DNA of 59,160 bases, taken from the NCBI GenBank assembly GCA_030444405.1, contig JARFPM010000007.1:1-59160 (forward strand), written 5' to 3'. The position numbers were made by a program, and so were the translations under genes. How positions within the stretch are numbered: position 1 is the stretch's first letter; each line of letters starts with the position of its first letter. Positions 1 through 59,160 of this stretch are shown one piece after another. The notes under the pieces are model-generated. The model was given only the letters and a program-made list of their open reading frames with translations, was not told where the DNA came from and made no database searches. Source of the DNA: Nitrospira sp. (GTDB lineage Bacteria; Nitrospirota; Nitrospiria; Nitrospirales; Nitrospiraceae).

Positions 1-548
1 GAGGTGGCTTTTTCGATGTTGTACGTGGTGGTAGTGGACCATGCCACCAGATGGCTATTGTCCACGATATATTCCTGAGCCGGTTTCAACTCGATCTTGT
101 GAACGGCGCCGAAGCTGTTCAGGAGGAGCATCCCCTTCCCGCTCACTCTTAGGATGAAGAACCCTTCCCCGCCCAGCAATCCACGGCTCATACTCTGCAT
201 CTGACTATCGATCGTCACCCCATCGGCGCCGGCCAGAAATCCATCCTTCTGCACCATATACTCGCTGACACCATCGAGCTCAAGCACGACAATCTCGCCC
301 GGCACGGTCGGCGCAAGCAACACCTCCCCCGCCCCGCGACTGGCGCGCAACGTCTGGAAGAAAAACTTCTCTCCTGTGAGAAACTTTCGTGACAGCGCTC
401 CTAGAAATCCACCCTCCATTTTGCTCTCAATGTCGATGGTCGGCGAGCAGGCCACCATCGCGCCTGACTCAGCCTTGATATGCTCTCCCTCTGCCAACTC
501 AACACGCACCATCGGAAACGCACCGGGATACAAGATCTCGCTTTTCAT
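1..548 (-). CDS. AIM24 / TIGR00266-family protein, 3' end beyond window
   Basis: The minus strand is open from an ATG at 548 to the left edge (182 codons visible). The protein begins MKSEILYPGAFPMVRVEL and continues with ES-GAMV, a Gly-rich GGFLGA segment and LLGGEGFFILRVSGKG, the repeating beta pattern of the AIM24/TIGR00266 family (double-stranded beta-helix fold). Bacterial members have no settled function. No signal peptide or membrane segment is visible, so a cytoplasmic protein is expected. The C-terminus is missing because the window cuts it. The gene lies downstream of the amidohydrolase on the same strand, separated by a hairpin repeat. Family call is fairly sure; function unknown. 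Confidence 0.75.
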   Translation of the reverse strand, partial: MKSEILYPGAFPMVRVELAEGEHIKAESGAMVACSPTIDIESKMEGGFLGALSRKFLTGEKFFFQTLRASRGAGEVLLAPTVPGEIVVLELDGVSEYMVQKDGFLAGADGVTIDSQMQSMSRGLLGGEGFFILRVSGKGMLLLNSFGAVHKIELKPAQEYIVDNSHLVAWSTTTTYNIEKAT

Positions 549-588
549 CTTCCCTCTCCTCTTTCTTTCCCCCCACCCATCCATGGGC

Positions 589-732
589 GGAACCGGTCGA
601 TGTCTCGTTGCGCGCATGCACCGAGCACCAAACAGAACTTGGTCCACCCGGAGCCAATTCCATTTGCTCTTGGCGACGGGATAATGCCCTTCATGCGTGC
701 GCGGTGCGCGAGCAGAAGACACGACCCGCTCC
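589..732. repeat. Intergenic covarying hairpin repeat, copy A
   Basis: This is one of three related long imperfect inverted repeats in the window. The outer arms (589-605 and about 715-732) pair imperfectly. The inner core pairs GCACCG (left) with CGGTGC (right) and carries an unpaired AT just before the left half, as in copies at 12344 and 13661. The central loop is about 60 nt, longer than in the other copies. It ends 7 nt from the stop codon of the amidohydrolase, so on the minus strand it directly follows that gene. It is either a mobile REP/MITE-like element or a 3'-end mRNA structure. Confidence 0.7.
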
Positions 733-738
733 GCCCGC

Positions 739-2223
739 TCATCCTGCCACCCATCCGTACACTCTTCGGCTTGGCTCAGGTCCTTCTCCCAGATAGCTCA
801 TTCTGAGTCGACCGAGGGCGTCATTCGGAACCTCGCGCCGTTTGGCCTCGGCATCGACCCCAAACACTCTGGCCGAGTTGAATCCAAAAACCTGTTCCTT
901 CGCCCGCCTGGTTAGAGGCTGATACTGATGCTTCTCGATCAATTCCTCGGGCATCTCGAATCGCCGAAACGCCTCGATCTGCCATTGCGGCGTTCCATAC
1001 CAGATGGAGTCTGTTCCCCACAGTACGTGATCAACGCCGAAGGAGCGGATAATTTGCCCCAGCAGATGCGCACAGATCAACGGATAGGTCGTCACCAATT
1101 GCGCGAAGGTAGAACCCAGCTCCATATAGATATTGGAGATACTCGGCTCCGCCTCTTTCATCCGGCAGAACTCGGTCGCCCACGGGATTTCACCCGTCTT
1201 GGCAAATACCTGATCGATCGATGCCACGCCGCGGAGTCCGGAGTGATACACCAAAAAGGTGAGATCTGGGAAGTCCTTGGCCGCCTTGATCAGATCTCTC
1301 GGATGGTTGTAGTCGGGCACGGGCCCAAGCGGCAGCCCCTTGTGAACACATATCCGCTTCACGTTGAGCTTTCGTGCCTGTTCCAACATCGGATAGGCGA
1401 TGCGCTCATCATCCATCCTCCAGCCTCGGTCGAACCCCTTCGGACAGGAACCGGTGTAGCATTTCCACGCATCGACCTTGAGGGTTTCGGCCTGCATCGC
1501 CATGAAGTCCAAATCCGCCGCACCCAGCTGTGGTGTCGCCAGACCGTGAGCCAGCATCCGTTGCGAACCAGCCAACCGATTGATCTCATCACGAATGTGA
1601 GCCATCTCCTTCGGCGGGACGACGGCTTCTTGCGGATAGGGCCCAGGCGGTGTACTGATCAAGCCGACGGTTGTCTCGCTATCAAAAAACACTTCTTTCA
1701 CAAAATTCTTCCATGACAGGTCATCAAGGGTACCTCGATCACCGGCCAGTTTCGGGTTGAGCCCCGCCTCGCGAATGTGCTGCCTCAACGCCAGCAGAGC
1801 CTGTTTGGAAACGGCACCCTTACGATTGGCTTCGGCATCGGACGCGTCATAGCCGGAACTGACGTAGTGGGTTTGCACGTCGAAGATAAAATACGGCGCC
1901 CTCTGCTGCTCGGCAAACGCCGCTGTTTCGAACAGCTCAATTTCCCCGATATTGAAAAAGCGGCCGAATACGGTGTTCATGGCCAGCAGCGCTGCCGCCA
2001 TACCCCCGGTGCTCTTCAAGAAGTCTCGACGTGTCAATCCACTCTGAGCTGCCGCCTTTTCCACCAACTCTCTCGTTACTCGCTCGACGCGAGCCTGCTC
2101 GGTCGTTTGGCAAATCGGTACAAACTCCTCGTTGGATACGATTTGCGTCGGAATAGGAGTTGGCAACGTCGCGCCTTTCTTTACGGAAAGGCCGCCGAAA
2201 AGTACTCTTGGTGAATGCCCCAT
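739..2223 (-). CDS. Tat-exported amidohydrolase-family (metal-dependent hydrolase) protein
   Basis: The 494-residue product has a twin-arginine motif TRRDFLK at residues 64-70 followed by a hydrophobic stretch (GGMAAALLAMNTVFG), so export folded to the periplasm is likely. The motif sits behind a roughly 60-residue hydrophilic leader, unusual for Tat signals but seen in related amidohydrolases. The mature part looks like an amidohydrolase_2 TIM barrel: FDVQTHY near the first strand, CVHKG and LVYHSG as metal-ligand candidates, and LWGTDSIWYG as the late aspartate motif. The first motif reads QTH rather than HxH, so metal binding may differ. Substrate is not predictable. It starts with ATG at 2223 after an AAGGGG-type ribosome site. 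Confidence 0.8.
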   Translation of the reverse strand: MGHSPRVLFGGLSVKKGATLPTPIPTQIVSNEEFVPICQTTEQARVERVTRELVEKAAAQSGLTRRDFLKSTGGMAAALLAMNTVFGRFFNIGEIELFETAAFAEQQRAPYFIFDVQTHYVSSGYDASDAEANRKGAVSKQALLALRQHIREAGLNPKLAGDRGTLDDLSWKNFVKEVFFDSETTVGLISTPPGPYPQEAVVPPKEMAHIRDEINRLAGSQRMLAHGLATPQLGAADLDFMAMQAETLKVDAWKCYTGSCPKGFDRGWRMDDERIAYPMLEQARKLNVKRICVHKGLPLGPVPDYNHPRDLIKAAKDFPDLTFLVYHSGLRGVASIDQVFAKTGEIPWATEFCRMKEAEPSISNIYMELGSTFAQLVTTYPLICAHLLGQIIRSFGVDHVLWGTDSIWYGTPQWQIEAFRRFEMPEELIEKHQYQPLTRRAKEQVFGFNSARVFGVDAEAKRREVPNDALGRLRMSYLGEGPEPSRRVYGWVAG

Positions 2224-2323
2224 GACGCCCCTTCATCTATACAAAGCCCGCTGATTGTGTGGAATACTGGAAGCGCTGTCAAGCACGCGACGTCAGTGCC
2301 GCCTGGGACTAATGGGAGAAGGC

Positions 2324-5300
2324 TTACTTGGACTTGGATGAAGCGGCTGAGGGTTTCACTTGAGCGGCAGACGCTTGTGAGGCAGGAATCTCTACCACTA
2401 CATCCGACTGAGGATCGGCATCTTGATCTTTACCGTCATGTCCAACACTGTAGAGCACACTTTTTTTCAGGTTCACCAATAGTGGCAACCCTGTATAGGG
2501 GTCATAGAAATTTTGCCCTGCCTTCGCAATTCGTGTGAGGAGATCTCCGTCTGCGGGACCACGCCTGAGCCAGGCTTGTAAGCTGGCAAGCCGGAGGTGG
2601 GCATCCGTGTCGACCACGAATCCGTTGTAGAGGTCCCATGGAGCAAGCGGTTCAAGACCGACGATATTCTCGATAGGATTAGTGAAATAGTCCATCACGC
2701 CGGATGCCGGAAAGTGGATATAGTTTCTCCACTTCGGCAACGAACTATATCGCCCTTCGCCCGCAGCTTTGTACGACGCGTCGTAATAGTCCGCATAGTC
2801 GTTGAGACGGCGTTGCATCGGTAAAGGAAGAGCCGATACCACCATGGTGTACACCGGCTGTTCTTCGGCTCTCGCTGCTTTCAGCTGGGCCTCGTATCTC
2901 TTCGAGGCCGAGACCAGTTCGCTTTGCATGGGCCAGCGCAGCGAGAGTTCCGTTTGGTCAAGCGGCCGAAGGAACTTCGTGATCCGCCCCAGGGTTTTCC
3001 CATCAAAGTCAGCGCGTACGAGTAACCCTGAGGCGATTGCAATGTCGTCATTGATCGCCTGCAGCGCCAGCATTTTCATGGCAAGGGTCCTGGCCTGACC
3101 CAGTACGATGCGCCACACTTCCATGTCCGCTTCAAGTCGGTCGACGCCGAGATCGGCACCTTGCAGGAATCCATCCGCCACATGGAGTTGGTGGGCGAAG
3201 ACCATCGCGGTACAGGGCGGCCCGACAGGTTGGCCATAACCCCAGTCTTCAAAGGGAAGCTTTTGCCATTGGCCATACCGATTGAGCGCCGGTTGATGCT
3301 GGTTGCCCCAGCCCTTGATGGTCTCCTGATGGGACTTGAACTCACCTACAGGATCTGAGCTCCGAACCCAGCCACGCATGACATTGGCTGAGGCATTCGA
3401 TCCTTCTATCGTCCTTGATCCGGAACCACCAAAACATGCCGCCGCCGAATTGCCATCGTTGGTTTCAGGCTTCCGATCATACCCTGCCTGTATCGGATCC
3501 TGACCGACCGAGGCGTCAATCCCGAGGAGGAGAAAGTAGCCGTTCTTCTTGAAATCCGACAATGTGCGTTGAGGAGTGGTCGTGAAGGCTTGAAATGCCG
3601 GAGATGGCGACTCTTCCATGATGATCCAGGCCAGTCCGATGGCACCGATCCCTAATGCGATGAGAATCCCCGAGAGCATCACCAGACTCACACACGTCAC
3701 GACAATAGCCCGGGTGGTCGAAAAGCAGGAGCCGACAAAGCCGGCAATCGCAATGCGGATTCGACTCAGCATAGGGCTGGATTTTCGGCTGGGCTTTGAC
3801 TCCGCGACAGATTCTCGTGTCTCAGTCGATCTGACATTTCGGGACGACTCAAAGAGCACATCAACTGCAGCGGCAGCCACTGACGTAGACCGGGTGACTT
3901 CCTGCCGTTCTGAAATCGACGGGGACACGTGGGCAATGGGCGAGGCTTGAAGTTGCTCTATAAATCGAATGGATTCTCCTGCTTTGCCCCATTCCGCTTG
4001 TTCGGGTGCCGGCTCAGAAACCGGTTCAGGAGTAGAAGTTCGTGTCTCAACAAACGCCATCGCCTGCGGTTGCCGTTCCTCGGTCTGCACCTCGGTCGTC
4101 TCTTCAACGAGTTGTGAAGTTGTCCCTGTTTCAGGCGGCAGTTCCCAATTTTTCTGTTGCTTGAGTAGCAGGGGAGAAGGTGAAACCTCACCGGTTTCCT
4201 CGCTCTGGGTCTCGCCGGTAGGTTGTGAGAGGGTGACGGGAGGCTCCTGAACGGCGATCTGAGCGACAGCGAACTCGCGATCATTGTCCCTACTGACGAC
4301 GGAGTCAGCACTCCTGGGCGGAACATCCAAGGGAGCGGCCACATCGTCTGCGACCGGTCTATTCTCGGAAATCGGTGACACTAGTGCTGCCGTAGGAGCT
4401 TCCAACGGAGGCGGCTCATCCATCCTCAGAGCGCTCACCACCCGAAACTCCGGTTCAGGCTCTGCCGAAACGGAGGCTTTTTCTGTCCGGAAAGTGGTTT
4501 CTCCCAAGTCAGCAGCAGAAATCTCCGGCTGTGGCGAGACTGGGATCTGTGGAGTTTGCACAATCGAGAATGAATCCGTTTCTTCAGTAGAAATATCCGG
4601 TGAAGACGGAGGTTGAACCTGGCTTTCACTCACTGTTGGGGGAAATTCCGGTTCAGCTGGACCAGACGATGGATCTACCGCCAGCTTCGGGCTCTCTGTC
4701 ATCGGAGGATCGACCTGCGGCGGGAGAATCGAAATGGCCGACTCCTGAACTTGATCCCATGGCATCTGCGAACTGTGAGATCCGGAAGCGGCTTTGTCTT
4801 CAACCGTCGACCATTCTTCACGCTCCGGAATTTCAACCGCTTGGTTCTCTAACACCTGTTCCTGGAGAGGTGAAGCTGCTGAGGCTGAAGTTGGTGCTTC
4901 TTCGACCTTCGTCTGAGTTGATTCCGACGGAGAGGCATTTTCAGAATGATCATTTCCGAACTTCCATGCGCGATTAAACACGGATTCCCATGAGAAGCCG
5001 GGTTGCTTCCACGGTTCTGAAATCTCACCGCCCGACACTGGCTCCGGACTCGATGGAACACGCATTCCTGGAACCGGGTCTGCAACCACCTCCGTCGAAT
5101 CGGTCTCGACAGGTTTGTGTAGGGGGGGTTGTCTATCCTCGGCCTCTGTGCTTCCATCAATCGACGGTTCTGTTCCCAGGGATGTGGGTGCTGATATCTC
5201 TGCAATCTGGAATGAGGGGATTACACCGGCATCTTCGATTGACGGTGCCAGGCTAATTGGCTGCTCCGCAGCATCGGCAGGCTCCGTGGGTGCGAATCCC

Positions 5301-6445
5301 GTTGATGGGCCACTTACAACATGGCGTGCCTCCGGTTCAGCCTCGGTCGATAACCTGTCTTGTTCCTGGGCTGTGACAGGACCACCGGTTGACACAGCTG
5401 GATCCGGCCCAGGTTGTGTCGCTGAACTCTCAGCAGCGGGCGCTGATGGGGGAGCAAATGGATGGGAGCCTCCAAGGGTAGCCTGTCCGGGAAAATCATC
5501 GATCTGAGCTTCAGAGGGAGCCGTCCCAAATTCATTGGTGTGAGTTTCTTCCGGTGCATCCGCTCGCACATCGCTCGCGCTGCTCGCTGTCTGCTCTCGT
5601 AAAGGTGGATCAGAGGGCACGAACTGTCCATCGAAAGTCAGCCCTTGATGCGCAGGAAGTTCTGTGTTTGCCGAAGGGATAAGAGAGCCGGATGAATCGG
5701 AGACATTGGCTAGTTTGTGGGCATCCAACACCGCCGCCTCAGAATCTCGAACCTCCCATGGCATCACCCCATCCATCGGTTCAGGACCGGCCTGGATACC
5801 CTGACCTCCCTCAGGCACGTCGACTGATGGGGCCACAGTCGATTCTTCGGAATCACTGGACTGACGAGCCAGCAACTCACCGGTTTGGGCATCAAAGAAG
5901 GAAGCCAACCGAAAAGCCACTGGGCTCGCCGGAGCAAGTTCCCGTATCCTTGCGTAGAGCTGAGAAGCATGGTGTGGATTATCTGGGTCGGGGTCTTCGA
6001 TCAGAATATCGATCGCCTTGCCGTACTCGGCGACGGCCTCAAGGGCATCTCCTTTTTCTTGATAGAGCGCCCCAAGTTTTTCCAGGAATGGAACACATCG
6101 CGGACCGGCGGCTAAGTACTCGCGAAGTAAGGATTCTGCGAGCCAATAGTCTTGGCGCTGAAACGCTTCGCTGATGAGTGAGTCAAAGGCTTCCCTCGCT
6201 GGAATCAAGCTCCCCAGACGAAGGTGGAGGGTTGCGAAAAGCCTCCGCGCCTCCATGTTGTTCGGATCAAGTCCCAGTAATTCCTTCAGCGCGGCAGACG
6301 AACGCCCATACTTCCCTGCATTCATTTGGGTGATGGCTTCCTCAAGAAGAGCGGTCTTCCTGCTGTAGCCAACCACACCACGCTTGTGGCCACGGATGGT
6401 CTGGGTTTTATCGGATTTTAGAGGGGGTTTTTTATTCGCGCGCAC
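2324..6445 (-). CDS. Large TPR protein with disordered linker, one TM helix and a pseudopilin-like C-terminal motif
   Basis: The 1,373-residue product starts at GTG 6445. Residues about 30-185 form TPR-like helical repeats (LLGLDPNNMEARRLFATLHLRLG). Residues about 190-900 are low complexity, rich in Pro, Ser, Glu and Thr, and look disordered. One hydrophobic helix lies at about 912-942. The last 430 residues would then be outside the inner membrane if the TPRs are cytoplasmic. Near the end, DPYTGLPLL followed by LYSVGHDGKD resembles the C-terminal tail of type II secretion major pseudopilins and of some exported proteins with the same tail. I do not recognise a named family. A scaffold linking cytoplasmic partners to the periplasm is an inference. 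Confidence 0.8.
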   Translation of the reverse strand: MRANKKPPLKSDKTQTIRGHKRGVVGYSRKTALLEEAITQMNAGKYGRSSAALKELLGLDPNNMEARRLFATLHLRLGSLIPAREAFDSLISEAFQRQDYWLAESLLREYLAAGPRCVPFLEKLGALYQEKGDALEAVAEYGKAIDILIEDPDPDNPHHASQLYARIRELAPASPVAFRLASFFDAQTGELLARQSSDSEESTVAPSVDVPEGGQGIQAGPEPMDGVMPWEVRDSEAAVLDAHKLANVSDSSGSLIPSANTELPAHQGLTFDGQFVPSDPPLREQTASSASDVRADAPEETHTNEFGTAPSEAQIDDFPGQATLGGSHPFAPPSAPAAESSATQPGPDPAVSTGGPVTAQEQDRLSTEAEPEARHVVSGPSTGFAPTEPADAAEQPISLAPSIEDAGVIPSFQIAEISAPTSLGTEPSIDGSTEAEDRQPPLHKPVETDSTEVVADPVPGMRVPSSPEPVSGGEISEPWKQPGFSWESVFNRAWKFGNDHSENASPSESTQTKVEEAPTSASAASPLQEQVLENQAVEIPEREEWSTVEDKAASGSHSSQMPWDQVQESAISILPPQVDPPMTESPKLAVDPSSGPAEPEFPPTVSESQVQPPSSPDISTEETDSFSIVQTPQIPVSPQPEISAADLGETTFRTEKASVSAEPEPEFRVVSALRMDEPPPLEAPTAALVSPISENRPVADDVAAPLDVPPRSADSVVSRDNDREFAVAQIAVQEPPVTLSQPTGETQSEETGEVSPSPLLLKQQKNWELPPETGTTSQLVEETTEVQTEERQPQAMAFVETRTSTPEPVSEPAPEQAEWGKAGESIRFIEQLQASPIAHVSPSISERQEVTRSTSVAAAAVDVLFESSRNVRSTETRESVAESKPSRKSSPMLSRIRIAIAGFVGSCFSTTRAIVVTCVSLVMLSGILIALGIGAIGLAWIIMEESPSPAFQAFTTTPQRTLSDFKKNGYFLLLGIDASVGQDPIQAGYDRKPETNDGNSAAACFGGSGSRTIEGSNASANVMRGWVRSSDPVGEFKSHQETIKGWGNQHQPALNRYGQWQKLPFEDWGYGQPVGPPCTAMVFAHQLHVADGFLQGADLGVDRLEADMEVWRIVLGQARTLAMKMLALQAINDDIAIASGLLVRADFDGKTLGRITKFLRPLDQTELSLRWPMQSELVSASKRYEAQLKAARAEEQPVYTMVVSALPLPMQRRLNDYADYYDASYKAAGEGRYSSLPKWRNYIHFPASGVMDYFTNPIENIVGLEPLAPWDLYNGFVVDTDAHLRLASLQAWLRRGPADGDLLTRIAKAGQNFYDPYTGLPLLVNLKKSVLYSVGHDGKDQDADPQSDVVVEIPASQASAAQVKPSAASSKSK

Positions 6446-6856
6446 GCTACAACCTTAGCAGATCCTATAGCTTGGAAGCCTATACTAGCGGCCCAGTCCA
6501 CTCTCTCCGACTCCCTTGAAGTCGGTCATTGACATACGGGTGAAACCTTGATGGGCCTGCAATCTAGATGCCTCCCTCTCCTAACGGCTCATCCCATCAA
6601 GGCATTGAAAATTAAGGACTAAGATCCAGAGCGTTCATCGTATTTCTATCGTCTATCCAATTTTGGACAAACCTTGGCCCTCCCAGCTTGGTCGGTGGGA
6701 GAGGACACAAGATCGGATATGTGACGAGTGCAGCAGATCAATCAGTTTTTTCGGAAAACGTAGCGATGAACGTTCCGCTTTGACTGTCAACACCGGGACC
6801 ATCACTGTTCAGTTTGTTTGAAAGTACAAGATGGTCGTCCTCCCGTAGATGCGTTT
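6446..6856. other. 411-nt non-coding stretch with several inverted repeats
   Basis: No convincing gene is seen. The region holds a 10-bp inverted repeat (CCTTGATGGG at 6546-6555 with CCCATCAAGG at 6593-6602), a CTCCCA/TGGGAG hairpin at 6680-6701, and a CGGAA-ACGT/ACGTTCCG hairpin near 6753-6778. None has a proper T-run, so none is a clear terminator. The left end must hold the promoter of the large TPR gene, which reads leftwards; TATAGG-like hexamers lie at about 6464 but no clear -35 accompanies them. Confidence 0.5.
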
Positions 6857-7246
6857 CTAGGTACAGGCTCGATAGTCATCGCAAGGCTCGGAGGTCATTC
6901 GAGGCCCAATTTCAAACACATACCCGGAAAGAAGTGGGTCCCCTCGCTCATGACCATTCCTTGTCACGGTCAAAGCCTTACCGCAACGGAGGCAATGCTG
7001 CATCCCCTCCCATGAGGCCTTGCCGACAAGATGCTGAATGGGTTTCTGGACTTCCTCAATGCTGTCCGGCATCAGAACGCGGCGCACGTCAACGAGGAGG
7101 CGCCAGGAATGTTCTGGTGAGAGGATCTCTCCCCCATCAAGAGCAAGGACCAGAAGGCCTAAGGCTCGTACGGAGTCACCATTGGCCTCATGGAGCAGTT
7201 GCTGGGCGAATACGGTAACTTTACTTTGTATGTTCCGAGGGTCCAT
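6857..7246 (-). CDS. Hypothetical protein with one CxxC pair
   Basis: A 129-residue ORF from ATG 7246. It begins MDPRNIQSKVTVFAQQLLHEANG, has a long helical first half, and a single CLRCGKAL motif around residues 83-90 that could be half of a zinc ribbon; one more Cys occurs near the end (EPCDDY). There is no signal peptide or membrane helix. It is not recognised. It sits alone between the large TPR gene and the secretin gene, reading away from the secretin. Codon use resembles its neighbours, which is the main argument that it is real. Confidence 0.5.
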   Translation of the reverse strand: MDPRNIQSKVTVFAQQLLHEANGDSVRALGLLVLALDGGEILSPEHSWRLLVDVRRVLMPDSIEEVQKPIQHLVGKASWEGMQHCLRCGKALTVTRNGHERGDPLLSGYVFEIGPRMTSEPCDDYRACT

Positions 7247-7405
7247 TGGTTGCTTGACTCACGCACGTAGCCTCTCTCTATCGGTCTTTTTGTGAAACTA
7301 ATTAACTACGTGCAAAGAACTGGCTCCCACCTACCGGAAGGATCAAGCGGCAGATAGCCTCTCTGCATCCGAGCTTAGGCTCCCTTTCAAAAAACTTCAT
7401 CCTGG

Positions 7406-7435
7406 TTGTACCCTTCGATACGCCTATGATACGGT
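7406..7435 (+). promoter_or_regulatory. Candidate promoter of the secretin gene
   Basis: TTGTAC at 7406-7411 is followed after 18 nt by TACGGT at 7430-7435. The 18-nt spacing matches better promoters in this window (37858, 48646, 25476). It would start transcription about 40 nt before the GTG at 7485. No operator is evident. Confidence 0.35.
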
Positions 7436-7484
7436 CAGACTCACGTGCCAACTTCAACTGATGCCACGGAATTAATAGTCCATC

Positions 7485-9068
7485 GTGCAAGCTCTTCCAA
7501 TAATTTATCGTCCATGGAGAATGACCAGGGGATTTGAGGCCTGCCTGGCTTTGTTACTGCTTCTCTCCTTGGCCTTCCCTCCTCCTCTATTCTCGCAGGG
7601 CACAGGAGGCCACCCAGCGAAGGTTGGGCTGGAATTCAACGATGTGGATGTTCCCGTCTTTGTCCGCTTTATCAGCGAACTGACTGGGAAGAACTTCGTC
7701 TTGGATGAAACCGTAAAAAAGCAGGGCGGGAAGATTTCAGTGTTTTCTCCCACCAAGGTCTCGTCAGAGCAGGCTTACAACATGTTCGTCGCGGCATTGG
7801 AAGCCGCTCGATTGGCGGTCGTTCCCAAAGGGGGGAACCTATATCAGGTCGTTCCGATGGGAGACCTACCGCCTGAACGCGGTGTATTCGTGTATAAGCT
7901 CAAAAACGCCAATGCTACGGATCTCGCTGCCGTCTTAACGAACCTGGTTGCACGCTCACAAACTGTCGCACAAATGACCCCGGGCACCAGGCCACCAATC
8001 AGACCCCTCACAGAATTCGAAGCACCGGTCCAGGTCTTCGCCGATAAGGCGACGAATTCCATCATCATCAGTTCCACGAAAACCGCATACAGATGGCTTC
8101 AGTCGGTCATCACTGACCTGGACATCAAGCGCAAGCAGGTATTCGTGGAAGGCGTCATTCTCGAAGTGCAAGTCGACCGGTTGAGACAAATCGGCACCGA
8201 TCCCACGCAGGTGCTCGCAGCAGCAGGGAACGATACCGTTCGGGGAGTCGTTGGACTCAACCGGGCACCGGAGGAAATCGCAAACGTTGCGGCGATCATC
8301 GCCGGCATCGCGTCAGGCGCGGCCACAGGCGGTGGGCTCAGTGTATTGAACACAGTTAATATCCGCGCCTTCCTCAATCTTCTGATGAATCTGACCGATA
8401 CCAACATCCTCTCCACTCCGCAAGTGCTGGCCGCGGACAATCAGAAAGCCAAGATCGTCGTCGGTGAGAATCGGCCTTTTCCAACCGGGCAAGCCCAGGG
8501 CATCACGGGCGGGACCCTTGTGACAATCGAGCGGAAAGACGTAGGTGTGACGTTAGAGTTGACGCCACAGGTACTCGAAGATGAGCTAATTCGCCTTGAA
8601 ATCAAGCAAGAGATCACGGCCATCGCAGAAAATGTGGCTCAAACGATCGGTACCGGCACCTCCTCGGTCCCGGTCGGCCCCACGACGACCAAACGATCCA
8701 TGGAAACAACGACGATTGCCCAGGATGAACAGACGCTCGTGATAGGAGGATTAGTGCGTGACAATATCATCCTGAATGAGAAGAAGCTTCCATGGCTGGG
8801 AGACATACCGTGGATCGGCTGGCTGTTCAAATCTCAGAGTCGTGTAGTCGAGAAACTCAATCTTCTCGTCTTCCTCACGCCGCATTTAGTCCGGGACCGT
8901 GCGGACATGGTCGAACTGAATGCCAGAAAGGCTAAAGATATCCATACCTTGGATCGTGAGAGCCGAATCGAGGAGCCGACGAAACTGAAGCAAGATGTGC
9001 TTGAACAACTCGAACGCCCGTCGACAGCCCCTCCTTCCTCTGCAACGGAAAGGCCCAACAAGCCTTAA
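7485..9068 (+). CDS. Short secretin (GspD/PulD family)
   Basis: The 527-residue product has an N-terminal hydrophobic signal (CLALLLLLSLAFPPPLFSQG), an N0-type domain (FVRFISELTGKNFVLD), one N1-type domain (VYKLKNANATDLAAVLTNL to about LDIKRKQVFVEG), and a secretin core with LSTPQVLAADNQKA followed by VGENRPF, ending in LNLLVFLTPHLV. Type II secretins usually have 650 or more residues with extra N domains, so this is a minimal form. It should form an outer-membrane ring. No other secretion or pilus gene lies nearby. The start is uncertain: GTG at 7485 or ATG at 7521, which puts the signal peptide right at the N-terminus; neither has a good ribosome site. Confidence 0.85.
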   Translation: MQALPIIYRPWRMTRGFEACLALLLLLSLAFPPPLFSQGTGGHPAKVGLEFNDVDVPVFVRFISELTGKNFVLDETVKKQGGKISVFSPTKVSSEQAYNMFVAALEAARLAVVPKGGNLYQVVPMGDLPPERGVFVYKLKNANATDLAAVLTNLVARSQTVAQMTPGTRPPIRPLTEFEAPVQVFADKATNSIIISSTKTAYRWLQSVITDLDIKRKQVFVEGVILEVQVDRLRQIGTDPTQVLAAAGNDTVRGVVGLNRAPEEIANVAAIIAGIASGAATGGGLSVLNTVNIRAFLNLLMNLTDTNILSTPQVLAADNQKAKIVVGENRPFPTGQAQGITGGTLVTIERKDVGVTLELTPQVLEDELIRLEIKQEITAIAENVAQTIGTGTSSVPVGPTTTKRSMETTTIAQDEQTLVIGGLVRDNIILNEKKLPWLGDIPWIGWLFKSQSRVVEKLNLLVFLTPHLVRDRADMVELNARKAKDIHTLDRESRIEEPTKLKQDVLEQLERPSTAPPSSATERPNKP

Positions 9069-9218
9069 TGCCAGCACAGTCATGGATTGCTCCGAATCTG
9101 CGACAACCCTCAATACACGAACGCTCAACGACCTCTATCGTATGTCATAGGCCCCCCTCCGAGGAATAGTGCGCTGCCGGCCACCCGGATACACTGCGGG
9201 CCTACGGAGGGCATACCG

Positions 9219-9572
9219 ATGGCTGACATGGCAGTGAACTGGCGAATCCATTCTCGGCTTCCTGTGGCATACCCTGTGATATTTGGAGGCGCCCCATTTG
9301 TGGGAGAAGGGATGGTTTCGGACCTTTCCCTTTCGGGCTGTTCAGTAACCTGTGGGCGAACAGTCCTCACGGGAAGCTATATTAAACTGAGCGTCGTCTT
9401 ACCCGATCCAACGTCCTCTCTGTTCATCGAGTTGGGAAAAATCCGCTGGGTTCGTGACAATGCCTTTGGCGTTGAGTTCATTCGTGTGCCGACGCTCACT
9501 CGACACCGACTGGACCGAGTCCTGTCTCAAGCGCCGGCCCTAGACGTGAACTGCTTGCCGACATTGGTCTGA
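9219..9572 (+). CDS. PilZ-domain protein
   Basis: From ATG 9219 (GGAGGG ribosome site, 7-nt spacing) the product is 117 residues. It carries both PilZ signatures: RIHSR (RxxxR) at residues 9-13 and the DLSLSG motif (DxSxxG) about 30 residues later, followed by beta strands such as GKIRWVRDNAFGVEFI. PilZ domains of this type bind cyclic di-GMP. It is a stand-alone domain about 150 nt downstream of the secretin gene on the same strand, so the two may be co-transcribed and c-di-GMP might act on the export system; that link is inference. The frame stays open upstream to 9087, but the start at 9219 has the ribosome site. Confidence 0.82.
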   Translation: MADMAVNWRIHSRLPVAYPVIFGGAPFVGEGMVSDLSLSGCSVTCGRTVLTGSYIKLSVVLPDPTSSLFIELGKIRWVRDNAFGVEFIRVPTLTRHRLDRVLSQAPALDVNCLPTLV

Positions 9573-9898
9573 ACGTCAATCGAACCCCTCAGATCTAGTT
9601 GACACCAGACAGGTACGCTCTGCTGCGATACGCTAAAGGCTAGAATCCATTGAGAGAGCATAGGAGGTAGTGGGCACCTGCCACTACCTCGGCAAGCTGC
9701 TACAGGACGAACGTTGATCGAGGACCTCGGTTAACCGTCTGGCCCTACCGACTACAATCCCTATAGCATGAGTGAGACAACCGCGATGTATTGGATGGAG
9801 AGGGAGGAATTACTCTCGGGGTGGGTGTTCAGCCAGGCCAACCCTGGCTGAACAGTACGGTGCACTGCGATAAAAACCTGTGTGGCTCCGGTTCGAAT
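9573..9898. other. 326-nt intergenic stretch between convergent genes, with two perfect hairpins
   Basis: No gene is seen. Two perfect hairpins stand out: GAGGTAGTGG (9664-9673) with CCACTACCTC (9681-9690) around a 7-nt loop, and GTTCAGCCAGG (9827-9837) with CCTGGCTGAAC (9843-9853) around a 5-nt loop. They lie between the plus-strand PilZ gene and the minus-strand barrel gene, where bidirectional termination is needed. Neither is followed by a T-run, so they are structured 3' ends rather than classical terminators. Confidence 0.55.
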
Positions 9899-10723
9899 CT
9901 ACGGTTTTATGTCAAAGTGAAGCGACAAGCCCGCATGCACAAAGATTGTTCTGATCGTGGATGAATAATTATCTATAGTTAGATCTTGTCCGCCAGGCGT
10001 GGACAGCCCGAACCGATCCGTTCCCAGGTCGTTGTAATGGGCCTGGGTATACTTTGCCTCAGCAAACGCACCCAGGTACTTGAACAGATGGACCTTGAAC
10101 CCTCCCAGTGCCTGAAACGCGACAGACGTAGTCCGCTGGTCGGTGATGGCGTTCTCAAAACCAGCCCCCCGGAATCCACCTGGCCTATACGACATCTGCT
10201 GCGCGCCCACGCCGACCCCGACGTACGGATGCCACCGCCCGTTGGGATAGGCCTCGGAAATCCCCATTGGTTTTCGAATCAGCCAATTGCCGCCGATGTA
10301 GATGCCTTGCATTTCAGTCGTGGTGCCCTCACCCGTGCTGGGATCAATATTAAAATTTGGTATACAGCAGTTCACGTCCGGATACCAAACAAAGGCGGCG
10401 ATTTCAAAACCGAGATCGAATCCCGCCAACTTGTTTCTGGTTGGAAACCAGATCCCTGCGTTGCCACCGATCGACTGTTTCATCGCATAGTCGACATTGA
10501 TGACATCTCCGTTGCGAAACGTGGCGTCCTGATCGAACGGCATTGCAACACCCGCCATAAAAGAAAGATAGGGCTCGATCGTACCGGAGGACATGGTCGG
10601 GGGATCAGGGGATATCGCATAGGGATCGGCGACCCGTTGGCTATACGGATCTTCCGCCCGTGTAAGATCGGAGTAGCCAAAGACACAAAGAAGGCAAATG
10701 ATCGCCGAAATTCTGGTTTTCAT
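9899..10723 (-). CDS. Outer-membrane beta-barrel protein
   Basis: The 274-residue product has a cleavable signal peptide (MKTRISAIICLLCVFGYSDLTRA) and a mature part of alternating strands typical of an 8-stranded OmpA/OmpW-like barrel: IEPYLSFMAGVAMPF near the start, WHPYVGVGVGAQQM, FQALGGFKVHLFKYLGAFAEAKYT, and a final strand TIFVHAGLSLHFDIKP. Function is not predictable beyond a small porin or surface barrel. Two adjacent cysteines (NCC) in a predicted loop are unusual. Its ATG overlaps the stop of a small upstream ORF in an ATGA arrangement, and a GGGAGGGTG ribosome site lies within that ORF. Confidence 0.82.
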   Translation of the reverse strand: MKTRISAIICLLCVFGYSDLTRAEDPYSQRVADPYAISPDPPTMSSGTIEPYLSFMAGVAMPFDQDATFRNGDVINVDYAMKQSIGGNAGIWFPTRNKLAGFDLGFEIAAFVWYPDVNCCIPNFNIDPSTGEGTTTEMQGIYIGGNWLIRKPMGISEAYPNGRWHPYVGVGVGAQQMSYRPGGFRGAGFENAITDQRTTSVAFQALGGFKVHLFKYLGAFAEAKYTQAHYNDLGTDRFGLSTPGGQDLTIDNYSSTIRTIFVHAGLSLHFDIKP

Positions 10724-11064
10724 TCATCACCCTCCCAAGGTAAAGAAAACATTCTATTCGACGAGTTGTGGTCGCGAAGTCTACGGTTGGTCAGGTTGAA
10801 ACGTCGACAGCGCTCGCCTTCTGTCTCTGTCTTGAGAGTCGGTTCCCACGCATCGGGCGCCTTAGCGATCTTCGCCGCCTGAATCCGTTCACCTCCATTT
10901 GCTCGGAGCAGAGAATGGGTCAGCTCAGCGCGAGTCTGTATTTCTTCGATGGTCAGTGAAGCAATACGGGATGACCACGCCTTCATGGCGCTCGAATCTA
11001 TCCCTGGTTCCTTTATTGCGGTTCTTGGCATGAGAGCCCAACTGGCCACGACCAGAGCGATCAT
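10720..11064 (-). CDS. Possible small hypothetical protein coupled to the barrel gene
   Basis: A 114-residue ORF whose TGA overlaps the ATG of the barrel gene by 4 nt, the arrangement of translationally coupled genes. The N-terminus (MIALVVASWALMP) is mildly hydrophobic and could be a poor signal or anchor. The rest is polar and helical with no known domain. An overlapping frame opens further upstream (to 11116) with LLLAPSAATMLKR, so the true start could involve a frameshift. Support is the overlap plus plausible codon use. It may be spurious. Confidence 0.35.
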   Translation of the reverse strand: MIALVVASWALMPRTAIKEPGIDSSAMKAWSSRIASLTIEEIQTRAELTHSLLRANGGERIQAAKIAKAPDAWEPTLKTETEGERCRRFNLTNRRLRDHNSSNRMFSLPWEGDE

Positions 11065-11401
11065 GGGGAAATGCTCTTTTCAGCATCGTGGCGGCTGACG
11101 GCGCCAACAGTAACAATCCTGCGTTGATTTTTAATAATAGATAAAACGGATTAGATTTATCGTTAAATCAAATATCTCATCATGACGATGGCAAAGGGAT
11201 GATAGACTATTTTTTCAGAGTCGGACAGCAATCATCACAACCCACCCCAGTGTCACTCCGTCAAGCTATCGACAACTCATTGAAAGATAAGGCGATTATC
11301 ATTTCTACATCACAGATTGAAACAGAAAAACACACCGGAGAAATGGTACTCACGAAGTTGTATCGGAGGAGGCTGCCGACAGAAGAAGGGACCTTGGAAT
11401 A
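11065..11401. other. 337-nt AT-rich non-coding stretch after the rTCA operon
   Basis: This lies between the end of sucD and the small ORF upstream of the barrel gene. Positions about 11120-11185 are clearly richer in A+T than the surroundings and include GATTTA-TCGT-TAAATC (11154-11169). A promoter for the barrel operon is expected here but no clear hexamer pair was found. No terminator with a T-run was found after sucD. Confidence 0.45.
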
Positions 11402-12274
11402 CTACCGTCCTAACGCCTTCTTCACCGCATCGCCGATCTCAGCTGGATTCTTCACGACCATGACACCGGCCGCTTCCAGTGCCTTCATCTTTTCAGCTGC
11501 AGTACCCTTTCCGCCGGAGATAATCGCACCGGCATGGCCCATGCGGCGGCCTGGGGGGGCTGTGATACCGGCGATGAAGCTGATCACCGGTTTCTTCACG
11601 TTCTTCTTGATGAACTCGGCCGCTTTTTCCTCGGCGTCGCCGCCGATCTCGCCGATCATGACGATCGCCTGGGTCTCCGGGTCTTTTTCAAAGAGCGGCA
11701 ACACGTCCACGAATCCAGTACCGTTCACCGGATCACCGCCGATACCGACGCACGTCGTTTCTCCCAATCCTAAGGTCGAGAGTTGGTGCACGGCTTCATA
11801 GGTCAAGGTGCCGCTGCGGGAGACAACTCCAACAACACCCTTCTTATGGATAAAGCCCGGCATGATGCCGATTTTCGCTTCGTCCACCGTGATGACCCCG
11901 GGACAGTTGGGTCCGACCAGTCGAACATCCCGACCGCGCAGCGCACGCTTCACCTTCACCATGTCATTGACGGGAATCCCCTCAGTGATACAGATGATCA
12001 GCCTCACACCGGCATCTGCCGCTTCGAGAATCGCGTCAGCACAGAAAGGCGGTGGGACGAAGATGAGCGAGGTATCGCACTCAGTCTTCTTCACCGCATC
12101 AACCACCGTGTTGAATACGGGAATACCCTCGACTTCCTGCCCGGCTTTGCCCGGCGTCACCCCGGCCACGACTTTCGTCCCATAGGCTTTACACTGCGTG
12201 GCATGGAACGAGCCTTCCTTGCCGGTGATTCCCTGCACTACTACCCGCGTATTTTTATTAACGAGAATGCTCAC
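11402..12274 (-). CDS. sucD: Succinyl-CoA ligase, alpha subunit
   Basis: The 290-residue length is normal for SucD. The CoA-binding Rossmann half ([20 protein letters not shown]) is followed by the flavodoxin-like half. The phosphorylated histidine is in [13 protein letters not shown] near residue 245. In the reductive TCA cycle the enzyme makes succinyl-CoA from succinate and CoA with nucleotide triphosphate. It is the last gene of the aclB-aclA-acnA-icd-frdB-frdA-sucC-sucD series, separated from sucC by 188 nt that hold a hairpin repeat. It is also a paralogue of the N-terminal part of AclA, and both begin MSIL-NK-TRVV. Confidence 0.97.
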
Positions 12275-12343
12275 GATAAACCTCGTTTCTTTCTTATCTT
12301 CCCACCCTTCGGGGAAAGCTGCTCGTCATTCATGTGAGGCGCT

Positions 12344-12446
12344 GGGCCAGGTCCCTACTGCGCGCATGCAACGAGCACCGCCCTCTGTATTAATGCGATC
12401 ACTATGGATCTTGCGTGCGCGTTGCGCGAGCAAAGGGACTTGGCCC
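12344..12446. repeat. Intergenic covarying hairpin repeat, copy B (sucC/sucD gap)
   Basis: Outer arms GGGCCAGGTCCCT (12344-12356) and AGGGACTTGGCCC (12434-12446) pair with one mismatch. The inner core pairs GCAACG with CGTTGC, preceded by the unpaired AT shared with copies at 589 and 13661. The loop is about 32 nt. It begins 17 nt after the sucC stop on the transcribed strand. The outer-arm sequence is unrelated to the other copies although the fold is the same. Confidence 0.75.
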
Positions 12447-12462
12447 CGTGACTCACCGAACT

Positions 12463-13641
12463 CTATGCCGCTTTCCCCGTCAGCTTTACAATTTTCTGCG
12501 CCGCTTCCCACAAATCGTTCGCCACTTCCAGCTTCAAACCCGACTCCGCGAGCAACTTCCGCCCTTCTTCCGCGTTGGTCCCTTGTAGACGCACGACCAA
12601 CGGCACCGTGATCTTCACTTCCTTCGCCGCCTCGATCACCCCGTGTGCAATCCGCTCGCAGCGCACGATGCCGCCGAAGATATTGATAAAGATGCCCTTG
12701 ACGTTCGGGTCCTTCAGCAGAATGCGAAACCCCGCCGCCACCGTCTCTTTCGTCGCACCGCCACCCACATCCAGAAAGTTCGCCGGCTCGCTGCCAGCCA
12801 GCTTGATGACGTCCATCGTTGCCATGGCGAGACCCGCGCCGTTCACCATGCAACCGATGTTGCCGTCCAGCTTTACGTAGTTCAGGTTGTTGGCGGTCGC
12901 TTCGATTTCCAACGGTTCTTCTTCATTCAGATCCCGCATCTTCTGCACGTCCTCGTGCTTGAAGAGACCGTTGTCATCGAACGACACCTTGCCGTCCAGT
13001 GCAATCAAGTTCTTTTCTTTCGTGATGATCAACGGGTTGATCTCCACCAACGCTGCGTCCTTCTCCATAAACAAGCGATACAGATTCCCCAACATCTTCA
13101 CAAAGGGGTTGATGACCACCGGCTCAATGTGTTGTAACCCAAGCGCGAACGCCACGTTGCGCCCGTTGTGCCCCTGAAATCCGACGGCCGGATCAATCGC
13201 TTCTTTGATGATCTTCTCCGGCGTGTGGGCCGCGACCTCCTCGATTTCCATCCCACCCTCGGTGCTGGCGATGAAGGTCGGCCACCCTGTATCCCGATCC
13301 ACAAGGATTGAGAGATACAGCTCCTTGGCAATGTTCGCGCCCTCCTCCATGAGGAGACGGTGAACCTGACGCCCTTTCGGACCGGTCTGATGCGTCACGA
13401 GAGTCTTGCCGATCAACTCTTTGGCCAGTCCGGCCACAGCAGTCTTATCCTTGGTGATCTTGACGCCGCCTGCCTTGCCTCGTCCGCCAGCATGGATCTG
13501 GGCCTTGACGACGAAGACCGGCGTATTCAGCTCGTTGGCCCAAGCGGTCGCCGCTTCTGGAGACGTAATCTCCTTCCCGCGAGGCACCGGCACACCGAAT
13601 TGAGCAAACAACGACTTCGCTTGAAACTCATGCACGTTCAT
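12463..13641 (-). CDS. sucC: Succinyl-CoA ligase, beta subunit
   Basis: The 392-residue product is standard size. It starts MNVHEFQAKSLFAQFGVPVP, the typical N-terminus of the ATP-grasp half, with AQIHAGGRGKAGGVK as the nucleotide loop, EINPLI as metal ligands, and the C-terminal ligase domain with GGGATKE and NIFGGI--C motifs. It works with SucD in the same operon. The 141-nt gap to frdA upstream and the 188-nt gap to sucD downstream each contain one copy of the same hairpin family. Confidence 0.97.
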   Translation of the reverse strand: MNVHEFQAKSLFAQFGVPVPRGKEITSPEAATAWANELNTPVFVVKAQIHAGGRGKAGGVKITKDKTAVAGLAKELIGKTLVTHQTGPKGRQVHRLLMEEGANIAKELYLSILVDRDTGWPTFIASTEGGMEIEEVAAHTPEKIIKEAIDPAVGFQGHNGRNVAFALGLQHIEPVVINPFVKMLGNLYRLFMEKDAALVEINPLIITKEKNLIALDGKVSFDDNGLFKHEDVQKMRDLNEEEPLEIEATANNLNYVKLDGNIGCMVNGAGLAMATMDVIKLAGSEPANFLDVGGGATKETVAAGFRILLKDPNVKGIFINIFGGIVRCERIAHGVIEAAKEVKITVPLVVRLQGTNAEEGRKLLAESGLKLEVANDLWEAAQKIVKLTGKAA

Positions 13642-13660
13642 TCTCTACCTCTTCATTCCT

Positions 13661-13784
13661 GAGGACGGCGGCGGGAGCGTTTCTCACTGCACGCATTCAC
13701 CGGACACCGACCAAAATCTGACAATCTAATTGAGCCTCGCGTGTGCGGTGAGCGAGCACGAGAAATGCTCCCGCCGCCGTCCTC
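13661..13784. repeat. Intergenic covarying hairpin repeat, copy C (frdA/sucC gap)
   Basis: Outer arms of 25 nt each (13661-13685 and 13760-13784) are complementary at 24 positions. The inner core pairs TCACCG with CGGTGA and keeps the unpaired AT before the left half. The loop is about 30 nt. The right arm runs into the stop codon of frdA by 2 nt. The perfect long stem should be very stable in RNA. This copy has the strongest stem of the three and is the best evidence that the outer arms co-vary. Confidence 0.8.
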
Positions 13785-15366
13785 ACCCCACTTTCCTTGT
13801 GTACGCCGGTAGAATCATTGGGGAAATGACTCCGCTTGGGTTCCCGTGTTTCTTCGCTTCCGCGCGGAATCTCTGCACATGCTTCACCGTGAGCTTACCC
13901 TGCATCATCGACTTCGCACGGCCGGCAGCGGTCAAACCGGACCGCTTGCCGAAGACCATGAGATCGAGCAGCGAATTGCCCATCAGGCGATTGCGTCCAT
14001 GCAGCCCACCGGAAGCCTCGCCTGCAACGAAGAGGTTCTTCACGTTCGTTTCCGAGTTCGTATCGATCTTCACCCCGCCGTTCTGATAATGCAGCGTCGG
14101 ATAGATCAAGACAGGATCCTTGCTGATATCGATTCCGAACCGCTCGAATTGCATCATCATCGCGGGGAAATGTTTTTCCACCGTGCCAGGCCCGTGTTCC
14201 GCATCCAACAGCGGCGTATCCAGCCAGACACCGACACGACCTGACATCGTGCGGATCCCACGCCCTTCCTCGCACTCCCGGATGATCGAGGACGAGACAA
14301 CATCGCGGGTATCAAGTTCGTTCACGAAGCGTTCACCCTTGGCATTCACGAGATGGCCGCCTTCTGAACGAATACCTTCCGTCACCAAGGCACCGATCAA
14401 TTGCTCGGGATACACCGCCCCGGACGGGTGATACTGGAAGGTATCAATATGGTCCAGCTTGGCGCCCATGCGATAGGCCAGGCAGAGCCCGTCGCCGGTC
14501 GCACCATAGTGATTGCTCGTCGGGAATCCCTGAATGTGCAGCCGGCCGATGCCCCCGGTCGCCAGAATGACGGATTTGGCGGCCACCACCACGTGCCGCT
14601 GATTATCGAGATCTTTGAAAATCGCGCCGGTACAGTTCCCTTCGTCGTCGCTGAGCAATTCAACGGCGGCCGCAAACTCGAGCAATTGAATCTTTTGATT
14701 GATGACCTCGTCCTTGAGGACGCGCATGATTTCGAGGCCGGTATAATCGGAGCATGTCAACAGGCGCGGTTTGGAACTACCGCCGCCCTTCTTCACATGA
14801 AGGTTTCCGTCGGCCTGACGGTCGAACAGCACCCCCAACTCCAAAAGCCACTTCGCAATCGACGGCCCATCTTCGACCATGACCTTTAATAAGGTATGGT
14901 CGTTCTGCATATGGCCGCCCTTGAGCGTGTCAATAAAATGCGTCACCGGCGAATCTTCCGGCGCGACAGAAATCTGCATACCGCCCTGCGCCATCACGCT
15001 GTTGGAATCGCCGAGGCGCAACTTCGTCGCCAGGATCGTCTTGGCGCCGGCCCCGTGCGCATGCAACGCCGCCGCACAGCCGGCTCCCCCGCCGCCAACG
15101 ACCAGGACATCGCAGGTGTAGTGTGGCGTGAGGTCGGCATTATCCTGAATGGAGCTGTCGCCTTCGAGCAACGTGGCCAGCTCGACGACCGTCTTGTCGC
15201 CTTCGTTAGGTCCGAACTTTATCGGTCTATAGGCGCTGGCACGAAAGTCAGGGTGATACTTGTGAATCAACTGGTCGCGGTCTGCGGGAGAAAACTTGGG
15301 GATGGTCTGCTTGCGGCGGGCATCCCGAGTTTTATGCACGATTTGTTGAAGTGCGTGGATGTCCAT
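13783..15366 (-). CDS. frdA: Fumarate reductase/succinate dehydrogenase flavoprotein subunit
   Basis: The 527-residue product has the FAD dinucleotide fold DVLVVGGGGAGCAAALHAHGAG at about residues 86-107, SNSVMAQGGM, the substrate-domain DTFQYHPSG, an arginine-rich VTEGIRSEGG, and the C-terminal FVAGEASGGLHGRNRLMGNSLLD. In the rTCA cycle it would reduce fumarate to succinate. It lies 22 nt after frdB. No membrane-anchor subunit (frdC/D or sdhC/D) is in the operon, and the partner Fe-S protein is atypical, so a soluble enzyme of the thiol- or NADH-linked type is more likely than a complex II. Direction is inferred from context. Confidence 0.9.
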   Translation of the reverse strand: MDIHALQQIVHKTRDARRKQTIPKFSPADRDQLIHKYHPDFRASAYRPIKFGPNEGDKTVVELATLLEGDSSIQDNADLTPHYTCDVLVVGGGGAGCAAALHAHGAGAKTILATKLRLGDSNSVMAQGGMQISVAPEDSPVTHFIDTLKGGHMQNDHTLLKVMVEDGPSIAKWLLELGVLFDRQADGNLHVKKGGGSSKPRLLTCSDYTGLEIMRVLKDEVINQKIQLLEFAAAVELLSDDEGNCTGAIFKDLDNQRHVVVAAKSVILATGGIGRLHIQGFPTSNHYGATGDGLCLAYRMGAKLDHIDTFQYHPSGAVYPEQLIGALVTEGIRSEGGHLVNAKGERFVNELDTRDVVSSSIIRECEEGRGIRTMSGRVGVWLDTPLLDAEHGPGTVEKHFPAMMMQFERFGIDISKDPVLIYPTLHYQNGGVKIDTNSETNVKNLFVAGEASGGLHGRNRLMGNSLLDLMVFGKRSGLTAAGRAKSMMQGKLTVKHVQRFRAEAKKHGNPSGVISPMILPAYTRKVG

Positions 15367-15388
15367 CTCAGGTGCCTCGAAACCGTCG

Positions 15389-16099
15389 TTACTTTACCGT
15401 CGCACAGTGCTCGGCCAGCTCCTTCTCATTCATCTTCAGAATCTTGTTCCATTCGTCGTTGAACCGACCATCTTGAATTTCCTTGATGCGCGTATCGAGG
15501 CCTACTGGTTTTTCGGAAAAATGCGCGCCCTGTGCCCGACTGACGTAGAGGGCCACAAGATTGGGCGCGATGTCGGCAATACAGACGGGCGTGCACATGC
15601 CGCACATGACGCAGTCCATGAACATCTCGGAGACGCTCTTGAAGTCCCCGAACACGGCTTTCCAGACTCCTTCACGCACGTCGATCTTCTGCGGACAGGC
15701 CTCCGTGCAGGCATTACAATTCCGACAAAGCGGCGCCTCGGGATAGAGATTGAAGAGATCCTGCTTGGGATCCTTGAGCTTCTGGATTTCGTAGGTCGCC
15801 TTGCGGGCAGGAAACGGCGGCATCATCGTAAACGACATCCCGTCTTGCACCGCCATCTGACAAGCCAGACAGGTTCGGACTTTCGGATCGTCCTTCGTAC
15901 GGTAGTAGGTGGCACAGGCACCGCAGAAGCCGCCGAGGCACCCCACGCCGCGAACGACGTCGATCCCCGCATACCACATCGCCTTGACGACCGTGATCCC
16001 TTCCGGTACTTCGACTTTCTTACCGGCGATCTCAATCGTGACCATCCGAGGCTTCATCACCTCGGGCTGATCGATCACATTGGCATCGTCTTGGGCCAT
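15389..16099 (-). CDS. frdB: Fumarate reductase-associated Fe-S subunit with 2Fe-2S and two 4Fe-4S motifs
   Basis: The 236-residue product has a plant-type ferredoxin N-terminus with Cys54, Cys59, Cys62 and Cys77, then two full CxxCxxCxxxC motifs: Cys125/128/131/135 (CRNCNACTEACP) and Cys163/166/169/173 (CVMCGMCTPVC). Classical SdhB/FrdB has only one such motif plus a 3Fe-4S site with a different spacing. The protein therefore likely carries one 2Fe-2S and two cubane clusters and passes electrons to FrdA from a soluble donor. It is first of the frdB-frdA pair, 65 nt after icd, with a hairpin in that gap. Confidence 0.85.
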   Translation of the reverse strand: MAQDDANVIDQPEVMKPRMVTIEIAGKKVEVPEGITVVKAMWYAGIDVVRGVGCLGGFCGACATYYRTKDDPKVRTCLACQMAVQDGMSFTMMPPFPARKATYEIQKLKDPKQDLFNLYPEAPLCRNCNACTEACPQKIDVREGVWKAVFGDFKSVSEMFMDCVMCGMCTPVCIADIAPNLVALYVSRAQGAHFSEKPVGLDTRIKEIQDGRFNDEWNKILKMNEKELAEHCATVK

Positions 16100-16116
16100 A
16101 GGTTCCTTCTTAACAC

Positions 16117-16152
16117 GTGAGGCGTAAGGAGCGATAGCCTCTCACGCCTCAC
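16117..16152. repeat. Hairpin repeat in the icd/frdB gap
   Basis: GTGAGGCGTAAGGAG on the left pairs with CTCTCACGCCTCAC on the right around a short loop, with one or two mismatches. Sequence is unrelated to the three-copy family at 589, 12344 and 13661. It sits in a 65-nt gap inside the rTCA operon. Confidence 0.6.
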
Positions 16153-16164
16153 AGGCAATCGAAT

Positions 16165-20672
<4,508 letters not shown>

Positions 20673-20687
20673 TCCTTCAAGGTTTTG

Positions 20688-20747
20688 AGTGCTGGGTGCT
20701 GAGACAAGGCTCGCAACTTAGAACTCAGCACTCGTGACTCAGCACTA
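20688..20747. repeat. Hairpin repeat in the aclA/acnA gap (CTCAGCAC type)
   Basis: GAGTGCTG and GTGCTGAG on the left face two copies of CTCAGCACT on the right, so two alternative stems can form. The right arm itself holds a near-direct repeat (CTCAGCACTC and ACTCAGCACT). It is unrelated in sequence to the AT-bulge family but occupies the same kind of site, an intercistronic gap in the rTCA operon. Confidence 0.6.
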
Positions 20748-20772
20748 CTTGAGCGGTGGCACCTCGCGAAAT

Positions 20773-22593
20773 CTATTTTAACGGCGGGACTTCCCGCCTC
20801 TTGGGTGCCGCGTAGTTCACCAAGTAATCGAACAGCCGGATCAATCGGCTGTCCTGACGTTTCTGATCGACCCAGTGGCCGATCAATCCGATCGTGCGCG
20901 ATAGGATAAAGAAGCCGTTCAAACTGTCGACCGGGAAGCCCAAGTCGACGAGCACGGCCGCCATCGTGCCGTCCACGTTCAGAATCAGATTGTCCTTCTT
21001 CGCCGCCGTTACCTGCTCCACCTGTAAGGCGAAATCGAGACAGGGCGTCTTGATATGGAGACTTTTCACGTAGCCCACGAGTTCCTTCACGCGTTTATCT
21101 GGGTTGCGTAAGCTCTTCACGCGGTGACCGATGCCCGGCACAGGGCCCACATTCTTCTTCATGTAGGCCAGGAACTCATCCACATTCATCTTGTTGTCGA
21201 CCGCATACTTGAACCAGCGGCCCGCGTCCGTGACGGCGCCACCGAAACGGGGTCCGATCATGATCAACCCGGCGGCTACCGCTTGCGACAAGCCGATGCC
21301 GGCACAGGCCGCGAGAATCGTCGCGTAGGCACCGCTGACACAGGGGCCATGGTCGGCAGACAGCATCATGATGCGCTTAATGATTTCGGCTTCCTGCTTC
21401 GAGATCAATCGCTTATCCCACAAAAGACCGATAACGTGGGGAATTTCGTAGCCTTTATTGATCAGTTCTGACGCAGGGTACCCGTCGTAACAGGGTTCGT
21501 CGCCCCGATCGTCGCTGATCGTTGTACGTATTAGCGGCGCGACCATAACTTCGTCGGCCTTCATCGCTTCCTCGACGGACTTCGGCAGCCGCGGCAGCAC
21601 AGCCGGCTCGACGGGCTCCTTCACCTGGCCAGACTTGAGCAACTCCTGATAGGTCTCCTTGATCGCCGGGCCAAGCGCTCCGAATGTTGCAGGCACCAAG
21701 GCACCGGATTTCTTGAGCGCGTCGGATTTCGACCGGGCCGAACCTTCGCCCTTCATGCCTTCCTTAGCGCCGGCATGGCCGAACTTCATGCCCTTTGGCA
21801 AGCTTTCCTGGCAGAATCCAGAGACGACGCCGATGAGCTTCACCCGGCGCTTCTTTGCAGCGTACCACTCGGCAGCCCGCTCTTCGAGATCGCCGCCCAT
21901 TTCACCGACGATGACGACCGCCTTGGTCTGCGGATCGTTCTCGAACATTTCAAGATAACTTACGTAGTCAGTGCCCGGATAGGCATCGCCACCGATACCA
22001 ATCGCCGTCGTAATGCCGTCCGCGAACTGCGAACAAATCCAGATGATCTCGTTTGAGAGACCGCCTGACTTGGTAATGACGCCGAACGAGCCCTCTCGAT
22101 AGAGTTTCGAAAGGACGAGATTGTCGAACGCGCCGCCGATCACACCCAACCGGCAAGCACCGGCGGAGATGATGCCGATCGAGGACGGGCCATTGAACAC
22201 CTTGCCGAGCTTACGCGCATGGGCACCGAGCAGCTTTGCATCCTTCTCCGGCACACCCTCAGTGATCATGGAGACTACCTTAATGTGCGGATCGTCCAAC
22301 GCTTCCATCCCACCCTTCATCGCACGGTCCGCGCCGATATAGACCAGACTCGTATTGATGGTTGGATGATGCTTCGTCGCTTCTGCGATGGTCTTATAGA
22401 CCGGGATGGCGATGAGGCCGCTGCCGTAAGGAACTTCGTTGGACTTTCCGGCGTCAGGCGGATACACAAACGCTTCGACGTTGAGCGGACGCTTGATTAG
22501 GTAGCAGAACTCCGCCATACGGCGAGCTGCGTTGACACCGGCGGCGCCTCCCTGAATCACAACGCGGGTATCTTTATTTGCCAGAATACTCAT
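20773..22593 (-). CDS. aclA: ATP-citrate lyase, alpha subunit (CoA-ligase plus citrate-synthase-like domains)
   Basis: From ATG 22593 (GGAGGG ribosome site) the product is 606 residues, normal for AclA. The N-terminal SucD-like half begins MSILANKDTRVVIQGGAAGVNAAR and holds the phospho-histidine motif KFGHAGAKEG. The C-terminal citrate-synthase-like half includes GPCVSGAYATILAACAGIGLSQAV and GIGHRVKSLRNPDKRV. With AclB it cleaves citrate to acetyl-CoA and oxaloacetate with ATP, the key rTCA step. The frame is open 13 codons further up to 22632, but the ribosome site and family start favour 22593. Confidence 0.97.
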   Translation of the reverse strand: MSILANKDTRVVIQGGAAGVNAARRMAEFCYLIKRPLNVEAFVYPPDAGKSNEVPYGSGLIAIPVYKTIAEATKHHPTINTSLVYIGADRAMKGGMEALDDPHIKVVSMITEGVPEKDAKLLGAHARKLGKVFNGPSSIGIISAGACRLGVIGGAFDNLVLSKLYREGSFGVITKSGGLSNEIIWICSQFADGITTAIGIGGDAYPGTDYVSYLEMFENDPQTKAVVIVGEMGGDLEERAAEWYAAKKRRVKLIGVVSGFCQESLPKGMKFGHAGAKEGMKGEGSARSKSDALKKSGALVPATFGALGPAIKETYQELLKSGQVKEPVEPAVLPRLPKSVEEAMKADEVMVAPLIRTTISDDRGDEPCYDGYPASELINKGYEIPHVIGLLWDKRLISKQEAEIIKRIMMLSADHGPCVSGAYATILAACAGIGLSQAVAAGLIMIGPRFGGAVTDAGRWFKYAVDNKMNVDEFLAYMKKNVGPVPGIGHRVKSLRNPDKRVKELVGYVKSLHIKTPCLDFALQVEQVTAAKKDNLILNVDGTMAAVLVDLGFPVDSLNGFFILSRTIGLIGHWVDQKRQDSRLIRLFDYLVNYAAPKRREVPPLK

Positions 22594-22613
22594 CGAAAAC
22601 CCTCCAACAGTGA

Positions 22614-22660
22614 AGCTTTCAGCGGTCAGCATTCAGCCGACAGCTGATGGCTGATAGCTT
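22614..22660. repeat. Hairpin repeat in the aclB/aclA gap (TCAGC type)
   Basis: The left arm AGCTTTCAGCGGTCAGC pairs with the right arm GCTGATGGCTGATAGCT, differing at three positions that keep the AGCT-TCAGC-TCAGC pattern. A similar GCTGACAGCTGATGGC block occurs at 28945-28962, so this is a dispersed family. Confidence 0.6.
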
Positions 22661-22668
22661 GTTGCTCT

Positions 22669-23865
22669 TTACTTTTGCAGCGCTTTGTCGACGATGTCCG
22701 TCAGCGGGGTGTTGCGATCGAAGACGTTGATGTCGAAACCCTCGTCCTTCAGCGCGCGCATCGCATCGAGCCCCTCTTTTTCACGCGGCCCGCCGCGGCG
22801 CACCCAAATCTTGACGCCTTTCAGTTTTCCATCGCCCTTCGCCTTGCGGAAACCGTTGATAATCCCGCCGAAGGTCTTCTTGACGTCCGTAAAATTCGCG
22901 ATCGCCCCCCCGACGATGATGTTCTTGATCCCGGGCAAGGAGCAGACCTTTTCCGTCAACGCCTCGACGGCCCAGTCTGGGGGATCGCCGGAGTACTCGG
23001 CATAGTTCGCCAACTTACCACCTCGCGCCACGACTGCATCGGAGTAGTAGACACTCGCGCCGCCGCCTGCCGGAAGCATCGCCGTATCGCCGCCCGGAAT
23101 TTCAATGAATTTGACGGATCCTTTGATCTTGCTGTCGACCGCCATCACTTCCATTTCATCTTTGCTATAGGCACGGCCGAATTCCGCAGCAAACTGGAAG
23201 TTCCAGTCAGGATGACGGAACTTGGCATCGCCGTCCAATAAGGTCACTGCGTCAAGAGCCACCAGCTCGCCATCGCTCTCGCGCGTCACAACGGGATTGA
23301 CTTCGAGATATTGCGCATCCTCGTTATCGAAGCAGGTGAACATCTTTCCGGCGAAGCCGGCCATCTTCTTCGTCAGACCGCCGGTGAAACCCGCCTCCTT
23401 CGCCAACTTTTCCAAGCCTTCCGGCGTCGGCTGCTGCCCGACGTCCAAACACAGGCGCTTCACCCGGTCCCAGTTCGATTCCACTTCGATGCCGCCACAA
23501 TTGGCCACCAGGATCTCGCTACCTTCGCGAGTCGACTTCACCGCACAATAGTACTCTTCCTTGTGGGAAATCATTTCGGAGACAATGACTTGAGAGACGG
23601 TAATGCTGCCGACCTGGCGACCGATCATTTCTTTCGTCGCGGCAACGGCACCACTCAGATCGAGACCGACCTTCACAAGACCAAGTTTGAACCGGGAACC
23701 CAGCGCCTCATGCGCTTTGGCAACCAATTTAGTCTGCTTCATCCACTCGTTGACTTGACCAAGCTTGGAGAGTTCGTCCGCAGAGGTGACAACCACATAA
23801 TGTGGAACGTGGATACCCCACTTCTTCATCAGTCCCATCCCGGGACCTTCCAAAACCTTTGCCAT
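22669..23865 (-). CDS. aclB: ATP-citrate lyase, beta subunit (ATP-grasp)
   Basis: The 398-residue product is the SucC-like partner of AclA: MKKWGIHVPHYVVV at the start, an ATP-grasp core with YLEVNPVV as metal ligands, and the ligase domain with PAGGGASVYYSDAV and VGGAIANFTDVKKTFGGI. It is the first gene of the rTCA operon, with a clear promoter about 50 nt upstream and an AAGGAGAA ribosome site. AclB and AclA together define autotrophic citrate cleavage of the two-subunit type found in Nitrospira, Chlorobi and Aquificae. Confidence 0.97.
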   Translation of the reverse strand: MAKVLEGPGMGLMKKWGIHVPHYVVVTSADELSKLGQVNEWMKQTKLVAKAHEALGSRFKLGLVKVGLDLSGAVAATKEMIGRQVGSITVSQVIVSEMISHKEEYYCAVKSTREGSEILVANCGGIEVESNWDRVKRLCLDVGQQPTPEGLEKLAKEAGFTGGLTKKMAGFAGKMFTCFDNEDAQYLEVNPVVTRESDGELVALDAVTLLDGDAKFRHPDWNFQFAAEFGRAYSKDEMEVMAVDSKIKGSVKFIEIPGGDTAMLPAGGGASVYYSDAVVARGGKLANYAEYSGDPPDWAVEALTEKVCSLPGIKNIIVGGAIANFTDVKKTFGGIINGFRKAKGDGKLKGVKIWVRRGGPREKEGLDAMRALKDEGFDINVFDRNTPLTDIVDKALQK

Positions 23866-23915
23866 GAGAGTTCTCCTTCGTATGCAACGCTGTCGATCAG
23901 GGAGCAGGGAGCCGG

Positions 23916-23945
23916 ATTGTAGCGGAAATCAACGGGATGACTCAA
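23916..23945 (-). promoter_or_regulatory. Promoter of the rTCA operon
   Basis: On the minus strand TTGAGT (23945-23940), an 18-nt spacer and TACAAT (23921-23916) form a good sigma70-type promoter. Transcription would start about 45 nt before the aclB ATG, leaving room for the AAGGAGAA site. No palindromic operator was seen next to it. Confidence 0.7.
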
Positions 23946-24052
23946 GATACCAGAGGGACTAAAATGAAGCGGATCAAAAGGCCTAGCGTGGAATTTCTCA
24001 ACCTAGTTCTCACTAAGGGTTCAAAATATGAACGATTTCTCGTGTCTGGCTA

Positions 24053-24892
24053 TTACTTTGCAGAGCGAAGAGACTGGCATCTTAGGCAAAAATATGCGCT
24101 CCGCTCCCCCTGAAAACGTCGAATGATCCCGCCACATTGATTGGGACAAGGCTGCCCCGCTTTTCCATAGACCAGATGCCGCCGCTTGTATTGTCCTTCT
24201 GTTCCATCGGGGGCAACAAAATCTCGGACGCTCGATCCACCGCAGGCAATCGCCTCATGGAGGACCTCACACATGATCTGGTAGAGTTTTTCAACCCTGC
24301 CCACCAAAAGTCTGCTGACCTGAACATGTGGGTGCAAACCGGCTCGAAAGAGAATCTCATTCGCGTAGATATTCCCGACCCCGGCGATGACTTGTTGGTG
24401 CATCAAGAGAGATTTCAGTCGGCCACGTCGCTCTTGCAACAGTCTCACAAAGTCCTGCTGCGACGCGGAGAGCGGATCGAGTCCAAAGCGGCGGGCGATA
24501 TATCGATCAAGTCCCGCTCTATCCAACAGCGACAGACGCCCGAACCGACGAGGATTCCAGTACCGTAATTCCGGCTCACGAGCGCCTTCAAACAATATCT
24601 TCGCATGGACATGCTGTGGATGTTTCATCCGCGCGGACTGGAACAGGAGGAGTCCGGTCATCCCGAGCTCGGCCACGATATAGCAACACACCTTATCTTT
24701 CACCAATCCAAGGGCGACACTCTTGCCGAGGCGCTCAACAGACTGCAGACTGGCGCCGGGATACCAAGGCAAGGTCGCGAATCCCTCCCGCACGATATCC
24801 GAACGTCCGACCCACACGTCGGTCAATTGTGCTCCGAGGAGACGAGCACGGATCTGTCGGGCGACGACTTCTGCTTCCGGAAGCTCCGGCAT
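24053..24892 (-). CDS. mutM: Formamidopyrimidine-DNA glycosylase
   Basis: The 279-residue product begins MPELPEAEVVARQIR, with the catalytic Pro2 and Glu3; a beta-clamp Lys lies in RLGKSVAL. The helix-two-turn-helix VIAGVGNIYANEILFRAGLHP and the C-terminal zinc finger are present. The finger reads CPNQC then CLRC, so the first knuckle has three residues between the cysteines instead of two. It excises oxidised purines such as 8-oxoguanine. It stands alone on the minus strand upstream of the aclB promoter. Confidence 0.95.
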   Translation of the reverse strand: MPELPEAEVVARQIRARLLGAQLTDVWVGRSDIVREGFATLPWYPGASLQSVERLGKSVALGLVKDKVCCYIVAELGMTGLLLFQSARMKHPQHVHAKILFEGAREPELRYWNPRRFGRLSLLDRAGLDRYIARRFGLDPLSASQQDFVRLLQERRGRLKSLLMHQQVIAGVGNIYANEILFRAGLHPHVQVSRLLVGRVEKLYQIMCEVLHEAIACGGSSVRDFVAPDGTEGQYKRRHLVYGKAGQPCPNQCGGIIRRFQGERSAYFCLRCQSLRSAK

Positions 24893-24981
24893 ATCTCGAC
24901 CAGGTTAAGAGAGGGAGAAGGGACGCATTACGCCACGAGGACTGCGGAAAGGCAAGACGGCATTGGAGGGCAGAGAAGGGG

Positions 24982-25413
24982 CTACAAACCAGAGACGATG
25001 GAACTACCGGCACGCCGAAGTTGGCGGACCTGTTCAATGGCGACTTGAAGATTCGGCAGCGGCATGGCACCAGGCCGTCGAGCCATCACCAACTTCAAAA
25101 CCTCATCATAGGTCCGGCCTTCAATGCAACACAGATAGGCCATGGCCACTGAAACGGAGCGACCCATGCCTGCTCGACAACAGACCAACGTCCGACCTGT
25201 TGGGGCACGAGACTCAAGCCATTGAACCGCTTCCATCAGCTTCATGGGATCGGCCTTGGCAAACTCCCGAAAAGGAATCCGATGATAGTCTAGCCAGGCA
25301 GGCGGTGTGATAGAAAATTCTTCTGCCACGAGTAGGAGTGTACCGATGACCTCAGGAGGCCCCTGCGCATCCTCAATGCTCCCCACCAACAGCTTGTCTG
25401 TAATTAGATGCAT
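24982..25413 (-). CDS. Dual-specificity phosphatase family protein
   Basis: The 143-residue product has the catalytic loop CRAGMGRS (CX5R) at about residues 79-86, preceded by TLVC, and an upstream SRAPTG region; an acidic general-acid candidate lies in REFAKADP. The overall layout matches small DSP/cyclin-like phosphatases. No signal peptide. Substrate unknown. The -10 TATACT ends 9 nt before the ATG, so the message should have almost no leader. It is divergent from the zinc-ribbon gene at 25515, and their promoters lie within the same 100 nt. Confidence 0.85.
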   Translation of the reverse strand: MHLITDKLLVGSIEDAQGPPEVIGTLLLVAEEFSITPPAWLDYHRIPFREFAKADPMKLMEAVQWLESRAPTGRTLVCCRAGMGRSVSVAMAYLCCIEGRTYDEVLKLVMARRPGAMPLPNLQVAIEQVRQLRRAGSSIVSGL

Positions 25414-25422
25414 GGCGATGTC

Positions 25423-25450
25423 AGTATAGCGCGACTCTAATGGGCGTCAA
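25423..25450 (-). promoter_or_regulatory. Promoter of the phosphatase gene, near-leaderless
   Basis: On the minus strand TTGACG (25450-25445), 16 nt, and TATACT (25428-25423). Start of transcription is expected within 2-4 nt of the ATG at 25413. Confidence 0.6.
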
Positions 25451-25475
25451 GTTTCTCATGGCTCCTTTGTGGTGG

Positions 25476-25505
25476 TTGCGATTCCATTTCCCCGCCCGTT
25501 ATACT
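25476..25505 (+). promoter_or_regulatory. Promoter of the zinc-ribbon gene, near-leaderless
   Basis: TTGCGA (25476-25481), 18-nt spacer, TATACT (25500-25505). The ATG at 25515 is 9 nt after the -10, so the 5' leader would be about 3 nt and no ribosome site is seen. This promoter also shows that the open frame upstream of 25515 is not translated. Confidence 0.6.
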
Positions 25506-25514
25506 TTCGTCAAC

Positions 25515-25874
25515 ATGGTCACCATCACTCAGCAGGAAGTAGAACGGCGCCTGAACACGGTCCAATGCGCCGTTTGCAAACAGTCCAGCTTCGCCATCGA
25601 TGAACGGTTCATGGGAACCGACGGTGACTGGCGGGGCATCTGTAAGAAGTGCTACTACACGTTTCCAGTCTATACCGATATGGAATTCTACCTGCGGACG
25701 CAGCCCGATGTGCCTCTGCGATTAAAGGAGATTTCCTGCACGACGTGCAGCCATCGCGGGGTTGATCTCGACTTCCGGGCCACATTGTCCGTCCGAGAAG
25801 CGATCTACTTCGTCACCTGCAAGGGCTGTAAGCGGCAGTTCCCGGAGAAATCGTCACTGGAAGCCTTTGAATAA
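25515..25874 (+). CDS. Small protein with four CxxC zinc-ribbon motifs
   Basis: From ATG 25515 the product is 119 residues. It contains CAVC, CKKC, CTTC and CKGC, spaced as two zinc ribbons (one pair around residues 17-48, one around 75-107), with no catalytic domain. The family is not recognised. The ORF is open upstream to 25440, but the promoter at 25476-25505 fixes the start at 25515. It is likely cytoplasmic and could be a nucleic-acid or protein-binding zinc protein. It is followed by a small acidic protein gene on the same strand. Confidence 0.7.
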   Translation: MVTITQQEVERRLNTVQCAVCKQSSFAIDERFMGTDGDWRGICKKCYYTFPVYTDMEFYLRTQPDVPLRLKEISCTTCSHRGVDLDFRATLSVREAIYFVTCKGCKRQFPEKSSLEAFE

Positions 25875-25912
25875 ATCTGCAGGCCTAGGCTCTGCTGGTG
25901 TATACTGATCCT

Positions 25913-26095
25913 ATGAGTGAAACACCAAAACAGCCCGACCAGCCCTCGCCGGAAGAAAAACCCAAGGTGAGAAAAGAAATCCCCCTCATCGCCATTCAGG
26001 ATGATGGTGATGTAATCGCCGAAGAAATGGCCGAGTTGTTCGAGGAAGACAAGGTCTCTCACCAGCACGGCAGCTCAGAGCCGGAAGCGGACTGA
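25913..26095 (+). CDS. Small acidic hypothetical protein
   Basis: A 60-residue ORF from ATG 25913, beginning MSETPKQPDQPSPEEKPKVRK and rich in Glu, Asp, Pro and Lys; no Cys, no membrane segment. TATACT at 25901-25906 lies 6 nt before the ATG, which predicts a leaderless mRNA. No function can be assigned. The upstream extension to 25898 would overlap the -10 and is not supported. Confidence 0.55.
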   Translation: MSETPKQPDQPSPEEKPKVRKEIPLIAIQDDGDVIAEEMAELFEEDKVSHQHGSSEPEAD

Positions 26096-26226
26096 GCTTT
26101 CTAGCTTTACGCGATCGGCTTTCTATCGACTATTCGTTCAAGCCAATTGACCATCGCAGACCGGTTCTGCCCTGCTCACACGCTTCGGCTCGACCGCAGT
26201 AAGCCTCGCGCTGCTGGCCAGCGCAA

Positions 26227-26520
26227 CTAGCTGGCTTTCTGCTTCGCAAAGCCATCGTCGGACAGCGCCAACCTCCTTCGGAACGCAGCGACTCCTACAA
26301 AGTCTGCGATGAGGCTTTCATTTGGAATGTCATTCCGTGGTGGGGCCGTCGGTAACGGTGTGAGCCCTGCACCTTTCACAGCGGCTGTCCAAGTACCAAA
26401 CTCATGACGCAGTTGACTTGGTGTTGGTGCTCCCTCGATTGAACTGTAGTGTTTTTTGTAGTCTTGTTCACTCGGAGTGTGCCCAATTTTCTGAGCCAAT
26501 TGCCGGAGAAACAGATGCAT
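26227..26520 (-). CDS. Protein with homing-endonuclease-associated repeat, start unclear
   Basis: The C-terminal 97 residues (from ATG 26520) contain one repeat of the homing-endonuclease-associated type: KIGHTPSEQDYKKHY, then TPSQLRHEFGTWTAAVKGAG, a helix-turn-helix-like DNA-binding unit. No nuclease domain is present. The frame stays open upstream to 26784, overlapping the end of higA, but residues there are of poor quality and the stretch 26580-26650 is unusually GC-rich. The gene may be a truncated remnant. It follows higA on the same strand. Confidence 0.5.
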   Translation of the reverse strand: MHLFLRQLAQKIGHTPSEQDYKKHYSSIEGAPTPSQLRHEFGTWTAAVKGAGLTPLPTAPPRNDIPNESLIADFVGVAAFRRRLALSDDGFAKQKAS

Positions 26521-26713
26521 GCGCTCTTGCGCTTCGCCTTGTCTCTTCGATGGATCGCCATAAAAGACCTTCTCCCTCTTGCAGGTGATTGCAGGTGGGG
26601 AATTCGTGCGCCGGAGCGGCGGGACCCCCACCCGGCATCTGAAGTAGGAAAGCTGAAACTGACTGATCCAACTTATGGATTCAAATCCCGTTTTCGTTTC
26701 TCTTGCGAGACAA

Positions 26714-27028
26714 TCACGCAGCGGTAAGTGGGGATATGCGATTGATTCTGCCCTTAGCTTGTTTCGCTGCCTCCCACAGATCAACCGCTCGCTGGGCGTT
26801 CAACCAAAATTCAGGGCTGTTGCCGAATAAGCGTGAGAGCCGCAGCGCCATTTCAGGGCTCACAGCCCGTCGTTCCCGGAGCACTTCATTCACAGTCTGA
26901 CGCGACACCCCAATAGCCTTGGCGAATCCTGATACGGTGAGCTTATAGTCGGGCAGGAAATCTTGGCGCAACATCTCACCTGGATGAGTCGGACGAACCT
27001 TTCGCGAACCCTTGTTGGGAATACTCAT
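26714..27028 (-). CDS. higA: HigA-type antitoxin
   Basis: The 104-residue product has the HigA/VapI hallmark start KVRPTHPGEMLRQDFL, then an XRE helix-turn-helix (KLTVSGFAKAIGVSRQTVNEVLRERRAVSPEMALRLS), followed by FGNSPEFWLNAQRAVDLWEA. It neutralises HigB and represses the pair's promoter. It starts 13 nt after the toxin gene, the toxin-first order usual for higBA. Confidence 0.93.
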   Translation of the reverse strand: MSIPNKGSRKVRPTHPGEMLRQDFLPDYKLTVSGFAKAIGVSRQTVNEVLRERRAVSPEMALRLSRLFGNSPEFWLNAQRAVDLWEAAKQAKGRINRISPLTAA

Positions 27029-27041
27029 GCCAAACCTCGTC

Positions 27042-27323
27042 TCAATGATAATCCGTTAGTTCGACATCGTATGCATCACCGTCAACGAACCGAAAGCAGA
27101 TCCGCCACTTCATATTGACAGAGATCGAATACTGGCCCTCACGATCATCCTTCAGCTTATGCAATCGATTGCCCGGAGGAACCTTCAAATCATCAATACT
27201 TGAAGCTGAATCGAGATATTGCAGCCTCCTCAGCGCCACAGCCCAAATCTCAGCAGGAAATCGTTTCGCCCTACCTGCCTCGTACAACTCTGCGGTGTGT
27301 CGATCCGCAAACGTCTTGACCAC
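27042..27323 (-). CDS. higB: HigB-type toxin (RelE/ParE-fold mRNA interferase)
   Basis: Starting at GTG 27323 the product is 93 residues, beginning [17 protein letters not shown], the standard HigB N-terminus, and containing [29 protein letters not shown]-like and [13 protein letters not shown] motifs. HigB cleaves mRNA on the ribosome. The -10 TACACT ends 7 nt before this GTG, so the message is probably leaderless; the in-frame TTG at 27329 lies upstream of the expected start of transcription. It is the first gene of higBA. Confidence 0.92.
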   Translation of the reverse strand: [93 protein letters not shown]

Positions 27324-27330
27324 GCACAAA

Positions 27331-27360
27331 AGTGTAAACTACTGCGTGACATATGGTCAA
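27331..27360 (-). promoter_or_regulatory. higB: higBA promoter, leaderless
   Basis: On the minus strand TTGACC (27360-27355), 18 nt, TACACT (27336-27331). The GTG at 27323 falls at or next to the expected transcription start. HigA would be expected to bind here, but no clear palindrome was seen. Confidence 0.6.
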
Positions 27361-27460
27361 CCGCCTATCTGAATACCGAGGGCCGCCCATCCTCGGCTGC
27401 TTCGGCTCCATCTCTACCCCTTTTAGCAGTCAGGCGGTACGGATGCACAGCCGAACCTCT

Positions 27461-28639
27461 TCACACTGAACGAATGATTTGTACGGCAACATCTTGTTCA
27501 ATCCGTCCCAACGCCGACACCTTTCCCCTTTGTTCTTTGTGAACAATTTTTTCGATTTGTACGATCGCCCCGCGATACCACTCATCAAAAGCCGCGTTTT
27601 GAGGCGAGGCCAGGCGATCCTGCCGGCCAACTTCTTGCCGACCTTGCTCATTGCAGAGCCATACCCGTTTCTCGCCTTTCAGTTCCCGCAGCTCGCTCAC
27701 CATTCGATAGACATCCGGCCGTCGATCGACGATGGTCTTGCCATCCCTTCGAAGCAGCAGATACGAAAACTTCAGCGCGTCTTTGATGAACCCCACTGCT
27801 TCATCAATCTCCTGGATGATTGCCGGCGGCTCCCAGGGCCGCTCTTCGTGGCACCAATCGTCAGGCTTGGTTAATGCTGGACAGTTGTTCTCATGGAGGC
27901 AGGGACTATATATGGTGCAGCGCTTCTCTTGGAGCAATCGGTCACGCACCTGGTGCAGCGCTCGGGAGGTTTCTCGTAAGGCCGGTTCCACGATCATCAT
28001 CGTGCCGTGCGGAGCGAGCAGGGCTAACATCGCCGTCACCAAGCGAGTTCGCCCCTCGATCGGATCTGTCGCATCGGCATGGAGCTCGTTTAAGCAGTTA
28101 GCGAGGATGATCAGGTCGAAGGGGGCCCTCGGTCCGACGTCTTTCAACCACGCATCCCGTTCCAGACTTGCTTCGCAAGTCCGAAGACTCGTACCCGTCA
28201 TCTCGGCTGTTCGGCAATATTGCCTCCAGAGGTGCTCGGCTTGATGCAGGGCTGTCGGCGAGCGATCCACGGCCACAACAGAGAGTGCAGAATCACTATG
28301 GCGCTGAGACCACCAGTCGAGAACCGCAAGTGCCCCAGTCCCAGGCCCGCACCCAAGATCCAGCACTGAGAATGTGTCGTGAGCCTGTTCGACGGGCATC
28401 TCATGGAGCAGCACTTGGATCTTTGATAGGTTCACCGGCAAGAAATAGTTGAGGTAGGCGGCGGCAAAGGCTGGAGATTCGATGTAGGAACCGCTCAGCG
28501 CATTTCGCCCTTTCGTGAAGAGCCTTGAGAGTTCAAGAACCGATTGCGAGAGACGCTCTCGTGAAATCCCTTCCTTTTTGGCCAAATTCTCAATCTCGGT
28601 TAACAAAAGGGAGGAGATGGTGACGTTGTGGCTTCGCAT
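27461..28639 (-). CDS. Rsm22-like small-subunit rRNA methyltransferase family protein
   Basis: From ATG 28639 the product is 392 residues. Motif I of a Rossmann methyltransferase is FSVLDLGCGPGTGALAVL; the acidic loop SVVAVDRSP and LIILANCLNEL follow. A Cys cluster, SPCLHENNCPAL and WCHEERPW, fits the Rsm22/METTL17 zinc or Fe-S site. The family is linked to small-subunit ribosome assembly; the exact target is not known here. TACACT ends 6 nt before the ATG, so the mRNA may be leaderless. It is divergent from the gene at 28678. Confidence 0.85.
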   Translation of the reverse strand: MRSHNVTISSLLLTEIENLAKKEGISRERLSQSVLELSRLFTKGRNALSGSYIESPAFAAAYLNYFLPVNLSKIQVLLHEMPVEQAHDTFSVLDLGCGPGTGALAVLDWWSQRHSDSALSVVAVDRSPTALHQAEHLWRQYCRTAEMTGTSLRTCEASLERDAWLKDVGPRAPFDLIILANCLNELHADATDPIEGRTRLVTAMLALLAPHGTMMIVEPALRETSRALHQVRDRLLQEKRCTIYSPCLHENNCPALTKPDDWCHEERPWEPPAIIQEIDEAVGFIKDALKFSYLLLRRDGKTIVDRRPDVYRMVSELRELKGEKRVWLCNEQGRQEVGRQDRLASPQNAAFDEWYRGAIVQIEKIVHKEQRGKVSALGRIEQDVAVQIIRSV

Positions 28640-28675
28640 ATCGCTAGTGTATGCTCGATCTATTACGGAGGACAA
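28626..28675. promoter_or_regulatory. Overlapping divergent promoters for the Rsm22-like gene and the 28678 gene
   Basis: Minus strand: TTGTCC (28675-28670), 18 nt, TACACT (28651-28646), giving a leaderless start at the 28639 ATG. Plus strand: TTGTGG (28626-28631), 18 nt, TATGCT (28650-28655), giving a short leader with a GGAGG site before 28678. The two -10 boxes share two bases, so the promoters should exclude each other. Confidence 0.55.
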
Positions 28676-28677
28676 CT

Positions 28678-28926
28678 ATGACGGATGAAATCCTGAAGGC
28701 CTACAAAGAGGTTGAATCGGCCGTGGAACGCTATATCAGGCTGTTGCACGACCACGTCACGATGTTACAGAACGTGGAACCACCCGGCTCCGACAAGGTT
28801 GTCCGACTGACCGCCGGGTCAAAGGCCATGACTGATAGTGCGGCAATCTATCTGTCCTATGCGAAGTACGTGGCCTATGGGATGCCGAACAGCGAGGAGA
28901 TGATCGAGGACGAAATTCAGGGATAG
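28678..28926 (+). CDS. Conserved-looking small hypothetical protein
   Basis: An 82-residue product from ATG 28678 with a GGAGG ribosome site 6 nt upstream. It is helical and charged (MTDEILKAYKEVESAVERYIRLL), has no Cys, no membrane segment and no domain I can name. A strong terminator follows at 28973. Good ribosome site, promoter and terminator make it a real gene of unknown role. Confidence 0.65.
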   Translation: MTDEILKAYKEVESAVERYIRLLHDHVTMLQNVEPPGSDKVVRLTAGSKAMTDSAAIYLSYAKYVAYGMPNSEEMIEDEIQG

Positions 28927-28962
28927 CAGTCAGCAAATAGCTTTCGGCTGACAGCTGATGGC
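28927..28962. repeat. TCAGC-type intergenic repeat
   Basis: CAGTCAGC on the left can pair with GCTGACAGCTG on the right. The GCTGACAGCTGATGGC block closely matches the right arm of the hairpin at 22614-22660, so the two belong to one dispersed family. It begins directly after the stop of the 28678 gene. Confidence 0.45.
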
Positions 28963-28972
28963 ACAGAAAGAG

Positions 28973-29006
28973 GAAAGCCCATTGGATGCTGGTCCAATGG
29001 GCTTTC
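28973..29006. terminator. Bidirectional intrinsic terminator
   Basis: GAAAGCCCATTGGA (28973-28986) and TCCAATGGGCTTTC (28993-29006) form a perfect 14-bp stem with a 6-nt loop, followed by GCTTTTCT on the plus strand and by CTCTTTCT on the minus strand. It separates the convergent 28678 gene and the for/por operon. It is the clearest terminator in the window. Confidence 0.88.
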
Positions 29007-29029
29007 GCTTTTCTACCTCTTGCTACTGA

Positions 29030-30364
29030 TTAGATGCTACGCATGAAGTGAGCGACTTCGTCAGGATTGACGACGCCGCCCATGATCTGCGACATCGCGA
29101 CGTTGGTAGATTTCTTGCCGCTCACGCCGGATTCGACTTCGTCCACGATCAACTCCACCGGCATCGATTGACCGCCGTACACGCGCGGACCGCCGATGAT
29201 TTTTGCCTTGGAGAAGCCGTAGATGGCAGTCGCCACTTCCTTGGCCAGCCAGCCGACGTAGTTGAATTCTGGGACCACGATCAGCTTGGCCTTGCCGCAC
29301 AACTGACGGAGTTCCTTCGTCGGGAACGGGCGGAGGGAACGGACTTTGATCAATCCGACCTTCATACCCTTTTCTTTACAGAGTCGAACCGCCTCGCGCG
29401 ACTGCGCGGCAGCACTCCCTGACGCAATGATGATCACTTCGGCATCATCGACATTTTCTGCAGTGAGCAATCCGCCCAAATACCGATCGATGTATTTGCG
29501 CGAACGTTCAACGGCCGCCCAAACTTCTTGTTGCCAGACGGCGTGAATGTTGTAGGCCATAAAGTTCGACTTTTGTACCGGCGCGTCGCGGGAGAGACGA
29601 GCAGGAGGATTTTCTGCGTCAAGCACGGGAACGGCTCCGCGCCAGGCTTCACGGGGCGGCAGCTTGATACCACGATCCTGCATGCGCACATACCCACGGG
29701 CATGGGTGACGAAAAAGCCGTCGCAGCAGACGCCGACGGGCAACGTCACATCATTCTTTTCGCTGATCGTGAAACCTGCCATCGTAAAGTCGAACATGTC
29801 CTGTTGATTCTCGGCGTGGAAGACGATCATGCCGCAATTGAGGAGATAGGCCACTTCGATGTTGTCCGGTTGAATGGCCAGCGGGGCATTGACGACACGG
29901 CACGTAAACATAGCCACAACCGGAAGACGGTGGCCCGGCCAGGACGCGATACCTTCGAGGCCTCGCAGCGTACCGGGACCGGCCGTGGCGGTGTAGCAAC
30001 GGACACCCGCACGTGAGCCTCCGGCGATAGCCGCCATCACACCGACTTCTTCTTCACCGCGATAATACTCTTTCACATAGCCTTCGCCATAGAGCACACC
30101 GACGAGCTGCATGGTTTCGCTCTGCGGGGTGATTGGATAGGCAATGGCCAAATCTACGTTGGAACGACGAATCGCTTCTTTTGCAGCCTCGCTGCCGGTG
30201 ATGAATTCTTTTGTCCGCGGCGCCTCGTGGAACATATACTCAGGCGTCACTACTCGTTGTCTTTTCGCTTCGCCATGCGGATCTTTTTTAGACGCACTTT
30301 GCGGCGGCGCTGCACTGGTGATCGGATCGCCTTGTGGATTAGTCTTAACTTCAGTCTCGCTCAT
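29030..30364 (-). CDS. 2-oxoacid:ferredoxin oxidoreductase, alpha subunit
   Basis: The 444-residue product has a Ser/Pro-rich N-terminal extension of about 45 residues, then FITGSEAAKEAIRRSNVDLAIAYPITPQSE, EEEVGVMAAIAGGSRAGVRCYTATAGPGTL, and a C-terminal transketolase-like domain. It is the last gene of a five-gene set. The complex joins CO2, ferredoxin and an acyl-CoA to give pyruvate (from acetyl-CoA) or 2-oxoglutarate (from succinyl-CoA). Sequence alone does not settle which; both reactions are needed in the rTCA cycle and only one such operon is in this window. Confidence 0.88.
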   Translation of the reverse strand: MSETEVKTNPQGDPITSAAPPQSASKKDPHGEAKRQRVVTPEYMFHEAPRTKEFITGSEAAKEAIRRSNVDLAIAYPITPQSETMQLVGVLYGEGYVKEYYRGEEEVGVMAAIAGGSRAGVRCYTATAGPGTLRGLEGIASWPGHRLPVVAMFTCRVVNAPLAIQPDNIEVAYLLNCGMIVFHAENQQDMFDFTMAGFTISEKNDVTLPVGVCCDGFFVTHARGYVRMQDRGIKLPPREAWRGAVPVLDAENPPARLSRDAPVQKSNFMAYNIHAVWQQEVWAAVERSRKYIDRYLGGLLTAENVDDAEVIIIASGSAAAQSREAVRLCKEKGMKVGLIKVRSLRPFPTKELRQLCGKAKLIVVPEFNYVGWLAKEVATAIYGFSKAKIIGGPRVYGGQSMPVELIVDEVESGVSGKKSTNVAMSQIMGGVVNPDEVAHFMRSI

Positions 30365-30404
30365 AATTGCACCTCTTGGCTAGTTCGAGCGTTGCCGCCC
30401 GGCC

Positions 30405-31169
30405 TCATCCTTCTCGCTTCATGTGTTCGGCAGAATGACCGAACATCGCCGCACTGCCCGTCCCACCAGGAGTCGGAGCAAAGGCCATCGGATTCGTGTG
30501 GGTCTTGCCGCCATGCACCTTCGACTGTGTCCCGGTAAAGCGGACATTTTCGCCGTTCTCCGGCAGCTTGATTCCCAGCTCCTCACGGACACGCTTGAAA
30601 ATCTGTGCGACGCGCTTGATCTTCAGCGTATCGGAGTCTCGGATCGTCAGCATCGCGTCTTCATGGCCCTGCTCCGCACAGATCGCCATGGTGCAGCAAT
30701 TGGTCCCCGCCCGGATCATCTTGAGCGTGAGATTCGCATAATGGCAGTGTACACCGATGAAAATACAGGCCTCGATTTTGTTACCCCAGATCGTCAGATT
30801 CGGATGGTTAGGATTGATCACTTCCTCAGGATCGATTTTGGGATACTTCGGCCGATAATCCGGCATCGGAATGATCATCACTTCAGGTATCTGGGCCGCA
30901 ATCTCGAGCGTGGCTTTCGCCTTTTCCACTGCATGATCGTTCCAAGCCCAGAGCAGCAATGGCCCTGGGAAGATGGTCGCATTCGGGCTCGTCAGCATCT
31001 TGCGAGCCATCTCTTCGATCACAATTTCTTCGTTTGGCTCAAGAAGGCCGTAATACAACCCTTGTCCCGGATCAGGCAGCGCTACGCCTAACTGAGCCGC
31101 AGACGGCGGATGAAATCCCGCCGGACCCGGTACAATGATTCGCTCTCTGGTATCTTGTGTGATTGCCAC
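30405..31169 (-). CDS. 2-oxoacid:ferredoxin oxidoreductase, accessory fifth (ForE/PorE-type) subunit
   Basis: From GTG 31169 (AAGGAAAGG site upstream) the product is 254 residues. It carries HPNLTIWGNKIEACIFIGVHCHYANLTLKMIRAGT and TNCCTMAICAEQGHEDAMLTIRD, found in the extra subunit of five-subunit oxidoreductases of Hydrogenobacter and Nitrospira, also annotated as carbon monoxide dehydrogenase beta-subunit-like. Its job in the complex is not established. Position between the ferredoxin-type and alpha subunits supports membership. A TTG start at 31196 would overlap the previous gene and is less likely. Confidence 0.8.
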   Translation of the reverse strand: MAITQDTRERIIVPGPAGFHPPSAAQLGVALPDPGQGLYYGLLEPNEEIVIEEMARKMLTSPNATIFPGPLLLWAWNDHAVEKAKATLEIAAQIPEVMIIPMPDYRPKYPKIDPEEVINPNHPNLTIWGNKIEACIFIGVHCHYANLTLKMIRAGTNCCTMAICAEQGHEDAMLTIRDSDTLKIKRVAQIFKRVREELGIKLPENGENVRFTGTQSKVHGGKTHTNPMAFAPTPGGTGSAAMFGHSAEHMKREG

Positions 31170-31185
31170 GCCTGGTTCCCTTTCC

Positions 31186-31509
31186 TTACCCAACAACCGG
31201 ACTCATCAAAACCGCTGTAGTGCTCTTCTCTCCGTACGTAATATTGTCCGTCAACGCCGCCTTCGGCAATTGATCGATCATGATCATCTTGATGGCATTG
31301 TTCTTGGCCATATTGTCACACACCCATACGCACTGGGCACATCCTTTACAACGGTCCACCGCGACATAGGCGGACCCATACTTGAACCCTCGCTCTTTGC
31401 CCATCTCCTCACTGTAGAGAATCGTGTTGGCTTCTGGGCAATACTGCGTGCAGAGCTTGCAACTCTTCGAGGCACAGATTTCAACGCTGATATCGGCTAC
31501 AAGGTACAT
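31186..31509 (-). CDS. 2-oxoacid:ferredoxin oxidoreductase, delta (2[4Fe-4S]) subunit
   Basis: The 107-residue product has Cys12/17/20/24 (C-x4-C-x2-C-x3-CP) and a second standard motif CKGCAQCVWVC. The first spacing is one class longer than the usual CxxC pair, but the last three cysteines plus Pro are standard. It passes electrons between ferredoxin and the thiamine-diphosphate site. Gaps to neighbours are short (16 and 21 nt). Confidence 0.88.
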   Translation of the reverse strand: MYLVADISVEICASKSCKLCTQYCPEANTILYSEEMGKERGFKYGSAYVAVDRCKGCAQCVWVCDNMAKNNAIKMIMIDQLPKAALTDNITYGEKSTTAVLMSPVVG

Positions 31510-31530
31510 GGAAACTCCTTTGTGGCTCGG

Positions 31531-32247
31531 CTATGCGGTGGCCGTTACCACCGGCTCTTCTTCGCGTTTGACCTCTGGCGCGGCCCAACCGTGGTCGACG
31601 GCATAGTTCCATCCCGCCCGCATGACGGCGACGTTCTTCTCGATCAGCTCCTGTTTCTTCTTGAACTTCCGTTCAACAACACTGTCCAAGGCCGCCGTTC
31701 CGCCTGACACGACAAAACCTTTTCCAAGAAACCGGTCTTTTACAGCCTGCTCTAAGCCCGCCATGCTCGTCAGCCCTGTAATCGCGCCGATGCAGCCCAT
31801 CAGCGCCATGTTGGTGGCGAGGTCCATACCTGCGACTTCCAATGAGATCTTCGTCGCTGGGAAGTAATAGAGTTTCGCGCGCCGCTCCTGGAGCTCACGC
31901 GCCTGATCTCGATGGAGATTCATCGGCCCATCGTTGTTAATTAAGGCAATCCCGTCCTCCTTCAGACCGAAGTAGAACGGCATCGTGTACGATTTGCCGT
32001 GGGTAATGACCTGAGGGTGAAAAATAATGATGATGTGAGGAAACGTGATTTCACCGATCTCATAAATTGGCTCGTCCGATACACGGACATAGCTTTCGAC
32101 CGGCGCCATCCGTTTCTCAGACCCATAGAACGGTACGATCGTGCTTTCGCCTCCGGCATTGATGACGGCCGTGCTCAGAATGTGCGACCCGGTCACGACG
32201 CCCTGTCCGCCGACACCTGCCATTCGAATGTTGAAGCGTTTTGCCAT
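31531..32247 (-). CDS. 2-oxoacid:ferredoxin oxidoreductase, gamma subunit
   Basis: The 238-residue product begins MAKRFNIRMAGVGGQGVVTGSHILSTAVINAGGE, the signature of the gamma domain, followed by VESYVRVSDEPIYEIGEITFPHIIIIFHPQ. The C-terminus adds about 50 charged residues (KFKKKQELIEKN). It follows the beta subunit by 22 nt and precedes the ferredoxin-type subunit by 21 nt. Confidence 0.9.
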   Translation of the reverse strand: MAKRFNIRMAGVGGQGVVTGSHILSTAVINAGGESTIVPFYGSEKRMAPVESYVRVSDEPIYEIGEITFPHIIIIFHPQVITHGKSYTMPFYFGLKEDGIALINNDGPMNLHRDQARELQERRAKLYYFPATKISLEVAGMDLATNMALMGCIGAITGLTSMAGLEQAVKDRFLGKGFVVSGGTAALDSVVERKFKKKQELIEKNVAVMRAGWNYAVDHGWAAPEVKREEEPVVTATA

Positions 32248-32269
32248 CGTAGAATCTCCTTACGTTCGC

Positions 32270-33163
32270 TTAGGCCTTGTTGGGAATCGCGGCAGCCGGC
32301 TTGGGGAGGAACTCCTTATAGCCATAGCGCTCGGCGAGGTACTGCTTGGCCTCTTCGCTGACATACTCAGTGAACTGATACCGGTCATTCTCGACCGTCT
32401 TTGCATCTTCCATCACCTTGTCGGTCGGAATGGCGTACTCAATATTGCAGGAGGTATAGGCCTGAATATACGTCGACCCGACTTCGCGCGCGATTAACAC
32501 CGCTTTCTTAATGACGCTTTCTACGCGGCGCGGATTATTCGGCACCACGGTCGCCACATACGCACAACCTGCGACCTTGGCCATCTGCAGCATATCCATC
32601 TTTTCGAACTTCTTGCCGAGGGGAGCCATTTTTAGCACTGCACCTCGGTTGGTCATACCACTTTCCTGACCACCGGTATTTCCATAGACCTCATTGTCCA
32701 ACATGATGGTCGTAAATCGTTCCTTGCGGAACCAGGAGTGGAGTACCTGCTGGAAACCGATGTCCGCCGTCCCACCGTCGCCGGCCATCACGACCACATC
32801 TTTTGGTTTGTCACCAAAACGAAGACGGAGGCCGCGGGACAGACCACTCGCCACTCCGTTTTGGTCACCGTAGTTGCCGTAGACAAAGGGAATCGCCGCC
32901 TGAGAGATGGCCAGACGACCGCAACCAGCCGTCCCGACAGTAATCGTGTCTTCGGGATTGGGAAATGCAATCATGGCCAACCGAATGAAGAGCGTCATGG
33001 CGCAGCCGGCACACATGGGATGCTCTTCCAACACTTCCTTAAAGCTACCCATTTGAGAAACAGTGACCTTTTTCCCGAAAGGCCCATGCTCCACCATGTC
33101 TCGATATTCCTTTGGCATAAACTTCTCAAATCCATTGGAAAACTTGACATAATCAAGGCTCAT
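32270..33163 (-). CDS. 2-oxoacid:ferredoxin oxidoreductase, beta (thiamine diphosphate) subunit
   Basis: The 297-residue product has the 4Fe-4S ligands HPMCAGCAM near residue 50, the thiamine diphosphate motif GDGGTADIGFQ, and LDNEVYGNTGGQ. It is first in the operon (order beta, gamma, delta, fifth subunit, alpha), with a GGGAGG ribosome site. It holds the active-site cofactor. The operon ends at the terminator at 28973-29006, next to the alpha gene stop. Confidence 0.92.
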   Translation of the reverse strand: MSLDYVKFSNGFEKFMPKEYRDMVEHGPFGKKVTVSQMGSFKEVLEEHPMCAGCAMTLFIRLAMIAFPNPEDTITVGTAGCGRLAISQAAIPFVYGNYGDQNGVASGLSRGLRLRFGDKPKDVVVMAGDGGTADIGFQQVLHSWFRKERFTTIMLDNEVYGNTGGQESGMTNRGAVLKMAPLGKKFEKMDMLQMAKVAGCAYVATVVPNNPRRVESVIKKAVLIAREVGSTYIQAYTSCNIEYAIPTDKVMEDAKTVENDRYQFTEYVSEEAKQYLAERYGYKEFLPKPAAAIPNKA

Positions 33164-33598
33164 CAGGCACCTCCCTTATATCGTTGGCAACGGCAGGCCG
33201 CTGCTTCTATTTTCTTCACACCGCCAACATGCATCCTCAACACTTGAGGACTTGAAGATTTGGACAACCAGACCACTTAGACTATGATCACTGAACGTCG
33301 GCATCCTAGCAAAGCCGAAAAAAGACTGTCAATCTTTGCTTGGCCTTTCCTCTCTTCCTCCTTGACCTGATCCACTTGCTGAAATACTTCTCAAACTCGT
33401 AAAAATAGTATAACGCGACGAAAATCAAAGCAACTTCAAAGAGGGCCCAAGGTATCCAGAAGAAGGCCTAGGTCTAGCTAGCTGAATGGGCCATTCGCCC
33501 CAACACAAACAATCAGCAGAGAACGCGTGAGCTGAATCTTTTTGGCAATTCATGTTTAGTGATTGCCGATCCGTCTCAATCTGTTTACACTGCGTGGT
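33164..33598. other. 435-nt intergenic stretch between divergent genes with a candidate promoter and a palindrome
   Basis: No gene is seen. On the minus strand TTGCTT (33433-33428), 15 nt, TATACT (33412-33407) could serve the for/por operon with a leader of about 235 nt. In that leader, CCTCAA-cac-TTGAGG (33235-33249) is a perfect palindrome. AGCAAAG/CTTTGCT around 33308-33344 is a second inverted repeat. A TATAAG lies 22 nt before the forB-like ATG without a clear -35. The long leader could be regulatory, but no known riboswitch was recognised. Confidence 0.4.
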
Positions 33599-33847
33599 AT
33601 GCTATTGCGAGTTCTAATCGCTGGTGAAGATGAGACAGGTACCCATGTCGGGGGAGTGCATAAGCGTCCTCCGATTCCCGACGGCTCACTCAAAGCCGAG
33701 TGCCCCAAATTTATGGCACATGGTCCTTGCGGAGGTGTCCGTAAAGGTGGGCTCTGTGAAGTCTACCCGGAGATGAAATGCCCGTGGGTCTCGCTCTACA
33801 TAGAACTCGAAAAGATTGGTCAGACCGATTGGATGAAACAAGTATAA
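33599..33847 (+). CDS. Methylenetetrahydrofolate reductase C-terminal-type protein (MetV-like)
   Basis: From ATG 33599 the product is 82 residues. CPKFMAHGPCGGVRKGGLCEVYP followed by MKCPW is the Cys-rich signature of the MTHFR C-terminal (MetV-type) domain, in which the four cysteines probably bind zinc or a cluster. MetV partners MetF in non-canonical methylenetetrahydrofolate reductases. A metF gene lies 2.1 kb away on the other strand, so the two parts are present but unlinked. The TTG at 33563 is a poorer start. Confidence 0.8.
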   Translation: MLLRVLIAGEDETGTHVGGVHKRPPIPDGSLKAECPKFMAHGPCGGVRKGGLCEVYPEMKCPWVSLYIELEKIGQTDWMKQV

Positions 33848-33873
33848 AAGCGGTAGAAGGTGAGAGGTACGCG

Positions 33874-34290
33874 GTGAAAGGTAGGAGAACAAGCAAGAAC
33901 TTGCGAACAACAAACCTGGGTTACAACGAGCGGCACGCAAAAAGCGGCATTACTGACCCCTTACCGGATATTGAAACGTTCCCCAATCAATATAAAGGGT
34001 ATGAAATCACGATCGAGATTCCCGAATACACGGCTATTTGTCCCAAAACCAATTTGCCGGACTTCGGGACCATCACGCTGCACTACATGCCTGATAAAGA
34101 ATGCCTTGAGCTGAAAGCGCTCAAAATGTACATCCACGCCTACCGTAATCTCGGCATCTTCTACGAAAATGCCGTCAATAGAATCCTTCACGATGTTGTC
34201 AAAGCCTGCCGTCCCGTATGGGCGAAAGTCACCGGCACTTTTACAGCCCGCGGGGGACTCTGTAGCAAGATCGAAGCAAAGTACCCTTAG
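33874..34290 (+). CDS. queF: NADPH-dependent 7-cyano-7-deazaguanine reductase
   Basis: From GTG 33874 (GAGAGG site, 6-7 nt spacing) the product is 138 residues, the unimodular QueF size. FPNQYKGYEITIEIPEYTAICPKTNLPDFGTI includes the catalytic Cys (TAICPKT), and LELKALKMYIHAYRNLGIFYENAVNRI and the following segment are typical. It reduces preQ0 to preQ1 in queuosine synthesis. The frame opens at 33778 inside the MetV-like gene, but the region 33850-33890 is a GGTGAGAGGT/GGTGAAAGGT repeat and the alignment start fits 33874. Confidence 0.9.
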   Translation: MKGRRTSKNLRTTNLGYNERHAKSGITDPLPDIETFPNQYKGYEITIEIPEYTAICPKTNLPDFGTITLHYMPDKECLELKALKMYIHAYRNLGIFYENAVNRILHDVVKACRPVWAKVTGTFTARGGLCSKIEAKYP

Positions 34291-34356
34291 ATCCCGTGAC
34301 TCTCCCTACAGATTAATGTCTTGTGGAGCGTTCCATCCCAGAGCACTCTCGTTAGC

Positions 34357-35169
34357 ATGACGACGTATGCCATCGGCGATGTGCAGGGATGCTACGAGCC
34401 TCTGCAACGCCTTATCAAGCATATCCACTTCGACCCGACCCATGATCGTCTCTGGTTCGTCGGCGATCTCGTCAATCGCGGCCCGGACTCACTGAATGTC
34501 CTCCGTTACATCAAGAATCTTCGAGAGCGGGCTGTTGTCGTATTAGGCAACCATGACCTTTTCCTTCTTGCCGTGGCCGAGGGGATTGTCACGGTCCGTC
34601 CAGAAGACACGCTACAGGAAATCCTGACCGCACCGGATTGCGACGAGCTCCTGGCATGGGTACGCCAACAACGGCTCCTTTATCATGAAGGTTCTTTCGC
34701 TCTTGTTCACGCAGGCTTGCTGCCTCAATGGTCCATTGATGAAGCAGAGAGATTGGCCCGCGAAGTCGAAGCGGGCTTGCAGGGTCCATCTTATCAGGAC
34801 ATCCTCCGTGCCTTGTATCCCAGCAAACATCTTCAATGGTCTTCAGACCTGACCGGTCCCACTCGACTCGCAACCATCATCAAGGTTCTCACCAGACTCC
34901 GAGCCTGTTCCCCGGATGGCCAGATGGAATCTTCCTTTAATGGGTCGCCTGAGCGGATCCCTACCGGCTATCTCCCTTGGTTCAAGGTTGAGCATCGACA
35001 ACGTCGCGACACCACCATCGTCTGCGGCCATTGGGCCGCGCTGGGGCTTCACTGTGAAGATCGTCTTTTAGCGATAGACAGCGGCTGCGTGTGGGGGCGG
35101 CAGTTGACAGCCGTGCGTCTAGAAGACCGAGCAATTTTCCAGGTCCAATATAACGAACTCGACGACTAG
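34357..35169 (+). CDS. apaH: Symmetrical bis(5'-nucleosyl)-tetraphosphatase
   Basis: From ATG 34357 the product is 270 residues. The metallophosphatase motifs are in order: YAIGDVQGCYEPL, FVGDLVNRGPDSL, LGNHDLFLLAV, and later CGHWAALGL. It hydrolyses diadenosine tetraphosphate to two ADP. It is convergent with panB, 18 nt apart. The upstream TTG at 34321 adds an unlikely 12 residues. Confidence 0.95.
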   Translation: MTTYAIGDVQGCYEPLQRLIKHIHFDPTHDRLWFVGDLVNRGPDSLNVLRYIKNLRERAVVVLGNHDLFLLAVAEGIVTVRPEDTLQEILTAPDCDELLAWVRQQRLLYHEGSFALVHAGLLPQWSIDEAERLAREVEAGLQGPSYQDILRALYPSKHLQWSSDLTGPTRLATIIKVLTRLRACSPDGQMESSFNGSPERIPTGYLPWFKVEHRQRRDTTIVCGHWAALGLHCEDRLLAIDSGCVWGRQLTAVRLEDRAIFQVQYNELDD

Positions 35170-35187
35170 ACGGGGTGTATCAATATT

Positions 35188-35976
35188 TTAATGGTAGCTC
35201 TCGGAGTCGCTCGGGAATTTTCCCTGTTCCACTTCCTCTTTGTAACGACTCAATGCCTGAAGAGCATTCGCTTTCAAATTGGCATAGGTCTTGACGAATT
35301 TGGGGATGAAGGTATCGAAGAGCCCGAGGAGATCATAGATCACGAGGACTTGACCGTCACAATGTGGACCGGCCCCAATCCCGATAGTGGAGATGGAAAG
35401 AGCGTGAGTGATCTTTTTAGCCAATTCAGCAGGCATCGCTTCCAATACAAGGGCAAAAGCTCCGGCAGCTTCAATGGCCTTGGCGTCCTGGAGCAACCTT
35501 GAGGCTTGATCGTCGGCTTTGCCTTGGACTTTATAGCCGCCTAGTGCATGGACGGACTGTGGCGTCATGCCGAGATGACCCATGACAGGAATCCCAATGC
35601 TCGTCATGGCTCTGATTCGATCTGCAATTACTGCCCCCCCCTCCAGCTTCACAGCAGCGGCACCTGCTTGCAGCAGCCGGCCCGCATTACGCAGGGCCTC
35701 CTCTGTGCTGGTCTGATAGGACAGAAACGGCATATCCGCGATCACCAGAGTTCGCTGCACCACGCCGGCGACCAGCCTAGTGTGATACAGCATGTCATCC
35801 ATCGTGACCGTAAGCGTATTGGGTTTTCCCTGTACGACCATACCCAGCGAATCCCCTACCAAAATCACCCGGATCCCCGCTTGTTCCACAATACGTGCGA
35901 AGAGCGCATCATAAGCCGTCACGACGACGAGTTTCTTCCTGTCCTGCTTGAACTGCTGGAAATCGAGGATCGTCAT
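35188..35976 (-). CDS. panB: 3-methyl-2-oxobutanoate hydroxymethyltransferase
   Basis: The 262-residue product has VVVTAYDALFARIVEQAGI, LVGDSLGMVVQGKPNTLTVTMDDM, and GGYKVQGK, all PanB motifs. It makes ketopantoate using 5,10-methylenetetrahydrofolate. Its ATG overlaps the metF stop by 4 nt, so the cofactor-handling genes folD-metF-panB form one operon. This is the coenzyme A branch of C1 use. Confidence 0.96.
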   Translation of the reverse strand: MTILDFQQFKQDRKKLVVVTAYDALFARIVEQAGIRVILVGDSLGMVVQGKPNTLTVTMDDMLYHTRLVAGVVQRTLVIADMPFLSYQTSTEEALRNAGRLLQAGAAAVKLEGGAVIADRIRAMTSIGIPVMGHLGMTPQSVHALGGYKVQGKADDQASRLLQDAKAIEAAGAFALVLEAMPAELAKKITHALSISTIGIGAGPHCDGQVLVIYDLLGLFDTFIPKFVKTYANLKANALQALSRYKEEVEQGKFPSDSESYH

Positions 35977-36863
35977 CCGTTCAATTCAGCTTTGGTGATA
36001 ATCTCGGCTAACCGGTGCGTCGCCTTGATCGCCATGATATGAACGCCGTCGCAGTGCGGCCGAACCGCCTTGATCGTCCGTACGGCAATGTCGACGCCGA
36101 CGTCCTCTGCTTTCTCACCGGCAGCTTTGAGCTCGTCGATCATCTCGCTTGGAACCGAGATGCCCGGAATATTTCCGTTCATGAACTCCGCCATCTTGTG
36201 ATTGCGCAGCACAAGGATACCGGCAAGAACTTTGACCTTATAGGGCCGGACCGCCTTCATGAAGCTCGCGAACTGCTCCGGATGGTAAACCGCTTGCGTC
36301 TGGAAGAATTGGGCACCAGCCTTCACCTTCACTTCAAACTTGGCGAGCATAGGCCCGAGAGGGTCAGCTTCCGGTGTGACGGCGGCGCCAATCGTAAACG
36401 CGGTTGAACCGTCCAGCTTGTGCCCAGCCATGTCATGACCTTTGTTCAAACCTTGCACGAGTTGCATGACTTGGACTGAGTCCAAATCATACACTGGCTT
36501 GGCCTCCTTATGATCACCGACCGTCGGATAATCGCCTGTGAGGCAGAGAATATTTCGAATCCCAAGCATGTGCGCGCCCATAAGATCCGACTGCATGGCG
36601 ATCCGATTGCGATCACGACAGGTCAACTGCATCACGGGGTCATGCCCCAACTCATACAGCAGGCGGCAGACCGGGAGTGAGCCGGCGCGGACCACGGCGG
36701 CAGTGTTGTCGGTAACGTTCACACCGTGTACACGCCCAACAAGCTGTTTGGCATTTTCGAGAACGGACGAGATGTTGGTGCCCTTGGGGGGGTTATACTC
36801 GACCGTGACTGCAAACGTTCCTCGGTTGAGGACATCGATTAGGCGCTGTGGCTCTCGACTCAT
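35973..36863 (-). CDS. metF: Methylenetetrahydrofolate reductase
   Basis: The 296-residue product is MetF-like: VTVEYNPPKGTN at the start, DPVMQLTCRDRNRIAMQSDLMGAHMLGI, LTGDYPTVGDH, and AKFEVKVKAGAQFFQTQAVY. It reduces methylene-THF to methyl-THF. Several residues resemble the acetogen/MetV-partnered type (short N-terminus). It starts 10 nt after folD and overlaps panB by 4 nt. The donor (NADH or a ferredoxin route) cannot be told from the sequence. Confidence 0.92.
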   Translation of the reverse strand: MSREPQRLIDVLNRGTFAVTVEYNPPKGTNISSVLENAKQLVGRVHGVNVTDNTAAVVRAGSLPVCRLLYELGHDPVMQLTCRDRNRIAMQSDLMGAHMLGIRNILCLTGDYPTVGDHKEAKPVYDLDSVQVMQLVQGLNKGHDMAGHKLDGSTAFTIGAAVTPEADPLGPMLAKFEVKVKAGAQFFQTQAVYHPEQFASFMKAVRPYKVKVLAGILVLRNHKMAEFMNGNIPGISVPSEMIDELKAAGEKAEDVGVDIAVRTIKAVRPHCDGVHIMAIKATHRLAEIITKAELNG

Positions 36864-36873
36864 GGCTGGCCCC

Positions 36874-37734
36874 TCATATCATTCCTGCTGCCCTCTTGGC
36901 GGACTCCACGGTATTTGCAAGCAGCATCGCGATGGTCATCGGGCCGACCCCGCCGGGGACCGGGCTGATCCAGCCGGCCTTTTGGCTGACTGTGTCAAAG
37001 TCAACGTCGCCACACAGCTTGCCTTCTGGGGTTTTGTTTGTCCCCACGTCGATGACAACCGCACCTTCACGCACCATATCGGCCGTCACAAACTTCGCCT
37101 TTCCGATAGCCACAAGGAGCAACTCCGCTTCACGGCAAACGGCAGGTAGGTCTCTGGTTTTTGAATGACAGATCGTGACGGTCGCATTTCGTTGAAGGAG
37201 CATCAACGCCAATGGCTTGCCGACAATATTGCTCCGGCCCACCACAACTGCTCGCTTGCTTTCTATTGTCACTCCGGTCGACTCGATCATCTTGATGACA
37301 CCCTTGGGGGTACAGGCTTCGAAGACAGGGTGCCCCTCCACCAATCGACCGAAGTTGTAGGGATGAAACCCGTCTGCGTCTTTGAGCGGCGAAACGGCTT
37401 CTAGAATGACCTTGCTGTCGATGTGCTTGGGCAGCGGGAGCTGAACCAGAATTCCATGGATTTTGGAGTCAGCGTTCTTTTTATCGATCAGCGCCAATAA
37501 CTCGGCCTGCGTCGTGTTTGCCGGGAGTTTGTGATCGTCAACATAGATCCCGGCCAATTCGCAGGCCTTTTGCTTGTTTCGAACGTACACATGCGAGGCG
37601 GGATCGTCACCCACCAAAATGGTCGCAAGACCCGGTTTCATCGATTTCTCGGCGAACAGTTCCGCCGATTCTTTTGCCAGACGATCACGAACCTGTTGCG
37701 CGAGTGCTTTTCCATCGATCAATTGTGCGGCCAC
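36874..37734 (-). CDS. folD: Methylenetetrahydrofolate dehydrogenase/cyclohydrolase
   Basis: The 286-residue product begins at GTG 37734 after a GGGGAGGGG site. Motifs: YVRNKQKACELAGI, GILVQLPLPKHID, KDADGFHPYNFG, VVGRSNIVGKPLALMLL and PVPGGVGPMTIAML, all FolD hallmarks. It interconverts methylene- and formyl-THF. It is first in folD-metF-panB. Confidence 0.96.
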   Translation of the reverse strand: MAAQLIDGKALAQQVRDRLAKESAELFAEKSMKPGLATILVGDDPASHVYVRNKQKACELAGIYVDDHKLPANTTQAELLALIDKKNADSKIHGILVQLPLPKHIDSKVILEAVSPLKDADGFHPYNFGRLVEGHPVFEACTPKGVIKMIESTGVTIESKRAVVVGRSNIVGKPLALMLLQRNATVTICHSKTRDLPAVCREAELLLVAIGKAKFVTADMVREGAVVIDVGTNKTPEGKLCGDVDFDTVSQKAGWISPVPGGVGPMTIAMLLANTVESAKRAAGMI

Positions 37735-37857
37735 GATCCCCTCCCCTCTAACCTATTCTTTCTGCCAGGTAAACCGTCGCAACTTAGCAGGGGAATTTTA
37801 TGCAAGTCAACGCTTTGCCCTATCTCCATCCCTGCCTCCATCCCTCAGGGCTCTTTG

Positions 37858-37887
37858 TTGACACTCTCTTTGCTCCTCCGGTACGAT
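37858..37887 (+). promoter_or_regulatory. Promoter overlapping the annotated start of the SMP-30-like gene
   Basis: TTGACA (37858-37863), 18 nt, TACGAT (37882-37887). The ATG at 37886 lies inside the -10, so transcription would begin downstream of it, at about 37894. This argues for a start at GTG 37925. Confidence 0.6.
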
Positions 37888-37924
37888 GGCCTTCGGAAAA
37901 ACCTTGGACAACCCGCCTTTGTTC

Positions 37925-38902
37925 GTGAAGTTCTATCACCGTTTCTTACTATCCACCGTACTCACCCTAGGCTTGACATTCCAGGTCGAAGCCGCGCAAG
38001 TCATAGGTTTGGAGACACCCAATAGCTTCGTCGGCGACCCGCTCGGAAAGGAATATTTCATCTCCAACATCAACGGTGAGCCGGAAGCAAGAGACAACAA
38101 CGGCTTCATCACAAAGTTGAATGCCGAGGGAAAGGTAACGGACCTCAAGTTCATCCAGGGTGGTGTGGCGGACGTGTTGCTGCATGCCCCGAAAGGGATG
38201 GCCTTGGTGGGGCCAATTCTTTACATCGCAGATCTCGATCAACTGAAAGGCTTCGACAAGACGTCAGGCAAACTCATTGCCACGATCTCGTTCCCAACAT
38301 CACCCAATATGCGGGTGTCACTGACCGACGTCGCAGCAGCGCCAGACGGGGTTTTGTACGTTTCAGACCAAGCGGCGAACTCAATTTACCGGATTGATCC
38401 GTCAACCAATCATCGAGTTGACCTATTGATCCATGATGAACGGCTCGCAGGACCCGCCGGAATCGCGATCCATCCCAAGACGAATCACCTGATTGTCGTG
38501 AGTTGGGAAAAGGGGAAAATTCTAGAGATCACTCCAGAAGGACAGCTGACCGAGCTGGAATCGAATGGGTTTTTTACCGGTCGCTTCCAAAACCTGAGCG
38601 GAGTGGATTTCGATCAATGGGGTAACATGTACGTATCAGACATCACAAGAGGCAAGATTTGGCGCATGACCCGAGACCATCGATTCCAAGTCATCGCCGA
38701 GTATCTCCCCGCTCCGGCTGATATCGGCATCGATCGCACGAACAACCTGATCTTGGTTCCCTACTATTATATGCATGCCGCCGAAATGAATGGGCTGGAA
38801 ACCCCATCATCTGCCAAGTCCAAGGGCGAGAAGCGCACACTAGCCGATTACGGATTCATCCCTCCGCCTCCCAAGCCAGGGCCGGAAGGAATGAAGAAAT
38901 GA
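37925..38902 (+). CDS. Exported SMP-30/NHL-type beta-propeller protein
   Basis: From GTG 37925 the product is 325 residues and starts with a clean signal peptide (VKFYHRFLLSTVLTLGLTF then QVEA-A). The mature part has repeated blades, such as LTDVAAAPDGVLYVSDQAANSIYRIDP and LSGVDFDQWGNMYVSDITRGKIWRM, as in SMP-30/gluconolactonase and NHL proteins. Enzyme activity is not predictable. The open frame reaches ATG 37886, but a promoter lies there. It overlaps the next gene by 4 nt. The C-terminus is Pro-rich (PPPPKPGPEG). Confidence 0.78.
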   Translation: MKFYHRFLLSTVLTLGLTFQVEAAQVIGLETPNSFVGDPLGKEYFISNINGEPEARDNNGFITKLNAEGKVTDLKFIQGGVADVLLHAPKGMALVGPILYIADLDQLKGFDKTSGKLIATISFPTSPNMRVSLTDVAAAPDGVLYVSDQAANSIYRIDPSTNHRVDLLIHDERLAGPAGIAIHPKTNHLIVVSWEKGKILEITPEGQLTELESNGFFTGRFQNLSGVDFDQWGNMYVSDITRGKIWRMTRDHRFQVIAEYLPAPADIGIDRTNNLILVPYYYMHAAEMNGLETPSSAKSKGEKRTLADYGFIPPPPKPGPEGMKK

Positions 38903-39600
38903 GCTCGTGCTCTTATTGTCACCATCGAAAGGGCAAACGCCCGTGCCCCGCCCTCGAAGGATTGATCTGCAGTCCCTGTTGCGGGGAGCATCGTATGACC
39001 AGGATATCTTGTCCTCACGATTGCGTCTATCTGGGGAGCGGCAGCGACTACCAGCAGAAACGGCTCAGCGAGGAATTCTTGCCCGTTCGGCGAGATTTCT
39101 ATCGAGAGTTAGATGAATCGGGAGGGCAGAAAGCGGTTGCGTTGTTCAACCTGATCGAAGTCATCACGTTCAGCTATTTTGAAGGACGCCGAGATGGACA
39201 GGACGCAGAGGTGATCACAGCCATTCAGACCCTTCGTCGCACACTCAGCCCACTCCATGTTCCCGCAGCTCCCATGCCGGTGTTCGCTGAGCACCTCCGA
39301 AAGGAGTATGAAACCTTCAAAAAACAGCACCCCGAGCAGATCGCAGATTCATCGGATGCTCCGGCGGTCCTGGATCGGATCGACCGGTTCGTTTCTACCT
39401 TTTCAGGGAAGGATTTTCAGTCCAGCCGGTTTCTTGGAGGGCTGATCGGTTATGTAAAAACTCACCATCCGGAGATCGCCGCACATCTCAAGAAGAAGCA
39501 TGAATCTGGACACATCCTCATCCCAGGACAGTCCTTCATGCCACCGCCTGCACCCGAGCAGCATGTCCATGGCCCCGGCTGCGAGCACCATCACCATTAG
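38899..39600 (+). CDS. Zinc-finger protein with His-rich tail
   Basis: The 233-residue product has an N-terminal cluster of cysteines (CSYCHH, CPALEGLICSPCCGEHR, CPHDC) able to bind two metals, a helical middle (about residues 55-190), and a metal-binding-like tail HVHGPGCEHHHH. No named family recognised. Its ATG overlaps the stop of the exported propeller gene by 4 nt (ATGA), so the two are translated together. It has no signal peptide, so the pair would act in different compartments unless the first gene's product is retained. Confidence 0.7.
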   Translation: MSSCSYCHHRKGKRPCPALEGLICSPCCGEHRMTRISCPHDCVYLGSGSDYQQKRLSEEFLPVRRDFYRELDESGGQKAVALFNLIEVITFSYFEGRRDGQDAEVITAIQTLRRTLSPLHVPAAPMPVFAEHLRKEYETFKKQHPEQIADSSDAPAVLDRIDRFVSTFSGKDFQSSRFLGGLIGYVKTHHPEIAAHLKKKHESGHILIPGQSFMPPPAPEQHVHGPGCEHHHH

Positions 39601-39728
39601 ACATTTGTTCGCAGCGACTCAGGCCACGGTATTCTAGCTTCGGCATAACCGTCAACACAGGCTTGGGGAGAGTGACAAGACAAGACTCGGCCTGGACAAG
39701 CATCCCACTATGCGGAGGACCGATCAAA

Positions 39729-40334
39729 TTACTGTACGATGGTGACCGTCATTTCCACACGCTCTCGAGGATTATCCCGCTCATCGCGTGGCAGGTTGAC
39801 AATCTTGTCGGCGACACCGATTCCCTTCGTCACTTCGCCAAACACGGAGTACTTACGATCCAGAAACCGTGAATCTTCGACCACGATGAAGAACTGAGAG
39901 CCCGCCGTATCCGGGTCAGCTGCTCTGGCCATAGAAACAATGCCGCGTTTGTGTGGGGTATCGCTGAATTCCGCCTTGACGGTGTGGCCGGGGCCGCCCT
40001 GACCATAGATCTCCTTTTTAAGTGTGTCCTTCGTATTAGGATCTCCACCTTGAATCATGAAACCGGGAATGACGCGGTGAAAAATGGTCCCATTGTAAAA
40101 TCCGGACTTTGCCAACTTGATAAAATTATCCACATGCTTCGGCGCGATATCCGGATAGAATTTGAATTCGATATCACCGAATTTTGTTTTAATGATCGCC
40201 CGTGGCCCTTTTGGTGTTTCAGCCGTCGCAGCCGACGTTTGGTCAGCTGCCACAACCGACTCGATCCCTGAAGCCGACAAAGCCACCCCAACCAACAGCC
40301 CCACTAGCATCCGCCATCCGATTTGCTTCAGCAT
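39729..40334 (-). CDS. Exported cyclophilin-type peptidyl-prolyl isomerase
   Basis: From ATG 40334 the product is 201 residues with a signal peptide (MLKQIGWRMLVGLLVGVALSA). The cyclophilin core is complete: FKFYPDIAPKHVDNFIKLAKSGFYNGTIFHRVIPGFMIQGGDP (catalytic Arg in FHRV), VSMARAADPDTAGSQFFI, and YSVFGEV. It should speed proline isomerisation in the periplasm. It is last in the rpsF-to-ppi series, 57 nt after rnc. Confidence 0.93.
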   Translation of the reverse strand: MLKQIGWRMLVGLLVGVALSASGIESVVAADQTSAATAETPKGPRAIIKTKFGDIEFKFYPDIAPKHVDNFIKLAKSGFYNGTIFHRVIPGFMIQGGDPNTKDTLKKEIYGQGGPGHTVKAEFSDTPHKRGIVSMARAADPDTAGSQFFIVVEDSRFLDRKYSVFGEVTKGIGVADKIVNLPRDERDNPRERVEMTVTIVQ

Positions 40335-40390
40335 CACTGACCTCCATAGCGTTCCATAACAATATACCACCGTTCTAGCACGGACTCAGC

Positions 40391-41098
40391 TCAACGCTCG
40401 GCACGCTCCAGGGCTCGTTGCGCCGCTTCCTGTTCCGCCTCCTTCTTACTGTGTCCCTGGCCCATCCCAAAAACCCTGTCATTCACCCGCACTTCCACTT
40501 CAAACAATTTTTGGTGATCCGGCCCAGTTTCACGTACGATCACATACCGAGGCAACAATTCATACCGTTTTTGGCACCATTCCTGGAAACGCGTCTTGTA
40601 ATCGTCTCCTCCCGGTTGTTCTTGCAGGACGTCGATTTGGCGTAGTTCATCGGTCAGCACCTCGATGGTGAAGTTCCGACTCGCCTCAAAACCTCCATCA
40701 AGATAGACTGCCGCAATGATGGCCTCTAACGCATCAGCTAATAGTGAAGCTTTTCCCCGTCCATTCGAGAGTTCTTCGCCTCGACCGAGTTTCAGTCTGG
40801 TGCCCAGATCTAGCCGCCTGGCGGCATTCGCTAACGGCGCTTCGCTCACAAGCTTGGCTTTGAGTTTTGAGAGGGCCCCTTCGCTCAACTCGGGATATCG
40901 CCTCGCAAGATAATCGCTCACGATGAGCGACAATACGGCATCCCCCAAGAACTCAAGCCGCTCATTATGTTTTCCACCGGAGTCTCGGCGCTCATTGACG
41001 TACGATTTGTGGGTCAGAGCCTCCATCAAGAAGCTCGGATTCATGAATCGATAGTTCGATATGGCAGGAGCAGAATCGGCTGAAGAAGCCGGCGTCAT
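40391..41098 (-). CDS. rnc: Ribonuclease III
   Basis: The 235-residue product has the signature NERLEFLGDAVLSLIVSDYL with catalytic acidic residues, a second acidic motif in LADALEAIIAAVYLDGG, and a C-terminal double-strand RNA-binding domain ending GMGQGHSKKEAEQEAAQRAL. It cleaves double-stranded RNA. It starts 13 nt after fabF. It may itself act on the long hairpins found in this window; that is speculation. Confidence 0.97.
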   Translation of the reverse strand: MTPASSADSAPAISNYRFMNPSFLMEALTHKSYVNERRDSGGKHNERLEFLGDAVLSLIVSDYLARRYPELSEGALSKLKAKLVSEAPLANAARRLDLGTRLKLGRGEELSNGRGKASLLADALEAIIAAVYLDGGFEASRNFTIEVLTDELRQIDVLQEQPGGDDYKTRFQEWCQKRYELLPRYVIVRETGPDHQKLFEVEVRVNDRVFGMGQGHSKKEAEQEAAQRALERAER

Positions 41099-41111
41099 CG
41101 TGACACGCGCA

Positions 41112-42371
41112 CTACGCGTCCAGCCTCTTGAAAATCAAACAGGCGTTCACTCCGCCGAATCCAAAGGAGTTCGATAACGCCGTTTGAATGGCGGCAGGTC
41201 GTGCCTTATTGGGAACATAGTCTAAATCACACGCAGGATCCGGGTTATCCAGATTGATTGTGGGGGGAAGAATACCGTGAAACAGCGCCAAAAGACTGAA
41301 GACGGCTTCGATCCCACCGGCAGCTCCGAGTAGATGACCTGTCATGGACTTGGTCGAGCTGACCGGAATTCGAAACGCCTGCTCGCCGAACACCCGTTTG
41401 ATCGCTCGGGTTTCAATGGCATCGGCCATCGTCGACGTACCATGCGCGTTGATATACCCGATCTGATCGCGATTGATTCCGGCATCCTTAAGGGCCAATT
41501 CCATGCAGCGAACGGCACCCTCGCCCTCTTCCGGCGGCGCCGTAATGTGGTACGCATCGCTGTTCATCCCATATCCGATGATCTCGCCGTAAATTCTGAC
41601 TCCACGCCGAAGGGCATGTTCCAATTCCTCAATCACCACGACCCCCGCGCCCTCACCCAGCACAAATCCGTCTCGGTCCTTGTCGAACGGACGGCTCGCT
41701 TTCGTCGGTTGATCGTTCCGGAAGGACAATGCCTTGGCCGCAGCGAATCCCGCCACACCCAACGGAGTGACCGCCGCTTCGGCACCACCGGCCACCATGA
41801 CATCGGCATCACCTCGTTGAATCAGACGGTACGCATCCCCAATGCAATGATTGCCCGTGGCGCAAGCCGTTACGGCGCAAGAATTGGGCCCCTTGGCTCC
41901 GATCCGAATCGCCACCTGCCCTGACGCTAAATTGATGATGGTCATGGGAATGAAAAACGGTGAGATGCGGCCCGGCCCCTTGCTTTTAAGCACATCATGG
42001 TAGTGCTCAATCGATCCGAGCCCGCCGATCCCGGAGCCGATGTAAACCCCGACCTTCGTTGCTTCCTCCGGCGCGACCTTTAGCCCGGCATCATCCACCG
42101 CCAACAGGGCTGCACCCACGGCGTAGTGGATGAACGCATCCATCTTCTTGATCTCTTTCTTTTCCATGAACTGGGCAGGATCAAAATCTTTCACCTCACC
42201 CGCAATTTGGGCATCATATCCCGTCGGATCAAATCTGGTGATTCGGCCGATCCCGGACTCACCGGCGCAGATCGCCTTCCAAGTCTTCTCGACTCCTGTG
42301 CCCAGTGGTGTCACCAGTCCAAGACCGGTGACCACAACGCGCCGTGCGGCCAGATCAGATATTCCTGTCAT
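41112..42371 (-). CDS. fabF: 3-oxoacyl-ACP synthase II
   Basis: The 419-residue product has [22 protein letters not shown], the active-site Cys in [21 protein letters not shown], His residues in [17 protein letters not shown] and [17 protein letters not shown]. It elongates fatty acids by condensing malonyl-ACP. It starts 2 nt after acpP. Confidence 0.97.
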
Positions 42372-42373
42372 GT

Positions 42374-42607
42374 CTATGACTTTTCCTTGATGTAGTCCAG
42401 CGCCTTACCAACGGTCAGAATCTTTTCCGCATCCTCATCGGGAATTTCGATTGAGAACTCTTCCTCCAATGCCATGACAAGCTCGACGGTGTCGAGCGAA
42501 TCAGCCCCAAGATCTTCAACAAAGGACGCCTCCGGCGTCACCTCATCCTCTTCCACCCCGAGCTGCTCAGCAATAATCTTCTTGACTCGTTCTTCAACAG
42601 TTGCCAT
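42374..42607 (-). CDS. acpP: Acyl carrier protein
   Basis: From ATG 42607 the product is 77 residues, beginning [17 protein letters not shown], with the phosphopantetheine serine in [20 protein letters not shown]. The frame opens at 42679 but the added 24 residues are not ACP-like. A GGAGG-type site precedes 42607. It carries acyl chains for fabF, fabG, fabD and fabH in the same operon. Confidence 0.98.
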
Positions 42608-42697
42608 CGCTATGACTACCTCCTTCCCCGGTATGAATCCCGCTGCACCGCCACATGGGGATCTGTGACGGCCGTGCATCCAAACAATTCGACGCTC

Positions 42698-43441
42698 TTA
42701 TACCATCAACATCCCGCCGTTCACGTGCAAGACATGACCGGTGATATATGCCGCATCCTCGGACACCAGAAACCGCACCGCTGCCGCAACATCTGCTGGC
42801 GTACCCAACCGCCCCAATGGGATTTGTTTCAGTAACGTGTCTTTCACATCAGCCGGTAGGCCATGGGTCATGGCCGTGTCGATGAAACCGGGCGCCACCG
42901 CATTCACTGTGACGTTACGGCTCGCATATTCCCGCCCAACGGTCTTTGTAAACCCGATGACGGCTGCCTTTGAGGCCGAGTAATTTGCCTGCCCCGCATT
43001 CCCGATCACCCCCACGATCGAGGCGATGTTGACGATACGACCATACCGTTGCTTGGTCATCGGCTGCAAGACCGCTTTCGTGCAGTTAAACGTACCGTTC
43101 AGGTTAATCTGAAGCACCAGATTCCAATCTTCCTCCTTCATCCGTAGCAACAAACCATCACGGGTGATGCCGGCATTGTTGACGAGGATGTCCACTTTCC
43201 CCCAAGCCTTCAGGACTTGTTCGACCATCGCCTTGGTTTCATTGACATCAGCTACGTTGACTTTTATGTTCAGAGCCTTCCGCCCTAGCTTTTCGACGGA
43301 GGCGACCGTTTCCACGGAACGGCCGGGATCGAGATCGGCCACGGCAATGTCGGCCCCCGCTTGAGCAAGGCATTCGGCAATCGCACGACCGATGCCTTGC
43401 GCGGCGCCGGTAACAATAGCTGTTCTTCCTTGTAATGACAT
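42698..43441 (-). CDS. fabG: 3-oxoacyl-ACP reductase
   Basis: The 247-residue SDR has TAIVTGAAQGIGRAIAECLA (cofactor loop), NNAGITRDGLLLRM, the catalytic Tyr-Lys in QANYSASKAAVIGFTK, and PGFIDTAMT. It reduces 3-oxoacyl-ACP with NADPH. 90 nt separate it from acpP. Confidence 0.97.
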   Translation of the reverse strand: MSLQGRTAIVTGAAQGIGRAIAECLAQAGADIAVADLDPGRSVETVASVEKLGRKALNIKVNVADVNETKAMVEQVLKAWGKVDILVNNAGITRDGLLLRMKEEDWNLVLQINLNGTFNCTKAVLQPMTKQRYGRIVNIASIVGVIGNAGQANYSASKAAVIGFTKTVGREYASRNVTVNAVAPGFIDTAMTHGLPADVKDTLLKQIPLGRLGTPADVAAAVRFLVSEDAAYITGHVLHVNGGMLMV

Positions 43442-43518
43442 TTCAGACCTTTCGGACGATACGTTAACAGGCTGACAGGAAATTCGTCACCATGGTTTTC
43501 CATGGGGACTGTCCGGCC

Positions 43519-44454
43519 TTAGCTGACCGCCTTGAGTGTCACGTCCAACGACTTCGGATCGTTCACATTCAACAGTTTCGCCTCTGGCAGAATTCGTTTG
43601 ATCAAGCCGGTCAATACCGTACCGGGGCCGATTTCTACAAACGTCGTGACGCCCATCTGTCCCATTGTCTGCACGGAATCTTCCCACAGCACTGAAGAGG
43701 GCAGCTGACGAACCAATGACGCTTGGATCTCGTCCGCTCGGCTGATCGCTCTTGCCTCTGCATTATTCACGAGAGGCGCCCTGAGGTCCGACCACCGAAC
43801 CGTGGCTAAATCCTTTGCCAATCGATCAGCTGCTTGCTGCATCAACGGGGTATGAACCGGCACACTGACCGGCAATGGAATGGCCTTTTTACAGCCTTGT
43901 GCTTTGGCCAATTGAATCGCCCGCTCCACCGCCGCTTTTTCACCGGCAATCACCACCTGCCCCGGCGAGTTGAAGTTTGCTGCCGCGACGACCCCGACGG
44001 ACGACGCCATGCTGCAAACATCCTTGACCGCCTGGGCAGCTAAACCCAACAGGGCTGCGACGAGACCGGCTCCCGGAGCCACGGCTTCGGACATGTAGCG
44101 TCCCCGTTTCTGAACCAAGCCAACGGCATCACGAAAAGAGACGCCGCCTGCCGCAACCAGCGCCGAATACTCACCCAAACTATGGCCCGCCACCGCGACC
44201 GGCCTAATCCCGATGGGCTCAAACAGTTTCAACGCCGCCACACTGCTCACAAGCAGGGCCGGCTGGGTGAATTCTGTGAGATTGAGTCGTTCAGCCGGTC
44301 CGGTGAAGCACAACTCGGCAACATCATACCCTAAGACCGTAGAAGCCTCATCATAGACGGATTTCAATGAGGGATGAGCGTCATAGAGCGCCTTCCCCAT
44401 CCCGACCGACTGCGAACCCTGTCCAGGGAAAACCAGCCCAATTCCTTGAGTCAT
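43519..44454 (-). CDS. fabD: Malonyl-CoA:ACP transacylase
   Basis: The 311-residue product has GLVFPGQGSQSVGMGKALY at the start, the active-site serine in AVAGHSLGEYSALVAAG, and SVPVHTPLMQQAADRL with the catalytic His. It loads malonyl onto ACP. It begins 123 nt after fabH. Confidence 0.97.
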   Translation of the reverse strand: MTQGIGLVFPGQGSQSVGMGKALYDAHPSLKSVYDEASTVLGYDVAELCFTGPAERLNLTEFTQPALLVSSVAALKLFEPIGIRPVAVAGHSLGEYSALVAAGGVSFRDAVGLVQKRGRYMSEAVAPGAGLVAALLGLAAQAVKDVCSMASSVGVVAAANFNSPGQVVIAGEKAAVERAIQLAKAQGCKKAIPLPVSVPVHTPLMQQAADRLAKDLATVRWSDLRAPLVNNAEARAISRADEIQASLVRQLPSSVLWEDSVQTMGQMGVTTFVEIGPGTVLTGLIKRILPEAKLLNVNDPKSLDVTLKAVS

Positions 44455-44577
44455 GGGGCGTTAGATATCTTCGAAATTCTGTGCAAAGTCAACGGGAAAA
44501 GTTGTCACAAGCCGACGCCTTCCCACCATCCAGATGAGCTACATCGGAATGGTCCTGGATTATAGCCTGGTCGTTCT

Positions 44578-45552
44578 CTACCATCGGATTACCGCAGAGG
44601 CCCACGTTAACCCTGCCCCAAACGCCCCGAGCATCACCAACGAGCCTTCCTTGATACGTCCTTCGCGAACCGCTTCATCCAAGGCAATCGGGATGGACGC
44701 GGCAGACGTGTTCCCGTAACGATCGAGGTTCAGGAGCACTTTTTCGATCGGAAGGCCCAACCGCTCTATCACCGCCTTCAGAATTCGTACATTGGCTTGG
44801 TGCGGCACATACAGATCAAGATCCTCCACCCGAAGACCATTGGCCGAAAGGGTCGTACGAGCAATCTCTTCCAAAGTGCGTACTGCGACTTTGAACGTCT
44901 CATTCCCTTTCATCTTGATGTATTGCAGGCGCTCAGTGATCACTTTTTCAGATAGCGGAGTACGTGAGCCTCCTCCCGGCACCATGATCAGCTCGCAGAG
45001 CGCCCCGTCTGAGCGAAGGTGAGTCGAGAGGATCCCTCGTTCTCCATCGCTTGCACTGACAACGACCGCACCAGCTCCATCCCCAAACAGCACGCATGTG
45101 TTCCGGTCGGTCCAGTCGGTAATGGCGGACATTACCTCTGACCCGATCACCAAGACATGCCGCATCCCGTTCTTCACATACGCATCCGCCACGGAAAGCG
45201 CGTAGACAAATCCGCAGCAGGCGGCAGAAAGATCGCAGGCCGCAGCTCTGGTCGCACCAAGTTGATGCTGGACGAGACAGGCCGTTGCGGGAAGGGGATA
45301 ATCACCCGTACAGGTGGCGACCAAAATCATATCGAGATCGGTTGCCACCAGCCCCGACGCGGTCAGCGCTCGCTTCCCGGCCTGAACCGCAAGATCCGAA
45401 CAGGCTTCTCCCGTGGCGGCGATACGCCGCTCGCGGATGCCTGTCCGCTCTTGAATCCATTCGTCAGACGTGGCCACCATGCGTTCGAGATCCGCATTCG
45501 TCAGGACCCTGACAGGTGCGTAGGAGCCGGTTCCGGCAATACAAGCTTTCAT
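44578..45552 (-). CDS. fabH: 3-oxoacyl-ACP synthase III
   Basis: The 324-residue product has ERTGIRERRIA, the catalytic Cys in AAACDLSAACCGFVYAL, and the His/Asn residues in LYVPHQANVRILKAV and YGNTSAASIPIALDEA. It starts fatty acid synthesis from acetyl-CoA and malonyl-ACP. Its start overlaps the plsX stop by 4 nt (ATGA). Confidence 0.97.
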   Translation of the reverse strand: MKACIAGTGSYAPVRVLTNADLERMVATSDEWIQERTGIRERRIAATGEACSDLAVQAGKRALTASGLVATDLDMILVATCTGDYPLPATACLVQHQLGATRAAACDLSAACCGFVYALSVADAYVKNGMRHVLVIGSEVMSAITDWTDRNTCVLFGDGAGAVVVSASDGERGILSTHLRSDGALCELIMVPGGGSRTPLSEKVITERLQYIKMKGNETFKVAVRTLEEIARTTLSANGLRVEDLDLYVPHQANVRILKAVIERLGLPIEKVLLNLDRYGNTSAASIPIALDEAVREGRIKEGSLVMLGAFGAGLTWASAVIRW

Positions 45553-46568
45553 GTCTCCAGTTCTATCGGTGGACGGGAGCGACTCTCTTCAATATCTCGC
45601 TGAATCAGCTCTCGCACACCGCCCTCAGCCATGCCCTTCGCTCGTCGGATCGCATTCTTGATGGCCTTGGCCGACGATCGGCCATGACAGATCATCGTAA
45701 TCCCATTGACACCCAGCAGCGGGGCCCCGCCGAATTCAGCATAGTCGATTTTTCGCTTCAGATTCCTGAGAGGCCCGGCGATCAGGGGATACGCGAGTCG
45801 GCCAAGGAAATGGCCAGAAATTTCCTTGAGGAGCAACCGCTTGATCATCTCGGCCACACCTTCGGAAATCTTCAACGCGACGTTGCCGATAAACCCATCG
45901 CAGACGACGATATCTGCAATACCGCTATACACATCGCGCCCTTCGACATTCCCAACAAAGTTCATCGAACTGCCTTTGAGGAGCTTCAACGCCTCTTTGG
46001 TGACTTCGTTGCCCTTGCTGTCTTCTTCGCCGATGCTTAGAAGTCCGACACGGGGGTTCGGTTTTCCGAGCAGATGCTTCCCATACTCATTGCCCATCAA
46101 GGCGAATTGCTCGAGATGCGTGGCGGTGCAGTCGACGTTGGCTCCCACATCGAGCATGATGGCTTCCCCACTCAACGTCGGCAGGCTGGTGGCAATCGCC
46201 GGTCTCTCCACTCCCTTCATCAGTCCTAATACAAAGAACGACGCCACCATGCTCGCCCCCGTGTTACCGGGGCTCACGACTGCGTCAGCCTGGCCGTGCT
46301 TGACCAACTCTGTCGCAACCCAAATCGATGAGTCCCGCTTCTTCCGAGCGACAGCGGCAGGCGACTCATGCATTTCGACGACCTGGGAAGCATGCCGAAT
46401 GGTGAGGCGGGAATCCTGACTGGACTGACGCTCACATTCCTGTTTCAGGATGGCTTCGTCGCCGACGAGAATGACCTCGACATCACACTCTTTCACAGCC
46501 TGAAGAGCGCCCTCGACGCAAGGTGCGGGGCCATGATCACCCCCCACCGCGTCGAGCGCGATCTTCAT
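45549..46568 (-). CDS. plsX: Phosphate acyltransferase
   Basis: From ATG 46568 the product is 339 residues, beginning MKIALDAVGGDHGPAPCVEGAL, the PlsX N-terminus, with VSPGNTGASM, LDVGANVDC, and SKGNEVTKEALKLL. It makes acyl-phosphate for phospholipid synthesis. The ORF is open to 46613, but the family start is at 46568. It follows rpmF by 115 nt. Confidence 0.96.
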   Translation of the reverse strand: MKIALDAVGGDHGPAPCVEGALQAVKECDVEVILVGDEAILKQECERQSSQDSRLTIRHASQVVEMHESPAAVARKKRDSSIWVATELVKHGQADAVVSPGNTGASMVASFFVLGLMKGVERPAIATSLPTLSGEAIMLDVGANVDCTATHLEQFALMGNEYGKHLLGKPNPRVGLLSIGEEDSKGNEVTKEALKLLKGSSMNFVGNVEGRDVYSGIADIVVCDGFIGNVALKISEGVAEMIKRLLLKEISGHFLGRLAYPLIAGPLRNLKRKIDYAEFGGAPLLGVNGITMICHGRSSAKAIKNAIRRAKGMAEGGVRELIQRDIEESRSRPPIELET

Positions 46569-46683
46569 GCGAGATGGTGTACTCACGGATGGTGTTGGAA
46601 TGACTGGCTGCACACGCGTCGCCCCCTGAGCTCACGTCAGACGTGCTGGGAAACTCGCGCCATGGACGATTTGTACAACCTGC

Positions 46684-46869
46684 TCACGCCTCTTCGACTT
46701 GAATGACGGCCTTGCCCTTATAGGTACCACAGTTCAAACAGGTATAATGCGGCAGCTTTAGTTCATGACACTGTGGGCATACAGCCATTCCCGGCGGGGT
46801 CATGCGCAGCTTTTGGGTACGACGCTTATCGCGTCTCGCCCGTGAATGTTTATGTTTGGGATTAGGCAT
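46684..46869 (-). CDS. rpmF: 50S ribosomal protein L32
   Basis: The 61-residue product begins MPNPKHKHSRARRDKRRTQ and has the zinc ribbon CPQC then CLNCG. It is the usual L32 size. It follows the YceD-type gene by 35 nt, the normal yceD-rpmF-plsX-fab order. Confidence 0.98.
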   Translation of the reverse strand: MPNPKHKHSRARRDKRRTQKLRMTPPGMAVCPQCHELKLPHYTCLNCGTYKGKAVIQVEEA

Positions 46870-46904
46870 GATGACTCCTTCTTCCGCTCGATTCGGACCA
46901 CCGC

Positions 46905-47498
46905 TCAGCGCTCACCGGGGTCCGTCAGCTTGTCTTTCATGGTGCGCAACACCTGAAACGGGCTTCCCGTCGGCTCTTCGCCACAACGACAAGGACCTTC
47001 ATTCAAATCTTTCCCGCAACGGCCACACAATCCGCGGCATTCCTCGGAACATAGCGGGTGCATGGGAGAGGCAAGAATCAATTGTTCCCGCAGCATTGGC
47101 GCCAGTTCCAGATGATCGCCTGCAAAGTAATACAGGTCGTCGTTCCGTTCTTCCACTTCGCCTTCCGGAGGCGCCGCCGACTTCCTTTTCCGCGGATCGT
47201 CTCGCTTTGCGACAGCACTCGGCGCTTTGACTTCCCTCTCATAGGCCACGCGTAACGAAAACGCCAGTGGGTCGTCAAAATATTTGAGGCACCGCACACA
47301 TTGTCTGACCGCTGTTCCTTCCACGACTCCAGTCACATAGACGGTACGTTCAATCGCTCGAAGGTCCAGCCCGACCGATACGGTTCCGCGGATGGACACA
47401 TCCGCATCAGTGAGCCCAAGCTCTTCACCTGTGAGGTCCCCAGACAGGGAAACCCCCTCCGCCGTGATATCCGCAATTTTCGGTGTCAACACATCCAT
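46905..47498 (-). CDS. DUF177/YceD family protein
   Basis: From ATG 47498 the product is 197 residues. It has VVEGTAVRQCVRCLKYFDDPL with a Cys pair, then a C-terminal cysteine group (PLCSEECRGLCGRCGKDLNEGPC). YceD-type proteins are tied to 23S rRNA maturation and L32 production. The extra zinc-type cysteines suit the bacterial form with a zinc ribbon. The frame opens at 47555 with no ribosome site. It sits between rpsR and rpmF. Confidence 0.85.
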   Translation of the reverse strand: MDVLTPKIADITAEGVSLSGDLTGEELGLTDADVSIRGTVSVGLDLRAIERTVYVTGVVEGTAVRQCVRCLKYFDDPLAFSLRVAYEREVKAPSAVAKRDDPRKRKSAAPPEGEVEERNDDLYYFAGDHLELAPMLREQLILASPMHPLCSEECRGLCGRCGKDLNEGPCRCGEEPTGSPFQVLRTMKDKLTDPGER

Positions 47499-47560
47499 GG
47501 TGACCCCTAACAACGTACCACTGCTCCACCTCGGTGCATCGAAATCGCCGGTCACGTTCG

Positions 47561-47809
47561 TTATCGCTCCTCGGCAAAGCTGATGATGGCGATATGCCGA
47601 GCCCGCTTGACGGCCACCGTCAATTCACGCTGATGACGCATGCAATTCCCGGAAATGCGGCGCGGAACAATCCTCCCACGCTCCGTCAAGAAATTCCGAA
47701 GGAGTCCGGCATCTTTAAAGTCGATCGGTGCCTTTTCCAGGCAGAATCTGCAGGGACGCCTTCGCTGGAATAATCGCCCCCCGCCACGTTCGTTTTCGCT
47801 TCGATCCAT
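47561..47809 (-). CDS. rpsR: 30S ribosomal protein S18
   Basis: From ATG 47809 (AGGAGG, 5-nt spacing) the product is 82 residues: [18 protein letters not shown] and the S18 core [27 protein letters not shown]. The CxxC and later Cys suggest a zinc-binding S18. The GTG at 47812 is too near the ribosome site. It follows ssb by 24 nt. Confidence 0.98.
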
Positions 47810-47833
47810 CACTGCCTCCTCATGCTCCTGTCA

Positions 47834-48232
47834 TTAACCTTCTTCACCCATTTCATAGCCGGGCTCGTCGGACATCGGAGGTTCAGCACCAGCACCACCG
47901 TCTTGTCGCTTGGGCATGAACGTCACGGTCTGCGCGACCACTTCATGCTTACTCCGTTTTTGACCATCTTCAGTTTCCCAACGGCGCTGCTGCAACCGAC
48001 CTTCGATGATCGCCCCGTTGCCTTTACTGAGATACTGCCCGCAATGTTCCGCCTGTCTGCCGAACACCACGATGTCGACGAAGCAGACTTCTTCCTTCAG
48101 GTCTTCACCCTGCTTAAACCGACGGCTCACCGCCAAGCCAAAACTCGCCACCGGTGTCCCGCTCGGAGTATACCGGAGCTCTGGATTACGGGTGAGGTTC
48201 CCCATGAGGATGACTTTGTTAAATCCGGCCAC
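47834..48232 (-). CDS. ssb: Single-stranded DNA-binding protein
   Basis: The 132-residue product from GTG 48232 has the OB fold: FNKVILMGNLTRNPELRYTPSGTPVASFGLAVSRRF, and the tail ends DEPGYEMGEEG, lacking the usual DDDIPF motif, so contacts with partner proteins may differ. It overlaps rpsF by 14 nt. This is the conserved rpsF-ssb-rpsR order. Confidence 0.95.
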   Translation of the reverse strand: MAGFNKVILMGNLTRNPELRYTPSGTPVASFGLAVSRRFKQGEDLKEEVCFVDIVVFGRQAEHCGQYLSKGNGAIIEGRLQQRRWETEDGQKRSKHEVVAQTVTFMPKRQDGGAGAEPPMSDEPGYEMGEEG

Positions 48233-48566
48233 TGTCTGACTCCTGCGTCGAGGCTTCCACCGGACGCCGTTCCACCAAGGGCTTCTCGTGATGGACTGTC
48301 AGAAACTTGATGATGTTATCTTCCAATCGATAGGCCCGCTCAAGCTCACCGACCGTGTTGTTCGGCGCCTTAAAGTAGAAATAGGCATACGTGCCTTTCC
48401 GCTCGCGACGTACTTCGTAGGCAAGCTTTTTCTTCCCTAAATTCTCGGCTTTGATGAATCGGGCGCCGGTCTTATCGGCGACGTTTTTCATCTTGTCGAT
48501 GAGCGCCTTGGTCTCCTCATCAGAGACGGACGGACGAATAATAAACAGAGACTCGTAGAGCTCCAT
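48219..48566 (-). CDS. rpsF: 30S ribosomal protein S6
   Basis: The 115-residue product begins MELYESLFIIRPSVSDEETKAL and contains KLAYEVRRERKGTYAYFYF and LERAYRLEDNIIKFLTVH. Normal S6 size with a charged tail. First gene of the long operon. A TTGACA/TACCGT promoter lies about 85 nt upstream and a hairpin lies in the leader. Confidence 0.98.
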   Translation of the reverse strand: MELYESLFIIRPSVSDEETKALIDKMKNVADKTGARFIKAENLGKKKLAYEVRRERKGTYAYFYFKAPNNTVGELERAYRLEDNIIKFLTVHHEKPLVERRPVEASTQESDSGRI

Positions 48567-48591
48567 GCAGCGATCCTCCTGGACAAAGGCC

Positions 48592-48606
48592 CCCGAACCA
48601 GTCGGG
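48592..48606 (-). promoter_or_regulatory. Leader hairpin upstream of rpsF, candidate S6:S18 feedback site
   Basis: CCCGA and TCGGG (48592-48596 and 48602-48606) form a 5-bp stem 26 nt before the rpsF start. Many bacteria have an S6:S18 autoregulatory RNA here with a CCG bulge. The stem and position fit, but I did not establish the full consensus. Confidence 0.35.
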
Positions 48607-48645
48607 AGCGAGGTGTAGGTGCCTATTTGGCGTAGAGAACGGTGG

Positions 48646-48675
48646 ACGGTAGCACAGGGTTTCTTACGCTGTCAA
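48646..48675 (-). promoter_or_regulatory. rpsF: Promoter of the rpsF operon
   Basis: On the minus strand TTGACA (48675-48670), 18 nt, TACCGT (48651-48646). It would give a leader of about 73 nt, long enough for the hairpin at 48592-48606. Confidence 0.6.
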
Positions 48676-48702
48676 TGAATCATCCCCACCCCTACTCTCC
48701 AG

Positions 48703-49117
48703 CTAAGCGGGGCTGAGCGCCAGGATTGTGTTTCGTGCCGGAGCCAAAAGGGCCTGCTGCGCGGCGGACGTGATGCGTAACAGCGTGCGTCGCGCATGAT
48801 AAATGACCTTGCCGACCGTGTTGAGCATCAGAAACCGCAGCCGCTTGGGCCGAGCACCAGACAAATCTCCGGGTAGGGTCAGGCGCTGCAGCGCGCTGAG
48901 CAGATTGTCGGCCGGACGGTTGAGCCGGAACCAGGCCGCGTTCGCTCCAAACTTGCCGCTTGGCTGCGCAGCGGCGGCCCACTCATTCTGGAGCATGTGA
49001 TGCGCGTGTTCGACCGTCCCCGCCTGCTGCCGATGCCAGCGAATCAGCGTAAGCCCAACCCCCGCCCGTTTCGTCACGATCGCGGAAAGTCAGTAGCCAT
49101 GATCCCACTTGACTGGC
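48703..49117 (-). pseudogene. IS1380-type transposase, C-terminal remnant
   Basis: The last 124 residues read LIRWHRQQAGTVEHAHHML, then PSGKFGANAAWFRLNRPADNLLSALQRLTLPG and ARPKRLRFLMLNTVGKV, the C-terminus of IS1380 transposases. Just upstream in the same frame, VKWDHGY is followed by a TGA and then LSAIVTKRAG, so the coding sequence continued but is interrupted by a stop and then lost at about 49117. No matching terminal repeats or 5' half remain. It lies between rpsF and the MscS gene. Confidence 0.75.
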
Positions 49118-49130
49118 GGGAGGGATAAGG

Positions 49131-51575
49131 ATGTACGTTGGAGCCATGAGAAGATGGCCTCTGATCACATTAGTTCTCTTAGTCCTCCTGCTCGTGTCGT
49201 CTTCCATCGCCCCGGCCCAATCCCCGGTTCGTCTCTCAGGCCTTTCCGGCAGCGGCAATGAGACCGGCAAGTCTGCTGCCCCCGACCTAGCATCGCCTGA
49301 AGAACAGATCAGGGAACTGCGGGAACGGTTGACCGCAGCCGAGGCGGACCTCAATTCAGTCAGCACACCCGGTACCTTGGGAGTTGGTGGTCCTTCAGGG
49401 ACACCGGAGAGCGAATTACTGGAACGCCGTTCCCTCCTCTACCAGCTGGCCCGTGCTTACGAGCAGCAGCTTGAGGACACCCAAAAGCTGCACCAAGCGC
49501 GCGCGCGTCGCGAACAAGTGGAACGAGAGAACCGTGAGTGGACGGACTTTCCCGATCCACCCCCATACTCCGTCCTCGTCGTCGATTCTCTCCGGGACCG
49601 CGCCCGATCTCTGAAACGGACAGTGGAACTGCTCGAGTCCAAGCTAGCCGTCACAACGCGTGCGGCTGAGCGAAGCGAGGAAGCGCTCAAGGCCGCCGAG
49701 CGACGATTGCGGCTGGCTGCCGAGCAACTCGAAATCGTCAAGGATCAGACCCAGACGACTCGACTCACCTGGCTCCGCGACTTGGCTCGCCTGCGTAGCC
49801 GCGCCACGGCCGCCGCAGCCGCCATGCTGACCCAATCGGTGAAGGCCCGTCAGGAGGAACTGATCGAGGCGAAGGCCAGACTGGCCCTCGCGCAGCGCCA
49901 GCTTGCACGAGCCGAGCCCGAGCAACGGTTTAATACGCAGGATTTGGACAAGGTTCGAGAGCGGCTCGAGACGGAACGGAAGGGGTTGGAGGCAGAGCTT
50001 GATCTGGCGCTGAGAGACCAGCGCGTCAGCCATCGTGCCTACGACCAAGCGGTCAGACGGCTCAATGAGTCCAAGACGACGAAATCCCCGGGCGGCAAGG
50101 AATCGCCGAAGGCCGCTGCCACCCGCTCCTTGCTGGTCGACCATGTTGAGTTGGGGCGTGTGCACTCGGAGAACGCCGATATCCGCGTCGAGATGTTGCG
50201 GCATATGTTGGATACCGTGGAGCTGGAACGTCGGATCTGGGAGGGCCGGTTTGCGGTTGCGAGCGAGGACGACGTGGCCAAAGCCCGCGAGGCCTTTCAA
50301 CGTTTGACGCCAGTCATCCAAGAGGCCAAGACCTGGAAAGACTATCTCGGGCAGCAGATCGACATGGCATCGGGACAGGAGGGCGAGTTGGAAACCAGGC
50401 TGCAAAACGCCGCCTCACCGGCCGAGGCGGCGCGCCTGCGCCCGCTCCTAGACCGCTACCGGGAACGGGAGCGAAACTATCAACGTGCGATGGAACGCTC
50501 ACAACAGTTCAATCGTCTGCTTGAATTGCTGCAAGCCCGTTTCGAACAACGGGAGGAAGCGCTTTCGCTCTCGGCCCGCCTGCAGGCGTCGCTCGCCGGT
50601 GCTTCACGCACGCTGACCAACATCTGGGAATTCGAGCTCTTCGCGGTTGAAGACACGATCGAGGTCGACGGCCAGTCCATCAGCGGCCGGCGCAGCGTGA
50701 CGATCGGGAAACTCATTCGCGTCATGCTGTTGTTGGTGCTCGGATACTGGGCCTCCCTGGCCTTGGCCAAGTTTGCGCAACATTTCGCCATCAGCCGGCT
50801 GCAGATGGAAGAACCCGTGGCCGACATCTTCCGCAAGTGGACGATCGCGATTGTGTTCACTGTGGTGCTGATCGTCAGCTTGGCCTGGGTCAAAATTCCG
50901 TTGACCGTGTTTGCCTTCCTGGGCGGAGCGCTCGCGATCGGCATCGGCTTCGGCACGCAGAATCTGCTCAAGAACTTCATCAGCGGCCTCCTGGTCCTCA
51001 TTGAGCGGCCGCTACGTGTGGGTGATCTGATCGAGATCGACGGTGTCGTGGGGGAGGTCCGGAGCATCGGATTCCGCTCATCGACGATCCGTGACGGCAA
51101 CGGCATGGAGATGCATATTCCGAACAGCAACCTCCTGGAGCGGAATCTGAGCAACTGGACCTACTCCAATCGAACAAGGAGGTTCTTCCTGAAGATCGGG
51201 ATCGCCTATGGATCGCCGGTCAAGCGGGTCCGCGATTTGCTGAACGAGGCGGCCGCCCAGCACGGACTGGTGTTGAAGGACCCGGAACCGCTGGTCCTGT
51301 TCGAAGACTTCGGAGACAACGCGCTCATTTTCACGTTGTACTACTGGGTGGCGTTCGCCCCCGGCGTCAACCCGGCGCTGGTCGGCAGCGACCTGCGGTT
51401 CATGATTGAGAAAAGTCTGGCCGATGAGCGAATCGCCGTTTCGTATCCCCAGCGAGATGTCCATCTAGATACCGCCAGGCCCATTGAAATTCACGTAACG
51501 AATCGGGCGGACCAGCCGGTCCATACAGAAGAAGGACGGGAACAGGGTAGGATTCACAATCATCCGACCGCCTGA
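49131..51575 (+). CDS. Large MscS-family mechanosensitive channel with coiled-coil periplasmic domain
   Basis: The 814-residue product starts at ATG 49131 after GGGAGGGATAAGG. It has a signal peptide (WPLITLVLLVLLLVSSS), a long heptad-rich domain of about residues 50-460, then membrane helices near 526-546, 570-590 and 593-625. The pore-lining motif is FLGGALAIGIGFGTQNLLKNFISGLLVLIERP, followed by VGDLIEIDGVVGEVRSIG and the cytoplasmic MscS vestibule. It is of the MscK/MscM-like architecture and would release solutes on hypo-osmotic shock. It stands alone. Confidence 0.9.
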   Translation: MYVGAMRRWPLITLVLLVLLLVSSSIAPAQSPVRLSGLSGSGNETGKSAAPDLASPEEQIRELRERLTAAEADLNSVSTPGTLGVGGPSGTPESELLERRSLLYQLARAYEQQLEDTQKLHQARARREQVERENREWTDFPDPPPYSVLVVDSLRDRARSLKRTVELLESKLAVTTRAAERSEEALKAAERRLRLAAEQLEIVKDQTQTTRLTWLRDLARLRSRATAAAAAMLTQSVKARQEELIEAKARLALAQRQLARAEPEQRFNTQDLDKVRERLETERKGLEAELDLALRDQRVSHRAYDQAVRRLNESKTTKSPGGKESPKAAATRSLLVDHVELGRVHSENADIRVEMLRHMLDTVELERRIWEGRFAVASEDDVAKAREAFQRLTPVIQEAKTWKDYLGQQIDMASGQEGELETRLQNAASPAEAARLRPLLDRYRERERNYQRAMERSQQFNRLLELLQARFEQREEALSLSARLQASLAGASRTLTNIWEFELFAVEDTIEVDGQSISGRRSVTIGKLIRVMLLLVLGYWASLALAKFAQHFAISRLQMEEPVADIFRKWTIAIVFTVVLIVSLAWVKIPLTVFAFLGGALAIGIGFGTQNLLKNFISGLLVLIERPLRVGDLIEIDGVVGEVRSIGFRSSTIRDGNGMEMHIPNSNLLERNLSNWTYSNRTRRFFLKIGIAYGSPVKRVRDLLNEAAAQHGLVLKDPEPLVLFEDFGDNALIFTLYYWVAFAPGVNPALVGSDLRFMIEKSLADERIAVSYPQRDVHLDTARPIEIHVTNRADQPVHTEEGREQGRIHNHPTA

Positions 51576-51831
51576 CGCCGTGCGATTACGTGAGGGCATC
51601 AGGGCCAACGCGCCTGTCGTTTCGTACTAATCGTCGTTCGGCAGAGTTCCCTGACACTCTGTGCGCCATTCGTGATTGGCACGCGACACGCACTGCGCGG
51701 CTTCGGCAGATCCATCATCTGTGCTAGATATCGTTTCTTCCGGCGGAACGTTCCTACCTGACTTCTCCCACTCACCTGCGTTCACTCGCCTGCTCAGCTG
51801 TTCTACGCACTTGACTGGAGTCAATTTGGAT

Positions 51832-51846
51832 GTAACCATTGGTTAC
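51832..51846. promoter_or_regulatory. 15-bp palindrome at the imuB promoter, candidate LexA-type operator
   Basis: GTAACCATTGGTTAC is a perfect 7-bp inverted repeat around one base. It overlaps or abuts TACTAT (51844-51849), a -10 that would start transcription about 5 nt before the imuB ATG at 51861. A repressor bound here would block the promoter. The sequence does not match the E. coli or Bacillus LexA boxes. Confidence 0.5.
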
Positions 51847-51860
51847 TATCCTGACTTGCC

Positions 51861-53042
51861 ATGGACCGTCATATTGCCTGTCTACAGATTCCCGCCTTTA
51901 GAATCGTGTTGGCCCGTGCGATCGACACGTCTCTCCGCAACAGGCCGGTCGCCGTGGCGCCAACCCATACGCCCCGTGCATTGATTCGAGAGATCTCTAT
52001 AGAAGCGCTTCTCGAAGGCCTTCAGCCTGGTATACCCGTCGATCTCGGGCGGCTGATTTGTCCGGCCTTGCGAGTGATCCCTCCGGATTCATCGCTCACA
52101 CAGACCGCCCATCGTGAGCTGCAACGGCAGGTCTCGCCCTTTGCACCAACTTGGGAATCGATCAGGCCCGGCTCGCTTTTCCTAGACCTCACCGGCACAA
52201 CCCGACTCTTTGGTCCCCCTATTGATACGGCAACCCGCATCAGTCGAGAGTTGGCACATCAACAGGGATGGCCCAGCACAATCGGACTGGCAGGGAACAA
52301 GCTGGTCTCCCAGCTGGCCGTAACTACACTGACGAAGCCGCCACAACTCCTATCGATCCATGCCGGTTCCGAACAACCGTTCCTCGCTCCATTGCCGACT
52401 TTGTTGCTTCCCGGCCTCCATCGGGTCCAAACCTCACGGGTTTTACAACGGCTAGAAGATTTAAACCTCCGCACACTCGGTGCGATCGCCTCCGTTTCGT
52501 TAGCACACCTACAGGCCGTCCTCGGCACTCCTGCCAGCCTGCTACACGACTGGGCCCTCGGGATCGATCCTTCCCCGGTACATCCACCAGTCACACAACC
52601 TGTGATCGAACGCTCTCTTCATCTCGACCCAGATGACGTAGATGATCGACTCTTGCTTGGGCGACTCTACCGATTATTAGAGCAGCTTTGCGCCACGCTG
52701 CGGCAACAGCAACGGATATGCCGGTATGTCTCATTGACGGTTCGACACAGCGACCATGTCGAGCAGACGGCAGAAGAAACGCTGCCTCACAGCACATACT
52801 GGGAAGCCGATCTCCAGCCAGTGCTGACACGCCTGTTCTACCGATGTTTCTGTCGTCGGGTGCGTCTCACACGGTTGATACTTCAAGTCAGTCGGCTGGA
52901 AACGCCTGCCTCACAACTTTTGCTTTTTGACGAATCGACGTCCTCACTCCCTCCTCGCGCTCACCGACTCTCGCTGGCCCTAGACAATATCCGCGCGAAG
53001 TTCGGCGACCACGCCTTGGTCTGGGGACGAACTCTGCAATGA
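51861..53042 (+). CDS. imuB: ImuB-like Y-family polymerase homologue, catalytically inactive
   Basis: The 393-residue product aligns with the Y-family fold but lacks the active-site acids: the first motif reads ACLQIPAF in place of xDxDxFF and the second reads SLFLDLTGTTRLFG with no DE pair. Loss of catalytic residues is a hallmark of ImuB, which acts as a hub for the mutasome. It is shorter than most ImuB (about 500), and the C-terminal part after residue 360 is short. Its stop overlaps the dnaE2 start by 4 nt. No imuA is nearby. Confidence 0.85.
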   Translation: MDRHIACLQIPAFRIVLARAIDTSLRNRPVAVAPTHTPRALIREISIEALLEGLQPGIPVDLGRLICPALRVIPPDSSLTQTAHRELQRQVSPFAPTWESIRPGSLFLDLTGTTRLFGPPIDTATRISRELAHQQGWPSTIGLAGNKLVSQLAVTTLTKPPQLLSIHAGSEQPFLAPLPTLLLPGLHRVQTSRVLQRLEDLNLRTLGAIASVSLAHLQAVLGTPASLLHDWALGIDPSPVHPPVTQPVIERSLHLDPDDVDDRLLLGRLYRLLEQLCATLRQQQRICRYVSLTVRHSDHVEQTAEETLPHSTYWEADLQPVLTRLFYRCFCRRVRLTRLILQVSRLETPASQLLLFDESTSSLPPRAHRLSLALDNIRAKFGDHALVWGRTLQ

Positions 53043-56000
53043 AGGCCCAGTTTGTCCACCTCCACGTCCATTCCGATTATTCGCCGATGCGTGGTGTGTC
53101 GCCGCTGGAAGAACTCTGTACCGCGGCACAGCGGCAAGGATCGCCAGCCATGGCCTTGACCGACACAAACGGCCTGTACGGAGCCATTCGGTTTATCGAG
53201 CTGGCAAAGCAACAGGGTCTCCGGCCAATTCTCGGTGCTGAGCTGACGACCGACAACCATCGCGCAGTCTTGCTGGCTAAGACACCGGACGGCTACGCCA
53301 ACCTCTGCCGCCTCCTGTCGGAACGCCACGGCCATCCCTCGTTCGACTTTCTCACCTCGGTCTCACGCTATCGTGATGATCTCATCATCTTCACGGACGA
53401 CGAAGCGGCGCTTACGGTCTGGGCCGCAGAATCGCAGCAGGATCTCTACCTCGAGCTAACCCCTGGGCCGGATATGCATGAGGCAGTCCTCATTGGTCGG
53501 CGTATCGGTCTCCCATTCGTCGCCACCAACCGCGTGTACTTTTCTGGCCCGGATGGCTTTTCCACACATCATCTGTTGCGTGCCATCGCTCTGAATACGA
53601 CGCTGTCACGGCTGCCGGAAGAAGCCTGTTGCACGCCGAGGCAATGGCTGATGCCGCCCGCACTCATGGCATCTCAGTTTCCTCACGTTCCGGATGCGTT
53701 GGAGAATACCGTCCGTATTGCCGAAGCCTGTCACAGCGACTGGCGTTTCGGCGAGACAATCTTCCCAGCCTTTCGCCGGCTGACTGATAAAGACGCATTC
53801 ATGGCACTCAAAGAGAAAACCTATGCTGGTGCCCGTAAACGATACGAGGTTGTCTCTCGAGCGATTCGTGAGCGGATTGAAAAAGAGTTGGCCATCATCC
53901 GAGACAAACACTTCGCCCACTACTTTCTGGTGGTGGAGGAAATCGTTCGTCAGGCGCCTCGCACATGCGGTCGCGGCTCAGTCGCTGCCTCAATCGTATC
54001 TTACTGCCTCAAGATCACCCATGTGGACCCGATCAAACACAATCTTTTCTTCGAGCGGTTTCTCAATCCCGGTCGGAAAGACCCGCCGGACATCGACATC
54101 GACTTTCCTTGGGACGAGCGCGACGACATTTTGAAATGGGTGTTCGCGCAATACGGTGAGCGTCAGGCCGCTATGGTGGCAAATCAGAACAGCCTTGGCT
54201 TCCGGGCCGCAATCCGTGAAACCGCGAAAGTCTACGGCATGCCGTCTGGAGAAATCCGCAGGATGTCTTCCCACATTCTGCGCCAGAAAGATGTTCTGAA
54301 TTTCCCTGCTTCGCCGACTCTCGAGGAATGGCGCCGGCGACTCTCACAGACTCTTCAATTGAAAACGCCTTGGCCAGAAATTCTTGTTCAGGCACTAAAG
54401 GCACAGAACCACTTCCGGCATCTCTCCATGCATTGCGGTGGGGTGGTCATCGTACCGGACGAAATTCGCAGCTACGTGCCGGTTGAATATACCGCCAAAC
54501 GATTGCCGGTCATCCAGTGGGAAAAAGATCAGACGGAGGACGCGGGGCTCGTGAAGATCGACATCCTAGGCAACCGATCGCTGGCTGTGATCCGAGATGC
54601 CTTAGCAGCCATTGCGAAACATACTAGTCGACAGATCGACTATGAAAGCTGGAATCCCTTGGAGGATCCTGCCACACAAGAAGCGATCCGATGCGGCGAT
54701 ACAATCGGCTGCTTCTACATTGAGTCGCCCGCCACGCGCCTCTTATTGAAAAAACTGTGGCTCGGCATGCCCCTACACCGCTACAAACAGCTGGACGTCT
54801 TCGCCTATCTGGTGATGGTTTCGTCTCTCGTGAGACCCGCCACCAATGCCTTCGTCGAAGAGTTTATCCGCCGAGCGCAAGAAGGGTCATGCGCATTCTG
54901 GCATCCCAAGCTGAAGGGCATTTTGGACGAAACCCACGGCATCATGACCTATCAGGAAGACGTCTCGAAGGTGGCCATGGCGCTGGCTGATTTTTCCGTC
55001 GAAGATGCGGATCAGCTACGTAAGGTCATCAGCAAGAAACATAAACAACGGCAACTGCAAGACTACTATCAGCAGTTTTGCCGCGGGGCAGAAAAGAATG
55101 ACGCGTCGCCGGAGACGATCGACAGAATCTGGAAGATGATCATGAGTTTCGCCGGCTACAGTTTTTGCAAACCCCATTCGGCGAGCTATGCGCAGGTCTC
55201 GTTCAAGTCCGCCTATCTCCGAACCCACTATCCGGCCGAGTTCATGGCGGCCGTCATCAGTAACCAAGGCGGCTTTTACTCGACCTTCGCGTATGTCTCG
55301 GAAGCCCGGCGCATGGGACTGGCTATCCTTCTGCCGGATATCAACGAAAGCGACTGGGCCTACAGCGGTGAAGGCGAACGGCTGCGGATCGGCTTGATGC
55401 AGGTCAAGACGATCCCAAAAGAGCTCGGCATGAAGATCGCCGACGAACGCACGCAGAACGGCCCATACCGGTCGTTCCCGGACTTTTTGCAGCGTGTGAA
55501 ACCGGAGCCAGCCCATGCCAGAGCCTTGGTCCGCGCTGGCTGCTGTGACTCCATCGCCGGTGAGCTCACCAGGCCGGCCTTGCTGTGGCGGCTGTACGCG
55601 GGACAGGATGCCGCTGCCGGCCCCTTACCGATCCCAGACGACTATTCTACCGCTCAAAAGCGAGCCCATGAGATCCAGTCATTTGGCTTTCTCGCCAGCC
55701 GTCATCCCTTGACTCTCTATGACAAGCAGATCGAGCGGCTGCGACCGGTGCCGGCTTCCCAGATGCATCAATTCGTTGGCCAACGCATCACCATGGTCGG
55801 TGTGCTGATCACAGAGAAGTCGGCTGAGACGAAACACGGGCAGGCCATGGAATTCATCACCCTCGAAGATGTCACGGCCCTCTACGATGCCACGCTGTTC
55901 CCCGAGGCCTACCGCCGCTGCTGCCATCTCCTCTCTCCAAACCGCCCATACGTCGTCCGTGGGCTGGTGGAAAAGAGCTTCGGCGTCGCGACGTTGACCG

Positions 56001-56095
56001 TGTTCGATCTCCAGCCATTACAACTACCGTGGGGCGCTAAGGCCAACCGGCCTACCATGAGCACGCCAGTGGGCAATTGTGCCCATGAGTTATAG
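53039..56095 (+). CDS. dnaE2: Error-prone DNA polymerase, alpha-subunit type
   Basis: The 1,018-residue product has a PHP domain start FVHLHVHSDYSPMRG, then GRGSVAASIVSYCLKI, PDIDIDFPWDERDD (catalytic acids near residues 351-355), QWEKDQTEDAGLVKIDILG, FAGYSFCKPHSASYA, and a C-terminal OB domain. Length and the pairing with imuB mark it as DnaE2/ImuC, not the replicative DnaE. Expected role is translesion synthesis with ImuB. A strong hairpin overlaps the stop. Confidence 0.96.
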   Translation: MKAQFVHLHVHSDYSPMRGVSPLEELCTAAQRQGSPAMALTDTNGLYGAIRFIELAKQQGLRPILGAELTTDNHRAVLLAKTPDGYANLCRLLSERHGHPSFDFLTSVSRYRDDLIIFTDDEAALTVWAAESQQDLYLELTPGPDMHEAVLIGRRIGLPFVATNRVYFSGPDGFSTHHLLRAIALNTTLSRLPEEACCTPRQWLMPPALMASQFPHVPDALENTVRIAEACHSDWRFGETIFPAFRRLTDKDAFMALKEKTYAGARKRYEVVSRAIRERIEKELAIIRDKHFAHYFLVVEEIVRQAPRTCGRGSVAASIVSYCLKITHVDPIKHNLFFERFLNPGRKDPPDIDIDFPWDERDDILKWVFAQYGERQAAMVANQNSLGFRAAIRETAKVYGMPSGEIRRMSSHILRQKDVLNFPASPTLEEWRRRLSQTLQLKTPWPEILVQALKAQNHFRHLSMHCGGVVIVPDEIRSYVPVEYTAKRLPVIQWEKDQTEDAGLVKIDILGNRSLAVIRDALAAIAKHTSRQIDYESWNPLEDPATQEAIRCGDTIGCFYIESPATRLLLKKLWLGMPLHRYKQLDVFAYLVMVSSLVRPATNAFVEEFIRRAQEGSCAFWHPKLKGILDETHGIMTYQEDVSKVAMALADFSVEDADQLRKVISKKHKQRQLQDYYQQFCRGAEKNDASPETIDRIWKMIMSFAGYSFCKPHSASYAQVSFKSAYLRTHYPAEFMAAVISNQGGFYSTFAYVSEARRMGLAILLPDINESDWAYSGEGERLRIGLMQVKTIPKELGMKIADERTQNGPYRSFPDFLQRVKPEPAHARALVRAGCCDSIAGELTRPALLWRLYAGQDAAAGPLPIPDDYSTAQKRAHEIQSFGFLASRHPLTLYDKQIERLRPVPASQMHQFVGQRITMVGVLITEKSAETKHGQAMEFITLEDVTALYDATLFPEAYRRCCHLLSPNRPYVVRGLVEKSFGVATLTVFDLQPLQLPWGAKANRPTMSTPVGNCAHEL

Positions 56096-56115
56096 AAAGC
56101 ACTTCTATAACTCAT
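56085..56115. repeat. Perfect hairpin overlapping the dnaE2 stop codon
   Basis: ATGAGTTATAGAA (56085-56097) and TTCTATAACTCAT (56103-56115) form a perfect 13-bp stem with a 5-nt loop. The TAG stop of dnaE2 lies in the left arm (56093-56095). There is no T-run, so it is not a standard terminator. It could be a 3' stabilising structure, a protein-binding palindrome, or an insertion or recombination target. Confidence 0.75.
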
Positions 56116-56307
56116 CATGTGGACTATCATGCGCCATAAAGCCAGATCAGGTACGCTGTGAACCGCACAACGCTTCGATCGGTTTAGGGACCGACGTATG
56201 CGCGATGGCCGGCCGTGAGATAGCAAGAGCGGCCTCCAGGGTACCTGGCATAGCCATCAAATCCATACTGCTTGACATATTGATGCCCTATGCATATGCT
56301 CTGACAC

Positions 56308-56559
56308 ATGCGGACAACGATTCGCCTCGATGACCAGCTCCTCAAATCGGCCAAGCGCTTCGCCCATGAGACCGGCCAGTCGCTGACGAAGCTGATCGAA
56401 GATGCGCTGCGTCATAGGCTCGCCCGTCGTGCGGCCAAACCGACACGCAAACCGGTAACACTCACCACCGTATCCGGGCGCGGGCTCCGCTCCGGCGTGG
56501 ACATCGACGATTCCGCCGCCCTCCTCGCCTTCATGGAGCGGCCTCATGGTTCTTCTTGA
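56308..56559 (+). CDS. vapB: VapB-type antitoxin
   Basis: The 83-residue product starts MRTTIRLDDQLLKSAKRFAHETGQSLTKLIEDAL, a ribbon-helix-helix DNA-binding N-terminus, and has a polar C-terminal tail for toxin contact. Its end overlaps the PIN toxin gene by 14 nt. It would autoregulate and neutralise the toxin. Confidence 0.85.
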   Translation: MRTTIRLDDQLLKSAKRFAHETGQSLTKLIEDALRHRLARRAAKPTRKPVTLTTVSGRGLRSGVDIDDSAALLAFMERPHGSS

Positions 56560-56974
56560 CGTCAATGTGCTGGTCTATGCCCACCGCGAAGATGCGCCCC
56601 ACCATCGAGAGCACCTGACCTGGCTCGAAGCGCTGATTCAATCGGAGCAGCCGTATGGACTGTCCGATCTCGTCTTAAGCGGTTTCCTGCGCATCGTAAC
56701 GCATCCCAGCGTGTTCAACCCTCCCAGCAGCATGGAGAAGGCACTGGCTTTTACCCAGGAACTCCGTGATCAGCCGAACTGCACACTCATCAATCCCGGC
56801 CCTCGCCATTGGGACATCTTCACTCGACTTTGCCGAACGGCCGGTATCAAGGGCAGTCTCGTCCCCGATGCGTTTCTGGCTGCTCTTGCGATCGAAAGTG
56901 GAAGTGAATGGATCTCGACGAATCGCGATTACCACCGATTTCCAGGCCTGCGGGTGCGCCATCCTCTGGAATAA
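56546..56974 (+). CDS. vapC: VapC-type PIN-domain toxin
   Basis: The 142-residue product has the PIN motifs: LLDVNVLVYAHR (first Asp), LSDLVLSGFLRIVT, LVPDAFLAALAIESGSEWISTNRDYHRF with the acid triad. PIN toxins are RNases, often cleaving tRNA or rRNA. Paired with the antitoxin upstream. Confidence 0.9.
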   Translation: MVLLDVNVLVYAHREDAPHHREHLTWLEALIQSEQPYGLSDLVLSGFLRIVTHPSVFNPPSSMEKALAFTQELRDQPNCTLINPGPRHWDIFTRLCRTAGIKGSLVPDAFLAALAIESGSEWISTNRDYHRFPGLRVRHPLE

Positions 56975-57065
56975 CGCCTCCAGCCCATACTCATGGCGAG
57001 TGAGGCCGAAACGGCTAAGATACCGCCAGCCAGTGAGCCGATTAATTGATATAACCGGGGTCGGG

Positions 57066-57268
57066 GTCAGCTCAACGACCGGCAGATGCAGATTCTTTGC
57101 CGTATGCTGGAAGAAGGCCCGGATGGTTTCGAGGGAGGCATGAGCGCCAAGAAATACGTGACCATCACCGGCGCATCGAAAGCGACCGACGATTGCAGGA
57201 TCTCGCTGAGAAAGGTATCTTCGTACCTGCTGTCTGCAGGTGGATGCATTACCAGGTCAACCTATAAC
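57066..57268 (+). pseudogene. Fic-family protein, C-terminal remnant with frameshift
   Basis: Reading from 57066, GQLNDRQMQILCRMLEEGPDGFEGGMSAKKYVTITGASKAT is in one frame; the next piece, RLQDLAEKGIFVPA and then YQVNL with a stop at 57266-57268, is in another frame. Together they match the C-terminal winged helix of Fic proteins, with a frameshift after KAT. No FIC catalytic core is present upstream. It is a relic next to vapBC. Confidence 0.65.
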
Positions 57269-57458
57269 CCTACGACTAACAAATTGAGGTGCGCCGCTCC
57301 CAGATAGATACTGTGCAACTCAGCTTTTGCAAAGGTGCCGCTCTGCTGCCTGGTAAGTGCTTTGTCAGCACACAGCAATCACTACATGATACAGGACCTA
57401 CTATTCTTTACATGACACCTTTTGTCGATTCCTGTCCTCCCCTGGAAAGGAGTTGTGA

Positions 57459-57893
57459 ATGAATCGACACATTTGGTGCTCGACTCTATCCAAACACTCT
57501 GCCCCGTCTTGGCCGTGTCCGGAATGTACTCGGGGGACACTCAAACTTGTTCCAAAGTCTCTTGCATTCAAAGAAACCATTTCCTCACAACGAGCGCATG
57601 GGGCAGAAGGATGGGACCCCGAATTGATTAGTTACACTTTTGCGGCTTGGCTCCAATGCAGTCATATTGTATGCGGCCAGGAAGTTGTCGTCTCCGGTGT
57701 CGGAGGTGTCGAAGCGTGGTACGACAACGAAGAGGGAACTACAGGATGGAGTGATTACTTCGCTCCTCTATGGTGTTCGCCGATGCCTGACCTTTTTCAG
57801 TTTCCCGCAAAATGTCCTGTGGACGTCAAAAAGCAGCTTAGCAGGCTGCGGAAAAACTCTTGCGTTGGCCTGTTCTCTAGAGTAGATCGGTGA
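57459..57893 (+). pseudogene. DUF4145-type protein, 3' part replaced by an insertion sequence
   Basis: From ATG 57459 (AAGGAG site) the product starts MNRHIWCSTLSKHSAPSWPCPECTRGTLKLVPKSLAFKET and continues to LFQFPAKCPVDVKKQL, the N-terminal half of DUF4145-domain proteins. At 57839 the insertion sequence begins; the last 18 codons come from the IS. The DUF4145 C-terminal helical half is therefore missing and lies beyond the window if it survives. DUF4145 genes often lie in accessory and defence islands. Confidence 0.7.
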
Positions 57894-59160
57894 AACTATC
57901 TACAGTCCACTCCAGGAGGGTTGCGATGCGTGGTCAGGATACCCAACAAGCTGGCCTGTTCAGCTACCTGTCGCCCGAGGAGCGCGTCCCGGCGACGCAT
58001 CCCCTGCGACCGATCCGACAATATGTGGACACGGCCCTGACCGCCGTGTCGCCCCAGCTGGAAGCGCTCTATGCCCGGACTGGTCGGCCCTCGATTGCTC
58101 CGGAAAAGCTGCTGCGCGCCCTGTTGTTGCAGCTGCTCTACAGTCTGCGCAGTGAACGGCTGTTGATGGAGGCGTTGCAGTACAACCTCCTGTTCCGCTG
58201 GTTTGTCGGTCTCGATCTGGATGCGCCGGTGTGGGACGTCACCGTCTTCACCAAGAACCGGGACCGCTTGTTGGCGGGGCAGATCGCTACGGCGTTCTTC
58301 GAGCAGGTCTTGGCCCAAGCCAAGGCCCAGCACATCTTGTCCGACGAGCACTTCACCGTGGATGGGACGTTGATCGAAGCCTGGGCGGGCCAGAAGAGTT
58401 TCAAGCCGAAGGCCGGAGCCACGCCGGTCCCACCGCCGGATGATCCGGGCAATCCCAGCGTGGACTTTCGGGGCGAGCGGCGGACGAACGCCACGCACGC
58501 CTCGACGACGGATCCAGAGGCTCGGCTGTACAAGAAGGCCGCGGGCCAGGAGGCGAAGCTGTGCTTTCTGGGCCATGTGTTGATGGAGAACCGTCATGGC
58601 TTGGTGGTCAACGCCACCGTGACCCCGGCGACCGGCACGGCAGAACGGGAGGCGGCGATCGCCTTGCTGAACCGCCGGCCCACCACACGACGGATCACGC
58701 TGGGTGGCGATAAGAACTATGACACCCAGCGGTTCGTCCAGGAGCTCCGAGCGGTGCAGGTCACGCCCCATGTGACCCAGCATACGACAAACCGTGCCAG
58801 TGCGATTGATGGCCGAACCACACGGCATCCTGGTTACGCGATGAGTCAACGGAAGCGCAAACGGGTCGAAGAGATTTTCGGCTGGCTGAAGACAGTCGGG
58901 ATGTTGCGCAAAGTGAAACTCCGTGGCGTGCCGAGAGTCGACTGGCTGTTCACCTTCGCGGCGGCCGCCTACCACCTGGTGCGGATGCGCAATCTCGTGG
59001 AGGCCGCACCATGAGCCGACAGGGTCGCCACGCGCCCCATAGCCCTCAACGGGCTTCCACAGTGGGAAGGCGCCCCGGACGGATGGACTTCGAAGCGACT
59101 CCTGACCGAACGTGGGAGGCCTCTGTCGCCTTCACGTCGCGTTTTTCCGCAGCCTGCTAG
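57839..59160 (+). mobile_element. IS5-family insertion sequence, reaching the window edge
   Basis: Imperfectly bounded by inverted repeats: TAGCAGGCTGCGGAAAAAC (57839-57857) and its reverse complement at 59141-59159, 19 of 19 bases matching. One intact transposase gene lies between. The right end coincides with the window end, so the target duplication cannot be read. It has interrupted the DUF4145-type gene. Confidence 0.88.
57926..59014 (+). CDS. IS5-family transposase (DDE)
   Basis: From ATG 57926 (AGGAGG, 6-nt spacing) the product is 362 residues. It starts MRGQDTQQAGLFSYLSPEERVP and contains HFTVDGTLIEAWAGQKSF (first Asp), LGGDKNYDTQRFVQEL (second Asp) and KRKRVEEIFGWLKTVGMLRKVKLRG (final Glu), a complete DDE set. 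The antisense frame is also open, which is a GC-codon effect. It appears intact and could be active. Confidence 0.93.
   Translation: MRGQDTQQAGLFSYLSPEERVPATHPLRPIRQYVDTALTAVSPQLEALYARTGRPSIAPEKLLRALLLQLLYSLRSERLLMEALQYNLLFRWFVGLDLDAPVWDVTVFTKNRDRLLAGQIATAFFEQVLAQAKAQHILSDEHFTVDGTLIEAWAGQKSFKPKAGATPVPPPDDPGNPSVDFRGERRTNATHASTTDPEARLYKKAAGQEAKLCFLGHVLMENRHGLVVNATVTPATGTAEREAAIALLNRRPTTRRITLGGDKNYDTQRFVQELRAVQVTPHVTQHTTNRASAIDGRTTRHPGYAMSQRKRKRVEEIFGWLKTVGMLRKVKLRGVPRVDWLFTFAAAAYHLVRMRNLVEAAP

Follow-up and report, generated by a model that had tools for sequence, protein, structure and literature searches.

The imuB-dnaE2 translesion operon of a Nitrospira genome is most likely repressed by a LexA-like protein acting on the palindrome GTAACCATTGGTTAC, and the same protein would control its own gene and the gene of a small protein with a clamp-binding-type tail. 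The repression would be lifted by DNA damage, and RecA would take the place of the missing ImuA. The probability of this reading is put at about 0.86. Nitrospira are the chief organisms of nitrite oxidation and of complete ammonia oxidation. Searches of the open-access literature turned up no account of an SOS regulon in them, nor any paper on point that links Nitrospira with LexA or imuB. A non-canonical LexA of the Nitrospirales with its operator, and the divergence of the operator in a duplicated repressor, look new. The lineage thereby gains concrete, testable candidates for a damage-response operator and its repressor, and a further case is added of an XRE-S24 protein that replaces LexA and leaves recA outside.

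The imuB-dnaE2 operon and its promoter

The window is the whole 59,160-nt stretch of DNA that was analysed. It carries imuB (51861-53042) and dnaE2 (53039-56095) on the forward strand, and the two reading frames overlap by 4 bases. The imuB product is an inactive Y-family polymerase homologue of 393 aa with the PF00817 and PF11799 domains, and dnaE2 encodes an error-prone C-family polymerase of 1018 aa with PF07733, PF17657, and PF02811. The mechanosensitive channel gene reported upstream in the preliminary description is indeed present, as an MscK/MscS-type gene at 49131-51575. Just 3' of dnaE2, at 56308-56974, an antitoxin-like frame of the RHH/VapB type overlaps a VapC-type PIN toxin gene (TIGR00028), and a transposase of the IS5 family lies at 57890-59014, close to the contig end.

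The operon is near-leaderless. Its -35 element, read from the sequence, is TTGACT (51811-51816, forward strand), and its -10 element is TAACCA (51833-51838), with a spacing of 16 nt. The palindrome GTAACCATTGGTTAC was confirmed exactly at 51832-51846, with no strand assigned. It had been described as abutting the -10 element; it overlaps this element and covers the -10 region. The palindrome is conserved in the orthologous promoters. It was found 24-36 nt before the ATG in 15/15 window-type imuB orthologues from members of the genus (75-100% identity, own included), and in all 15 a -35 element that is TTGACA or one change from it lies 16-17 nt upstream of the operator. The 16/17-nt spacing is also kept in 29/30 repressor promoters and in nearly all promoters of the small gene.

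Distribution of the operator

Operator sites were located by mismatch-count searches, and the reversed pattern was used as the control. The genome has 3.46 Mb in 170 contigs and is 99.6% complete. Only four loci within 2 mismatches of GTAACCATTGGTTAC were found in it (two exact, one with 1 mismatch, and one with 2 mismatches). The first is the window operon. The second, on contig C106, lies directly 5' of the ATG of a 118-aa frame, the small clamp-motif gene. The third, on contig C18, is just 5' of an S24 repressor gene that is followed by a second imuB-dnaE2 pair. The fourth, on contig C19, lies where another HTH-S24 gene begins. The refuting outcome named earlier, that the motif is missing from every other SOS gene, did not come about: both LexA-like genes, the second imuB-dnaE2 operon, and the small gene carry it. 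The count of three-mismatch sites in this genome was not above that of the reversed control.

The comparison was extended to 78 genomes, which are this genome and 77 relatives. Sites with at most 1 mismatch numbered 62 in 42 of the 78 genomes, and the reversed control gave 16 scattered matches. All but two of the sites (60/62) precede one of three gene types, namely the repressor, imuB, or the small gene. An S24 gene follows 23 of the sites, the small gene 19, imuB 17, and an imuB remnant 1; the other 2 are unexplained. In one relative (L178:1501), the operator persists before the degraded imuB remnant, which shows the loss of the cassette. In two related genomes (L179:1501 and L180:1517), an operator-like site with 1 mismatch is followed after about 135 nt by a 117-aa frame that the two have in common (MARKKPSSDARPG...). 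Several other genera have the repressor gene directly upstream of imuB-dnaE2, a gene order that probably came first. Some members of the genus carry the small gene or the repressor and lack a matching imuB, so the components of the regulon need not occur together.

The LexA-like repressor

The canonical LexA winged-HTH domain PF01726 had no match in this genome, a 170-contig assembly in which a LexA gene could have stayed unassembled. PF00717 gave three matches: the C19 repressor, the C18 repressor, and, weakly, a frame of 372 aa. The C19 protein consists of an N-terminal XRE-type HTH_3 domain (PF01381) and a Peptidase_S24 domain. Its C-terminal half scored 133.7 bits with TIGR00498 (lexA) at a cut-off of 110.95, and its C-terminal part matches LexA structures at about 1e-23. 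The cleavage site Ala66-Gly67 and the Ser100/Lys137 dyad are conserved in 56 repressor homologues.

The palindrome lies 15-18 nt before the start codon in 30/30 of the orphan-type (type A) repressor genes fetched from the genus. The same position was found in 30/30 repressor genes of a phylum-wide fetch that included other genera and families, and some genomes are in both sets. A -35 element of the TTGACA type precedes the palindrome in nearly all the repressor promoters fetched. Within the sampled phylum, strong matches to the repressor are confined to this order, and matches farther out are weak. Among the other lineages of the order, canonical LexA is present in some that have no XRE-S24 repressor; PF01726 matches that are both strong and LexA-sized are restricted to other families of this order. 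Low-scoring PF01726 matches in other genus members, mostly in short frames of 96-142 aa, were rejected as canonical LexA. The operator GTAACCATTGGTTAC is unlike the LexA boxes known to us, and in this we agree with the preliminary description. These data indicate that the cognate protein is almost certainly an XRE-HTH/S24 "non-canonical LexA" and not a canonical LexA.

The canonical LexA of the SOS response shares the LexA-type S24 domain with its Ala-Gly site and Ser/Lys pair, whereas PF01726, and recA as a regulon member, are absent here. The Geobacter LexA1/LexA2 proteins differ in being canonical winged-HTH LexA with the box GGTT-N10-AACC. Two further parallels are HdiR and the non-canonical LexA of Bacteroidetes. 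HdiR of Lactococcus and Streptococcus is a LexA-like S24 repressor whose only targets are its own gene and a gene or cassette for translesion synthesis; in S. uberis it controls just a mutagenic cassette (PMC8565304). It belongs to another phylum, and its target is UmuC, as against an inactive PolY with DnaE2 here. The Bacteroidetes protein also joins a PF01381 HTH to S24 and replaces canonical LexA; it has a palindromic operator with a 5-nt spacer and duplications with diverged motifs (PMC8565304). In contrast, the Nitrospira site is of the GTAAC-N5-GTTAC type, and the regulon is minimal and leaves recA out. What marks both kinds was found here as well, as far as sequence can tell: an XRE/CI-type HTH-S24 fusion, and a palindrome that precedes both its own gene and a translesion operon, in a genome that appears to be without LexA.

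recA promoters and the proposed inducing signal

The operator was absent from the recA promoters of this genome and 30 relatives, where the best alignments had 4-7 mismatches. The recA promoters of the genus are plain and constitutive-looking, GGTATAAT.

The reading proposed here is built on what was read directly from the genomes, that is, the conservation and position of the operator, the gene set, the domains and key residues, the absence of LexA and ImuA, and recA without a site. A dimer of the C19 repressor would bind over the -10 elements of its own promoter, the imuB-dnaE2 promoter, and the promoter of the small gene on C106, and would keep all of them off. Upon DNA damage, filaments of RecA, supplied by a constitutively expressed recA, would trigger cleavage of the repressor at Ala-Gly. 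The cleaved repressor would leave the DNA, which would allow joint production of the small protein, DnaE2, and the inactive Y-family protein. The set would have a mutagenic function, in which the small protein would co-operate with the mutasome. Since recA is outside the regulon, it is the S24 domain and the kind of genes targeted that lead us to infer a response to damage.

The position of recA would also suit an XRE-S24 repressor that binds the palindrome and answers to a signal other than DNA damage, such as heat, Clp proteolysis, or redox, as has partly been reported for HdiR, which is also heat-shock responsive and requires Clp processing (PMC8565304). This is the strongest of the alternatives, but we regard it as unlikely: the LexA-type Ala-Gly site and the Ser/Lys dyad are fully kept, and the targets are translesion proteins.

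The palindrome had also been proposed as the SOS operator of this lineage. The part of the proposal that stands is that the palindrome is lineage-specific and shared with the LexA-like repressor genes. As a general SOS box it would be expected at recA and the usual repair genes too. Its occurrence before the LexA-like genes and two translesion operons speaks for such a box, but the search before recA, which had been suggested as a check, gave the result described above. As judged from the sites, the putative regulon is a minimal mutasome regulon. With the recA promoters free of sites and no further site within 2 mismatches in the own genome, the palindrome does not qualify as a general SOS operator. 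The general SOS box is accordingly given very little probability.

ImuB, DnaE2, and the absence of ImuA

The catalytic residues of ImuB are lost, and D8, D103, and E104 of DinB align to Q, G, and S. The catalytic aspartates of DnaE2 are kept (PDIDIDF and VKIDILG, by alignment to E. coli DnaE). DnaE2 matched NF004225, "error-prone DNA polymerase", with an E-value of 3.5e-174, although the match falls short of the model's cut-off. ImuB has only the IMS and IMS_C domains, and the domain profile search did not find an ImuB-C domain in the window protein. The motif QLLLF (52914-52928, forward strand), which we take to be of the clamp-binding type from its established consensus, keeps its Q and F unchanged across 5 diverse ImuBs. 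Near the C-terminus, the RecA-NT-like motif LSLALDNIRAKFGDHALV (52968-53021, forward strand) aligns to the N-terminus of the own RecA, LDLALSQIEKQYGKGAIM; beyond the motif, ImuB has 6 more residues. In the pairwise alignment, 2/1000 shuffles scored as high; the match is modest and lies in the expected place. The RecA-NT motif was defined in PMC6511836.

No imuA adjoins the window operon. The ImuA profile NF033429 was searched in all 78 genomes, and only RecA- and RadA-sized proteins were matched, all below the cut-off. The single match in this genome is RecA itself, in an assembly of 170 contigs from which an ImuA gene may be missing. The earlier suggestion that ImuA is absent is thus borne out by the profile search. 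In PMC6511836 and PMC12926913, ImuA-less operons of an inactive PolY and DnaE2 are already described with RecA proposed as the substitute, so the missing ImuA is a known variant; the term used for it in PMC12926913 is DnaE2B-iPolY-RecA. Because ImuB carries the RecA-NT-like motif, RecA may replace ImuA here too. ImuB, in the absence of ImuA, would probably bind RecA itself via this C-terminal motif and the clamp via QLLLF, and would bring DnaE2 to the lesion.

The ImuA-ImuB-DnaE2 systems of Mycobacterium, Pseudomonas, and Caulobacter likewise encode an inactive PolY together with DnaE2 as one operon and have a clamp motif in ImuB; the Nitrospira operon differs in lacking ImuA, a detected ImuB-C domain, and a canonical LexA. 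The putative mutasomes of the DnaE2B-iPolY-RecA type (PMC12926913) and of the S. coelicolor DinB2 and G. bemidjiensis DinB2 types (PMC6511836) are alike in having an inactive PolY with RecA-NT beside DnaE2 and no ImuA. As far as the accessible text of PMC12926913 goes, the XRE-S24 control and the extra small clamp-motif protein are features of the Nitrospira case.

Duplicated repressors and diverged operators

A type B repressor precedes the second imuB-dnaE2 pair in many members. The palindromes of type B are at the same promoter position and differ from that of type A, as in GTGACATTATGTCAC, GTAACATTTTGTTAC, and GTGACCATTGGTCAC. The HTH residues of type B and type A also differ. These differences fit a duplication of the repressor that was followed by divergence of the operator, a process that would here be seen in progress, and the type B palindromes form a natural series for operator-repressor co-evolution. 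Type B repressors with diverged palindromes were collected at L063-L082 and L190:1325, and L190 has a tandem pair (GTAACGATTCGTTAC and GTAACGTTTCGTTAC).

These repressors also bear on the possibility that another regulator binds the palindrome and that its position at the repressor gene is incidental. Further XRE-type regulators may well exist in the genome; this explanation is nevertheless weakened because, where the repressor has been duplicated and the HTHs differ, the palindromes at this promoter position differ too. The palindrome is also co-conserved with every type A repressor promoter fetched, in several genera, and we consider another regulator highly improbable. That the palindrome is just a conserved core element of the promoter, as its overlap with the -10 might suggest, or is there by chance can practically be dismissed: there are few such promoters per genome and always before the same genes, the matches of the reversed control are scattered, and both half-sites are conserved although the -10 contains just one of them.

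The second, type B repressor of this genome (C18, L026:8120-8680) has an in-frame TAG stop and a degraded N-terminus and HTH start. The gene may have decayed to a pseudogene at its DNA-binding end, or the assembly may be in error here. Its operator is nearly that of type A. With the C18 repressor degraded and its operator in this state, the type A repressor may control both imuB-dnaE2 operons in this genome.

The small clamp-motif protein

The small gene was present in 22/78 genomes, all of one genus. In the named collection, 36 loci were found with record titles that are nearly all Nitrospira, and the operator lies 15-20 nt before the start codon in 34 of them. No Pfam match of note was obtained for 21 members of the family, and no NCBIfam match for the 118-aa protein of this genome. 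A phage origin was considered and rejected, since none of 52 pattern matches in viral contigs was a relative. The C-terminal QLRLF, which resembles the QLLLF of ImuB, is nearly invariant, with Q and L in 31/31 sequences and F in more than 90%, and the linker before it is variable. The small protein thus looks like a new, uncharacterised, Nitrospira-only family under a putative GTAACCATTGGTTAC operator. It is a family with a probable clamp-binding tail that was found solely through its promoter.

In the predicted structure, a beta-barrel spans roughly residues 4-82 (most pLDDT blocks at 76-87, one loop near 60), and QLRLF sits in a disordered C-terminal tail of low pLDDT. Foldseek returned no match to the small protein at an E-value below 0.001. 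The best structural neighbours are SH3-like barrels, with VIA-align Z of at most 7.3. This likeness is only suggestive and may merely reflect a common arrangement. From the model, the protein may be an SH3-like domain that the tail would tether to the beta clamp. Standalone subunits of the ImuB-C, YolD, or UmuD type were considered as well; the SH3-like neighbours reach the same Z at most, and there is no family match for the small protein. Tentatively, and with somewhat less than even confidence, we propose that it is a mutasome subunit of a new sort, which would be under the same LexA-like repressor as the inactive PolY and DnaE2, would be induced along with them, and would take over the accessory role of ImuA/ImuB-C or UmuD, or else a clamp-directed damage-response factor of an undescribed kind. 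Divergent copies of the small protein at L165-L167 keep the QL(R/G)LF tail, and only a decayed half-operator lies upstream of them.
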